Virus record (IMG/VR): IMGVR_UViG_3300020057_000005
Coordinates: 1 to 43,914 of that record
Origin: a virus
Strand: one strand, 5' to 3'
Length of the DNA stretch: 43,914 nt
Position 1 is the stretch's first letter. Each line of letters begins with the position of its first letter. The position numbers and the translations under genes are program-made. Below the pieces are notes generated by a model. It worked only from the letters and a program-made list of their open reading frames with translations. It was not told the DNA's origin and searched no databases. Positions 1 to 43,914 of this stretch are shown in pieces.

Positions 1-127
1 GCGGAAACGTCCAACTGAAGAACAAGCGTTTTTCACGATTGAAAATCATCCGCGTTGAAGCAACCGGCTCCGTCAAGGGAGTCAAAACCTTTCAGAACGC
101 CACCCCCGCTGACGCCATCACCTTCAC
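1..127. repeat. Contig-end direct repeat, left copy (assembly overlap)
   Basis: Bases 1-127 are identical to bases 43788-43914. The sheath reading frame continues in phase across the joined copies. The repeat length of 127 equals a common de Bruijn assembler k-mer, so it marks a closed circular (circularly permuted or terminally redundant) genome and is probably not a biological terminal repeat. The true unique length is 43,787 bp. Confidence 0.95.
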
Positions 128-1253
128 GGCCAAGCATAAGGGCGTATACGGAAACAGCATCCAGGTCCAGATTTCGGCCGGGTCTGTTTCGGGCAAAAAG
201 TACACGGTCAAGGACATCGGGACAGGCGCTTCCGAGTTCTTCCCCACAGAAACCTACGATAACATCGCCATCGCATCCATTACCGCTTCCACCTTCGCGG
301 CCTCCAAGCTGGTCGACGTGGCCGTCGTGCTTAACACTACTGAGCCGGCCGACACTGTCGGATTCACCTCCCTGCTCTTGGGCACCGACGGCACCGTGGT
401 CGATGTCGATTACGAAACCGCCATTGTGAAAGCCGAAGCCCAAAAGGCCGGGAACGTCCTGATCTTGGACGTTAATAACCAGGTCCGAAATGCTTACCTG
501 AAAGTGCATGCGGCCCTGACCCAAGACAAAATGGTCATTTGCGCCGAAGAAGAAGGCGACACCGTGGCCGACAACGTCTCGGACGTCGCAATCCTGAGGG
601 ACAGCGACGGCCGCGTGATCTATGCATCCAATTGGGTAAAGACCCTTGTGGATGGCGTGGATGTCTACACTAATCCGGCCGCATGGTTAGCAAGCATTAT
701 ATCTCAGACTTCTCCCCATCTTGACCCTGCCTATTCGGGCAACACGCAGTTCCTGGCCGGCGCTCGGGGATTAAAAAAGAGCCTGACAAGGATCGATTTC
801 ACCTCCTTGAAAGAGTCAGGCGTTGCATCCTTCGAGCTTGACGAAGACATCGGCTTCAAGCTGGTCTCCGGCGTAGTAACCCAGATCGCCAACAGCTCCA
901 AGATCATGATCTTCCGCCGCCGCATGGCCGACTACCTCACCGACAGCATCGGCAAGTTCATGAAGGTGTACCAAAACGACGTCAACAGTGCGCCCAAGCG
1001 TCGCAAGGTGAAGGCCGCCATCGTAGTCTTCGACAAGCAACAGGAAGACCTGGGCATCCTTCCCAGGGACATCGAAGTCGTGGGCGGAAAGGCAAAACTG
1101 ATTGACACGGACTCCGAGAACACAAACGAGACCATCGCCGCCGGGAAATTCATCATCCTGTACAAGCGCCGAATCTACAGCTCCATGCGCTTCATTGTGC
1201 TGAAAGCGGAGATTGGCGAATCTGTGGTGGTTACCGAGTCCGAAGAAGCCTAA
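1..1253 (+). CDS. Tail sheath protein, C-terminal part (gene cut by contig end)
   Basis: This is the bulk of the contractile tail sheath, the outer tail cylinder that shortens on infection and drives the tube through the envelope. The true start is the ATG at 43580 at the other contig end. Joining 43580-43787 to 1-1253 gives one uninterrupted frame of 486 residues, a usual size for Mu/PBSX-type sheaths. The internal start at base 39 is only an artefact of the cut. The C-terminal part is a typical alpha/beta sheath domain with the insertion-strand end 'MRFIVLKAEI'. The tube gene follows 20 bases later, the conserved sheath-tube order. Call rests on size, order and overall resemblance. Confidence 0.9.
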   Translation, partial: GNVQLKNKRFSRLKIIRVEATGSVKGVKTFQNATPADAITFTAKHKGVYGNSIQVQISAGSVSGKKYTVKDIGTGASEFFPTETYDNIAIASITASTFAASKLVDVAVVLNTTEPADTVGFTSLLLGTDGTVVDVDYETAIVKAEAQKAGNVLILDVNNQVRNAYLKVHAALTQDKMVICAEEEGDTVADNVSDVAILRDSDGRVIYASNWVKTLVDGVDVYTNPAAWLASIISQTSPHLDPAYSGNTQFLAGARGLKKSLTRIDFTSLKESGVASFELDEDIGFKLVSGVVTQIANSSKIMIFRRRMADYLTDSIGKFMKVYQNDVNSAPKRRKVKAAIVVFDKQQEDLGILPRDIEVVGGKAKLIDTDSENTNETIAAGKFIILYKRRIYSSMRFIVLKAEIGESVVVTESEEA

Positions 1254-1273
1254 ACTAGAAAGGGAGAATCAAT

Positions 1274-1696
1274 ATGAGTTCATCTATCCGCGGGCACAAA
1301 ACCCGCATCGAGCTGGTGGTTGACGGGGCGGAAGTTGTTCTGGACACCATCACCGGGTTCTCCGTGAATCAGGACGGCTCTTTCATGCGCTCCGAGTACG
1401 TCGGGAATCCGCTCCCCGAAGGCGACCAGTCCATCCAGGGCTTTTCGGGCTCCATGGACATGGAAGTCAAGGACGACAGGATCGAATTGATTATCGACGC
1501 CCTGGTGACCAACAATCTGAACGGTATCGGAATCAGCGAATATCAGATCATCGATACCGAAGAGTATCCCGACGGGTCGATTTCAACATACGCCTACTTT
1601 GATATCCAACTCAAGATTGGCAAGTCGGCTTCTGGGCTTTCTGAGAAGGTGACCAAAAAACTGGACTTCCAGGCATCAGGCCGCGTTCGCGTTTAA
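1274..1696 (+). CDS. Tail tube protein
   Basis: A 140-residue protein directly after the sheath with a ribosome binding site (AAAGGGAG) before ATG 1274. Size, position and the beta-rich sequence (N-terminal 'SSIRGHKTRIEL', strand-rich middle, C-terminal 'LDFQASGRVRV') fit the inner tail tube family of PBSX XkdM and Mu gpM type. It would polymerise as hexameric rings inside the sheath. It ends just before a GC hairpin that separates it from the chaperone gene, which suits the need for far more tube protein than chaperone. Nothing odd in the sequence. Confidence 0.85.
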   Translation: MSSSIRGHKTRIELVVDGAEVVLDTITGFSVNQDGSFMRSEYVGNPLPEGDQSIQGFSGSMDMEVKDDRIELIIDALVTNNLNGIGISEYQIIDTEEYPDGSISTYAYFDIQLKIGKSASGLSEKVTKKLDFQASGRVRV

Positions 1697-1708
1697 TTGA
1701 TTTTTAAT

Positions 1709-1732
1709 GGGCCTCGGAAAAAACCGGGGCCC
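1709..1732 (+). terminator. Intercistronic GC hairpin after tube gene
   Basis: A 9-bp stem (GGGCCTCGG with CCGGGGCCC, one G-U pair) around an AAAAAA loop. There is no U-run after it, so it is more likely a partial terminator or an RNA-stability hairpin reducing downstream expression than a full intrinsic terminator. Confidence 0.5.
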
Positions 1733-1752
1733 TAGTTACGATGGAGTTCTGC

Positions 1753-2121
1753 ATGAATATCATTAAAGTTACCCTCCCATCCAAAAACGGCCAATGTGAA
1801 GTGCTCCTGAAGGAGCCCAAGATCGACGACATCGAGACGGCCACACAGGTGGCCGGAAAGATCGCCGGGGACAACCACGCACACATGAGCATCTTGCTTC
1901 AGAAGGAGCTGCTCAAGCGCCTCCTGCACTCTGTGGATGGCAAAGTCTTGAACCTGAAGGACAAGGCCCAGTTGGACAAGCTCTTTACGGTTCCCCAATA
2001 CATTCGCCTGACCAAAGTGGTCCAGCAGATCACGGATGACGGAATGGGAAACGATCCAGAGGGTCTGATCAGCTTTTGCGAAAGCGAGAGTACAACTTCT
2101 GGCGAACTGTTGCCTGGGTAA
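1753..2121 (+). CDS. Tail assembly chaperone, short form (gpG/XkdN-like)
   Basis: A 122-residue protein located between tube and tape measure, the conserved position of the tail assembly chaperone that coats the tape measure during tail assembly. I chose ATG 1753 over ATG 1741 because GGAG at 1743-1746 is correctly spaced for 1753. The sequence is charged and mostly helical. The gene contains a GGGAAAC slippery heptamer near its end, giving a longer -1 frame product (see the next entry). This two-product layout is classical for lambda G/GT and Mu gp41/42. Confidence 0.75.
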   Translation: MNIIKVTLPSKNGQCEVLLKEPKIDDIETATQVAGKIAGDNHAHMSILLQKELLKRLLHSVDGKVLNLKDKAQLDKLFTVPQYIRLTKVVQQITDDGMGNDPEGLISFCESESTTSGELLPG

Positions 2122-2243
2122 AAAGGTACTCCAGCATCTCCCTCGATGAGATCCGGTCCATGACGCCGTCGCAATATAAGATATACTGCGAGAAGCTCAA
2201 CGAGATTATTCGGGCCGAATCGGGAGATAACAGTGCCCATTAA
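1753..2243 (+). CDS. Tail assembly chaperone, -1 frameshift product (G-T type)
   Basis: Ribosomes slipping -1 on G GGA AAC (2046-2052, written in zero-frame codons) would read on to the stop at 2241-2243, giving about 163 residues: 100 from the zero frame plus 63 from the -1 frame. The -1 frame opens just after its own stop at 2037-2039, so the heptamer lies at the very start of the shared window (2040-2121). The extension reads like real protein, with 'FWRTVAWVKRYSS' and then a helical 'MTPSQYKIYCEKLNEI'. It has no start or ribosome binding site of its own and overlaps the tape-measure start at 2233. Frameshift efficiency is unknown. Confidence 0.72.
2046..2052 (+). promoter_or_regulatory. 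Programmed -1 frameshift slippery site GGGAAAC
   Basis: The heptamer fits X_XXY_YYZ in the zero frame of the chaperone gene (G_GGA_AAC), so both tRNAs can re-pair after a one-base slip. It lies seven bases after the upstream stop of the -1 frame. No other good heptamer is visible in the 82-base shared window. Confidence 0.75.
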
Positions 2244-4251
2244 CGCCTACGCTGTAGTTTCAGAATTCAAATTCGACGTGGCCGGGGCCCTCTTGGGCTC
2301 CGAGAACCTACAAAGGAGCGTCGAATCACTCTCCAACGCGACCGCCGGGGCCATTGAGCAGGTGCAGGCGCTCGGCGTTGGCTACATCGCCCAATTTACA
2401 GGAGCGTCTGGCGGCATTCTGGGGCTCCTTGGTGGTGCGCTTTCAGCATCCGATAAGTTCGCCCAATCCCAGATTTCGTTCACACAGATTATCGACTCCA
2501 ACATGGAGCACCTGACGGGAAACATTGGGACACTGAACGAGCAGATGGCCGTTTCCCGAAAGATCATGAAAGACATTGCAAGCGACTCTAGCAAGTTCGG
2601 CATTTCGGCCCCTGCCCTTTTGGACATGACCAAGACCCTGTCGGCCATGCTGGTCCCCAAGGGCCTGGCGGGCGAGAATTTCAGCGGGGCCCGAGACATG
2701 TCCAGGAACCTGCTCAAGTCCGCCCCGAACCTGGGGATATCCCCAGGAGACGTTCAAGGGCAGCTCCTGAGGTCTATCGAGGGATCGGCGAGCATGGGCG
2801 ACACCCTATTTCGCCGCCTGCTATCCGAAGCACCGGAGCCATTCAAGGCCGCCAAGGTAAATGACGCCAAGGGATTCAACGCGCTCGACACTGCCAAACG
2901 GTTCGGCATACTAAACGAGGCCATGGCCAAATTTGCCAATAACTCAAAGCTCCTTGAGATGAGATCCAACACCCTGTCAGGAGTGTTTGAGCGAATGCAG
3001 ACCTTGTTTACAGGGTTCACAAGCATTCTGAAACCTCTTGGCGATGTCATTATTCCGCCCCTGGTGCAGGTCCTGAACTATGCGATTAAGCTCATTGATA
3101 CCGACGGGCGCAAGCTGATTGAGGCCATGGCGAGATTCATCAAGCCTCTTATCGAAAATCAGAAAGATTTCATCATGAACATGATGCAGATGTCCAAGCT
3201 GTCTAACAACATCGGGAAGGGCGTTGGCATTGTGGCCTTCGCAGTCAGCATGGTGCATGCCCAGGAGCTTATCAAGGGGATATCGAGCATCCCAGCCCTT
3301 GCCGGGCTCGGCGGGGTCCTCCAGGGCGTTTTCAACTTCCTGACTCGTTTCCCGGTCATTGGGCCGGCCGTAAGGGGGCTCATGGGAGTGTTTACCACAG
3401 GCACGGTGTTTACCACAGGCCCGGCAATCGGGTTCGCGGGCATGGTAAAGGTCATCGGGTCGGCCATGAAGGGGCTCATGGGAGTGTTTACCACAGGCAC
3501 GGCAGTCGGGTTCGTGGGCATGGTAAAGGTCATCGGAATCACCATTCTGCGCATGGCCGGACTGTTCGCTGTCCTAATGATCCCCATCATGGGCCTGTCT
3601 AGGGCCATGGACCGAATGAAGTTTGAATCTTTCGAGTGGCTGGCCAAGAATTCGGCTTCCTTGATGGACACTCTTACGTCGATGAAAAATTCCATCGGAA
3701 TCCTTCTGGCCCCATTCGCAGATATGGTCCTGGGCTTCGAGGAGTTATTTTTCTCACTAGTGGGCGGGACGGCCAACCTGGACGCGTTGAAGGGCGGGCT
3801 TGAGAATGTTGCGGGTCTTCTGGCCAGCGTATCCGGGCTTTTCCTTGAACTGTATGCGGCCTTCCGGGGCCTGGTGGCGGGCATGTTTGACGTGGTTTTC
3901 CGCTCAATGGAGAACCTGGGCGTAATCGTCAGCAACCTGATGGATGGAAACTTTACGGATCTTTTCGGCGGAACCAAGAACATTTTCGGCGGATACATGC
4001 AGGCCGGAGCCGAAGAATTCGCCAAGACCATGGAACGATTCTCTGCGCCGCTTTTGGACGGGGACGTTGATAATGCCCGAGTGACGTCGCAGGTGAACAA
4101 CTACGACGTGAAGATGAGCAACAACTTTAAGGAAGTTCTCCAGCCTGACCGCATCGCATTTACGATCAAGGACCAATTGGAAAAAGGCTCCAGGAACCGG
4201 ACATCAAGCGGGGCCAAGGGACTGGGCGCTATGCAGGCGAGGGCAACCTAA
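2233..4251 (+). CDS. Tail tape measure protein
   Basis: A 672-residue protein starting with GTG 2233 that overlaps the end of the frameshifted chaperone. It is rich in Gly/Ala helical segments and long hydrophobic stretches, as expected for a tape measure that sets tail length and forms part of the DNA path. At the family's usual 0.15 nm per residue this predicts a tail near 100 nm (inference). Residues about 380-435 contain an imperfect direct duplication around 'LMGVFTTGT' and 'GMVKVIG', with an 18-base tandem copy inside the first unit. A central coiled or hydrophobic region and a Gly-rich C-terminus follow. Confidence 0.85.
   Translation: MPINAYAVVSEFKFDVAGALLGSENLQRSVESLSNATAGAIEQVQALGVGYIAQFTGASGGILGLLGGALSASDKFAQSQISFTQIIDSNMEHLTGNIGTLNEQMAVSRKIMKDIASDSSKFGISAPALLDMTKTLSAMLVPKGLAGENFSGARDMSRNLLKSAPNLGISPGDVQGQLLRSIEGSASMGDTLFRRLLSEAPEPFKAAKVNDAKGFNALDTAKRFGILNEAMAKFANNSKLLEMRSNTLSGVFERMQTLFTGFTSILKPLGDVIIPPLVQVLNYAIKLIDTDGRKLIEAMARFIKPLIENQKDFIMNMMQMSKLSNNIGKGVGIVAFAVSMVHAQELIKGISSIPALAGLGGVLQGVFNFLTRFPVIGPAVRGLMGVFTTGTVFTTGPAIGFAGMVKVIGSAMKGLMGVFTTGTAVGFVGMVKVIGITILRMAGLFAVLMIPIMGLSRAMDRMKFESFEWLAKNSASLMDTLTSMKNSIGILLAPFADMVLGFEELFFSLVGGTANLDALKGGLENVAGLLASVSGLFLELYAAFRGLVAGMFDVVFRSMENLGVIVSNLMDGNFTDLFGGTKNIFGGYMQAGAEEFAKTMERFSAPLLDGDVDNARVTSQVNNYDVKMSNNFKEVLQPDRIAFTIKDQLEKGSRNRTSSGAKGLGAMQARAT
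3375..3536 (+). repeat. In-frame direct repeat in tape measure gene
   Basis: Unit 1 (about 3375-3458) and unit 2 (about 3471-3536) both start GGGGCTCATGGGAG and end GGTAAAGGTCATCGG. Unit 1 also contains two tandem 18-base copies of GTGTTTACCACAGGC plus three bases. All are multiples of three, so the frame is kept. It looks like a recent slippage or recombination event changing tail length. Confidence 0.85.
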
Positions 4252-5378
4252 TGGGAATCCTTAACACCTTCCAGGGCAAGGTAAACGACGCCAACAACCT
4301 GATTAGCAATCCGTTTAGCGCAAAGCTTGTTCCGCCGTTCGATGGCGCGGACTTCCAGGGCGGATTCATCATTGAAGAGATCCTGTCAAACGGGAACACT
4401 GGCGAATTGGTAACATTGATTGGCAACATGATGCCAAAGATCCCATTCACGTTTGGAGGAAAGCAAAGGGTAAAAAAGGAATACTACGCCGGGTACTCCG
4501 AGCCCGCTGTCCACGTCCTTGGGTCGGAAGAAAACGACCTGACTATCAGCGGGACATTTAAGGATAAGCGATACAAGGACCTGAGCCTTAAGGACGTGGC
4601 CACCGAGATCCAAAAGCTTGTTGACTCCATTCGGATCAGGGGCAACCTGGTCCGCATCAGAATGGGTGAGTTTGAGCGTTACGCCATCATCTTGGAAACC
4701 AAGTTCGATATGCGTCGCTTGAGCAATCTGGACTACTCCATCACGTTTTCGATAATCGGATTCAACGCCCCTGAAAATGCCAAGCACCTGCAACGAAGCA
4801 AGGAATTCCCATTCTCGATCAATAAGGACTTGATCCAGGCCGCCGCCGAGTTCCAGGCGGAAAACGACAACATACCGGACAGCATTCCACGATCCATCGG
4901 GGACCAGATTAAGGCGTTGACCAGCACCGTGGCCGTCGCTATCGGGACTGTGACAGGCTTTGTAGACAACGTAATGGCGACCGCTGAAGACGTGCGCTCA
5001 TCGCTTGCGCGAGCCAAGGGGCTCATCAAATACACCCAGGGCAAGCTGAACGGCTACAAGCGAACCCTGGGGGCAATGAACCATTTTGACCTGAATGCAC
5101 CCATCACCGCCCGCTACCAAAGCGCCAGGTTCTACACCGGCAGCATCGCCCGTGCGGGCACCCTTACGGCACTCCTGGAGCGCCTGAGGCAACGCCTTGC
5201 GGCCCTTCGCGCAGACACTCCTATGGGTCGGCACCTGGTACGTCAGGGCGACACCCTCCAGAAGATCGCCATCAAGTGGTACGGCTCACAAGATAGCTGG
5301 CGTAAGATCTACGACTACAATAACCTGGCCAGCACCGACCTTTCGACAGTCCAAATCCTTCAGATACCGAGGCCGTAA
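4251..5378 (+). CDS. LysM-domain baseplate/tail-tube initiator protein (XkdP / Mu gp43-like)
   Basis: A 375-residue protein whose ATG 4251 overlaps the tape-measure stop by one base. The N-terminal 180 residues are a beta-rich baseplate domain with segments such as 'ISGTFKDKRYKD' and 'LDYSITFSIIGF' of the Mu gp43 (DNA circulation) type. Residues about 325-375 form a LysM domain ('LVRQGDTLQKIAIKWYGS' to 'LQIPRP'). In contractile tails this LysM protein links the tube and hub, as in PBSX XkdP and T4 gp53. Position between tape measure and hub fits. The LysM may bind baseplate partners and not peptidoglycan. Confidence 0.8.
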   Translation: MGILNTFQGKVNDANNLISNPFSAKLVPPFDGADFQGGFIIEEILSNGNTGELVTLIGNMMPKIPFTFGGKQRVKKEYYAGYSEPAVHVLGSEENDLTISGTFKDKRYKDLSLKDVATEIQKLVDSIRIRGNLVRIRMGEFERYAIILETKFDMRRLSNLDYSITFSIIGFNAPENAKHLQRSKEFPFSINKDLIQAAAEFQAENDNIPDSIPRSIGDQIKALTSTVAVAIGTVTGFVDNVMATAEDVRSSLARAKGLIKYTQGKLNGYKRTLGAMNHFDLNAPITARYQSARFYTGSIARAGTLTALLERLRQRLAALRADTPMGRHLVRQGDTLQKIAIKWYGSQDSWRKIYDYNNLASTDLSTVQILQIPRP

Positions 5379-6772
5379 TGTCATTGTATTACCCCCAGGG
5401 CGCCGTAATCCTGCGCGTTACGTGGGAAGATTTTGGAACCGGAGCCGCGGCCCTGCAAGAGGTCCAGGACATACCTATCTCGTGCCGGAGTTTGACCGTA
5501 GAGCGAAATGACTACTCAGAGGCGGATACCTTTAAGGCCACCATCGACTACAAAGCCTTTCCATTTGACCCTCGCTGTATTCGCGCATGCGGGGTCACAA
5601 TCTGCATGGAGGACCGCAAGAAAGTCTTCAATAGTGACAATTCATTAAATATCATCGAACCGTCAGCGGATAACACTGTCTTTCTCGGCTTCGCTGACGA
5701 GGGCAGCATCAACTGCGACGACGACACCCGGACCGTCACACTCGAAGGTCGGGACTACACCGCCCTCCTGGTCGACACGAAGCGGGTCAACTCGGACCCG
5801 ATCCCACTATCAAGCCCCATCGAGGAGATCATCCAGGAGCTTATCAGCGAGCTGAAGTCGACCAAGGATATCGAGGTGGTAAACCGGACCGGAGAATCCC
5901 CACTCCCGACGCCATCAAAGCTTGGCAAGGACTTCAACGCGACCACAGCGGTAAAGAATCAAAAGCGCCGAGAAACCTACTGGGACATCATCCAGGACAT
6001 CGTTTCCCGTGTGGGGCTAGTGGGCTTTATCGAGCTGGACAAGTTCATCATCACGAAGCCTCAAAACATTTACGAAAAGAAAGAAATCAAACAATTCATC
6101 TATGGGGCAAACGTAAAGAATTTTTCCCTATCCAGGAAGCTGGGGCGCTCGAAGAACTTTAACGTCAAGGTCCGCTCCCTAAACCTACGCTATAAACGGG
6201 TGGAAGAGGCCATGATTCCCGAGGAGGCCACTGATGAAAAGTTTGTGTCAAACTTTGGGAAAATGAGGATCACCATCCCCGAGCTGGACAAAAACAAAAA
6301 CAAAGTTGACCCTCCAAAAGACGCTGACTTCTTTACGTTCGCCGTCAAAGACGTCAACAACAAAGAGCAGCTCATAAAGATCGGGGAGTCCATCTACGAG
6401 GAAATGTCACGCCAGCAAATCGAGGGGAAGTTGACGACCTACGAAATGGAGATCCCGGAGGAAGCGGGCGACGGGTTCAATGTCATAAAGTTTTCTAAGA
6501 TCCGAAATGGGACGGCCATTCGCATGCTTTTGTCGCAGGCGGAGCTCGGAGAGCTCAAATCCACGTCTTCCAAGGAAGACAAAAAAACCTTCTTGCTTCG
6601 ACGTGGGTATCCTGCGGCCCTTGCTGAGGCGTTTGCGGACAGCCTCAATCGGATCAATACTGCATTCTATGTTCGCGCCGTGACCTTCAAGCTGGATCAA
6701 GACAACGGCTTTTCGATGGATATCGAATTCATCAACTTTATCGACCTAGATTCCAGCCTTGTGGGGGCGTAA
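5378..6772 (+). CDS. Baseplate hub protein (XkdQ / gpD / T4 gp27-like)
   Basis: A 464-residue protein with a one-base overlap to the preceding LysM gene. The N-terminal half is beta-rich and carries 'VTLEGRDYTALLVD', a motif typical of late-control-D/gp27-like hub proteins. The C-terminal half includes a long alpha/beta domain. The trimeric hub caps the tube and carries the central spike, encoded next. Order LysM, hub, spike, gp25, baseplate J is the standard contractile-tail order. Confidence 0.78.
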   Translation: MSLYYPQGAVILRVTWEDFGTGAAALQEVQDIPISCRSLTVERNDYSEADTFKATIDYKAFPFDPRCIRACGVTICMEDRKKVFNSDNSLNIIEPSADNTVFLGFADEGSINCDDDTRTVTLEGRDYTALLVDTKRVNSDPIPLSSPIEEIIQELISELKSTKDIEVVNRTGESPLPTPSKLGKDFNATTAVKNQKRRETYWDIIQDIVSRVGLVGFIELDKFIITKPQNIYEKKEIKQFIYGANVKNFSLSRKLGRSKNFNVKVRSLNLRYKRVEEAMIPEEATDEKFVSNFGKMRITIPELDKNKNKVDPPKDADFFTFAVKDVNNKEQLIKIGESIYEEMSRQQIEGKLTTYEMEIPEEAGDGFNVIKFSKIRNGTAIRMLLSQAELGELKSTSSKEDKKTFLLRRGYPAALAEAFADSLNRINTAFYVRAVTFKLDQDNGFSMDIEFINFIDLDSSLVGA

Positions 6773-7413
6773 TGAAGGGCCTAGAAGACCTGAAAGAGAT
6801 TTTATCGGACAGGAAGCTACACCTTTACCTGGGGTCGATCATCAAGCTTCATATGGCCTCGGACAAGTCCTACCTAAAGGTCGAGGTCCTGGTTCACCCG
6901 GAAGAGCGAAAGATCATCGCCATGATGACCTGGGAGTCCGTGGGGCCTGATTCTGGCGATTTTGAATTTCCAGCGCCTGGGGATATGGTCCTGGTGGCCA
7001 ACGCCGAGGGAGACGATGATCAGGCCTTCGTGGTGAAGCGATTGACTTCCAGAAGCGACAAGATCCCGGCCGCGGCCATCGCTGGCGATAAGGTCCACCG
7101 GGCCCGGGCGGGCAACAAATACTGGAATGTTTCGGACACCAAAATCTTCCTGGCGCGAGGGGATGCCGAGCCGACCCAGAACCTGGTCCTGGGGCAAGTC
7201 TTTAAAACAATGATGAGTAGCCTGCTGGCGACGCTAAAAGTGCATGCCCAGGACGACGCCGAACACCGGCATATCGGTAATTTAGGGTATTACACCGAGG
7301 TCCCGTTAAATGAACTGGAGTACCTCGACCGAAAAGACGAGTACAATATACTAAAAAGCAGCCCAATTGACGATGAGGCGGTACTTTCCGACCTTGGTTA
7401 CACGGAGAAATAG
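6772..7413 (+). CDS. Baseplate central spike protein (gpV / Mu gp45-like)
   Basis: A 213-residue protein overlapping the hub stop by one base. An OB-fold-like N-terminal half ('YLKVEVLVHP', 'MVLVANAEGDDDQAFVVKRL') is typical for spike proteins that sit under the hub trimer and pierce the outer membrane. The middle ('KYWNVSDTKIFLARGD') fits the short beta-helix stem seen in such spikes. The C-terminus continues with a helix and a charged tail, which is longer than needed for a simple spike tip. No lysozyme domain is present. Confidence 0.7.
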   Translation: MKGLEDLKEILSDRKLHLYLGSIIKLHMASDKSYLKVEVLVHPEERKIIAMMTWESVGPDSGDFEFPAPGDMVLVANAEGDDDQAFVVKRLTSRSDKIPAAAIAGDKVHRARAGNKYWNVSDTKIFLARGDAEPTQNLVLGQVFKTMMSSLLATLKVHAQDDAEHRHIGNLGYYTEVPLNELEYLDRKDEYNILKSSPIDDEAVLSDLGYTEK

Positions 7414-7415
7414 AA

Positions 7416-7682
7416 ATGCCGATGAGCATTCCGAACCTCGCGCAGGAAATGAGAGCAGAGATCGAAGCTATTTGGGGCACAGCTCCTGATTCAGCTCGCC
7501 TGCTCCAATTCACTACCGCCGTCTCCACGTCGATCATTAATCACATGATCGCTAATACCACCATCACTCTCCAGGCCGGCAACATCGGCGTACCGGCCTT
7601 GGGGCTCTTGGACAGCGTGGGATCGCCATGCACCGGCGCTGCTGTTAATGCGGCCGTGATACTAAACACGAAGGTCACCTGA
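7416..7682 (+). CDS. Small structural protein next to spike, function unknown
   Basis: An 88-residue protein starting at ATG 7416, two bases after the spike stop and overlapping the next gene by one base. The N-terminal half is helical. The C-terminal half is a small beta region with Gly-Pro-Ala turns ('GNIGVPALGLLDSVGSP') and two Cys-free hydrophobic strands. Position suggests a baseplate or spike accessory, possibly a tip or chaperone. I do not recognise the family. Confidence 0.6.
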   Translation: MPMSIPNLAQEMRAEIEAIWGTAPDSARLLQFTTAVSTSIINHMIANTTITLQAGNIGVPALGLLDSVGSPCTGAAVNAAVILNTKVT

Positions 7683-8080
7683 TGGCGGAGGTCGATGATT
7701 TCTACCTGCAAGACCTTCACCACAGCGGCGACTTTGTGGCAGCTCCTAATGGGGACCTGGAGATTATCAAGGGCCGAGAGAACCTGCGCCAGCAGCTTCT
7801 TCACCGGCTCATTACTGTTCCGGGTTCCATCGTTCACCGCCCAGAGTACGGGGTGGGAGTCCAACGCTGGCAAAACGGCGTTGGCAACATTGCCAGTCAG
7901 CAGGACTTGGCCATGACCATCAAGCGACAGTTCGAGCAGGACTTTCGCGTAGTGAAGGTAAAGTCCATTACGATCAACAAGCAGGACGGGGGACAGTTCA
8001 CCGTGGCCTATTCCATCGAGGCCCTAGGCCTCGGGGCCGTGGTGGAGCAAATCGACCCTTTCGGAGAACTTTCATTTTAG
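7682..8080 (+). CDS. Baseplate wedge protein (gp25/gpW-like)
   Basis: A 132-residue protein of the gp25-like family, the conserved inner wedge subunit that joins the hub to the baseplate J protein and starts sheath assembly. The signature region is 'NLRQQLLHRLITVPGSIVHRPEYGVGV', here seen at residues about 37-63, followed by the C-terminal strand pair. Length matches the family. It precedes the baseplate J gene, as in P2, Mu and PBSX. Confidence 0.85.
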   Translation: MAEVDDFYLQDLHHSGDFVAAPNGDLEIIKGRENLRQQLLHRLITVPGSIVHRPEYGVGVQRWQNGVGNIASQQDLAMTIKRQFEQDFRVVKVKSITINKQDGGQFTVAYSIEALGLGAVVEQIDPFGELSF

Positions 8081-8087
8081 GTGAACT

Positions 8088-9260
8088 ATGACTACATCGG
8101 TTCTATCACTCATGGAGTTTTACGACAGGTACAAAAATACCGTCGTTGGGCTTTCTACTGAACTGACAGATTTTTCTGACGGGGCCATGCACGACATCAT
8201 CGCCGGGGCCTTGTCCGCAGGCCTGAACGAGGTATGCGAACTGATCATTTCCGAGTTCAGCAAAACCTATTTTGAGCTGGCCGGAGGGGCGAACCTGGAC
8301 ACCCTGGCGCTTGACCACTTCGGGACCGGCTTTGCCAGGCCTGGAGCATCCAAGGCCACAGGCGTGGCAACCTTCTCCCGCGCCAACAGCCTGGCCGGTG
8401 ACGTCCTGATCGCCATTGGGACCATCGTCAAGACGGCCAAAGACGCCAATGGCCAAGAGGTGCGCTTTGCAACTACCGAGGTCAAGACCCTCACCGGGAC
8501 AACTGTAAACGTAAACGTCCAGGCCGTCGTGGCGGGCGTGGCAGGTAATGCAGGAATCGGTAGGGTATTGGTACTAGAAACGACCCTGACTGACCCGTCC
8601 GTCGTCGTAACCAATGCGGCCACCATGGCGGGCGGGACGGCGGCACCTGAAGATCCAGAGTTCAGGGAGCTAATTAGGAGCCTCATTCAGGCACTGGCCG
8701 GCGCAACCGAGGCGGCCGTGAAGGGCGCATCCCTGAGCGTTGCAGGCGTCGCTACGGCCTCCCTGGAGACGGTCGAGCGCGTGGTCATCGACTACGACAT
8801 CGGCCTAGTGGCTATTGCACCTGGAGCAACATTCTTCAGGATTCCCTACGTCCGGGTTTACATTGCTGACGCGGCCGGAAACTCCAGCCCGGCACTGATT
8901 CAGGCCGTTAAGGATAAGCTTGTTTTTGTCCGCGCATGCGGGGTTAAAATCGAAGTTCTCGGGGCCACTGCTACAATCCTGAACTGGAGTGCTGGACTAA
9001 CCCTAAACCCTGCCGGGCCGAACTTTACAGAGCTGCAAGCCGATTTACAGATGATCGAAGACTCAATGGCGGATTACATAAATTCCGAAATCGAGATCGG
9101 CGAAGCGTTTGTAAAAACCGACGCCAACGCCTACATACTCGCCATTTGGGGCCCTTCGGGTACAGACGACCTGACAGCATTCAGCACCGTCACCCCTGCG
9201 GGGAACGTCGCGGGAGTGGCCGGGCAGAAACTTACAGCGGGCACCATGGAGGCCAATTAA
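8088..9260 (+). CDS. Baseplate J-like protein
   Basis: A 390-residue wedge protein of the baseplate J family (P2 gpJ, Mu gp47, T4 gp6). Typical elements are the N-terminal 'GGANLDTLALDHFG' region (residues about 64-77), the beta-rich middle with 'AVVAGVAGNAGIGRV', and the 'GGTAAPEDPEFRELIRS' stretch (about 180-200). It forms the iris-like ring of the baseplate. It sits between gp25-like and gpI-like genes, as expected. Confidence 0.9.
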   Translation: MTTSVLSLMEFYDRYKNTVVGLSTELTDFSDGAMHDIIAGALSAGLNEVCELIISEFSKTYFELAGGANLDTLALDHFGTGFARPGASKATGVATFSRANSLAGDVLIAIGTIVKTAKDANGQEVRFATTEVKTLTGTTVNVNVQAVVAGVAGNAGIGRVLVLETTLTDPSVVVTNAATMAGGTAAPEDPEFRELIRSLIQALAGATEAAVKGASLSVAGVATASLETVERVVIDYDIGLVAIAPGATFFRIPYVRVYIADAAGNSSPALIQAVKDKLVFVRACGVKIEVLGATATILNWSAGLTLNPAGPNFTELQADLQMIEDSMADYINSEIEIGEAFVKTDANAYILAIWGPSGTDDLTAFSTVTPAGNVAGVAGQKLTAGTMEAN

Positions 9261-9261
9261 T

Positions 9262-9882
9262 ATGGCACTGACCCAGGAACAATGGTTTCAAAAGCTAAAG
9301 AGCTTCGTGCCAAGTTGGGTTTTCGAGCGCCGCGTGGAGAGCGTTGCCATCTTCCAGGCCGCGGCAAAATGCATGGCAGACATCCAGCAGATGGCCGATG
9401 ACCATGTCCGGGAAACCTTCATCGACCAGGCCACGGACGAATATGTGGCCATGCAAGGCGATGAGCGATCAGTAACCCGGCTCCCGATGGAGAGCCTTGG
9501 AAGTTTTCGCCTACGCGTGAAAAATATAGTCAATCGGTCAAACTTGCCGGCCATCAAACAACTAGTGGACGCGCTTCTATTGCGTGGGGAATCCACAATC
9601 ATTGAGCACACAAGCACGTCAGGTAATTTTTACAACCGTGGCAGCTATCTAGACCGAAACATCATCGACTTTGAAGTTTTGTATAATGCGTTTACTATTA
9701 TTATCGACTACCAGATTCCAGAACCGACTTCTTTTTACAACCGTGGGGCCTTCCTGAATCGTGGATTCCTGAATGGAGCATCTACGTCCAGTGAAGAGGT
9801 GTTTAGAAACATCATCCAGGCCGTGAATCAGAACAAGGCATTTGGGACCGTGTATCGGCTTATCGAGAGGGCCAACAGATGA
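9262..9882 (+). CDS. Tail protein gpI-like (baseplate wedge, fibre attachment)
   Basis: A 206-residue protein one base after the baseplate J gene. The middle region 'LPMESLGSFRLRVKNIV' and the helical N-terminus match the P2 gpI / PBSX XkdU / Mu gp48 type proteins that complete the wedge and connect fibres. The C-terminal part contains two copies of a 'FYNRG..LNRG/LDRN' repeat (residues about 121-135 and 157-170), often seen in gpI-like proteins. Confidence 0.78.
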   Translation: MALTQEQWFQKLKSFVPSWVFERRVESVAIFQAAAKCMADIQQMADDHVRETFIDQATDEYVAMQGDERSVTRLPMESLGSFRLRVKNIVNRSNLPAIKQLVDALLLRGESTIIEHTSTSGNFYNRGSYLDRNIIDFEVLYNAFTIIIDYQIPEPTSFYNRGAFLNRGFLNGASTSSEEVFRNIIQAVNQNKAFGTVYRLIERANR

Positions 9883-10889
9883 GGCAAAATTTCAGTGTAG
9901 GACAGGAGATTGTTTCGGAGGACCTGAACACCCTCCAGTCACGGGTCGAGAGGGGCCTTTACGACCGAATCATCTATGAGCTGATGGGCCGAAAGAGTGG
10001 CGCATTTTTTCAAGACGGTCTGAAAGTCTTATTCCAAAGTAGTACGGCCGTCACGCTCAAGGCCGGCCTGGGATTCCAGGAGATCGACACCGGGACATCT
10101 AATCCTTTCCGAAAGCCCGTAGTAAACGATGCCGACGTGACCCAGAACCTCGACACGCCGGACGGATCAAACCCCCGGATTGACATCGTTTGCGTTCGCC
10201 ATGGGCGCTACAATTCCCAGACAGAAAGCCGGAACTTCAAGGACGAATTCACCGACGTTATCGCCGCTCAAAACACCACAGTGTCGACAGACTGGAGGCG
10301 CGAAATTCAATATGTTGCCGGAACCCCTGCGGCCGTTCCGGTCATTCCTGCCACTCCGGCCGGATGGGTCAAGCTCGCCGAGATACTGGTGGCCGCATCG
10401 ACAGGCGTTGCCAGCCAATCGTCGATCACTGACAGCCGTGCCCTGCTCCCCATCGCCGTGGCGACGACTTCCACGGGCTCAAGCGAATATGACGCTATCG
10501 TGGGGATCATCGGGACCGACCAGGGGGCCAATTACGCAACCCTTAAGGCCGCACTGGATAACGCATCCGACGGCTGGAAAATCCTGGTTCTGCGATCAGA
10601 GACCATCAACACCATCCCAGTGGTTCTTCATGACAAGATTGAAATTGTCTTCAAGCGGGGCGTGACCTTCACCAAGGGCACGGCCACCAAGGGTATCCAG
10701 GTGGACGGAGACGATTGTAAAATTTCCGGATTTAGGGCCGCATCGTTCAACACGGTGGCGGACTCGGGTATCCACGTCAGCGTGGGCGCTATCCGCACAG
10801 TTGTGGACGCGCCAAGGTTTCTTGCGTGCGACACCAATGTGAAGGATGATGGAACCGACACTTTTCTCAACGTAGTTTACAGCGAATAG
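9879..10889 (+). CDS. Tail fibre / baseplate fibre-attachment protein
   Basis: A 336-residue protein with an ATGA overlap to the gpI-like gene. N-terminal residues about 1-200 ('GQEIVSEDLNTLQSRVERG', 'RIDIVCVRHGRY') resemble fibre-attachment or T4 gp10-like domains. Residues about 210-336 look like a small parallel beta-helix ('GANYATLKAALDNASDGW', 'IVFKRGVTFTKG', 'GIQVDGDDCKISGF'), a fold used in receptor-binding fibres and depolymerases. No catalytic residues are recognised. It has no signal peptide, unlike the next fibre-like gene. Confidence 0.65.
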   Translation: MRQNFSVGQEIVSEDLNTLQSRVERGLYDRIIYELMGRKSGAFFQDGLKVLFQSSTAVTLKAGLGFQEIDTGTSNPFRKPVVNDADVTQNLDTPDGSNPRIDIVCVRHGRYNSQTESRNFKDEFTDVIAAQNTTVSTDWRREIQYVAGTPAAVPVIPATPAGWVKLAEILVAASTGVASQSSITDSRALLPIAVATTSTGSSEYDAIVGIIGTDQGANYATLKAALDNASDGWKILVLRSETINTIPVVLHDKIEIVFKRGVTFTKGTATKGIQVDGDDCKISGFRAASFNTVADSGIHVSVGAIRTVVDAPRFLACDTNVKDDGTDTFLNVVYSE

Positions 10890-10901
10890 GAGACATCCCC
10901 T

Positions 10902-13277
10902 ATGTGGAAGCAGTTTTTTATCATTTTCTTGCTCATGCCGAGTCTTATCTTCGCGCAGGCGACCAATCCAAGCGACACGCTTAGAATCGGTCAGGCCTCA
11001 AGCGCGGCCGACAAGGGTTTCATCTTCAACACCAACGACGGGCCATCCAACCCAAAACTGGTAGTGGATAAGACGACCAAGGCCCTAAAGTTCGACCAGA
11101 ACACCTTCCAGATCGGAACGGGCTCGGCGGCGGACAAGACCATCAGTTTCGCGGGCGTTTCCAAATCCTTCAAATACAACAACGCGACTGGAGAGTTTGA
11201 GCTTGACGACGACCTACAGGTCACTGGCGAGGTACAGACAAATATCCTTCGCTCCAGGACTGGGAGCGAGATCGCAGCGGAAAGCAGTGTCAGAATGAAG
11301 CAACCCATGTATTTGGGCACAGGAGACGTGCAGATTCGAGAGAGCGGCGGATTCGCCGAGTTCTCTGTAGACGGAGCTGTGTTTAAGAAATTTGGAAGCG
11401 GATCGGGCGGAGCGTCCGGCGGAGTAAACGCCATCGCATCAAACCCCGGATTCGAGGACAACGTCACTACCGGATGGGCAGTGGTCGGCGGTTCGGTCAC
11501 ATCCCAGACATATACCAGCGGCCTTGAGAGCAACACCAAGTTCTCCCGCTTCGTTGCTTCAGCGGGGGCCCAAACCTACTGCACTAGCGTTGTCCCACAA
11601 CCTGACTTTATCTCGGGCGGCTGCATGGCAGACATTCGCTATAACCAGGGCTCAGGGAGTTTCACCTACAGGGCTTACTCGGGCGGGACCGTTCTGGCCT
11701 CGGGCACATTCAATGCAGTAACGTCTTGGCAGAAGGCCCCAACTTTAACCTTTGCCTGCCCTGCCGCTGCGGCCTCGATCAAGTTTTGCGTCGAATCATC
11801 CGGCACCGGAACCATTGACCTAGATGACGTTTATCTTGGCTCCAATAAGGGGATTATTCCTAGCTCTAGTCTCAATTCGATGTCCGCCAGGATTACCAGC
11901 GCCGGTTCCGTTACTAGCTCCGATGGTGAGTGGTCTAAGTACGTTTCATCCGTTGCAGACACCGGGATCGGCGGGACAACGATAACCTTCGTTGCGGGCA
12001 AGTTCACGGTCATTCCGGCCACTCTGGCAACCGTTCAGACGGCAGGTTCGACTGCAAAGTTTTGCGCGATAGACACGCCGACTACTTCGAGCGTTGTTAT
12101 TTATTGCTCCAACGACGAGGGGAGCCAGTTTGATGGTAACATTAACGTCGTTATCACCAAGCAGGGGGCCGACGCTGTTTCGTTCTCAGAGGCTGTTTCT
12201 CCCGAAACCGCAGAGTGGTATTTCAGCGGAAACATCGGCGGGGCCACGGTATCTGGCGGAACCGTCAACCAGTCATCCTATGTCGAGTTAACCAATGCGG
12301 CCCTGGACCTAGTTATTAATCCACAAAGCACAGGCGGGGCAACTGCAAAGATCGCTTGCTCGGGAACCAATCCGCCTACGGGGCTGACCTGCGCCGCCGG
12401 TTCCGAGAGCTTGGGAGTGGTCCCCAACTTCCCACGCGCGGGAAAAGTTCGCGTGTGCGGAGCATGGGGACAGTATGTAGATCTCGACGTTAACTTTACC
12501 CCCCAATGGACCAAGACCTCCACGAACGCCCAGACGATTATTGAGGAAGGCGGCGAGCGGCCCGGCTGGACGGTGGCGGCGTCCGACAACGAGGGAAGCC
12601 AGGCACCCACAAGGCTTTGCGGTGTATTCACCGTATCTCAAGGCGAAAATCAGGCCCTGCGGCTAATGTATGAGCAGACCTCATCCGGAAACGGTGCCGA
12701 CCTCCAGCTTGATCGCGCCGCCTCGTCCGGCCAGCGCGACATGGCCATATCGGTCGAGTACATCGACCAGCAAATGGCCAAGCCCGTATTGATCCCGGCG
12801 CTGGTCCTTCACCAGATTGGCTGGCGAAACATCGCTTTGTGCAATCCAGCCGTTACTGCGGCGTCATACACCACCATGAATGATACGGATTGCACCTTTG
12901 CCGCATCAAACTTAAATATTGGTTCCCCGGTAACCCCAACGGTTACAGGAGATATCTCTCTCAAGGTCGGGAGCATTCCTGCTGGCCGCTATCGTGTTAG
13001 TGTAGGAGGTATCCTATACACTAATTCCGTCTCTCTAAACCGCTGCCTCTGGCGCTTGACCGATGGGACAAACATTATTAGCGCATGGGTGGATGCTGCT
13101 GGTGCGGGAACCTCACAAGCTGGGCCAGGATTTTCCAGGATAATCGAGTACACTTCCACGCAAACCAACCTTGAGTGGAAGCTTCAGGTAAATCAGACCT
13201 ACGGATCGGGAGGGTGTCAGGCCATCGCGAATAGTGCCGACTCTGAGGTATTTCTAAACATCCAACAGATTAATTGA
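10902..13277 (+). CDS. Large fibre-like protein with N-terminal signal peptide
   Basis: A 791-residue protein. AGGAG at 10888-10892 is spaced nine bases from ATG 10902, so the start that includes a clear Sec signal peptide (residues 1-19, ending 'SLIFAQA') is well supported. Residues about 25-165 are short beta repeats typical of phage fibres ('TKALKFDQNTFQIGTG'). Residues about 185-310 look like a carbohydrate-binding jelly roll ('SNPGFEDNVTTGW' to 'GTIDLDDVYLG'). A second beta region follows, then a possible receptor-binding tip rich in Cys. A virion fibre should not need export, so it may be secreted or envelope-displayed. The 457-aa protein at 41062 shares this layout. Confidence 0.6.
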   Translation: MWKQFFIIFLLMPSLIFAQATNPSDTLRIGQASSAADKGFIFNTNDGPSNPKLVVDKTTKALKFDQNTFQIGTGSAADKTISFAGVSKSFKYNNATGEFELDDDLQVTGEVQTNILRSRTGSEIAAESSVRMKQPMYLGTGDVQIRESGGFAEFSVDGAVFKKFGSGSGGASGGVNAIASNPGFEDNVTTGWAVVGGSVTSQTYTSGLESNTKFSRFVASAGAQTYCTSVVPQPDFISGGCMADIRYNQGSGSFTYRAYSGGTVLASGTFNAVTSWQKAPTLTFACPAAAASIKFCVESSGTGTIDLDDVYLGSNKGIIPSSSLNSMSARITSAGSVTSSDGEWSKYVSSVADTGIGGTTITFVAGKFTVIPATLATVQTAGSTAKFCAIDTPTTSSVVIYCSNDEGSQFDGNINVVITKQGADAVSFSEAVSPETAEWYFSGNIGGATVSGGTVNQSSYVELTNAALDLVINPQSTGGATAKIACSGTNPPTGLTCAAGSESLGVVPNFPRAGKVRVCGAWGQYVDLDVNFTPQWTKTSTNAQTIIEEGGERPGWTVAASDNEGSQAPTRLCGVFTVSQGENQALRLMYEQTSSGNGADLQLDRAASSGQRDMAISVEYIDQQMAKPVLIPALVLHQIGWRNIALCNPAVTAASYTTMNDTDCTFAASNLNIGSPVTPTVTGDISLKVGSIPAGRYRVSVGGILYTNSVSLNRCLWRLTDGTNIISAWVDAAGAGTSQAGPGFSRIIEYTSTQTNLEWKLQVNQTYGSGGCQAIANSADSEVFLNIQQIN

Positions 13278-13284
13278 GGTGCAT

Positions 13285-14022
13285 ATGAGTCTGAAATTAG
13301 TTTTGGCCCTGGCCTTCATGACCGCATCCACTTCGGTCCTTGCTGAGAACTGGGCCCCAAGCTCCAAGATACTGACGGGTTCAGATTCTGCCTATCAGCT
13401 CAAGGGGACATGCGAAAGGGTGAGTGGTGAACGCTGTTTTGACTTGGGCGACAAGCCCCCAACAGTCTACTCCCAAGCAACCGTTCAGGAAGACGACACA
13501 TCCAAGCCGAATTACAGCAAAGAACAGGTGACAACGTGCGCGTCGGCAGATGACTGTCGGGCAAAGATGCAGGCCATGGCCTGCTCTACCGACGGGGCTC
13601 GCGCCGTATACAACCTAGCCCCCATGGAGGCCTACTGCACCAAGCTGACTGGCTACCAACAGCGCGGCGTCGATGTCTTTATTTTAGACCAAGCCAAGCT
13701 GTCCGCCCACACCGCCAAGCTTTCGGCCGATGCGGTCCAGGCGGCGCTTGAGGTTAAAATCAGAAAGGCCATGGGAGAGGCGGACTGCGGCCGTAGGGCC
13801 ATTGCCTTGGTTAGGGTCCGCAACATCCCAAAGAACCTGTCCAAGGCCCAGCAGAAGGCCCTGCAAAGCGGACTGAAGGACGCGAACCAATACCTGCATA
13901 ATGGCTCGCTGGCCCTGGCGCGTGACGAAGTTGTCGCGATCACCCCGGACGGTACAGTCATACAGCAGGCGGACAAGGACGCCGTCATTGCCCTTCTTGA
14001 CGAGTGCCTGGCGGCCCCATGA
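13285..14022 (+). CDS. Secreted Cys-containing protein, function unknown
   Basis: A 245-residue protein. ATG 13285 is preferred over GTG 13279 because GAGGT just upstream is correctly spaced. Residues 1-20 are a Sec signal peptide ending 'TSVLAEN'. The mature part has about eight Cys residues in its first half ('GTCERVSGERCFDLGD', 'TTCASADDCRAKMQAMAC'), suggesting disulphide bonds in the periplasm or outside. The C-terminal half is helical and charged. It overlaps the next gene by an ATGA and belongs to the exported set after the fibres. I do not recognise a family. Confidence 0.6.
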   Translation: MSLKLVLALAFMTASTSVLAENWAPSSKILTGSDSAYQLKGTCERVSGERCFDLGDKPPTVYSQATVQEDDTSKPNYSKEQVTTCASADDCRAKMQAMACSTDGARAVYNLAPMEAYCTKLTGYQQRGVDVFILDQAKLSAHTAKLSADAVQAALEVKIRKAMGEADCGRRAIALVRVRNIPKNLSKAQQKALQSGLKDANQYLHNGSLALARDEVVAITPDGTVIQQADKDAVIALLDECLAAP

Positions 14023-14945
14023 GCTGGAAAGACAAGCTGGCCATCGGGATCGGGGCGCTTCGCCTAGCGATACTGGGGGACACCCGCTTCGGAGAGTCCC
14101 ACTGGGACCTTGAGCGAAGAGGCTACGAGCGCAACATCCACTGGCACAAAGGGCCGTTGGTCAAAGCGATTTTTGGCGGAGACTGCGGACTAAAAGGCCC
14201 CGTCTTCAACGCCGTAATGGACGCCATCCATGCCTACCGTCCTAATTTTGCCTGGCTCCTGGGGGACCTGCGCTACCCAGACGGGATCGGCGACCAGGGC
14301 GAGTATGATGCCTATATCATGGGCCCATTTGGCGACCTAGGTCCACAGCACGTCAAGACGTGCTTGGTACCCGGCAACCATGACGAGTATGGCGACAAGA
14401 AAGAGCGCCACTTCATGGGGCGCAAGCTCTTTGAACGAGACGATCAAAGAATTTCGTACAGGAACTATTACGGGGCCTGGATTTACGACAACGCGATAGT
14501 GGTCTGGTTCGACTCCACAGTCTACGACGTCAAACTTGGCGACCCCGAGATCCAAGACCGACAAGAGACATTTGTACATAACGTACTTAAAGACGTGAGA
14601 TTCAAAAACCTGAAGAAAATAGTCGTGGCACATGCCGGAGTCTTTTCCAATGGCCCACACGGGAAGACTCATTCAAACGACTACCGGAAATTCGAGCTTC
14701 GATCTATTCGAGGCTTTGCGGATTACATGGTCTGCGGACACGACCACCTGGTCCAATACGTCGGCCTGTTTCGTGGTAGCCTTGGAAGTACCACCAAGTA
14801 TTTCACGTCCGGCGCTATGGCCAAGAAGAAGCCCAGCAAGAAGGTTCCATTGCCCATGGCCGGATTTATTGTTTTCGATGCAAACGAAATGAAAGTCATG
14901 GAGGTGGACACCCCCGCCGGCCTGACCGATATTGATGAGGAATGA
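14019..14945 (+). CDS. Calcineurin-like metallophosphoesterase
   Basis: A 308-residue protein. ATG 14019 overlaps the preceding stop (ATGA), so it is preferred over GTG 14004. Metallophosphoesterase motifs are in order: 'AILGDTR' (residues about 17-23), 'LLGDLRYP' (about 80-87), 'PGNHDE' (about 119-124), 'VVAHAGVFS' (about 204-212) and 'GHDHLV' (about 239-244). The first motif has GDTR where most members have DxH, which may change one metal site. No signal peptide is seen, in contrast to its neighbours. The substrate is unknown. Its place between two exported proteins suggests a role in modifying or clearing surface or nucleotide substrates, but this is inference. Confidence 0.8.
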   Translation: MSWKDKLAIGIGALRLAILGDTRFGESHWDLERRGYERNIHWHKGPLVKAIFGGDCGLKGPVFNAVMDAIHAYRPNFAWLLGDLRYPDGIGDQGEYDAYIMGPFGDLGPQHVKTCLVPGNHDEYGDKKERHFMGRKLFERDDQRISYRNYYGAWIYDNAIVVWFDSTVYDVKLGDPEIQDRQETFVHNVLKDVRFKNLKKIVVAHAGVFSNGPHGKTHSNDYRKFELRSIRGFADYMVCGHDHLVQYVGLFRGSLGSTTKYFTSGAMAKKKPSKKVPLPMAGFIVFDANEMKVMEVDTPAGLTDIDEE

Positions 14946-14946
14946 T

Positions 14947-16545
14947 ATGAAAAAGTTACTTATCCTGTTCATGCTCTCTATCGCTTGCAAGAGTGGAGAG
15001 GTCACCAACCCCGAAGAACCGCCCGTCGTTGTTCAGCCGCCAAATTCTGCCCGCGAGTACAGCTTTGCCAAAGTGGGACAAGTCCCCAAAGAAATCGGCG
15101 AGAAAAGCGGAATCTGCATGGCCGCTGACGGCCGTTTCTATATCATTCAGGACTCCGGCCAGCCGTCAAACGTAAGCGTCCTGGGAAAGGATCACAAGCT
15201 TATCGGCTCGGTTAAAATGAAGGGCGTGAAAAATACCGACTTTGAGGACGTGGCATGTCATGGGACCACAATAGTGGTAGGCGATATCGGCGACAATGAT
15301 CAGGAGCGCGGAGAGTACCAGCTTTACATGTTCCCGGCACCGCTAGACCCTAATGCCACAGTCACCCCTGAAAGAGTGGTTTTCAAGTACGAGGACGGCA
15401 GGTCTCGCAATGCCGAAGGCCTGGCCTTCTCGCCCGACGGTCGCCTCTACCTGTCTACCAAGGCCTTCAACAAAGAACCCCAGGCCATTTACGAGATCGT
15501 CGGCGGGACCGCCCGCAAGGTCATGAGTCTGAGCAACCTCTCCGAAATTGGCGGCCTGGCAATATCCCCAGACGGTAGGCGTTTCCTTCTGGCCATGGAC
15601 GAAAGTAACGAGTTTATCGAATGCACCTGGGACATGACATGCGAGACGATCGAAACCCCCTGGACCGATGATCATGAGGCCGTAGCCTACGACTCGGACA
15701 GCTCCTTCGTCCTGATCAGCGAGGACGACACCGCAGTCTACCGGGTTAACTGGTCCGCCAAGCTACCTTCGGAGCAGCCCACTGCGCCCACTAAGCCGGT
15801 CGGGTATTACGTCCCAAAGCCCGGCACCAAGTTCCAAATTCTAGACAGCGACGACGGGGACTGGACCGCCCAGGTAGCAAAGAAAAACGCAGAGCTGATA
15901 GTGGTCGAGGCCGTTCCCGGCGACGATCGGACTTGCGCAGATGGTTATGCGGATATCGCTGCCAAGATTGAGAAGCTGCATGCGAAGGGCAAGGAGGTTT
16001 CCTGCTACCAATCTCTGAGCAAAGAACCCTGGCGATGCGACATGGGCAGCCTATCAAGCTCCGCCGTTGGGAAGAAAATGGCCGGCTGGGATGAGTGGTG
16101 GACAGACTGGCGCGTGAGTTCCAGGGGCCATGCCTTCTGGGACAATCGCTATGTCCAATTTCAAAAGATTGGCTGCGACTGCGTAGAAGACGACAACGAA
16201 GTGGACCCATCGGATAATGATACAGGATTCCCACTGTCCCGCGCCGATGCCGAAGCGGCCTCAAGGTACCGCGCCGGTAAGGCCCAAACTCTTGGCATGT
16301 GCCACCTGGCAAAAAACAACCCGACTATTTCCGACATAAAGGCCAAGTACAGCGACGGCGTTATGATTGAAGAGGCCGCGAAGTACAACGAACGGGCCCC
16401 TTACAACGCGTGGGCGCGTGCTGGAAAGTTCATGGGCTCCGTAGAATACAGCTCTAGCGGTTGCAGGCCATGGACCGGCGCAAGCGTGCAGTACCATCCT
16501 GGAGGAGGCTACTTCGACGGCCTGAAGTTTAAAGACTGCGACTAA
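14947..16545 (+). CDS. Lipoprotein with beta-propeller and GH114-like glycosidase domain
   Basis: A 532-residue protein. ATG 14947 follows GAGGA at good spacing and gives a lipoprotein-like signal ending 'MLSIAC' (Cys 14; Ser at -3 is not ideal). Residues about 40-275 are a beta-propeller-like repeat region ('GICMAADGRFYIIQDSG', 'AEGLAFSPDGRLYLS', 'GGLAISPDGRRFLLA'). Residues about 285-525 resemble the GH114 endo-alpha-1,4-polygalactosaminidase fold: 'GKEVSCYQSLS', 'WRCDM', 'CDCVEDDNEVD' (about 410-420, with the likely catalytic acids), 'TGFPLSRADAEA' and 'DGVMIEEAAKYN'. A role in degrading amino-sugar exopolysaccharide at the cell surface is inferred. Such a combination is unusual in a phage. 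Confidence 0.68.
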   Translation: MKKLLILFMLSIACKSGEVTNPEEPPVVVQPPNSAREYSFAKVGQVPKEIGEKSGICMAADGRFYIIQDSGQPSNVSVLGKDHKLIGSVKMKGVKNTDFEDVACHGTTIVVGDIGDNDQERGEYQLYMFPAPLDPNATVTPERVVFKYEDGRSRNAEGLAFSPDGRLYLSTKAFNKEPQAIYEIVGGTARKVMSLSNLSEIGGLAISPDGRRFLLAMDESNEFIECTWDMTCETIETPWTDDHEAVAYDSDSSFVLISEDDTAVYRVNWSAKLPSEQPTAPTKPVGYYVPKPGTKFQILDSDDGDWTAQVAKKNAELIVVEAVPGDDRTCADGYADIAAKIEKLHAKGKEVSCYQSLSKEPWRCDMGSLSSSAVGKKMAGWDEWWTDWRVSSRGHAFWDNRYVQFQKIGCDCVEDDNEVDPSDNDTGFPLSRADAEAASRYRAGKAQTLGMCHLAKNNPTISDIKAKYSDGVMIEEAAKYNERAPYNAWARAGKFMGSVEYSSSGCRPWTGASVQYHPGGGYFDGLKFKDCD

Positions 16546-16566
16546 ATCACCGCCAAGGAGGGCGAT

Positions 16567-16773
16567 GTGCCATCATTCCAAGAACTGGCCCAATTCGTCT
16601 CGAATGTTGGGGTTCCGGCCTCGGTTATGGCCTACTTGCTTTACGCCTACGGCAAGGAGCTTGTGGATATCCTCAGAATGCTTGAGCGGATTCTTGAAGC
16701 GCAAACTAGAATCATCTCGATGCTCGACTCGATCCTGGACCGAATGAAACAGGAGAATCACAATGCCCCCTGA
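16567..16773 (+). CDS. Small membrane protein, holin-like candidate
   Basis: A 68-residue protein starting with GTG 16567 after a strong AAGGAGGG. One membrane segment (residues about 10-30, 'VGVPASVMAYLLYAYGKEL') is followed by an amphipathic helix to the end, the BhlA/UviB-like layout often called holin-like. It is the first gene of the lysis region and overlaps the next one. Whether it makes lethal holes cannot be told from sequence. Confidence 0.5.
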   Translation: MPSFQELAQFVSNVGVPASVMAYLLYAYGKELVDILRMLERILEAQTRIISMLDSILDRMKQENHNAP

Positions 16774-16933
16774 ACTTTTTGGACCGATTGGAATCTTGAT
16801 CGTTTTCTTCATTTTGATAATGGGGTCCCCACGTAAACGGGACATGAGCGAAGCGGCCGAGCGATGCCGGGAGCGCGCCAGCGAAGTGAAAAGAATTTCC
16901 TGCGAGCTTGGTGAAAAGGCCAAACGGCATTAG
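16763..16933 (+). CDS. Small single-TM protein, spanin or holin partner candidate
   Basis: A 56-residue protein at ATG 16763 with AGGAG at 16751-16755. It begins inside the previous gene. Residues about 4-21 ('ELFGPIGILIVFFILIM') form one membrane helix, followed by a strongly charged helix ('EAAERCRERASEVKRISCE'). The N-in/C-out layout with a charged helix fits an inner-membrane spanin or a holin regulator. No family is recognised. Confidence 0.5.
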   Translation: MPPELFGPIGILIVFFILIMGSPRKRDMSEAAERCRERASEVKRISCELGEKAKRH

Positions 16934-16979
16934 AATAGGGCTCGAAGACAATTTCAAAAAACCTACAGAGGAGTTGCCC

Positions 16980-17228
16980 ATGAACTTAAAAGACGCTTAT
17001 GACGTAAAATCGCTTGGCCAGAAGTTGGTCGATGCAGGCGTCCCCATGGGCGAAGTCGCCGCGATGAAAATCTGCACCGTCATCCTCGACTGGGTAAAAG
17101 AATCAGCATCAAAAAGCACCGAGGGCATGATTGGCGTTGCTGACGACTTCGTCGCTCAGGGCGTTGAGCCCCTGAAGCTTGTCCTGAACAAACTCCTGGA
17201 CTTGAACAAAGACGGCCAGATCGGTTAA
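16980..17228 (+). CDS. Small helical protein with partial EF-hand-like C-terminus
   Basis: An 82-residue protein. I chose ATG 16980 because GAGGAG (about 16968-16973) is well spaced; the longer reading from 16908 overlaps the preceding small gene without a site. It is mostly helical and ends 'LLDLNKDGQIG', which matches the first nine positions of a calcium-binding EF-hand/dockerin loop (DxNxDGxI) and stops there. Function unknown. Similar short proteins often sit in phage lysis regions. Confidence 0.55.
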   Translation: MNLKDAYDVKSLGQKLVDAGVPMGEVAAMKICTVILDWVKESASKSTEGMIGVADDFVAQGVEPLKLVLNKLLDLNKDGQIG

Positions 17229-17256
17229 TCACCCTGACTATCTCCAACGGTTAGGA

Positions 17257-17281
17257 GCAGGGGCGGGAAACCGCCCCTTGC
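17257..17281 (+). terminator. Strong GC hairpin with GAAA tetraloop
   Basis: GCAGGGGCGG, loop GAAA, CCGCCCC, a bulged T, then TGC gives about a 10-bp stem. Only TATTTGG follows, so it is a weak intrinsic terminator or a stabilising hairpin between two lysis-region genes. Confidence 0.5.
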
Positions 17282-17294
17282 TATTTGGAGGCAC

Positions 17295-17645
17295 ATGGCG
17301 ACCCATGACGAGTACGTTAAAGCATTAATGTCCACCGCCAAGGACATGCTAACCAAGTCCATCATGAGCGCCCTGGTGACCCGCTTACCATTTCTTGGAA
17401 TCAGATTCCTGAATCCACTTCTTGGGTTCCTTGTCGCCAAACTGGCCGAGATCGTTATCTATGAAACCGAAATGGCCATTTTCCTAGGCTTCACGGACTT
17501 GCGAGTGAATGCCCAGGGCAAGGACTTCTCAGCGGCCGCCGTCGAAAATGCCCGCATCCAAAAGAACGGAACCAGCGAACAGAAGGCCGCGGCCGAAACA
17601 AAGCTAATTAACTCATTCCGCGAGTTCGTGAAACTGAGGAACTGA
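17295..17645 (+). CDS. Membrane-associated lysis-region protein
   Basis: A 116-residue protein with GGAGG three bases before ATG 17295. The middle holds one or two hydrophobic segments (residues about 22-62, 'LPFLGIRFLNPLLGFLVAK' then 'LAEIVIYETEMAIFLGFTDL'). The C-terminal half is a soluble charged helix. A holin or holin-regulator role is possible given its place just before a small lipoprotein and an endolysin. The family is not recognised. Confidence 0.55.
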   Translation: MATHDEYVKALMSTAKDMLTKSIMSALVTRLPFLGIRFLNPLLGFLVAKLAEIVIYETEMAIFLGFTDLRVNAQGKDFSAAAVENARIQKNGTSEQKAAAETKLINSFREFVKLRN

Positions 17646-17647
17646 CC

Positions 17648-17974
17648 ATGAAAAAATGGATTCTTCTGGCCCTAATTTTGTCCGGGTGTGCCGTGACAGT
17701 GCCGGACGTTCCCCTTTGCGTAGAGATCAGCCCGTCCAGGGGCCATTGCATCTATACCCTGTCAGCCAGAGAGTACACCATCGACGATGAACACCCCCAC
17801 GAGGGAAAAACCTGGTGGGATATGCGGCCGGCCATGATTCTGGCGCCAGCCGAGTCATGGGCAAAAATAAAAAAATTCATCATTGAGGTCTGCCGGAAAA
17901 CCAAAAAATGCGACACCGAGATGGGATCTTGGGATCGAACCGTCGAGGCCATCGACAAAATGGTAGCTAAATAA
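17648..17974 (+). CDS. Small lipoprotein, outer-membrane spanin candidate
   Basis: A 108-residue protein with a clear lipoprotein signal: 'KKWILLALILSGC' with LSGC lipobox, mature Cys 14. The mature part holds four further Cys residues. Its stop overlaps the start of the endolysin by one base. Lipoproteins next to endolysins are commonly outer-membrane spanins, but the mature domain is longer and more Cys-rich than a typical Rz1 and is not proline-rich, so this is a guess. Confidence 0.6.
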   Translation: MKKWILLALILSGCAVTVPDVPLCVEISPSRGHCIYTLSAREYTIDDEHPHEGKTWWDMRPAMILAPAESWAKIKKFIIEVCRKTKKCDTEMGSWDRTVEAIDKMVAK

Positions 17975-18438
17975 TGGACGCAAAACGCCGCCAGGACATC
18001 GTCCTTGGTCTCAAATCCCTCCCTCACAAGCCCGGAGTGAACCGGGAGGACTGGGAAACCATCACTGACGGGGCCCTGGAGGTCGCCTGGGCCACAGTAG
18101 AAGTCTGCCGCCGTATCAATGCCCCCATCCTGTTCAGCTCTTTAATAAGGCCCAAAGTGCCGGCCTCAGAGACTGACATTCATGCCGAGAAACGAGCGTT
18201 CGACTTGTCTATCGCGGGCTGGAGCACCGACGACATCGATGAGGTCCTGATTGAGGTCAATCGCGCATGCGGCCCAAAATATGGGGCATTTAGGGCCAAC
18301 AACCCCGACGGCGTACCGCGGGCATTGATTTATGAGCACCGAAAAGGGGAGGGCCTAGAGTCGAGGGACCCCAAGGCCCTTCCATACGTCAAGGAAAACA
18401 GGGCCGACCCGCACCTGCACGGGCAATGCCGTCGCTAA
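17974..18438 (+). CDS. Endolysin, M15-like LD/DD-peptidase
   Basis: A 154-residue protein. The zinc site of M15-type peptidases (VanY / Ply500-like) is visible: 'DIHAEKRAFDLSI' (HxxxxxxD, residues about 68-80) and 'DPHLHGQ' (HxH near the C-terminus, about 145-151), with an 'SSLIRPK' strand before. It would cut the peptide side of peptidoglycan at lysis. It has no signal peptide and so needs a holin. Its stop overlaps the convergent minus-strand operon end, with no terminator visible between them. Confidence 0.75.
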   Translation: MDAKRRQDIVLGLKSLPHKPGVNREDWETITDGALEVAWATVEVCRRINAPILFSSLIRPKVPASETDIHAEKRAFDLSIAGWSTDDIDEVLIEVNRACGPKYGAFRANNPDGVPRALIYEHRKGEGLESRDPKALPYVKENRADPHLHGQCRR

Positions 18439-18530
18439 AAAATGAGCAGAAAGATTTCGATTGCGGCGTAAACAACCAGGCCGCCGTAGAGGACCGCAGA
18501 CAGTCCCTGAATCACGCTCAGGTCCCTCAT
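18435..18530 (-). CDS. 31-residue membrane protein coupled to exonuclease gene
   Basis: On the minus strand an ATG at 18530-18528 overlaps the exonuclease stop as ATGA, the layout of translational coupling. The 31 residues are nearly one membrane helix ('VIQGLSAVLYGGLVVYAA' then 'IEIFLLIF'). The stop overlaps the end of the endolysin gene on the other strand. Too short for homology; supported by the overlap and hydrophobicity only. Confidence 0.45.
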   Translation of the reverse strand: MRDLSVIQGLSAVLYGGLVVYAAIEIFLLIF

Positions 18531-19534
18531 AGCGTAATCCGGACGGTTTCCCTGCCGGGCTCATCTCTGATGTATTTTGCCGGTATCTTGACGTTGTTGT
18601 CCTTACAATAGGCTTCGTAATCGACCACCACCGTCGGCTTCCCAATCATCCTTAGGATTTTAACACCGTTGCACGATACTCGCTCATGCCGCAGCATTCC
18701 CGTTATCGACTTTCTTGCGGCCTCCTGGTCCTTCTCTGCCTTTTTTCGAGCAGTCTGGGCCGTCACAAAATCTCTGTAAGCAGGGATGGCAGAAGCGGCG
18801 GCATCTGCCTCCTTCTTCTTGGAGTCTTCTAGGGCCTTTTGAGTAACCTCGGTCTGCTTTGCGAGCGTGTATTTTTCCACGGCCTCGGCCAGATCTTTAT
18901 TTCCTGAATCGTCCAGCGTGTCCCCTCTTGCCAGTGGCGGTTGCTTTCCCTCCACTATCGAGCCCCAGAACGCTTGCAGTGCCGGAGCTAGCTCAGTCGC
19001 GATATAGTGAATGTCGGGAACAAGTTCAACGCTCGCGAACTTAAATTTTCCCTTTCCCGCTTCTTTGTCGTCCGTAGCGACGTACAGGCGCAGCTTCTTG
19101 GCCCCAGTCAGTAAAAGCTGAGTCATAACCTGCGGCATGTACTGCGGGAGCGCCATTCCATTCTTCACACTAGCAAAGTCTTCCTGGCCTACATATTTGC
19201 ATTCGAGAACCTCTTGGAGAACGTCGCAGTAGCCGTCCAGTGAGCACATTAGGAATGGGTAGACGTCAGAGAGGCAGACGATGGCCGGGAAATCGTACCC
19301 GGTTTCCACTTCGTGCATCGCCCGAATTTTCTCCTCTAGCTTGTGCCCTTTCGCTTGAATGAAATTGGGGTCATCAGTGTCGACATCCACCTTCCCAGTT
19401 TTGACCTTCCAAAGCTCCAGCGGCGTCATGTACTCCGAAACGCCCATAATAATGTTCGCATCAGACGCCCCAATGCGATCCTTCCGGTACGCCTTCCACT
19501 CCTGCGTGTTCTGAATCATACTCAAAGTTTTCAT
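18527..19534 (-). CDS. YqaJ-family recombination exonuclease
   Basis: A 335-residue protein of the YqaJ/lambda-exonuclease family, which resects double-stranded DNA to give 3' ends for annealing. Visible signatures are 'RIGASDANIIMG' (residues about 20-31), 'FLMCSLDGY' (about 94-102), the 'LECKYV' nuclease strand (about 110-115) and 'QYMPQVMTQLLLTG' (about 131-144). A Lys/Ala-rich coiled helix (about 215-280) precedes the C-terminus. GAGAAG lies before the start. It works with the Sak4-like ATPase and SSB encoded on the opposite strand. Confidence 0.88.
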   Translation of the reverse strand: MKTLSMIQNTQEWKAYRKDRIGASDANIIMGVSEYMTPLELWKVKTGKVDVDTDDPNFIQAKGHKLEEKIRAMHEVETGYDFPAIVCLSDVYPFLMCSLDGYCDVLQEVLECKYVGQEDFASVKNGMALPQYMPQVMTQLLLTGAKKLRLYVATDDKEAGKGKFKFASVELVPDIHYIATELAPALQAFWGSIVEGKQPPLARGDTLDDSGNKDLAEAVEKYTLAKQTEVTQKALEDSKKKEADAAASAIPAYRDFVTAQTARKKAEKDQEAARKSITGMLRHERVSCNGVKILRMIGKPTVVVDYEAYCKDNNVKIPAKYIRDEPGRETVRITL

Positions 19535-19553
19535 GCTTCTTCTCCAAATAGAA

Positions 19554-19574
19554 AGCCCGGCGTTTTGCCGGGCC
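19554..19574 (-). terminator. Minus-strand terminator or attenuator before exonuclease gene
   Basis: On the minus strand GCCCGGC, loop AAAAC, GCCGGGC is followed by TTTCTATTT. It lies between the 57-aa gene and the exonuclease gene and could reduce exonuclease expression. Confidence 0.55.
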
Positions 19575-19583
19575 AGTTAGGGA

Positions 19584-19757
19584 CTAGTCTCTAAGAGCGA
19601 CGTCAGAACCCGCACCGTTCTCGGAATCTGTCGGAAGTTGCGCCGCGCTTTCCTTTGCCAAATGCTCATACTGTGCAGGGTCCCGCTGTTTCAATCGTTC
19701 CTTTTGGAACGGCGTCAGCTTCGCAAATTCATAAACTGTATATTGTCGGCCGCTCAT
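19584..19757 (-). CDS. Small charged early protein, function unknown
   Basis: A 57-residue minus-strand protein that is first in the leftward operon, with GGAG correctly spaced before its ATG. It is hydrophilic: 'MSGRQYTVYEFAKLTPFQ' then an Asp/Gln/Lys-rich helix and a loose tail. No family recognised. It lies directly beside the divergent regulatory region and could be an early regulator or exonuclease partner. Confidence 0.55.
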   Translation of the reverse strand: MSGRQYTVYEFAKLTPFQKERLKQRDPAQYEHLAKESAAQLPTDSENGAGSDVALRD

Positions 19758-19779
19758 GTCAAATCTCCATTTCTGTGGG

Positions 19780-19799
19780 TTAGTGCAAATTTGCTCTAA
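19780..19799. promoter_or_regulatory. 20-bp palindrome, probable operator
   Basis: TTAG-N-GCAAATTTGC-N-CTAA is a two-fold symmetric site with a perfect 10-base core. It lies between the divergent starts at 19757 (minus) and 19868 (plus), upstream of a small HTH protein that is the obvious candidate ligand. Confidence 0.6.
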
Positions 19800-19807
19800 T
19801 TTTGGAC

Positions 19808-19837
19808 TTGACAGGATCGTCCGGTCAATAAAATATT
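19808..19837 (+). promoter_or_regulatory. Probable rightward early promoter with second operator
   Basis: A perfect -35 TTGACA (19808-19813) is followed at 15 to 18 bases by AT-rich -10-like sequence (TAAAAT or AATATT). An imperfect inverted repeat, GACaGGA-TCG-TCCgGTC (19810-19826), overlaps the -35 and spacer, as an operator would. It would drive the operon starting at 19868. Confidence 0.5.
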
Positions 19838-19867
19838 TATAAACAATAAAAGTTTCTGGAGGCCAGG

Positions 19868-20035
19868 ATGCTAACCAAGTTGCGCGAGAGGGTGAAGGCC
19901 CTTGGCATCGTCACAGTGACCGCGGCCCTAGGTTATCGGTCAGTCCGTACAATTCAAAAATGGCTAAGCGACGGGAAGATCCCTTCCTGCGCGAAGGCCA
20001 AGGTCCGCATTTATATTGAGGGAGTTGAAGCATGA
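19868..20035 (+). CDS. Small HTH DNA-binding protein, Cro-like candidate
   Basis: A 55-residue protein starting at ATG 19868 after GGAGG, overlapping the next gene as ATGA. A helix-turn-helix is visible: 'VTVTAALGYRSVRTIQKW' followed by 'LSDGKIPSCAK', with the usual recognition helix at residues about 25-35. It is the first gene of the rightward early operon and lies beside two palindromes, so it may repress one or both divergent promoters. No partner repressor is seen. Confidence 0.65.
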   Translation: MLTKLRERVKALGIVTVTAALGYRSVRTIQKWLSDGKIPSCAKAKVRIYIEGVEA

Positions 20036-21054
20036 CATCACCATCACTATTAACCACAATCCAGAGGGGGCGCAAAATGAAGCCGCTGGCCGTGATGCTC
20101 CACGGAGTTCACGGGATCGGAAAGACAAGTTTTGCTCTGGACGCCCCTAACCCTGTTTACGTCGGGAGCGAGGAGGCCGACGAATACGACATGGCACGTT
20201 TCCCGAGAGTAGAGAACTGGGGCATGCTGATCGAGCAGCTCAAGGCCCTGCGAGACTTAGAACACGATTTTAAAACGATTGTGATCGACACGACTGACTC
20301 GCTTGAGCAAGTGGCCGAAAAGGCCATCCTGGCAAGTAAGGGCAACGAAGGTAAAACCATGGCCACCGCATTTGGCGGGTACGGCAAGGCCTATGAGCGC
20401 ATGTCTGATATGTTTCTCGATGTTCGTGACGATTATCTGGTCCCATTGCGAGACAAGCGCGGGATGAACGTCGTGCTGCTCTCTCACTGTGAGAAAGTCA
20501 AACACGAAGATCCCATGACAAATACTTCTTACGATCAGTTCATTCCTGCAAATCACAAGAAAGTTAGGCCGATTTGGGAGGATTGGGTTTCTGTTATTCT
20601 ATTTGTTAATTACTACCTGGTACGCGCCGAAAACAGCGCAGGGAAGGAGTACGCCCAGGGCGCGGACGGCCTGAGAATGGTCTACACAGAGGAGCGCCCA
20701 TCTCACGTTGCAAAAAATCGTTTCAGTCTGCCCTATGAAATGGAGTTCACTAGAACCGGATTTTGGCAGACCTTGCGCGAACACGTCCTGGAACATTTTA
20801 AGAAGGGCCCTAGGACTGAGGAGCAGCCTGTCGCCACGGACTCGGCTGCGCCTGTGCTCGCAGAATCGCCCAAGGGGCCACAACTTCCCGCCAGTGACCC
20901 CGAGTATATGGAACTGGCCGGGAACATCGACGATTTGATGACGAAAATCCCTGAGGCCAACAGGGCGTCAATCGGCACAGCGGTCCAACGCGCTGGCCGA
21001 GACGTTACGGAACTGCAACGAATTGTTACTAAAATGATGAAAATCATCAACTAG
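20032..21054 (+). CDS. Sak4-like RecA-fold recombination ATPase
   Basis: A 340-residue AAA/RecA-like ATPase. Walker A is 'GVHGIGKT' (residues 25-32), Walker B 'TIVIDTTD' (about 83-90), and a sensor-like 'NVVLLSHCEK' strand follows (about 144-153). This matches the phage Sak4 family of single-strand annealing and exchange proteins. It is followed by an SSB-like gene 12 bases downstream and faces the YqaJ exonuclease, a complete phage recombination set. The C-terminal 90 residues are a loose linker plus helices. ATG 20077 is an alternative start. Confidence 0.8.
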   Translation: MTSPSLLTTIQRGRKMKPLAVMLHGVHGIGKTSFALDAPNPVYVGSEEADEYDMARFPRVENWGMLIEQLKALRDLEHDFKTIVIDTTDSLEQVAEKAILASKGNEGKTMATAFGGYGKAYERMSDMFLDVRDDYLVPLRDKRGMNVVLLSHCEKVKHEDPMTNTSYDQFIPANHKKVRPIWEDWVSVILFVNYYLVRAENSAGKEYAQGADGLRMVYTEERPSHVAKNRFSLPYEMEFTRTGFWQTLREHVLEHFKKGPRTEEQPVATDSAAPVLAESPKGPQLPASDPEYMELAGNIDDLMTKIPEANRASIGTAVQRAGRDVTELQRIVTKMMKIIN

Positions 21055-21066
21055 AGGGAGAGAGAA

Positions 21067-21591
21067 ATGAAATCAGGAAAGTACAAGGTTCAAATTACTG
21101 GCTGTTTTACCGGAGAGTCCAGTGAGAAAAAAACGCCTTTTTACGGGCTGGAGTTCGCTAACGAAGCGGGCGACTGCATCGACCACGTTGCCTGGATGAC
21201 TGAGAAAACCGCTGAGCGCAACGTCGAACTGCTCTGCAAACTGGGCTACACGGGAAAATCTCTGGCAGACATGTCCGACGTCAAAAAGAAGGTCTCGGAG
21301 CTGTTTCCCGCAATCCAGGACCCCATTTTTATCACTGTCGAAGACGAGGAATACAACAACGCCGAGGGCCTGACGCGGGTAAAGCAAGCGGTGAAGTGGG
21401 TAAACGTCGGAGCATCCGGCCCCGCACGCTTTGACCACAAACAAGCTGTGGCAGTGTTTAAAGGACTGACATTTGACGGGGATCTCCTCCGCATGCGCAA
21501 CCAAGTCGCAAAGCCCTTGCCTGCTGCAGCGGGAACGGCGCAGCCTGGGGCCGCCTCTAGTGACTACTCGGCCGAAAACGTGCCTTTTTAG
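21067..21591 (+). CDS. Single-stranded DNA binding protein-like
   Basis: A 174-residue protein. The N-terminal 125 residues are a beta-rich, DUF669-like ligand domain ('GKYKVQITGCFTGESSEKK', 'FITVEDEEYNNAEGLTRVK'). The C-terminus is a flexible Ala/Pro/Gly tail ending 'AENVPF', which resembles the SSB tip used to recruit partners. With the adjacent Sak4-like ATPase this points to an SSB role in recombination and replication. AGGGAGAG lies before ATG 21067. Confidence 0.7.
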   Translation: MKSGKYKVQITGCFTGESSEKKTPFYGLEFANEAGDCIDHVAWMTEKTAERNVELLCKLGYTGKSLADMSDVKKKVSELFPAIQDPIFITVEDEEYNNAEGLTRVKQAVKWVNVGASGPARFDHKQAVAVFKGLTFDGDLLRMRNQVAKPLPAAAGTAQPGAASSDYSAENVPF

Positions 21592-21602
21592 GCCATGAGC
21601 TA

Positions 21603-21636
21603 GTGGGGCCCGGGGTACAACGGGCCTCACTTTTTT
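21603..21636 (+). terminator. Intrinsic terminator after recombination genes
   Basis: GTGGGGCCCG and CGGGCCTCAC form a 10-bp stem (one G-U pair) around a GGGTACAA loop, followed by TTTTTT. A clear Rho-independent terminator ending or attenuating the first early transcript. Confidence 0.85.
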
Positions 21637-21649
21637 AAGAGGATTATAT

Positions 21650-22003
21650 ATGCACGCCATAGAAGCCGCCACAAAACAGGCCCAGGAGCAGATTCCCGAG
21701 GTAGTAACTCAGCATCTTCTTGATGTAAATGCCACCATTACCGAGTTTGCAAAAACATTTCAAAAGAGTTACCCAGGCCATAGCCTCGCAATAATCTGGA
21801 CCGCCGCCACGGGTCCGCAAGCGCCGAGCTGGACATTCCGCCACGGTCCGCTGAGCCCCATCATGCATGGCTATCTAAATTCAATTGAGCAATCAGCAGA
21901 GGAAATGATTGGTCAGGGCATACCTCGGCAGACGGTAGTGGCGAACCTGAGCGCGGTTTTCGATGAAGTGGTCAGGTTTATCACGACCGGAGAACGCAAA
22001 TGA
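21650..22003 (+). CDS. Early accessory protein, function unknown
   Basis: A 117-residue protein after AAGAGGA, first gene after the terminator. N-terminal helix ('EAATKQAQEQIPEVV'), a central beta segment ('HSLAIIWTAATG') and C-terminal helices. It overlaps the next gene as ATGA and starts a chain of tightly coupled small early genes. No family recognised. Confidence 0.55.
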   Translation: MHAIEAATKQAQEQIPEVVTQHLLDVNATITEFAKTFQKSYPGHSLAIIWTAATGPQAPSWTFRHGPLSPIMHGYLNSIEQSAEEMIGQGIPRQTVVANLSAVFDEVVRFITTGERK

Positions 22004-22299
22004 AAGACGTCGTCAAAAACATGGGACAGGAAAACGCCCACAAAACAACCCCGTACAAGGTGCGAATATTTGGGATGGTATGCGTTTACAAGAAACGCCC
22101 ATTGCCCAGCATGTTGACCGAGGAAAACGACATCGGGCTCTTGGTCCGGCGGCCCAACGACTACGACGAATTTGAGTTCCCGCAGCTTGCCGTCAACTTC
22201 AACAAGAAGGAGATGAGCAATCACGAATGCGACGCTCTTTTGCGCGCACTCTGCCAGAGCATCAAAGAACAGCTCAAAAAAGCAGGAGTCTTAAAATGA
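22000..22299 (+). CDS. Early accessory protein, function unknown
   Basis: A 99-residue protein starting by ATGA overlap. The middle is beta-rich ('YKVRIFGMVCVYKKR', 'FEFPQLAVNFNK') and the end is a Lys-rich helix. It is coupled by ATGA to the next gene. No family recognised. Confidence 0.55.
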   Translation: MKDVVKNMGQENAHKTTPYKVRIFGMVCVYKKRPLPSMLTEENDIGLLVRRPNDYDEFEFPQLAVNFNKKEMSNHECDALLRALCQSIKEQLKKAGVLK

Positions 22300-22523
22300 A
22301 ATGCGTGATTACTGGCCTGGAGACCACGCGGCTGTTTAGATCCCTGCCAGTGTCGAGAGAGGCAATGGAGTACGCGCGCCGGATGCGCGACTCCGGCGCT
22401 TACAAGGACGTGACGGCCGTCCTTCGCGCCATGCACGTTATGACTAGGGCCCCGCTGAGTCGCTCATGGGACGAGATCCGCGCTCACTTTGATAAGAAAA
22501 TCGCCGACGCAAAACCCATATGA
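22296..22523 (+). CDS. Early accessory protein, function unknown
   Basis: A 75-residue protein with ATGA overlaps at both ends and an AGGAG site upstream. Basic and mostly helical ('SREAMEYARRMRDSGAYK'). The N-terminal 'CVITG' strand is followed by a possible nucleic-acid-binding helical part. No family recognised. Confidence 0.5.
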   Translation: MKCVITGLETTRLFRSLPVSREAMEYARRMRDSGAYKDVTAVLRAMHVMTRAPLSRSWDEIRAHFDKKIADAKPI

Positions 22524-22789
22524 CGTTCAACCCCAAGCTGCGCTCCCAGTGCGTCGCCCCCGAGGGTCCGCCCGAGCCGCCAGAGCCACCCGAGCGGGTC
22601 TATGCTTACCCCGACGTCTCTATAAAAGAGATGGAGCGCGTGATGGTTATCTCCGCGCTCCAACGATACTCGGGAAACAAAACTCACACCGCAATCGCCC
22701 TGGGCATGACCGTGAAAACTCTTTACAACAAAATCAGCGTCTACGGCATAACGCAGAATATGTTTGTGGAGAAGGAAAAGCATGAATGA
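22520..22789 (+). CDS. Fis-type helix-turn-helix protein
   Basis: An 89-residue protein. A Pro/Glu-rich linker (residues about 13-25) leads into a C-terminal Fis/NtrC-type HTH: 'MERVMVISALQRYSGNKT' then 'TAIALGMTVKTLYNKI' (about 38-73). The spacing of helices matches the HTH_8 family. Phage copies of this domain may control early-to-late switching or bind DNA at origins. It is coupled by ATGA to the preceding gene. Confidence 0.7.
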   Translation: MTFNPKLRSQCVAPEGPPEPPEPPERVYAYPDVSIKEMERVMVISALQRYSGNKTHTAIALGMTVKTLYNKISVYGITQNMFVEKEKHE

Positions 22790-23012
22790 ACGAGGTCCCG
22801 CCGGTGTAAAAAAAATTATCACTCACTTCATGTCGTGGCACGGGAATAGGTACACCTCCGCCTGCAACACCAAGGGGCGGGCGCTTCAGAATGGCGATGG
22901 CACATTTAATTGCCTGATCTGCCGGCGCGCGGTGTTCTCGAAGAAGTGGGCCTGGAAAGTGAATATTGAAATGATTAAAGCGTACTACAGGGGGAACGAT
23001 GACCGAGATTGA
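22782..23012 (+). CDS. Small basic protein with partial zinc-finger-like Cys pattern
   Basis: A 76-residue protein at ATG 22782, overlapping the HTH gene. A 'CLICRRAVF' pair and an upstream Cys/His cluster ('MSWHGNRYTSAC') suggest a small zinc-binding knuckle. Basic C-terminus. No family recognised. Confidence 0.5.
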   Translation: MNERGPAGVKKIITHFMSWHGNRYTSACNTKGRALQNGDGTFNCLICRRAVFSKKWAWKVNIEMIKAYYRGNDDRD

Positions 23013-23409
23013 AATACTGCGCGCTGAGATCAAAACCAAAGACGAGCGCATCAAGGAGCTTCATGCTCTTGCCTCGGGCTACTCTCTTTTGGGAACCGAC
23101 GCGTGCGGGACTTGTTACCTGGGGCGAGTGACGATTTTCACCGCAAACAAACGATGCACGGAGTGCGATCCCGGCGGGTACGAGAGAGAAGAGTGGGTCC
23201 GTCGGAACAGTACAACCGCCAAGGACAGAACCATCAAGCGCCTCGTTGAGTACCTAGAGATGCTGCTCGATGACCAGGCCGAGAAATGCCACTTCGACCA
23301 CCACGGGAGCTGCCAGGCACACGGATGGCCTGGCGTCGGGGGCGAGTGGTGCCCCATAGCAGAGGCAAGGGCCTATCTCGCCGAGCACGCGGCCAAGGGG
23401 GAAGCATGA
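22999..23409 (+). CDS. Cys/His-rich putative zinc-binding protein
   Basis: A 136-residue protein. An N-terminal coiled helix ('EIEILRAEIKTKDERIKEL') is followed by a CxxC pair ('CGTCYLG') with a second 'CTEC', a zinc-ribbon pattern at residues about 35-55. A later 'CHFDHHGSC' with His and Cys after it (about 97-118) could bind a second ion. It overlaps both neighbours. Function unknown. Confidence 0.55.
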   Translation: MTEIEILRAEIKTKDERIKELHALASGYSLLGTDACGTCYLGRVTIFTANKRCTECDPGGYEREEWVRRNSTTAKDRTIKRLVEYLEMLLDDQAEKCHFDHHGSCQAHGWPGVGGEWCPIAEARAYLAEHAAKGEA

Positions 23410-23600
23410 CTATAGACGAGTACGAGGAAGTTATCTGCCGATGGCAACACCACTGGATGGACGTAAAGGGCACCGACGAGAGGGACCGGAGCGCGTATTT
23501 TAAGCGCGCGTCTGGCATAGATGCAAACATGCGCTACGGCCTGGCAAAAATGTTGGTTGAGGCCGAGAGGGACGCCATGATTACAGGAAAGGAGTTGTGA
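23406..23600 (+). CDS. Small early protein, function unknown
   Basis: A 64-residue protein starting by ATGA overlap. Acidic N-terminal helix ('MTIDEYEEVICRWQHHWM') and a charged helical C-terminus. Its end carries the AAAGGAG site for the methyltransferase and its stop overlaps the methyltransferase GTG. No family recognised. Confidence 0.5.
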   Translation: MTIDEYEEVICRWQHHWMDVKGTDERDRSAYFKRASGIDANMRYGLAKMLVEAERDAMITGKEL

Positions 23601-24520
23601 TATATGGCCTGGACTTATTTAGTGGTTACGGGGGACTCACTCTCGCCTTGGCACCATGGGTGCGACCGGTTGCCTATTGTGAACACGACCCCTACTGTCA
23701 GTCCCAACTTCTTTCGCGCATGGCAGAAGGAAGGTTGCCCGTCGCCCCCGTTTGGGACAATGTACAAGGTTTGCGGGGTTGGGAACTTCCCGGCTGGCCC
23801 GACATTATCTACGGAGGATTCCCCTGCCAGGATATCAGCGTTGCGGGAAATGGAGCAGGCCTGGACGGCGAGCGAAGCGGTCTTTTTAAAGAGATCTCGC
23901 GCTTGGCCCAAGAAACGCGACCACAGTTCTTATTCCTTGAGAACGTCCCTGCAATCAGAACACGCGGACTATCGACTATTGTCCGAGAACTGGCCCGCAT
24001 CGGGTATGACTCGCGATGGTGTACTTTATCCGCTGCTCAAGTTGGGGCTCCCCACAGAAGGGAGCGATGGTTCCTGCTCGCAAGCGCACGAGTTTCCAAC
24101 GCCTACTCGCCAAGATTCAAAGAGGGGGCACGCGCTGGAGATGGGTCGGACATCGCCGCCGCTTCGAACCATGGTACTGTTTCCAACGCCGACAGTGCAG
24201 GATTCGAACGGGCGAACGCATCACAACCAGAGAACGGGACCGCCGGTTCCAAGCCTGCTGGGTGTGGCGACCGGATGGCGGGCGAAAGGGTTGCTGCCGG
24301 ACCGTCCGGGGGCCATCGTGCGCGCGGGGAAGGCTACTGGCAGTCAATGTTTGCCCCCTTTGACCGCGAATGGTGGGGCGCTGAACCCGACGTGGGTCGA
24401 GTGGTTGATGGGTGTCCCTTTAGGGTGGACCGAATTAAGCAACTTGGGAACGGAGTGGTTCCAATCCAGGCGCGCAAGGCGTTCGCTCACCTAATTCAAT
24501 TCGCAAACGAACAGGGTTAA
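23597..24520 (+). CDS. C5 cytosine DNA methyltransferase
   Basis: A 307-residue DNA (cytosine-5) methyltransferase. Motif I 'LDLFSGYGG' (residues 5-13), motif IV 'GGFPCQDIS' with catalytic Cys 77, motif VI 'ENV' (115-117), motif VIII 'QVGAPHRRERWF' (about 147-158) and motif X 'QLGNGVVP' near the C-terminus are all intact. The target-recognition part (about 165-255) is loose and Ser/Ala/Gly-rich. It probably methylates phage DNA against host restriction. GTG 23597 is the only start that keeps motif I, although its ribosome site spacing is short. A second frame is open across almost the whole gene (see the next entry). Confidence 0.9.
   Translation: MIYGLDLFSGYGGLTLALAPWVRPVAYCEHDPYCQSQLLSRMAEGRLPVAPVWDNVQGLRGWELPGWPDIIYGGFPCQDISVAGNGAGLDGERSGLFKEISRLAQETRPQFLFLENVPAIRTRGLSTIVRELARIGYDSRWCTLSAAQVGAPHRRERWFLLASARVSNAYSPRFKEGARAGDGSDIAAASNHGTVSNADSAGFERANASQPENGTAGSKPAGCGDRMAGERVAAGPSGGHRARGEGYWQSMFAPFDREWWGAEPDVGRVVDGCPFRVDRIKQLGNGVVPIQARKAFAHLIQFANEQG
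23604..24494 (+). CDS. Overprinted ORF inside the methyltransferase gene
   Basis: A 296-codon +1-frame ORF lies inside the methyltransferase gene. Its ATG 23604 has GGAG at nine bases, better spaced than the methyltransferase GTG. From memory, its second half resembles proteins seen in phages: 'WPASGMTRDGVLYPL', two 'FPTPT' units and 'LNPTWVEWLMGVPLGWTEL'. The same DNA encodes methyltransferase motifs VIII and X in the other frame. The first half looks like random translation. It could be a true overprinted gene or only a frame kept open by the methyltransferase codon pattern. Confidence 0.35.
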   Translation: MAWTYLVVTGDSLSPWHHGCDRLPIVNTTPTVSPNFFRAWQKEGCPSPPFGTMYKVCGVGNFPAGPTLSTEDSPARISALREMEQAWTASEAVFLKRSRAWPKKRDHSSYSLRTSLQSEHADYRLLSENWPASGMTRDGVLYPLLKLGLPTEGSDGSCSQAHEFPTPTRQDSKRGHALEMGRTSPPLRTMVLFPTPTVQDSNGRTHHNQRTGPPVPSLLGVATGWRAKGLLPDRPGAIVRAGKATGSQCLPPLTANGGALNPTWVEWLMGVPLGWTELSNLGTEWFQSRRARRSLT

Positions 24521-24525
24521 CAACC

Positions 24526-24548
24526 GGGCAATGATGCCCACAGAGGAG
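24526..24548 (+). promoter_or_regulatory. Repeated hairpin-RBS element, copy A
   Basis: GGGCA (24526-24530), ATGA loop, TGCCC (24535-24539), then ACAGAGGAG and the start ATG at 24556. Copies B, C and D stand before three other small genes. Confidence 0.7.
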
Positions 24549-24555
24549 TAGATAT

Positions 24556-24963
24556 ATGGCTTTAGAGACACTTAAGGGGATCAAGAAACTGGGGGAATTT
24601 GAGGTGGTCGTTATGGACGACCTGCGGGAGCTTTTTCCCGACAAGTTCAACGAAAGCGGGTCTATGGACTACAAATGGTTCGAGAGCGAAATTCGGCCCG
24701 GGAAATTCGTTTACGTTCGCCATGATGCCAATTCTCTGTCGTTCACCATTCAGAAGGGGCCCATTAAAGAGAACGGGGTAAACGGTTGCCAGGTGGACAC
24801 GATTATCGAAGCCGCCAAGGCCATCATTGAAGGCCTGAACAAGCAGTACCCCTGTCGTGAAAACTCTATGATCATCACGAAACTGGATGAGGCGCTGATG
24901 TGGTCAAACAAAAGAAAACAGGACCGGACCGCGCGCGGAGTGGAAGGACAAAGCAAAGCTTAA
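24556..24963 (+). CDS. Acb2/Tad1-hairpin-like candidate anti-defence protein
   Basis: A 135-residue protein. Residues about 84-126 form a helical pair ending in 'RENSMIITKLDEALMW', which resembles the Acb2/Tad1 hairpin domain of phage proteins that bind cyclic nucleotide signals ('SRExSLAxTKLEEAxMW' from memory). The N-terminal 80 residues are a separate alpha/beta part ('LGEFEVVVMDDLRELFP'). If correct it would be a sponge against CBASS or Thoeris signalling. The call rests on remembered consensus only and is uncertain. It is preceded by hairpin copy A. Confidence 0.45.
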   Translation: MALETLKGIKKLGEFEVVVMDDLRELFPDKFNESGSMDYKWFESEIRPGKFVYVRHDANSLSFTIQKGPIKENGVNGCQVDTIIEAAKAIIEGLNKQYPCRENSMIITKLDEALMWSNKRKQDRTARGVEGQSKA

Positions 24964-24968
24964 TAACC

Positions 24969-24991
24969 GGGCAACTATGCCCACAGGGGAG
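24969..24991 (+). promoter_or_regulatory. Repeated hairpin-RBS element, copy B
   Basis: GGGCA (24969-24973), ACTA loop, TGCCC (24978-24982), then ACAGGGGAG and the ATG at 24996. The loop differs from copy A but the stem and the ACAG-RBS part are kept. Confidence 0.7.
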
Positions 24992-24995
24992 AAAT

Positions 24996-25166
24996 ATGGT
25001 TTTTACAAAAAAACAGTTTGAGGAATTTAAAGAAGCTGCCAAGCCGCTGGTTAAATTCCTCAACGATAACTGTCACCCGCACGTCATTGCGATTGTGAGT
25101 GTAGACCGTGCAGAGATACTAGCGAGCAGCGGTATGGTGGGGATCGAAGAATACATTAAGGACTAG
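24996..25166 (+). CDS. Small conserved phage protein, function unknown
   Basis: A 56-residue protein at ATG 24996, chosen because GGGGAG and hairpin copy B lie directly before it; the longer reading from 24900 would run through the hairpin. The sequence 'FEEFKEAAKPLVKFLNDN' followed by 'CHPHVIAIVSVDRAEIL' resembles a small protein common in phages of many hosts (from memory). Function unknown. Confidence 0.65.
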   Translation: MVFTKKQFEEFKEAAKPLVKFLNDNCHPHVIAIVSVDRAEILASSGMVGIEEYIKD

Positions 25167-25176
25167 GCTAAACAAA

Positions 25177-25199
25177 GGGCAATGATGCCCACAGAGGAG
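25177..25199 (+). promoter_or_regulatory. Repeated hairpin-RBS element, copy C
   Basis: GGGCA (25177-25181), ATGA loop, TGCCC (25186-25190), ACAGAGGAG and the ATG at 25205. Copies A and C are identical from the hairpin through the ribosome site and into the spacer (GTAGATAT). Confidence 0.7.
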
Positions 25200-25204
25200 T
25201 AGAT

Positions 25205-25531
25205 ATGAACGAGTTCCAGAAAACGATTATCGAGATGGCCTTCCAGCAGAAACCCACACCCGCGCCCACACAGTCGCCGACGGGTAGAAAAATTGTAGTG
25301 CTACAGCGCGGCTGGGTACTCGTAGGCAAATACTCGCGCGAGGGGGATGAGTGTCTACTCCTCGATTCTTCAGTGATCCGCCGATGGGGCACGACCAAAG
25401 GCCTGGGCGAACTCGCAAGCAGCGGGCCGCTCAAGGACACAATTTTGGAGCCCGCAGGCACATGCCGTTTCCATCGCGGGGCTGAGGTTCTCGTGCTGGA
25501 TTGTGAGGAGAGCAAGTGGCTAGGGAACTAG
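25205..25531 (+). CDS. DUF6948-like small protein
   Basis: A 108-residue protein. Residues about 28-100 ('KIVVLQRGWVLVGKYSRE', 'SVIRRWGTTKGLGELASS', 'GAEVLVLDC') resemble a family of about 70-100 residues found in many phages (DUF6948-like, from memory). Its 3' end, coding for 'EESKWLGN', overlaps the start of the Gly-rich gene and is repeated at 25755-25790. Function unknown. Confidence 0.55.
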   Translation: MNEFQKTIIEMAFQQKPTPAPTQSPTGRKIVVLQRGWVLVGKYSREGDECLLLDSSVIRRWGTTKGLGELASSGPLKDTILEPAGTCRFHRGAEVLVLDCEESKWLGN

Positions 25532-25746
25532 AGGACGCCCATAGTGTGGTCGGGCACGGCGACGGCAAGGGCAGCGGCTATGGCTTTCGCGGAGACGGCT
25601 ACGGTGGCGGCTACGGCAGCGGTAGCGGCTGCGACGACGGTTTTGGCGGCAACGGCTACGGAGACGGCGAAGGCTACGGAGACGGTGAAGGCGACGGCAG
25701 CAGCTTTCGAGAGGCCGGCGGCGATGGCGGGGGTGTCGGCACATGA
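25516..25746 (+). CDS. Gly/Asp-rich low-complexity protein, paralogue 1
   Basis: A 76-residue protein from GTG 25516 after GAGGAG. A conserved head 'ARELEDAHSVVGHGDG' leads into Gly-Asp-Tyr repeats of the type 'GYGDGEGYGDG'. It is a tandem paralogue of the gene at 25771. The repeats come from GGC-TAC-GG[CA]-GAC units, so other frames also look open. Such Gly-rich proteins occur in phages beside DUF6948-like genes. Function unknown; may be disordered or metal-binding. Confidence 0.55.
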   Translation: MARELEDAHSVVGHGDGKGSGYGFRGDGYGGGYGSGSGCDDGFGGNGYGDGEGYGDGEGDGSSFREAGGDGGGVGT

Positions 25747-26037
25747 CCACGGCAAGGCTAAGGAGAGCAAATGGCTAAAGAACTAGAAGACGCCCATGGT
25801 GTGGTCGGCCACGGCGACGGCGGCGGATGGGGCGGCGGCGGATGTGGCTACAGCGGATGTGGCTACAGCGGCGACGGCAGCGGTGGTGGTTATGGTCTTA
25901 GTGGTGATGGCTATGGCGACGGCGAAGGCTATGGCTATGACGGCGACGGCTATGGCTTTGGTGGCAACGGATATGGAGACGGCTTTGGCGGCGACGGCAA
26001 CGGTGAAGGCGACGGCGACGGCTATGGAGACGGTATA
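25556..26037 (+). repeat. Low-complexity GNN-rich repeat tract in two Gly-rich genes
   Basis: Two blocks (25556-25740 and 25800-26037) of degenerate GGCTACGGAGACGGC-like units. The block starts are duplicated together with their 5' flanks (25495-25560 and 25755-25815). The tract keeps all frames open and produces misleading Ala-rich and Arg-rich ORFs. Confidence 0.8.
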
Positions 26038-26040
26038 TGA
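25771..26040 (+). CDS. Gly/Asp-rich low-complexity protein, paralogue 2
   Basis: An 89-residue protein at ATG 25771 after AAGGAG. The head 'AKELEDAHGVVGHGDG' matches paralogue 1 at 14 of 16 positions. A Cys-containing 'GCGYSGCGYSGDG' stretch is followed by long GDGYG repeats. It overlaps the next gene as ATGA. Duplication includes the ribosome site and the preceding coding end, so it was a tandem DNA duplication followed by divergence. Confidence 0.55.
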   Translation: MAKELEDAHGVVGHGDGGGWGGGGCGYSGCGYSGDGSGGGYGLSGDGYGDGEGYGYDGDGYGFGGNGYGDGFGGDGNGEGDGDGYGDGI

Positions 26041-26189
26041 CTACAATTATCATTATAGAGGCAGTCGTCGGCATCGCGGGCGCGGTCGCATTTTTCGTCC
26101 CGTGGCGCGACTCAGTCGCCGGGGCGATGGTCTTTGGGGTCGCCATGCTCGCCATGGTTTTAACTGTCGTAATTTGGGGGGATAAGTGA
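26037..26189 (+). CDS. 50-residue two-helix membrane protein
   Basis: Starts by ATGA overlap with the Gly-rich gene and ends with a GTGA overlap to the next gene. Two membrane helices are clear: 'IIIIEAVVGIAGAVAFFV' (residues about 4-21) and 'GAMVFGVAMLAMVLTVVI' (about 29-46), joined by a short 'PWRDSVA' loop. Function unknown. Confidence 0.6.
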   Translation: MTTIIIIEAVVGIAGAVAFFVPWRDSVAGAMVFGVAMLAMVLTVVIWGDK

Positions 26190-26576
26190 GAGGAGTGGCC
26201 GAAGACCTGACTGACCGACGTTTCGGGAAATTGGTTGTGCTAAGGCGCGACAGCCCCCCCCGACGCCATCGCTTACGTTCGCATCTACTGGCGGGTGAAA
26301 TGTGACTGTGGGCAAAAATTCCTGGCGTCGTCTCGGGCCCTCAAACGATCCGGTGGAAATGCCCGCTGCCGCCTTTGCCGCCAGGGCCCGTCTTTGAATC
26401 ACAAGGGGAGCAAGCGGGAGTGCGTATATAACAAAAGCAATTTTATTAATCCCAATGGAAAGCCGCCCGAAGAAGCTTTGTCCCCTGACTATTGGTATAA
26501 CCAGAGAGCGCGGGGCGAGACGGTTGATAGTCCAACGTTTACTGTAAACCCTAACGAGGAGATAAAAAATGAATAG
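26186..26576 (+). pseudogene. Zinc-ribbon protein gene with frameshift at C8 tract
   Basis: GTG 26186 opens a frame starting 'EDLTDRRFGKLVVLRR', a typical N-terminus of a phage zinc-ribbon family. The frame runs off at a run of eight C (26254-26261) and stops soon after. Removing one C joins it to the downstream frame ('VKCDCGQKFLASSRALK', 'ARCRLCRQ'), which completes the CxC...CxxC ribbon and a protein of about 129 residues. It is either an assembly or sequencing error, a real mutation, phase variation or slippage. The downstream part alone starts at GTG 26295. Confidence 0.6.
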
Positions 26577-26769
26577 CCTGATTTTAGCACTACTGATCGT
26601 GGGCAACACGAACGCCGCCGGCGCGCCCGTTACAAGCGTTTCCTGGATGCATACTGCCGGGAACCTCCTCCTGGGCGCGGGCAACACCGTCAACCGCCCG
26701 ATCGGGCACTTCAGAGACGGCGTTGTTTCGACGGGCACGGTCACAGGTGCTGCGACGGTGCGGCCGTGA
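26569..26769 (+). CDS. Small exported protein candidate
   Basis: A 66-residue protein after GAGGAG. Residues 1-17 ('NSLILALLIVGNTNAAG') look like a short signal peptide with AxA-like end. The mature part is Gly/Thr-rich with 'GNLLLGAGNTVNRPIG'. It overlaps the next gene by GTGA. Function unknown. Export is likely but the signal is short and lacks a strong basic start. Confidence 0.5.
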   Translation: MNSLILALLIVGNTNAAGAPVTSVSWMHTAGNLLLGAGNTVNRPIGHFRDGVVSTGTVTGAATVRP

Positions 26770-27107
26770 ACAAGCACACGCCAGGGCCTTGGGAGGCAGA
26801 AGACTATCTTCACAGTGGCGATTGGAGAAGCACCGGGCTTATTTGGTCAAAGGCCATGGGCGACGACTGCCCCTGGATTCACATTGCTACAATGAACTGG
26901 AGCAAGCTGGGTGCCGCAAGCGACCCAACCCTAATTGCTGAGGTTGAGGCCAACACCAGGCTGATTGCCGCCGCGCCGGACCTTCTTTTTGCGCTGGAGG
27001 AGGCGATGTGGGCCGTGAAACACCGTGGACACATGCAACAAGATCACATCGCTGCAACGCTTGGGCTAATGAGGCAGGCCATCGCTAGGGCCAAGGGAGA
27101 CGTATGA
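26766..27107 (+). CDS. Conserved phage protein ('HTPGPW' family)
   Basis: A 113-residue protein with GTGA start overlap. The N-terminal 'KHTPGPWEAEDY' and the central 'EANTRLIAAAPDLLFALE' are the two signatures of a very widespread phage and prophage protein of unknown function. The C-terminal helix is charged. It overlaps the next gene as ATGA. Confidence 0.7.
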   Translation: MNKHTPGPWEAEDYLHSGDWRSTGLIWSKAMGDDCPWIHIATMNWSKLGAASDPTLIAEVEANTRLIAAAPDLLFALEEAMWAVKHRGHMQQDHIAATLGLMRQAIARAKGDV

Positions 27108-27331
27108 GCAAGAAACGAAACTGGGAGGTACCCCGCCCCCGCAAAGGCGTTTGGTATGCGCACAGACGGGACTTCCTATTTACCGTCCAGCATCCGGTCA
27201 TTAAGCCGTGGTCGCAGTTGGGCAGGTACTATGTGGTTGCTAACGAGGAAGAGGCCGAGCGGCCGACTAGCCCAGAAGCGATCGCCACGCCATGGTTTTA
27301 CAGACAAAACGTATTCATCGGAGAGTTTTGA
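27104..27331 (+). CDS. Small paralogous protein 1 (VFIGEF type)
   Basis: A 75-residue protein. 'PRKGVWYAHRRDFLFTVQHP' and the end 'NVFIGEF' match its neighbour at 27332. The DNA coding for the last residues (TTCATCGGAGAGTTTTGA) also holds the GGAGAG ribosome site of the next gene. No family recognised. Confidence 0.55.
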   Translation: MSKKRNWEVPRPRKGVWYAHRRDFLFTVQHPVIKPWSQLGRYYVVANEEEAERPTSPEAIATPWFYRQNVFIGEF

Positions 27332-27541
27332 ATGAAGAAGAGTCGAAGACCCCGCGAGGGCGTCTGGTGTGCGCTTGCTCTGGACCATCTTTTTACCGTC
27401 CGTCACCCGATCATTAACTTCTGGGGGCCAAGCGCCTTCTTCATCGCCGACAACTTGGCGGCCGTGCCGGGCATGGAAGAGAGGGTTGTGGACCCTGGGC
27501 CAAACTTCTACGAAGGGGCCGTGTTCATCGGAGAGTTTTGA
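27332..27541 (+). CDS. Small paralogous protein 2 (VFIGEF type)
   Basis: A 69-residue protein whose 'PREGVWCALALDHLFTVRHP' and end 'AVFIGEF' align with paralogue 1. The shared 3' end again supplies the ribosome site for the gene that follows. The middle is diverged, so the duplication is old. Function unknown. Confidence 0.55.
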   Translation: MKKSRRPREGVWCALALDHLFTVRHPIINFWGPSAFFIADNLAAVPGMEERVVDPGPNFYEGAVFIGEF

Positions 27542-27679
27542 ATGAAAAAAGATCCCTACCGATGGCTTAAGCGCCTGTCCTGCCCGAAGGACTTTCGCAG
27601 GGTGCAGAAATCGGCCAAGGTCCTAGGGGTCGCAATCAGAACCATTCGGAACTGGAATAACAAATTTAAGAAAAAATAG
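27542..27679 (+). CDS. 45-residue basic HTH-like protein
   Basis: A strongly basic protein with 'QKSAKVLGVAIRTIRNWN' at residues about 22-39, the turn and recognition helix of a small helix-turn-helix, and a Lys-rich end. It starts one base after the upstream stop, using the GGAGAG inside the upstream gene end. Possibly a small DNA-binding regulator. Too short for firm assignment. Confidence 0.5.
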   Translation: MKKDPYRWLKRLSCPKDFRRVQKSAKVLGVAIRTIRNWNNKFKKK

Positions 27680-27683
27680 AGTT

Positions 27684-27708
27684 GGGCAATTATGCCTGCA
27701 TCAAGGAG
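27684..27708 (+). promoter_or_regulatory. Repeated hairpin-RBS element, copy D (diverged)
   Basis: GGGCA (27684-27688), ATTA loop, TGCCT (27693-27697; closing pair G-U), then a longer spacer and AAGGAG before ATG 27716. Weaker than copies A to C but in the same position relative to the gene. Confidence 0.5.
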
Positions 27709-27715
27709 TTACGAC

Positions 27716-27991
27716 ATGCCCAGGGAAAATGAATTGTTACAGACGCGGATTAAGTGCAGCGAGGAGCCAGTCCTACATGTCCACCGCTACGTCGTGGCCG
27801 TCGGGCATTGGGCGAAGGACGGAAACTGGTACACCAAATATCACTACTGCATGAACAAGAAAGAAGTGAAGGCGCTTCGGGACGCTATAGCAAAAGACGC
27901 CAAGACGGTGGCCGGAACCATCATTGAGGTATTCAAAGCACAACACAATTACGTTGAGGGATTTTTCACAAAGAAAAGGGCTAAAGGGTGA
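27716..27991 (+). CDS. Early accessory protein, function unknown
   Basis: A 91-residue protein. I chose ATG 27716, spaced correctly from AAGGAG, over 27692, which lies in the hairpin. The N-terminal half is beta-rich ('VLHVHRYVVAVGHWAKDG') with His and Tyr clusters; the C-terminal half is helical and Lys-rich. It overlaps the nuclease gene as GTGA. No family recognised. Confidence 0.55.
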   Translation: MPRENELLQTRIKCSEEPVLHVHRYVVAVGHWAKDGNWYTKYHYCMNKKEVKALRDAIAKDAKTVAGTIIEVFKAQHNYVEGFFTKKRAKG

Positions 27992-28371
27992 CCACCTACG
28001 CTGATCACCAAGAGCTGCTTCAGCGCGCTTTTTTGGCGTTTCAGCAAGAGTTCCCACTTGGCCGGGTCTTTCCGCGCCATGTGGGGCTTTTTAAAACACA
28101 ACGAGATACCCGGATACAGATCGGCATGAAGGGTCAGGCCGACGCCTGGGGGTGGGTACCAGTTCACGGCATGCACCCGCTGCACTTTGAAGTTGAATGC
28201 AAAACAGGCAACGCTGTCCAAATGAAAGATCAAAAACTTTGGGAGAGTTGCTACAAGTCGGCGGGTGGGCTTTACATTTTGCTCAGAGAAGAGAACGATC
28301 TTTTAAACGAAATTAAAAAGATGCTGGTAGAGCTTGGCCGCGGAAGAAGCATGACCAACGAACGCGGTTGA
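27988..28371 (+). CDS. VRR-NUC-type nuclease
   Basis: A 127-residue protein starting with GTG 27988. The nuclease core is visible: 'GMKGQADAWGW' with Asp, then 'LHFEVECKTG' (E-x-K) and 'QMKDQKLW' (Gln), then 'GGLYILLR'. These are the D...ExK...Q residues of VRR-NUC, a PD-(D/E)xK branch used in phages for junction or flap cutting. It precedes the primase-helicase, consistent with a replication or recombination role. Confidence 0.75.
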   Translation: MTTYADHQELLQRAFLAFQQEFPLGRVFPRHVGLFKTQRDTRIQIGMKGQADAWGWVPVHGMHPLHFEVECKTGNAVQMKDQKLWESCYKSAGGLYILLREENDLLNEIKKMLVELGRGRSMTNERG

Positions 28372-28410
28372 GAAGACCACCAGCATCTTTTGTCACCAAG
28401 GAATGACGAC

Positions 28411-30876
28411 ATGGACATACTAGCAGAAGTTCAAACGAAACTCCAGGCCGCACCTGCCCAAATTCTGTGGGACGGTAAAATTCACAGGTTTGGGCCAAAG
28501 CCCTCAGATGATAAATGTTGGTACGTCGCAAGAGAGTGGACTTTCAAGGGACAGGTCTACCGGGAGATGACCTACGGCTCCTGGGCAACAGGCGAAAAGC
28601 ACATTCATCAGTCATGGGATCGGGAGACTGCCAAGGATCGCTCTTTTAAGACCGCCTACAAGAAAAACACCGAGGACTCTAAGGCCATACTGGATCTTGA
28701 GATCCAGACCATGCAGAAGCAGTGCAGGGACAAATGGGGCCCCATCTTCGACGCCGCTATCCCGAACCAGGGGCACCCATATCTAGAATTTAAGGGCATC
28801 ACCCGTCCGTTCTGCGCTCGCGTGGATCATCATGGCGTCCTAGTCATACCTATCTATAAACAAAAGGGATTCGTCGGCGTCCAGCGCATCCTGAAAAATG
28901 ATGTCTCTAACAGGTTCGAGAAGCGATTCTCGAAGGGAGTCGAGATCAAGGGCGGATTCTGTCCACTTTCACCATTTAAAGCGTCACCCTACATCTACAT
29001 CGCGGAAGGCTTCGCCACGGCCGCGTCTATCCAGATCGCCTTCCCGGACGTCCCCGCTATTTGCGTATTCTCGGCGGGCAACATCGCACCAGCAATCGAG
29101 CAGATTCGGCACATCAACCCAGGCTGCAAAATCATCATCGCCGCTGACAAGGACCCAAACGGCGTCGGCGAGAAGCACGCTAAGCAGGCCGCAAGGGCAA
29201 ACACCTCTACTATCTACCGCATCCCAAAATTCGGCGTAGACAACCCCGCCTGGACCGACTTCAACGACCTGCACACCTTCGAGAAGATCGAAAAGGTAAA
29301 AGCGCAGCTTGCTATTGATCCAGCCGACTTTGCCGGCATCATTGCGCTCGGATTCAAAGAAGACGTTTACTACTACACTTCTACCGAAAACCCGCAAATC
29401 GTACCGATGTCAGCGGGGGCACATACCAAGTCGCACCTCCTGGACCTCGCCGCCCTACCGTACTGGTACAAGCACTACGGAATGAAGGACGACGAGGGGA
29501 ACTATGTCGGCGTTCAATGGACTCAGGCAGAATCCGAGCTAAAGGACAAGTGCCGCCAAGCCGGCTTTTTCGATCCGCAGAAAATGCGCGGCCGCGGCGT
29601 ATGGCTTGACGCTTCCCGGATCGTTGTGAATGACGGTCTGAAGCTCGTGGTGGACGGCAAAGAGGCGCAGCACTTCGTCAGCAACTATCATTACATCAGA
29701 TCCAGCACTGTGGCCTACAAGCTGACCACGCCGTTCAGCGACGACGAGATGGCAGGGTTACTTTCTGTGTTTGGATCTTTGCGCTTTAAAGGTAAGCACG
29801 ATTACGTCTATATCGCGGCCTGGGCCATTCAGTCCCAACTGTTCGGCGTCATGCCGTGGCGCTTCCACCTGTGGATGGTGGGAGACCGGGGCTCCGGGAA
29901 ATCCACAGTTCTGTCATGGCTTGGAGAGTTGGCGACTAGGGCCTCAATGAACGTCAATTCAAGCGCAGCGGGGATACGACAGGACATCCAGAACGACACA
30001 ACCCCGGTCATCTATGACGAGGCCGAACCGGACAACACGCATCTCCGGGACATCCTGGACATTGCTCGGCAGTCATCCAGCAACACCGGACTAGAGACTC
30101 GCAGGGGCACCGCAACCGGGAAAAGTATCACTTACAACACCCAGGCGCTTTTCTGTTTTGGATCCATTCAGAAGACAATCGATAAGAGCGCCGACGCTTC
30201 GCGCTTCTTCATTGTTGAGCTGTCCAATAAGAAGGGGCAGGACCCAGACGAATTTAAGGAAATGGCCGCAAGGATTAACTATTTTTCAGAGAACCGCACC
30301 CGGATATTTAGCCGTGCGGTACTGTCTGCCAAAAGCGTTTTGTTGAGCTACCAGGTCGCCCAGGTGGCGCTGCGGGGGATGGATCTCGATGCACGCATGA
30401 CCGACCAACTGGCCGCCATGCTGGCCTGTTTTTGGGTCTATTTCAGCACTGAGCCAATAACCGGCGATCAGGTCACATATTTCATCAGAGAGCTGGAACT
30501 CGGGAAGTCCGAATACACTGCGCAAAACGAGCGCACGGACACCGATGATTGCTATGCGGCATTAATGTCCATGCCCCTGGACAACATGAATAACGGCGTG
30601 GGGCATGCCATTCACATGATTCATTTCACCATCAGCGCAGTGGGCGCTGAGGAGTGGGAAAAGGCCCTAGGCTTTCACGGAATGTCGTACAACAAGAAAG
30701 AAAAGGAGCTTTTCATCGCGTCAGAGTCACCGCATATCAAGAAAAAATTACCTGCCTTCCGGGACTATGCGTCAGTCTTCAGACGCGACCAGTCAAGGTT
30801 TAGGCGCCCTGAGCAAAAGTTGATTACTTCATACGGACATCGTTGTCGCGGCGTGGTAATTTCCGTCGAAATCTAA
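28411..30876 (+). CDS. Toprim primase-helicase
   Basis: An 821-residue replication protein. ATG 28411 is chosen because AAGGA at 28398-28402 is well spaced; TTG 28390 is less likely. A Toprim primase domain is seen with 'YIAEGFATAAS' (residues about 195-205) and 'IIIAADKDPNG' (about 240-250). A helicase-type ATPase follows: Walker A 'GDRGSGKST' (about 490-498), Walker B 'TPVIYDEAEP' (about 530-539) and a sensor-like 'ALFCFGSI'. A charged C-terminus ends the protein. No zinc finger is seen. With no polymerase encoded, the host polymerase is presumably used. Confidence 0.82.
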   Translation: MDILAEVQTKLQAAPAQILWDGKIHRFGPKPSDDKCWYVAREWTFKGQVYREMTYGSWATGEKHIHQSWDRETAKDRSFKTAYKKNTEDSKAILDLEIQTMQKQCRDKWGPIFDAAIPNQGHPYLEFKGITRPFCARVDHHGVLVIPIYKQKGFVGVQRILKNDVSNRFEKRFSKGVEIKGGFCPLSPFKASPYIYIAEGFATAASIQIAFPDVPAICVFSAGNIAPAIEQIRHINPGCKIIIAADKDPNGVGEKHAKQAARANTSTIYRIPKFGVDNPAWTDFNDLHTFEKIEKVKAQLAIDPADFAGIIALGFKEDVYYYTSTENPQIVPMSAGAHTKSHLLDLAALPYWYKHYGMKDDEGNYVGVQWTQAESELKDKCRQAGFFDPQKMRGRGVWLDASRIVVNDGLKLVVDGKEAQHFVSNYHYIRSSTVAYKLTTPFSDDEMAGLLSVFGSLRFKGKHDYVYIAAWAIQSQLFGVMPWRFHLWMVGDRGSGKSTVLSWLGELATRASMNVNSSAAGIRQDIQNDTTPVIYDEAEPDNTHLRDILDIARQSSSNTGLETRRGTATGKSITYNTQALFCFGSIQKTIDKSADASRFFIVELSNKKGQDPDEFKEMAARINYFSENRTRIFSRAVLSAKSVLLSYQVAQVALRGMDLDARMTDQLAAMLACFWVYFSTEPITGDQVTYFIRELELGKSEYTAQNERTDTDDCYAALMSMPLDNMNNGVGHAIHMIHFTISAVGAEEWEKALGFHGMSYNKKEKELFIASESPHIKKKLPAFRDYASVFRRDQSRFRRPEQKLITSYGHRCRGVVISVEI

Positions 30877-30915
30877 GACGCACCGAGTCCTGCACAACAG
30901 CGGCTGCACCAAGTG

Positions 30916-30943
30916 AACCCCCTGAAATGGGGGTTTTCTTTTT
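30916..30943 (+). terminator. Intrinsic terminator ending the early operon
   Basis: AACCCCC, loop TGAAAT, GGGGGTT then TTCTTTTTT. A textbook Rho-independent terminator after the primase-helicase gene. Confidence 0.9.
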
Positions 30944-31330
30944 TAAATCAACGACTTATCTACTCATGCACAGATGCACGGCCAAAACGGGGGAGATATA
31001 TATATAGGGGGTAGTGTATATATATGTAGATGCGTATATCTATATACACTGATTCGCGTAATGTATATTGTCACAGAGGTGTGCAACTGTGCATATATAT
31101 ATAAAAATAAGTATAAGTATTTATTATTATTATTATTACAGTCTACTCACTTGGGTGCTCACGCGCTGCGTTGTGCTCACCTGTTTGGTGTGCATCGGGT
31201 TTCCAGTGACTTATGGAGTTTTCGGCTTGACGCGCTGATCTTTACCACTCCGACTTGACTTGCATTTGTTGCAATCTAAAAAATCGGGCTACAATTTCAC
31301 CGATACGATAAACGATGCGATAATCAATCT
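30944..31330. other. AT-rich non-coding region, candidate origin or packaging site
   Basis: About 390 bases with no convincing gene. Contents: TA-rich runs; a perfect 10-bp inverted repeat AGTGTATATA / TATATACACT (31013-31022 and 31041-31050); a TTA/ATT microsatellite (about 31120-31137); a weak promoter-like TACAAT (31290-31295); and CGATA-like repeats (31301-31322) just before the small terminase. Base composition differs sharply from the rest of the genome. This is what an origin with unwinding element, or a pac/cos neighbourhood, looks like, but neither is proved. Confidence 0.5.
31301..31322 (+). repeat. CGATA repeats upstream of small terminase
   Basis: CGATA at 31301, 31306 and 31318 with a CGATG variant at 31313. 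Short iterated sites next to a small terminase gene are candidate terminase or regulator binding sites. Confidence 0.45.
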
Positions 31331-31879
31331 ATGACACAAGCCAGTAAACATTGGGCCGGACTCTCGCAACTCCAGAAGAAATTCACGGAGCTTTATGCTG
31401 CGTCGGGTAACGGCGCCGATAGCTACATGAAAGCGGGCTACAGCGTCAAGAATCCAGACATCGCGAAATCCGCAGGCTCACGTCTGTTGACCAATGTAAA
31501 CGTGAAGCGTTATCTCGCGCATTTGCAGGGCAAGGCCGCAAAACGCGCAGAGGTCACAGTCGAGGACATCGCCGCTAAGGCCGCTGAGCTGGCATTTGGG
31601 CCTGGTCTGGAGGCAATCGTAGAGCGAAGTGAGGGCGGGAACCTCAAAATCAAAGAACGGGCCGATTTAAGCCTCCTGGACAGCCTGTCATTCAGCGAGT
31701 CAGACGGTGAGAAGGGACGCTCTACAGGATTTTCATTCAAACGCGAATCTAGGGCCAAGGCGCTAGACGTGCTCGCAAAACTAACGGGGGGCTATGAACG
31801 CAAGCGAAGCACTGAGGGCGACAGTGAGAAACTTGACCCGCAGCGAATTCTTGACGCACTTGGACGCCTGCGCAAATGA
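31331..31879 (+). CDS. terS: Terminase small subunit
   Basis: A 182-residue small terminase of the Terminase_2/P27-like type that recognises phage DNA for packaging. N-terminal 'LSQLQKKFTELYAASGNG' and 'AGSRLLTNVNVKRYL' (residues about 10-60) form the HTH DNA-binding part. The middle and C-terminus contain helices for oligomerisation. It is the first gene of the late operon and overlaps the large subunit gene by 86 bases. Confidence 0.82.
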   Translation: MTQASKHWAGLSQLQKKFTELYAASGNGADSYMKAGYSVKNPDIAKSAGSRLLTNVNVKRYLAHLQGKAAKRAEVTVEDIAAKAAELAFGPGLEAIVERSEGGNLKIKERADLSLLDSLSFSESDGEKGRSTGFSFKRESRAKALDVLAKLTGGYERKRSTEGDSEKLDPQRILDALGRLRK

Positions 31880-33452
31880 CAACGCGTTTGGTGACATTAA
31901 GGCCCTTGTTATTACGCGTGGTGCTGAGGACGTTGAGTTTTTCTCTGAATATTTTTTTCCACACTATCAAAAGCATCCTATCAATCAGTTTCACAGAGAT
32001 GCGTTTTCAAAGTACCGCTTTGGCGAGAGACGTGTGCGTCGAGCTGACGCCGCTCCTCGCGGATCGGCAAAGTCAACGCTTAAGGTTTTATTTAAACCAG
32101 TCCACGATCTTGTCTATGAGCTGGAAAGATTCATTCTCGTCTGCTCTAACACCGAATCTCAGGCGGAAGGTCGGCTCAAGGACATTCAAACCGAGCTTCT
32201 TACAAATGTTGATCTTATTAATTTTTTCGGTCCCTTCTTTCACTCTCGAAAGGTGGCTTCGACTGACTTTGTTGCTCATTGCGGACGTCATTCGTGCCGT
32301 TTCCTGGCGGCTGGCGCGGCGACGGAAGTCAGGGGCGTCAGGCATGGTGCTGATCGACCCTCCAAAATCATTCTTGATGATATCGAGCACTCGGAAAAAG
32401 TAGAGAACGAGGCCCTGCGGGACAAGCTCATGGTCTGGAAGAGGGACGTCATCGACAAGATCGGCGACGAGGAGACCAACATCGAAGTGGTGGGCACTAT
32501 CTTGCACCAGGAATCACTACTCAAGCAGCTCACTAAAAACCCGGTTTATGACGGCAAAATCTATCAATCGGTAATCTCCTGGCCGGAAAACAAGCCCCTC
32601 TGGGATCAATGGCAGGCCATTTTTGTGAACCTGGACAATGACTCTCGGATCGCGGACGCGCTCGCTTTCTACGAGATACATAAAGCAGAAATGGACCGAG
32701 GAGTGCAGGTCCTATGGCCCGAGAAAGAGCCATATTACGCGCTCGCAATCGAGATCATCGACGGTGGGATGCGCTCATTCATGAAGGAAAAGCAAAACAA
32801 CCCGATGGCCGATGGGGAGAAGTGTTTCGATCTAGAAAGTTTCTGGTGGTACACGGAAGAGGCAGGCGGGTTAAGAGTCGAGCGTACTGGGGTACTGACA
32901 CCCTGGCACTCACTCACCGGCTACATGGCAATCGACCCCTCTACAGGGCAGACAAAGGCCACAGGCTCAAAGAAAACAGACTTTGCTTCGATCATTTCCG
33001 GATTTAAGGACGGCAGAAACCGCTTATTTGTCCATGAAGATTGGACCAAGCGCGAGGCCCCGAGCAAGCAAATCAACAAGCTTCTCGACTTCTGGGAACA
33101 ATACAAACACTACAAGATTGGAGTTGAAACAAACCTGTTTCGGAACCTTCTGCTCAAGAACATCATGGACGAGATCAAGCGCCGAGAGGCCACACGAACC
33201 GAGCCGATCACGGCAAAATTCTACGATATCGACCTCATCGAGAACAAAGAGAAGCGGATCTATTCGCTCGAACCGAAAGTTTTTCACGGTCACATTTTGT
33301 TCAACAAGAAGCTAATCTCACAGGAGGCCTTGGGCCAAATGAGAGATTTTCCAAAGGGCCGGCATGACGACTTTCCCGATGCACTTGAAATGCTTTGGGG
33401 ATTAGTCAACAATAAATACACAATTGGCACGATGAACAAAGAGGCAGGCTGA
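31794..33452 (+). CDS. terL: Terminase large subunit
   Basis: A 552-residue packaging motor. The ATPase has 'APRGSAKST' (residues about 87-95) as Walker A and 'KIILDDIE' (about 191-198) as Walker B. The nuclease domain has 'YMAIDPSTG' (about 375-383) and 'GRHDDFPDALEML' (about 523-535) with acidic residues. ATG 31794 lies 86 bases inside the small subunit gene; no better ATG is available in frame. It cuts and pumps concatemeric DNA. The SPP1/Mu-like head genes downstream suggest headful packaging. Confidence 0.9.
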   Translation: MNASEALRATVRNLTRSEFLTHLDACANDNAFGDIKALVITRGAEDVEFFSEYFFPHYQKHPINQFHRDAFSKYRFGERRVRRADAAPRGSAKSTLKVLFKPVHDLVYELERFILVCSNTESQAEGRLKDIQTELLTNVDLINFFGPFFHSRKVASTDFVAHCGRHSCRFLAAGAATEVRGVRHGADRPSKIILDDIEHSEKVENEALRDKLMVWKRDVIDKIGDEETNIEVVGTILHQESLLKQLTKNPVYDGKIYQSVISWPENKPLWDQWQAIFVNLDNDSRIADALAFYEIHKAEMDRGVQVLWPEKEPYYALAIEIIDGGMRSFMKEKQNNPMADGEKCFDLESFWWYTEEAGGLRVERTGVLTPWHSLTGYMAIDPSTGQTKATGSKKTDFASIISGFKDGRNRLFVHEDWTKREAPSKQINKLLDFWEQYKHYKIGVETNLFRNLLLKNIMDEIKRREATRTEPITAKFYDIDLIENKEKRIYSLEPKVFHGHILFNKKLISQEALGQMRDFPKGRHDDFPDALEMLWGLVNNKYTIGTMNKEAG

Positions 33453-33453
33453 C

Positions 33454-33663
33454 ATGCAGCGCACTAAAAACGTCAAGCTCTGCGCGTATCTAAAACTTCG
33501 TGGCTTCGACCCTGAGACGGTCAACAAGCTCGAAAAGGGTAGGGCCGAATATGTCTACAGGCTCGAAGATGCGCAGTGGCGGCAACTTCAGGTAGACTTT
33601 AATAAATCGGAATTTCTGACCTATGCGCAGGCCCTAGAAGCAATCAAGGATTTAGCATATTAA
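33454..33663 (+). CDS. DUF5659-like small protein
   Basis: A 69-residue protein one base after the large terminase. 'LCAYLKLRGFDPETV' and 'WRQLQVDFNKSEFLTYAQ' resemble a small family sitting in phage head operons (DUF5659-like, from memory). Possibly a structural or packaging accessory. Function unknown. Confidence 0.6.
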   Translation: MQRTKNVKLCAYLKLRGFDPETVNKLEKGRAEYVYRLEDAQWRQLQVDFNKSEFLTYAQALEAIKDLAY

Positions 33664-33687
33664 TCCGCCCCTTTTTAGAGGTAATTA

Positions 33688-35178
33688 ATGAATAGTAGGG
33701 ACAGCAAAAAATACATGTCCAGCGGGCGATTGTTCAGCGGGAATTCACGCAACGGAAGACGCGCCGACGGCATAATGGGCCTGGTCCATGAGCCCTCAGG
33801 CAGAATCCGCAAGTTTCGCTCTGCAAATCTGCATAAGGTCCAAAAATACTTGGACGGTACACAGTATGACCATTTGGCGGCGTGGCGCGAATGTCAGGAC
33901 GATGAATACATTCCGGTACGCCAGCGCAAGCCGCGCGTAACATTCCCATTCGCCAAAATCTTCCAGAACCGCCTTGCCTCTAAGTTGGTGGGCGGGTATA
34001 CGTTCCCCGCATTGCGGATTGAGGACGACCCGGACACCGAGCAATTTCTTTCCGTCATTTCAAGCGCCACGTTCTTTAAGGCCAAGATGCTCACGGCCGC
34101 CAAGAACCTCATTTCCTACACGAGCGCATTTGCGCGTTTTAAGATGGTCGAGGGTTCCGTCGTCATCGAGAACTACAACCCCAACTACTGCTACCCGGAG
34201 TTCGACGCTCGCGGGGAGCTGATCAAGGTCGAAATCAAATATGTGTTTGAGTCTGACGAACTAGATAGCGGCGGCAACCCCATCATGAAGTGGTTCAAGC
34301 TCGAAGTCGGTCAGAACGCTGATGTTTTGTATGACGAACCAGAATATAAGGCGGACGCCGAGCCTGTCTTCAACGTCGTGGAAAACGCCGCTCACAACCT
34401 GGGCATGGTCCAGGGGCAATGGTTCCGCGCAGGTGAAGGCCTAAATGGCGTGGACGGCGAGGACGAGCCCATCGCGTGCCAGATCGCCGGGTTCATTGAT
34501 TCGCTAAATTACAACTTGTCACAGTCCGACTCTGCGGTGGGATATGGCATGGAGCCCCAACTAACTGTCCAGGGCATGGATGAAGACGAAATGAACACGC
34601 TCATCAAGTCTTCGTCGCGTGCGTGGTTCATGGGCAGAGAGGGCGAAGCGAAGTTTAACGAAGTCAGCGGCTCCGGTGTCACCTCCGCGAAGGAGTTCAG
34701 GGAAGACCTGATGAAAATGGCCTCTCACGCCTCCCAGATCGTCTTCCTGGACCCCGAGAAGATGGCGGCGAATGCACAGTCAGGTAAGGCCATGGAGGTC
34801 ATGCATGCCTCCCTGGTGGAAGCAGTGAACGAGCTGCGCCCGTGGATGGAGAAAGGCATTCTCAGTCTGGCCCAGAAGATCCTGGCCGTAATCGTTCATT
34901 ACCAGGCCCAAGGCTTCGAGACGGATTACGTCACGCCTGAAGGCTGGAGGCCTGCAAGCCTGGACATCAAGGCCACCTGGCCGCCGATCTTCCCGCTCAC
35001 TATTCAGGACATGCAGCAGGTCATTTCAACGGGCCTTCAAATGGCAACCGGGAACATTCTTTCACGTCTGTCTGTCGCGAAGTGGATTATGGCCCAAGGC
35101 GTGGACCTGGGCGTGGATGACCTTGAGCTAGAGCAGCAGCTAATCGACGGACAGAAGCAGTTCAATACTTTCTTTTAA
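33688..35178 (+). CDS. Portal protein
   Basis: A 496-residue portal of SPP1/phi29-like type, forming the dodecameric ring for DNA entry. It lies between terminase and head genes. The central alpha/beta region ('PRVTFPFAKIFQNRLASKL', 'IENYNPNYCYPEFDARGEL') and the long C-terminal helical region ('SGKAMEVMHASLVEAVNEL') are typical. A ribosome site (AGAGGT) precedes ATG 33688. Confidence 0.85.
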   Translation: MNSRDSKKYMSSGRLFSGNSRNGRRADGIMGLVHEPSGRIRKFRSANLHKVQKYLDGTQYDHLAAWRECQDDEYIPVRQRKPRVTFPFAKIFQNRLASKLVGGYTFPALRIEDDPDTEQFLSVISSATFFKAKMLTAAKNLISYTSAFARFKMVEGSVVIENYNPNYCYPEFDARGELIKVEIKYVFESDELDSGGNPIMKWFKLEVGQNADVLYDEPEYKADAEPVFNVVENAAHNLGMVQGQWFRAGEGLNGVDGEDEPIACQIAGFIDSLNYNLSQSDSAVGYGMEPQLTVQGMDEDEMNTLIKSSSRAWFMGREGEAKFNEVSGSGVTSAKEFREDLMKMASHASQIVFLDPEKMAANAQSGKAMEVMHASLVEAVNELRPWMEKGILSLAQKILAVIVHYQAQGFETDYVTPEGWRPASLDIKATWPPIFPLTIQDMQQVISTGLQMATGNILSRLSVAKWIMAQGVDLGVDDLELEQQLIDGQKQFNTFF

Positions 35179-35188
35179 GGGGTAAATC

Positions 35189-35590
35189 ATGAAGTTCATC
35201 AGGAAAGGCGGCAGAGTCATCCCAATCAGCGATAAGAACGAAGACCCTAAGGGCAGCAAGTACATGGAGCAAACGTCTAAGCGGGACCGTGAAATCTCCA
35301 AGACGGGGGATAAAGTTACCGGCGTGTCCGCTGTCGTTACCGCAGGCCTGGCCGTATTGGCAAAGCGTAAAAAGTCCTTTGCCCTCGGTGCTGGGGCCGT
35401 TGCCTTGGGCATGTTTGCACTGTCCAGCGCCGGACATGCCAGTGCACGTTCGTCATCTGCTGACGCCCGGAAAGGGTATGCAAAAGACCTGAAGGCGGGG
35501 AGAAAGATTAAGCGTGGGAATGGCATTGGGAACGCGTCGGAAGTCGCTTATTCCGAGGCCGTTAGACTATCAACAAGAAAAAAGAAATGA
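35189..35590 (+). CDS. FIRxxGRxIPI-tagged virion protein 1 (two membrane helices)
   Basis: A 133-residue protein starting 'MKFIRKGGRVIPISDKN'. Residues about 44-58 and 62-82 are hydrophobic Gly/Ala-rich helices, the rest basic. The tag is shared with the next two genes, whose remaining sequence differs. Position between portal and minor head protein suggests a capsid-internal or portal-associated protein, possibly ejected with DNA and membrane active. This role is inference; no family is recognised. Confidence 0.6.
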   Translation: MKFIRKGGRVIPISDKNEDPKGSKYMEQTSKRDREISKTGDKVTGVSAVVTAGLAVLAKRKKSFALGAGAVALGMFALSSAGHASARSSSADARKGYAKDLKAGRKIKRGNGIGNASEVAYSEAVRLSTRKKK

Positions 35591-36204
35591 AGTTCATACG
35601 CCGGAATGGTCGAATCATCCCGATCCGGGACAAGAACGACCGGCACGACGTTAAGGTAGTGGCGGGTGCAGCAATAGCTGCCACCGGGGCCGCCAAGACG
35701 GGCGTGCAGGCGAAGACCTTCAGCGCGCGGTTCTATAGGGCCTTGGGCCTAAAGATTGTGACGGCCACCCCAGACGGGAAAACCGCACCGCGAGCATTTG
35801 CACTGGTCCGTAGAAACGCTGTGGGCGGCGATAACGTGTCATTCGCGGCCAGCTTTTCGTTGAAGAAGCGAACAGGCATCGGCAAGAAGCTGTTCGCCGC
35901 TGTCCAGTTCGACGCCGCCCGCAGGGGCGCGGATCACATCGCAGGCATGCCCATTTCATCGCAGGGGCTAGAGTTCATGCGCAAGCAGGGCGCAGTATTC
36001 CATGCAGGCGGGCGCGTAGTAGGCGGACTCCATGCCTCCAAGGCCATGAAGAAGGACCTGGTAGTGGTGGGCTTTGCACCGATCAACGTCAAGTCCCGAT
36101 CCTACATCGGAATGGGGCTCAAGAAGGCATGGAAGCCCAACCTGGCGCTCATTGCGATAGGCGCAGGACTTGCTGGCGTCGGCCTGCTTAGGAGAAAAGA
36201 ATGA
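35587..36204 (+). CDS. FIRxxGRxIPI-tagged protein 2 with GNAT-like domain
   Basis: A 205-residue protein starting 'MKFIRRNGRIIPIRDKN' with an ATGA overlap upstream. The middle (about 50-165) looks like a GNAT acetyltransferase fold: a strand 'PRAFALVRRNAVGGDNVSF', then 'RTGIGKKLFAAVQFDAARRG' in the place of the acetyl-CoA loop, then 'GLEFMRKQGAVF'. The C-terminus ends in a hydrophobic helix 'ALIAIGAGLAGVGLL' and 'RRKE'. It could modify capsid or host proteins, or have lost activity. Confidence 0.58.
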   Translation: MKFIRRNGRIIPIRDKNDRHDVKVVAGAAIAATGAAKTGVQAKTFSARFYRALGLKIVTATPDGKTAPRAFALVRRNAVGGDNVSFAASFSLKKRTGIGKKLFAAVQFDAARRGADHIAGMPISSQGLEFMRKQGAVFHAGGRVVGGLHASKAMKKDLVVVGFAPINVKSRSYIGMGLKKAWKPNLALIAIGAGLAGVGLLRRKE

Positions 36205-36779
36205 CCACCCGAAAAGACGTCACCTTCATCAGGGTCAATGGGCGTATCATACCCATCAGGCGCAAGGACGCAGGCATTGGCGCGGCCGAGGTGGCCGCTT
36301 CTGCGGCCGTTGCGGCGGGCTCGGGACATGCCGCGGCCAAAATGCTAAGCAAGTCCCACCGCTTTTTCAGATCATCATCTCGCTATCGGGCATTCTCCAA
36401 GATCAACACCTTGCCGGTCCACGCGGCCATGCGGACCGTGGCGGCCAAGCATTTTGTGAAGGGTCTGCGGTTCGCCGCGAGATCCAAGTGGACCATCCTG
36501 GCCGGAGTAGCTGTCTCGGCGGCACTTGCTGGCGCAGCATCGGATCGCCTGGCACCCAAGGCCGACGCTCACAAAAAGGCTTTATTCAGCATTGCGGCCC
36601 CTGTGATTGCCGTTCTGGCATTCAATCGCAGGACGGCCCTGGCCCACGTCGCCCTTCGTTCCCCGCTTAAGGATTCCATCAAAAACGCATTCGCGGCGTA
36701 TGCGGCCAGAGGTCGCACCAGGACCCGTGAGGCCGTTAATTTATTCCGGAAGAACAAACAACTGAAGCTGGATCTATAA
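36201..36779 (+). CDS. FIRxxGRxIPI-tagged protein 3 (Ala-rich membrane helices)
   Basis: A 192-residue protein with the tag 'TFIRVNGRIIPIRRKDAG' at residues 8-25 and ATGA overlap upstream. Ala/Gly-rich helices follow ('AAEVAASAAVAAG', 'WTILAGVAVSAALAGAAS', 'ALFSIAAPVIAVLAF'), so two or three could cross a membrane. Basic C-terminus. It overlaps the minor head gene by one base. Family not recognised; see the finding on the shared tag. Confidence 0.58.
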   Translation: MTTRKDVTFIRVNGRIIPIRRKDAGIGAAEVAASAAVAAGSGHAAAKMLSKSHRFFRSSSRYRAFSKINTLPVHAAMRTVAAKHFVKGLRFAARSKWTILAGVAVSAALAGAASDRLAPKADAHKKALFSIAAPVIAVLAFNRRTALAHVALRSPLKDSIKNAFAAYAARGRTRTREAVNLFRKNKQLKLDL

Positions 36780-37624
36780 TGCCATTCTTTGAAGACATCG
36801 ACGACCTGAAGATTCTGGAGCGCAACGCCGCCCGGATTGAGGGTCTAGAGATGCGGCAGGCTTCACGACTTATAAAGCTCTACAAGGAGGCCCGTGAGGC
36901 ACTCAAGTCGCAGCTGCTCTCGACAGGGGACAACACCTTCACGGAAGCAAAGCTCAAAGTCGCGCTTATCCAGATCGAGCAAACCATCGGTCAACTCTCC
37001 AGGAAGCTCCGTGGGGAATTGGGGTTCGGGCAAGAAACGGCGACGGAACAAGGAGCCGAGGACGCGGCCCGAGAAATGAACGCCTTCGAGGGGGCATTTG
37101 CCGGAGTTTCTACGCCCCTGCCGGTTGACGCCATCATCGAAAGCGTGAACGCAGAAAACTTCCTTTTTAATCAGTTCGAGACATCAGTGGACTCATACAA
37201 CCAACGCCTGCGCGGGGGCTTCCAGAACGTCCTGGGCCAGTCCCTACTTCAGCGCAAGAGCTGGAGTCAGGCCGTATACGACATGGAAAGGGTGTTCAAC
37301 GCCGAGGAATGGGTCCTGGCGCGGATTGTGCGGACCGAACTACATAATATTTACAATGTCGCCAAGAACAGGGGCTTTGAGAATATTCAACAGAATTACT
37401 TACCCGACCTAAAGAAGACTCTTTACCACCCAATGGACTCCCGGACCGGTTCCGATAGTAAAACGGCGGCGGTAAAAAACCTCATAGTTGCGTTGGATCA
37501 GTCTTTCAAATACTCTTTTAAGCAAGGCAACAAAACCATAGTGCGCGAGTTCTTTGTGCCACCCGATCGGCCCAATGACCGCGCCATCCTGATTCCTTAT
37601 CGGGATAGTTACGATAGGAGATAA
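36779..37624 (+). CDS. Minor head protein (Mu gpF / SPP1 gp7-like)
   Basis: A 281-residue head morphogenesis protein. N-terminal helical region (residues about 1-90) and a C-terminal domain with 'RIVRTELHNIYNVAKNRG' and 'KKTLYHPMDSRTGSDS', ending in 'VREFFVPPDRPND' and 'PYRDSYD'. This matches the Mu gpF / SPP1 gp7 family, which binds the portal and DNA. It follows the FIR-tagged genes directly. Confidence 0.75.
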   Translation: MPFFEDIDDLKILERNAARIEGLEMRQASRLIKLYKEAREALKSQLLSTGDNTFTEAKLKVALIQIEQTIGQLSRKLRGELGFGQETATEQGAEDAAREMNAFEGAFAGVSTPLPVDAIIESVNAENFLFNQFETSVDSYNQRLRGGFQNVLGQSLLQRKSWSQAVYDMERVFNAEEWVLARIVRTELHNIYNVAKNRGFENIQQNYLPDLKKTLYHPMDSRTGSDSKTAAVKNLIVALDQSFKYSFKQGNKTIVREFFVPPDRPNDRAILIPYRDSYDRR

Positions 37625-37626
37625 GA

Positions 37627-38337
37627 ATGCTGTTCCGCAATCTGTGCATGCGTATGGCCCCTAAAGACGATGAAACTAGTGGCGGCGGTGACGGCGACAA
37701 AGACAAGACCAAAACTGATCTTGAAGATCAGGAAAAAGGTAAGAAGGGAGGCCCCCCGGAGGAGCCCGAACCCGAAGAGGGCGATGCGCTAGACCTGAGC
37801 GCATTACCCGAAGCTGCTCAGAAGCTCATCAAGAAGCTTCGCGGAGAAAACGCGAAGACTCGGCAGGCGAAAAATAACGCCTCAACCGAGGCCGAAAGGC
37901 TCAAGAGTGCTCTGAAAAAGCTTACTGGAGACGAGACAGACGCTGATCCTGAGAAACTCGCAGAGGCCCTGGCGGCATCAAATGAGAAACTTCAGGTCAG
38001 GCACGCAATGCTCGAATTGGCCCTGGAGCATGGCGTGGGGAAGGATCAGCGGGAGTATTTTGAGTTTTTGGTGGGTAAGGCCATCGAAGGACTCGAAGAA
38101 GGCGCAGAGCTTGACGAGGATGCGGTCCTGGAGATCGCAACACGGGCAAAGGCAAACTCAAGCAAAGGGCCCGCAAACAGTTCGACGGCCGGTGATAAGC
38201 AGCAGACCAAGAACAACGGGGGCAAGCCAAACGCGATTACCCCCGAGCAGTTTGCAAAGATGGGAATGACCGAGCGTACGAAGCTGTTTAGAGAAGACAA
38301 AGACGAATATGACCGCCTGATGGCGGCTACAAATTAG
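37627..38337 (+). CDS. Scaffolding protein
   Basis: A 236-residue protein just before the major capsid gene. It is very acidic with Gly/Asp/Glu-rich N-terminal 60 residues, then coiled helices ('ALPEAAQKLIKKLRGENAK', 'ERLKSALKKL') and a loose C-terminus with 'AITPEQFAKMGMTERTKLF', a capsid-binding-like end. This is the usual shape of a scaffold that shapes the procapsid and leaves. No protease domain is present and no separate protease gene is found. Confidence 0.78.
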   Translation: MLFRNLCMRMAPKDDETSGGGDGDKDKTKTDLEDQEKGKKGGPPEEPEPEEGDALDLSALPEAAQKLIKKLRGENAKTRQAKNNASTEAERLKSALKKLTGDETDADPEKLAEALAASNEKLQVRHAMLELALEHGVGKDQREYFEFLVGKAIEGLEEGAELDEDAVLEIATRAKANSSKGPANSSTAGDKQQTKNNGGKPNAITPEQFAKMGMTERTKLFREDKDEYDRLMAATN

Positions 38338-38346
38338 GAGTAAAAA

Positions 38347-39240
38347 ATGGGTTCTACTACTACCAGCGACCTGGCCTTCGAGCCGAAAGTTTGGTCCGAT
38401 CACATCAAGGCCTACTTCGACAAATTCCTGGTTTTCGGTGCGTACGCGCTCCGTAACAACCAGTTGAGCGGCGAAGGTACCGGCCTGCTCGTAAGCTTCC
38501 CTTACTTCAACGCCATCGGCGCGGCCGAAGAGCCTGGTGAAACCGACATCGTGACCGTGGACAAGCTGACCGACGGTAGCTTTTCCTGCACAGTCTTCGA
38601 AGTCGCCAAGGCCGTTGGATTCAAAAAGAAGGCTTTCAAGAAATCCAGCGCATCACAGGACGAAATCATGAGCGAGGCCATGCGCCAGCTCGCACGCGTC
38701 CACGCTGAAAAGATCGACTCCAAGCTGAATGACGAAATCAGCGCAGACGCCAACAGCGTTGTCGGATTCCTGGCAGTAGACGCCACCGGCAAGACCACTG
38801 TGGACGTCCTGACCGAGGCCCGCATCGTGGCATTCGGCGACAAGTTCCAACAGGGCTCCGTCTGCTTCATGCACTCGCTTCAGTACCTCTCTTTGATCAA
38901 GAATTCCGGTTCAGGCTTCCTGAAAGCAGACGCCAATGACCCCGGTTTCATGGTCAACGGATATGTCGGCAAGTTGGTCGGCATGGGCATCGTTGTAACC
39001 GACCAGGTAAAGAAGAACGTGGACGGACAGATCGCTGGAGTCGACAACTATCGCGGCCTGATCGCCAAAGAGAACGCCTACGGGATCATCACCAAACAAG
39101 AAATGGAGATGGACAGCGACAAGGACATCCTTGCCCGCGAGTATATCGTGGCATCAAACGAGTGGTATGGTGTGAAGTCCTTCCACGCGAAAATCAGCGC
39201 GGACGACAAAAAAGCCGCTCGCTTCACCACTGTCAAGTAA
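38347..39240 (+). CDS. Major capsid protein
   Basis: A 297-residue protein after AGGAG, between scaffold and decoration-like genes. Length and pattern fit HK97-fold capsid proteins of the smaller SPP1-like type: 'FVF/FGAYALRNNQLSGEG'-like N-arm, a long spine helix region ('MSEAMRQLARVHAEKIDS'), and a P-domain-like end with 'GLIAKENAYGIITKQEME'. No N-terminal delta-domain extension of the cleaved kind is seen. Expected to be the most abundant virion protein. Confidence 0.88.
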   Translation: MGSTTTSDLAFEPKVWSDHIKAYFDKFLVFGAYALRNNQLSGEGTGLLVSFPYFNAIGAAEEPGETDIVTVDKLTDGSFSCTVFEVAKAVGFKKKAFKKSSASQDEIMSEAMRQLARVHAEKIDSKLNDEISADANSVVGFLAVDATGKTTVDVLTEARIVAFGDKFQQGSVCFMHSLQYLSLIKNSGSGFLKADANDPGFMVNGYVGKLVGMGIVVTDQVKKNVDGQIAGVDNYRGLIAKENAYGIITKQEMEMDSDKDILAREYIVASNEWYGVKSFHAKISADDKKAARFTTVK

Positions 39241-39268
39241 TCGGCCCTAGGGTCTAAAGGAGTCCAAA

Positions 39269-39655
39269 ATGCTGAACCAAAACAACAGGCACACAGTCCA
39301 GGTCTCTGTGGGATCACCCACGGCCGCAAAAGTCATGCTGGCCCTTATGGCCCTTGGCAAAAAGCTCAGGGTCCACAAGGCCAGTGTCATCCAGGAGGCC
39401 GCCATTGTTGCCGCCGCCGGTGACTATATGGGCTTCACGCTCAATAAGAACAACGTGGCAGTTGCCGCAGAGGCAACCAACACCGCAGGCGTCGCGGCCC
39501 GTGCCGGATTGGCACTGACCATGCCCGCTGCCGGTTACGTCGACCTGGCCGCCGGTGACGTACTGTCACTAGAGATCACCGAGACCGGAACTTCGACCTT
39601 CGTGGTTGAAGCCCTTCTGGTCATGGATGTCGAAGTCCTGTCTAGCGGCGTTTAA
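39269..39655 (+). CDS. Capsid decoration-like protein
   Basis: A 128-residue protein directly after the capsid gene, with AAAGGAG before ATG 39269. It is beta-rich and small with Ala-rich strands ('ASVIQEAAIVAAAGD', 'GYVDLAAGDVLSLEITE'), like head decoration or stabilising proteins. It ends before a strong terminator, so it belongs to the head transcript. Identity is inferred mostly from position. Confidence 0.55.
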   Translation: MLNQNNRHTVQVSVGSPTAAKVMLALMALGKKLRVHKASVIQEAAIVAAAGDYMGFTLNKNNVAVAAEATNTAGVAARAGLALTMPAAGYVDLAAGDVLSLEITETGTSTFVVEALLVMDVEVLSSGV

Positions 39656-39667
39656 GTCAAATCCTAA

Positions 39668-39701
39668 GGGCCCTTGGAGATCGCCAGGGGCCCTTTTTAT
39701 T
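39668..39701 (+). terminator. Intrinsic terminator after head genes
   Basis: GGGCCCTTGG, loop AGATCG, CCAGGGGCCC (10-bp stem, one G-U pair) followed by TTTTTATT. A strong terminator after capsid and decoration genes. Confidence 0.9.
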
Positions 39702-39714
39702 ACGCGGGGTACGC

Positions 39715-39915
39715 ATGAACTACGGACGAGTCAGACAGGCGCTCAAAGCCAAGCAAGAGCAGCTAAAGAAGATGGCACCGAAGGACCGCGTGCTTCTCGA
39801 AGAAAAGATCATCGCCGAGGCCAATCAGGAGCCCGAGTCCGCGCACGAGGCAGACGAGCAGCCCGCTCCGGCCCCGGCAAAACAGCACCAAGGGAACAAG
39901 CACAATAGGCGGTAG
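39715..39915 (+). CDS. Small charged structural-region protein
   Basis: A 66-residue protein. A basic/acidic helix ('ALKAKQEQLKKMAPKDR') is followed by a loose Glu/Pro/Ala tail and a basic end 'KHNRR'. It stands between capsid and connector genes. Possibly a head assembly accessory. No family recognised. Confidence 0.5.
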   Translation: MNYGRVRQALKAKQEQLKKMAPKDRVLLEEKIIAEANQEPESAHEADEQPAPAPAKQHQGNKHNRR

Positions 39916-39917
39916 CC

Positions 39918-40286
39918 ATGTCCTTCACGACAAGTCAGAAGTACAGCATCGTAATGGCCCTGTGCCATGTCGGGACCATCCTGGATGAGACCACCGTAAG
40001 TTTCAACTCGATTGTGCGCGACCGTCTGAACATCAGCAACGTGGACGTCGAGACCTATGCACTGGCATTACTGGCCCAGATTGACGCCGCAAGGGTAAAG
40101 ATCAACACGGCCGCCGACAGCGGCAACGTCAAGCGCATCGATGACATCGAATTCGACACCGAGAACGATTCCAAGGGCAGGCTCCTGCAAAAGGAGCTAG
40201 GCCGCCTAAGGAATGAGCTTTCCCAGATCCTGGACATATCGAATCACTGCTCTGGAGGCTCCGGCATGGGCCGGGTGTGCTGGTAA
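39918..40286 (+). CDS. Head-tail connector-region protein
   Basis: A 122-residue mostly helical protein at the place of the head-tail adaptor (SPP1 gp15-like). 'YALALLAQIDAARVKIN' and 'LQKELGRLRNELSQILD' are regular helices. The C-terminus is Gly/Cys-containing. Function by position only. Confidence 0.5.
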   Translation: MSFTTSQKYSIVMALCHVGTILDETTVSFNSIVRDRLNISNVDVETYALALLAQIDAARVKINTAADSGNVKRIDDIEFDTENDSKGRLLQKELGRLRNELSQILDISNHCSGGSGMGRVCW

Positions 40287-40706
40287 GTGGGCATCGTTGA
40301 CGACCTTCTCCCGCTTACTGATGGGATATTGGGGCTCAGGGATGACCTTGGAGTCGCGAAGAAACCAGTCTATATTCTAACCAGGACCTGGTCCGGGGCA
40401 AAGCGGGGCGAAGGATTGCCCACAGATGCTCAGGTCCAGGTCCTACCCAGTCCCCGCATAGTCGACTTGTCTCATTCCCTACGAGTTCGAGAGGGTGGGG
40501 CCATAAGACAAGGCGACCTTATTCTAAAAATGATTTCCAAGCAGTCGAATGTCCGGGCGGACATCGATGGCACGGTAACCGGGGACAACCTAGAACGCTG
40601 GTATCACATCGAAGGATCACTCTATGAGGTCATTTCCGTCACGGAAAGGCATGTAGATTTCAATGTCCAGGTAAGGAAAACGTCCAAGCAAAAGTTCTAT
40701 TTGTAA
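40287..40706 (+). CDS. Head-tail stopper/connector-region protein
   Basis: A 139-residue beta-rich protein with GTG 40287 immediately after the previous stop. 'VYILTRTWSGAKRGEG', 'HSLRVREGGAIRQGDLIL' and 'RWYHIEGSLYEVISVTERH' form a beta-barrel-like pattern seen in stoppers (SPP1 gp16-like) and other connector proteins. Position supports the call. Confidence 0.55.
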   Translation: MGIVDDLLPLTDGILGLRDDLGVAKKPVYILTRTWSGAKRGEGLPTDAQVQVLPSPRIVDLSHSLRVREGGAIRQGDLILKMISKQSNVRADIDGTVTGDNLERWYHIEGSLYEVISVTERHVDFNVQVRKTSKQKFYL

Positions 40707-40710
40707 CCCG

Positions 40711-40735
40711 TGATATAATTCTGAAAAGGGAAAAC
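40711..40735 (+). promoter_or_regulatory. Extended -10 promoter before exported fibre genes
   Basis: TGATATAAT (TG-N-TATAAT, 40711-40719) is a perfect extended -10. No good -35 is visible. A transcript would begin just before the AAAAGGG ribosome site and ATG 40736. It could give the exported pair its own expression in the middle of the late operon. Confidence 0.45.
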
Positions 40736-41065
40736 ATGAAAAACTTACTGGTCCTAGTGCTAATGTATGCCTTCTCGATGGCCGCAGGGGCGCAGCAATC
40801 CCATTCAATTTCCCAGATAACCGGGACGGCCACAACCACCTCCGTAAAGATCCTAAGCGCAAACGGGGACCGCAATGAGCTAATCATCGTGAATGAAGGC
40901 TCCACAACCATGCGCGTCCGTGAGGGAAGTTCTCACGCATCAGAGGGCCTACCAATTCCTCCCGGAGGCAACTACGATCCCGACCCCGTGCCCATTGGTG
41001 ACATTTACCTCAAAATACAATCGGCCACGGGTACATACACGATCTACGAGGGCGGTAAACTGTGA
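40736..41065 (+). CDS. Small fibre-base-like protein with signal peptide
   Basis: A 109-residue protein with a clear Sec signal peptide (residues 1-19, 'LLVLVLMYAFSMAAGAQQ'). The mature part is a small beta domain ('KILSANGDRNELIIVNEG' and 'GDIYLKIQSATGTYTIYEG') like those found in phage fibre-base or decoration proteins. It overlaps the 457-aa fibre-like gene by GTGA. Export of a structural-looking protein is unusual. Confidence 0.55.
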   Translation: MKNLLVLVLMYAFSMAAGAQQSHSISQITGTATTTSVKILSANGDRNELIIVNEGSTTMRVREGSSHASEGLPIPPGGNYDPDPVPIGDIYLKIQSATGTYTIYEGGKL

Positions 41066-42435
41066 ACAAATTATTCGGCCTTGTTCTGGCACTTTATGCG
41101 TCCGTGCTCCAGGCCGGACTAACACCCTCTGGCAGCGCCGGGGCCTATTCCGGGTTCAACCCCGCACAATTTAGCTTCATTATGGGTGGAGCATCCGGGG
41201 CACTCACGGCCCTAGGGCCTTTGACTGACGGACAACTCCTGATTGGCAGCACGGGCGTGGAGCCTGCCGCCTCCTCCCTAACCGGAACCGCCAACCAGAT
41301 CACCGTGACCCCCGGGGCCGGTTCCATCACCCTATCCCTCCCTCAAAGCATTGCCACAACGAACAACGTGACCTTCGGGAGTGTGACAGATTCTTCCCTC
41401 ACTGCCGGACGGAATACCTTTGCCGGCACCGCTGGCGATCTCTCTGATGACGGGGATTGGTTGTTCAACACGACCGGAAACGTTGTCACACTGACCGGCG
41501 GTCAGATGAATGTGGACAGCTTGCGCCTGGATGGGGACACCCTCTCAAACCAGGGCAATGCCGGGGATGTCGTCATCCAGGCCGATCCTGCAGGGGTAGG
41601 CGGGCGGGCGAAGTTCACCAACGGGACTTCTTCCGAATACTACATCGGCTCCAATAATCCTGAACTCAAGCAGATGATGCTCTATCCCTCCTTTGAAGAG
41701 AGCGTGGCGGAACTCCAGTGTGACTTTTGCTCTGGATTTACCCAGCAGACCTCCACCGGAGTGGAGGGGGAGTTGTATGGCCTATTCTACGCACGGGCCT
41801 CTTACGCTGGGGCCGCAACGGATACCATTTATGTGATGCCTGGGACCAACTTTGACGACGACATGCCCGCGTCCGTTTCTTGTTGGATCAACACCGCACG
41901 CGCAGGCGTCACCTTCCGCTTCTCCAACACCTTTGACGGCGACTCGGACAGCCAGGTTGTAAGCTCCGGCGGCACCTGGGCCAAGTACACTGCCCAGGGA
42001 ACTTGCCGGGCAGGCATTGGCGAAGGTTGCGGATGGAAGATCGTGGACAACACCTCCGAAGCCGGAGTCATCGACATCAACGGATGCTCGATCGAGCTTG
42101 GGAACTCCGGTTTGGACGTGGTAAAAACCGTTGGCACGCCGAACGGACTTCCCAGATTCTACAGCGCCAAAGTCTCCGGCGCAGGAGTGGTAACGGGTGA
42201 GGTTGGGGATTTCATAAACGGAAACTGTTCTGTGGCGGCGAGTATTGCGACATGCACCTGGACCGTCGGGGCCTTCACTACAGTGGCCAACTGCGTGGCC
42301 ACGCAAACGGTGGCCACAGCAAGATTTATGACCGCGGATGCTGCCACAACTACAGTTTCGGGGACTTTCAAAGGTTGGACCGACGCCGGCGTAGAAAGCC
42401 TAAACGAATTTACGCTTTTGTGCCACGGATATTAA
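41062..42435 (+). CDS. Fibre-like protein with signal peptide and carbohydrate-binding-like module
   Basis: A 457-residue protein from GTG 41062. Signal peptide residues 1-18 ('KLFGLVLALYASVLQAG'). Residues about 65-190 are fibre-type beta repeats ('NQITVTPGAGSITLSLP', 'ATTNNVTFGSVTDSSLTAG'). Residues about 205-345 form a jelly-roll-like module with Cys residues, starting 'MLYPSFEESVAELQCD' and ending 'GVIDINGCSIELG', similar to the module in the 791-aa protein at 10902. The C-terminus is Cys- and Thr-rich. It sits among neck genes, away from tail fibres. Confidence 0.58.
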   Translation: MNKLFGLVLALYASVLQAGLTPSGSAGAYSGFNPAQFSFIMGGASGALTALGPLTDGQLLIGSTGVEPAASSLTGTANQITVTPGAGSITLSLPQSIATTNNVTFGSVTDSSLTAGRNTFAGTAGDLSDDGDWLFNTTGNVVTLTGGQMNVDSLRLDGDTLSNQGNAGDVVIQADPAGVGGRAKFTNGTSSEYYIGSNNPELKQMMLYPSFEESVAELQCDFCSGFTQQTSTGVEGELYGLFYARASYAGAATDTIYVMPGTNFDDDMPASVSCWINTARAGVTFRFSNTFDGDSDSQVVSSGGTWAKYTAQGTCRAGIGEGCGWKIVDNTSEAGVIDINGCSIELGNSGLDVVKTVGTPNGLPRFYSAKVSGAGVVTGEVGDFINGNCSVAASIATCTWTVGAFTTVANCVATQTVATARFMTADAATTTVSGTFKGWTDAGVESLNEFTLLCHGY

Positions 42436-42448
42436 ACTAGGAGATTTT

Positions 42449-42502
42449 ATGAACGCACTTGAAAAACACGCCCGAGAAGTAAAACAACTTGATACCCAAT
42501 GA
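42449..42502 (+). CDS. 17-codon upstream ORF coupled to neck gene
   Basis: AGGAG is followed by ATG 42449 and a 17-residue hydrophilic peptide whose stop overlaps the next gene as ATGA (42499-42502). The next gene has no good ribosome site of its own, so this short ORF probably exists to deliver ribosomes to it. A role for the peptide itself is not implied. Confidence 0.4.
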   Translation: MNALEKHAREVKQLDTQ

Positions 42503-42954
42503 CAAGCAAGATTGTCCCCCTAGACAGATTCGCCAAAGAGCTGAAGGACGCATCCCAGGGGCAGATTAAGGCCTATAAGGCCGGGGTAATAGATGCCCTG
42601 GCCATGAACCTCAGGACCCTGGCGGAAAGAAGCCCGATAGATACTGGCCTCTATGCCCAGTCCTGGGCCATGTCTGTCACTGAGACGTCGGCGCTTTTGG
42701 GAAACACCTCTCCGCACGCGGGTATCATTGAGTTTGGGGCCCGTCCATTTACTCCACCGATTGGGCCGCTCCTGGAGTGGGCCCGAAGGGTCCTACAGCA
42801 GCCCGAGATCAATTCGGCATGCTGGGCCCTAGCGAAGGGGACCCAGATGAAGATAGCCGAGCATGGAATGGAGCCCAAGAACGTCCTAGGCGGGGCCCTG
42901 GACAAGATCGTTGAGGACATACGCCTCAAGGTCAAGGAGCACCTGAATGCCTAG
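42499..42954 (+). CDS. Tail completion / neck protein (HK97 gp10-like)
   Basis: A 151-residue protein with the family signature 'SPIDTGLYAQSWAM' (residues about 46-59) and 'AGIIEFGARPFTPP' (about 74-87) seen in HK97 gp10-like head-tail joining proteins. Followed after an 8-base overlap by the tail terminator gene, as usual. Its translation is probably coupled to the 17-codon ORF upstream. Confidence 0.75.
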   Translation: MTSKIVPLDRFAKELKDASQGQIKAYKAGVIDALAMNLRTLAERSPIDTGLYAQSWAMSVTETSALLGNTSPHAGIIEFGARPFTPPIGPLLEWARRVLQQPEINSACWALAKGTQMKIAEHGMEPKNVLGGALDKIVEDIRLKVKEHLNA

Positions 42955-43567
42955 CGAACTGAGCGCGGCCCTTAAGGCCCTAGCGAAAGACCTGGCCATC
43001 AACGTCCCGGACCTGAATGTGGTCCATGAACATTGGCCTGGCCCCAAGGACGTCCTGGACATGCCCTGCGCGTCCATAATGGTCATAGGGTCGCCCGTGC
43101 TGGCCAAGATGCCACCCAACATCATCAGTAAGGTCCAGGACCCGGACGAGCCCCTGAACTGGCTGGTTCGCTATAAGCTGGGCATGTACGACCTGACCCT
43201 TCAGCTAGATATGTGGTGTGAAGAAAAGAAAGACCGCGATAGCATGTACCAGCTCATTGTTGACTACTTTGATAGGCAAGTGCTTCTAGGCACTCGCGAA
43301 ATGCCAGGACTAAACCTTGAGCTGTCCGATTACTTCTCGGGCGTGTTTGCGTCGTATGACAACGTCGGATACAATTTCCCTGAACAAGAAGAAAGCTCGC
43401 AGCGTTCAGAATGGCGCGTTCGGATCGAGATCCTGGTGAATCATCCCAGGGTCAAAGAGATGAGCCAATCCAAGATGACCGAGATCAGCATCGAGCATGA
43501 GATCGGCGACCATGCATTGGTCGAAGAGACAAACGAAAATCTTCAAGAAACCTTCGAGCTAGACTAA
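42947..43567 (+). CDS. Tail terminator-like neck protein
   Basis: A 206-residue protein located between gp10-like and sheath genes, the conserved place of the tail terminator. Central alpha/beta part with 'YDLTLQLDMWCEEKKDRDS' and 'WRVRIEILVNHPRV' resembles these proteins, which cap the tail tube and bind the neck. The acidic C-terminus is an extension. Confidence 0.65.
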   Translation: MPSELSAALKALAKDLAINVPDLNVVHEHWPGPKDVLDMPCASIMVIGSPVLAKMPPNIISKVQDPDEPLNWLVRYKLGMYDLTLQLDMWCEEKKDRDSMYQLIVDYFDRQVLLGTREMPGLNLELSDYFSGVFASYDNVGYNFPEQEESSQRSEWRVRIEILVNHPRVKEMSQSKMTEISIEHEIGDHALVEETNENLQETFELD

Positions 43568-43579
43568 GAGGAGTAAAAA

Positions 43580-43914
43580 ATGGGTATCTTTCGCACGAAC
43601 AACCCGCTTGAGTACGATGAAGTCGATGGAATTGTCATCGACGAGCAAGCACCGGCCCCTTCCGTTCGCGGCGTGGGCACTGGCACCGTCGTTCTAGTTG
43701 GTATGTTCCAGCGCGGACCCCATACCCTTGAACTGATTTCCAGCATGCCCGCATTCCATGCCATGTTTGGTAAGTCGAATAGCTACAGCGGAAACGTCCA
43801 ACTGAAGAACAAGCGTTTTTCACGATTGAAAATCATCCGCGTTGAAGCAACCGGCTCCGTCAAGGGAGTCAAAACCTTTCAGAACGCCACCCCCGCTGAC
43901 GCCATCACCTTCAC
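43580..43914 (+). CDS. Tail sheath protein, N-terminal part (gene cut by contig end)
   Basis: ATG 43580 after GAGGAG opens the sheath gene ('MGIFRTNNPLEYDEVDG'). The frame runs off the contig end and continues in phase at base 1, since 43788 equals base 1. Bases 43580-43787 plus 1-1253 give the complete 486-residue sheath. Confidence 0.9.
   Translation, partial: MGIFRTNNPLEYDEVDGIVIDEQAPAPSVRGVGTGTVVLVGMFQRGPHTLELISSMPAFHAMFGKSNSYSGNVQLKNKRFSRLKIIRVEATGSVKGVKTFQNATPADAITF
43788..43914. repeat. Contig-end direct repeat, right copy (assembly overlap)
   Basis: Identical to bases 1-127. See the left copy. Confidence 0.95.

Follow-up and report, generated by a model that had tools for sequence, protein, structure and literature searches.

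A terminal peptide tag on dissimilar proteins of one tailed-phage head module and its probable role in head targeting

In phage T4, short sequences at the protein ends direct the internal proteins and the ADP-ribosyltransferase (ART) Alt to the head, and these proteins are later ejected. For IPIII, the first ten residues are enough for incorporation into the head, and Alt undergoes processing at its two ends (PMC9026906). Phages and conjugative elements also encode polyvalent proteins, which are predicted to be packaged and injected, and in MuF-fused toxins and effectors the effector is joined to the MuF head protein (PMC5512222). Here we analysed a virus record from IMG/VR that is 43,914 bases long (the window, which denotes the whole stretch of DNA) in which three adjacent ORFs carry a shared tag, FxRxxGRxxPI, and followed this tag through virus sequences and cellular genomes. 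As with the T4 CTS (IPI-III and Alt), a short terminal sequence is found on several different proteins that are linked to head genes, an ART among them; here this is known from the genes. The tag appears to be unlike the T4 CTS in sequence, and it differs in being N-terminal, C-terminal or at both ends and in its predicted hairpin. In contrast to T4, the window has an SPP1-type portal and no clear gp21-like protease in its head module. By analogy, the tag of this clade likely works like a CTS, and we do not claim that the two are identical. Encapsulins offer another comparison, since their cargo-loading peptides are short terminal peptides that steer cargo into a shell of HK97 fold. The tag is likewise a short terminal peptide on cargo, whereas it belongs to a DNA-packaging virus and is found on many cargo types. 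The effector repertoire of the tagged proteins overlaps with that of polyvalent proteins, ART-PolyVal included (PF18760 in the related loci L122 and L083), but polyvalent proteins have many domains in one long polypeptide and the proteins described here are separate and small with the same tag (PMC5512222). They are mostly 60-350 aa long with at most one recognised domain each, and no tagged protein with two or more effector domains was found. Effectors are linked to a MuF head protein here as in MuF-fused toxins; unlike those, the tagged ORFs are separate genes, and most MuF-like ORFs in the clade have a length of 270-306 aa.

Tagged genes and head module of the window

An earlier note on this DNA had described three adjacent ORFs with a shared start of the FIRxxGRxIPI type, lying between the portal and a minor head protein, and had considered the tag to be conserved at the protein level. 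We found the ORFs at the same place with the same tags, the SPP1-type portal upstream and a MuF-like gene downstream (Table 1). The three proteins begin with MKFIRKGGRVIPI, MKFIRRNGRIIPI and MTTRKDVTFIRVNGRIIPI, respectively. FIRxxGR(V/I)IPI begins 2, 2 and 8 residues past the ATG, and the three ORFs overlap stop-to-start (ATGA). In pairwise comparison, 8 to 10 of the 11 tag residues are identical and only 3 or 4 of the 11 codons. Because the residues agree while most codons differ, conservation at the protein level is confirmed. When the whole window was scored with the position-specific matrix (PSSM) described below, only the three tagged ORFs scored.

Table 1 Features of the window. Columns Start and End denote positions in the window. 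Column Details denotes tag score, best match or other properties.
Feature	Start	End	Strand	Details
Terminase small subunit (TerS)	31331	31879	+	PF03592, 2.7e-19
Terminase large subunit (TerL)	31794	33452	+	phrog_38, 6.3e-76
DUF5659 protein	33454	33663	+	frequent in module
Portal protein (SPP1 gp6-like)	33688	35178	+	Pfam 4.6e-8
Accessory tagged protein 1 (133 aa)	35189	35590	+	N-terminal tag, one Ala/Gly-rich hydrophobic segment, basic
Tag 1, FIRKGGRVIPI	35195	35227	+	PSSM 45.4
Accessory tagged protein 2 (205 aa)	35587	36204	+	N-terminal tag, possibly GNAT-like middle, C-terminal hydrophobic stretch then RRK
Tag 2, FIRRNGRIIPI	35593	35625	+	PSSM 49.7
Core tagged protein (192 aa)	36201	36779	+	predicted beta-hairpin tag and long alpha-helices
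Tag 3, FIRVNGRIIPI	36225	36257	+	PSSM 46.0
MuF-like minor head protein	36779	37624	+	weak PHROG matches; conserved in 54 related loci
Probable scaffolding protein, acidic	37627	38337	+	named from position and weak match (phrog_206, 0.12)
Major capsid protein (MCP)	38347	39240	+	phrog_544, 1.7e-27

What follows the tags differs in part from the earlier description, in which membrane helices came after the tag, several of them in the third protein. A single clear hydrophobic stretch, rich in Ala and Gly, is present in each of the three proteins (Kyte-Doolittle maximum over 17 residues 1.72, 2.02 and 1.76, respectively); two or several helices are not clearly present, and the third protein was modelled as long helices. 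The GNAT-like domain assigned to accessory protein 2 is only suggestive: hhalign against tagged GNATs gave an E-value of 0.003 with a probability of 10%, and the AlphaFold model of the protein (pLDDT 34.6) was unusable. A protein scan of viral contigs returned no close homologs of this protein, and its single homolog in the related loci is L061:6890-7528. Homologs of accessory protein 1 (L020:10499-10975 and L093:10105-10611) lie downstream of the MCP and keep the tag; one cargo family is found at two different head loci with its tag retained.

The core protein belongs to a divergent family with about one member in each genome, whose gene usually directly precedes that of the MuF-like protein, and a search for this family gave 103 matches, redundant loci included. 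Nothing consistent was found in Pfam and PHROGs among 40 members. The tag of the core protein is predicted to be a beta-hairpin: AlphaFold2, run on 40 core sequences, placed its strands at residues 7-12 and 15-20, followed by long helices, with a mean pLDDT of 84.6. A fold search with the core-protein model gave no match at E 0.001. The three window proteins had been taken as cargo alike; judged by sequence comparison, the first two are variable accessories and the third is a conserved core component.

The MuF-like protein gave no Pfam match. The best of its weak PHROG matches (9.6e-5) was to a family labelled head maturation protease, and further labels were head morphogenesis and minor head protein. 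Pfam revealed no protease gene between TerS and MCP of the window. Sheath, baseplate and tape-measure matches indicate that the window virus has a contractile tail. Across the clade, a DUF5659 protein is often encoded next to terminase and portal. An ORF at positions 23597-24520 of the window reads like a cytosine-5 DNA methyltransferase (FSGYGGL, PCQD).

Extent, placement and linkage of the tag

In order to find further tags, we scanned IMG/VR with a degenerate DNA pattern for F-I-(R/S)-x-x-G-(R/S)-(I/V)-(I/V)-P-I, a search that takes no account of reading frame or of location within a gene. This main pattern was matched by 57 stretches, several having two to four matches, while the variants FV(R/S)..G(R/S) and FI(R/S)..GK gave 17 and 20 stretches, and a second spelling of the tag, FRRIxGRIVPI, gave 25. 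The PSSM was built from 118 tags and used with a cut-off of > 8. It selected 240 of 6859 ORFs of the related loci versus none of 6859 shuffled ORFs, a comparison in which the matrix was trained on the motif and the loci were chosen for it. A chance origin of the tag is excluded. Pooling all scans, we obtained 277 tagged ORFs with 287 tags; ORFs identical in the tag and in the residues just after it were counted once, and near relatives are included. A few low-scoring tags, such as that of L013:2397-2939 (minus strand), are probably false. The queries used returned no tagged proteins from a cultured-phage collection, the 22-aa tag query being perhaps lost to BLAST filtering, and the literature searched yielded only a piece of the motif, in two unrelated papers, and not the whole.

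All 287 tags are terminal, compared to about 40% expected under random placement. There are 238 N-terminal tags, of which 237 lie at most 35 residues from the start codon and one opens an ORF without a visible start codon. The remaining 49 are C-terminal and lie at most 25 residues from the stop, mostly 3 or 4; none is internal. Ten ORFs have two tags, one close to each end. Synonymous codons in the tags vary widely.

HMMs seeded with the window proteins were run on the first related loci, and the portal, MuF-like, scaffold and MCP genes were each found in 54-55 of these. The usual gene order is TerS, TerL, portal, tagged genes, MuF, scaffold, MCP, with additional tagged genes ahead of the portal or behind the MCP. 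The search of phages for the motif, which the earlier note had proposed, placed tagged genes between portal and MuF-like gene in 68 of the 74 loci that have both, filling 83% of that DNA; these 74 loci are mostly tag-selected, and some near-duplicates remain. An unbiased test of linkage comes from contigs that were fetched by portal only and were new to the tag scans. Among those with more than 2 kb downstream, 18 of 22 were tagged. A module gene is missing from the locus itself in 5 of 146 tagged loci; for three of these, the portal is present at other loci of the contig.

We then considered cellular genomes, where a single scan of 257 Gb gave 11 matching stretches. On the basis of reading frame, ten were judged to be chance matches (short ORFs, S replacing R, or an internal match in an unproven ORF). 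The eleventh, and the only convincing match, is the same phage head module with three tags on a 45-kb contig of a Chitinivibrionales bin. The motif scattered in unrelated cytoplasmic proteins, which the earlier note had named as evidence against its proposal, was looked for and not found. As far as the sequences indicate, nearly all tags are confined to one uncultivated tailed-phage clade that shares the head module of the window. A small clade with a related portal (L130, L154 and L155) has neither tagged genes nor the core protein between portal and MuF.

Cargo proteins and reading of the tag

Without their tags, the first 216 proteins fall into about 72 single-linkage clusters. Above Pfam cut-offs, ART-PolyVal was found in the two tagged proteins mentioned above (Pfam E-values 1.6e-17 and 2.6e-14), and four of the scanned tagged proteins have a GNAT domain (best 3.1e-7). 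Further cargo was assigned by conserved motif only: eight HExGH zincins, three kinase-like proteins (DxHxGN), two ATP-grasp-like proteins and additional ART-like proteins. PDB sequence searches with the kinase-like, ATP-grasp-like, zincin and PARP-like ART proteins gave no convincing match. Excluding the tag, the net charge of tagged proteins is +13.4 per 100 aa and is positive in 213 of 214; for other head genes it ranges from -4.2 to +3.2 per 100 aa. The cargo, which had been described as membrane-active proteins, is instead mainly very basic, with several enzymes.

A tag that is terminal, independent of its protein and tied to one assembly module has the pattern of an address label. Given its strictly terminal position, unrelated cargo, linkage to one head module and virtual absence from cellular genes, sequence comparison strongly supports a portable head-targeting tag on dissimilar cargo. 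The earlier proposal of such a tag thus stands on strong comparative evidence as far as portability is concerned, but not in its restriction to the N-terminus (49 C-terminal, 10 double). We consider it probable, at roughly 0.7, that FxRxxGRxxPI is a docking tag that loads cargo into the prohead, with basic cargo leaving together with DNA and enzymes reaching the new host. During prohead assembly, the hairpin would dock on an inner head component, which may be the scaffold, the portal, the MuF-like protein or the inner capsid face, and the tag-bearing protein would therefore be enclosed. Strongly basic cargo would lie within the packaged DNA and exit with it, so that ADP-ribosyltransferases, acetyltransferases and proteases would enter the new host as infection begins. 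The core protein would be a constant head component and the two accessory proteins of the window a swappable cargo set. To a more general claim we would give slightly better than even odds, namely that the beta-hairpin of this clade is an address tag, placed at either end, that loads exchangeable effector enzymes for delivery at infection, the head acting as a secretion device whose cargo shares one signal, and that the tag was exchanged on the core protein in two sister genomes.

Basic charge and head location are also compatible with plain structural proteins. The tag might dock minor structural or assembly proteins that remain attached to head or portal, rather than effectors for injection. 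This would suit the core protein, which is nearly universal in the clade, lies between the portal and MuF-like genes and was modelled as all-helical past the tag. The accessory cargo, however, varies greatly, and among its domains are those of ADP-ribosyltransferases and acetyltransferases, which have no structural role that we know of, and we regard this alternative as unlikely. It is less probable still that the tag works by binding DNA or membrane, anchoring its proteins to the packaged genome or to the membrane of the host, and has no receptor in the head. Both tag and cargo are basic and 37% of tagged proteins longer than 100 aa have a hydrophobic stretch, but charge-driven binding would not require the near-fixed F, G, P and I or the predicted hairpin, and the tag is linked to one head module. 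Common descent of all tagged proteins, with the tag as the best-kept part of a shared domain, is set aside as very improbable because tags are also C-terminal or double, never internal, and occur on unrelated domains of different enzyme families, and the single-linkage cluster of 91 sequences that favours it, many of them Ala/Gly-rich, may be joined by low-complexity segments.

As a probable head-targeting signal, the tag provides a sequence signature for proteins of metagenomic phages that are probably packaged in virions, and candidate early effectors may thus be found without cultivation. It also points to a compact peptide that could load proteins into a phage head when placed at either terminus, and to an independent counterpart of T4 head targeting, and it makes testable which head component reads the tag.

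In two sister genomes, which are nested among tagged genomes in the portal tree, the hairpin tag of the core protein is replaced by another motif, EGSRGGHII..T..G.P(I/V)YG (L115:4255-4971 and L123:4105-4686). The replacement motif EGSRGGHVIGHTKSGKPIY, for which the literature searched gave no match, recurs in long viral ORFs (L176-L199), where it usually lies inside the ORF and is at times repeated. At the C-terminus, several accessory cargo proteins have a hydrophobic stretch and then a short tail of charged residues (such as RRK or RKEDK), as seen in accessory protein 2 of the window and in L016:3627-4451, L036:2836-3579 and L051:2130-2879.
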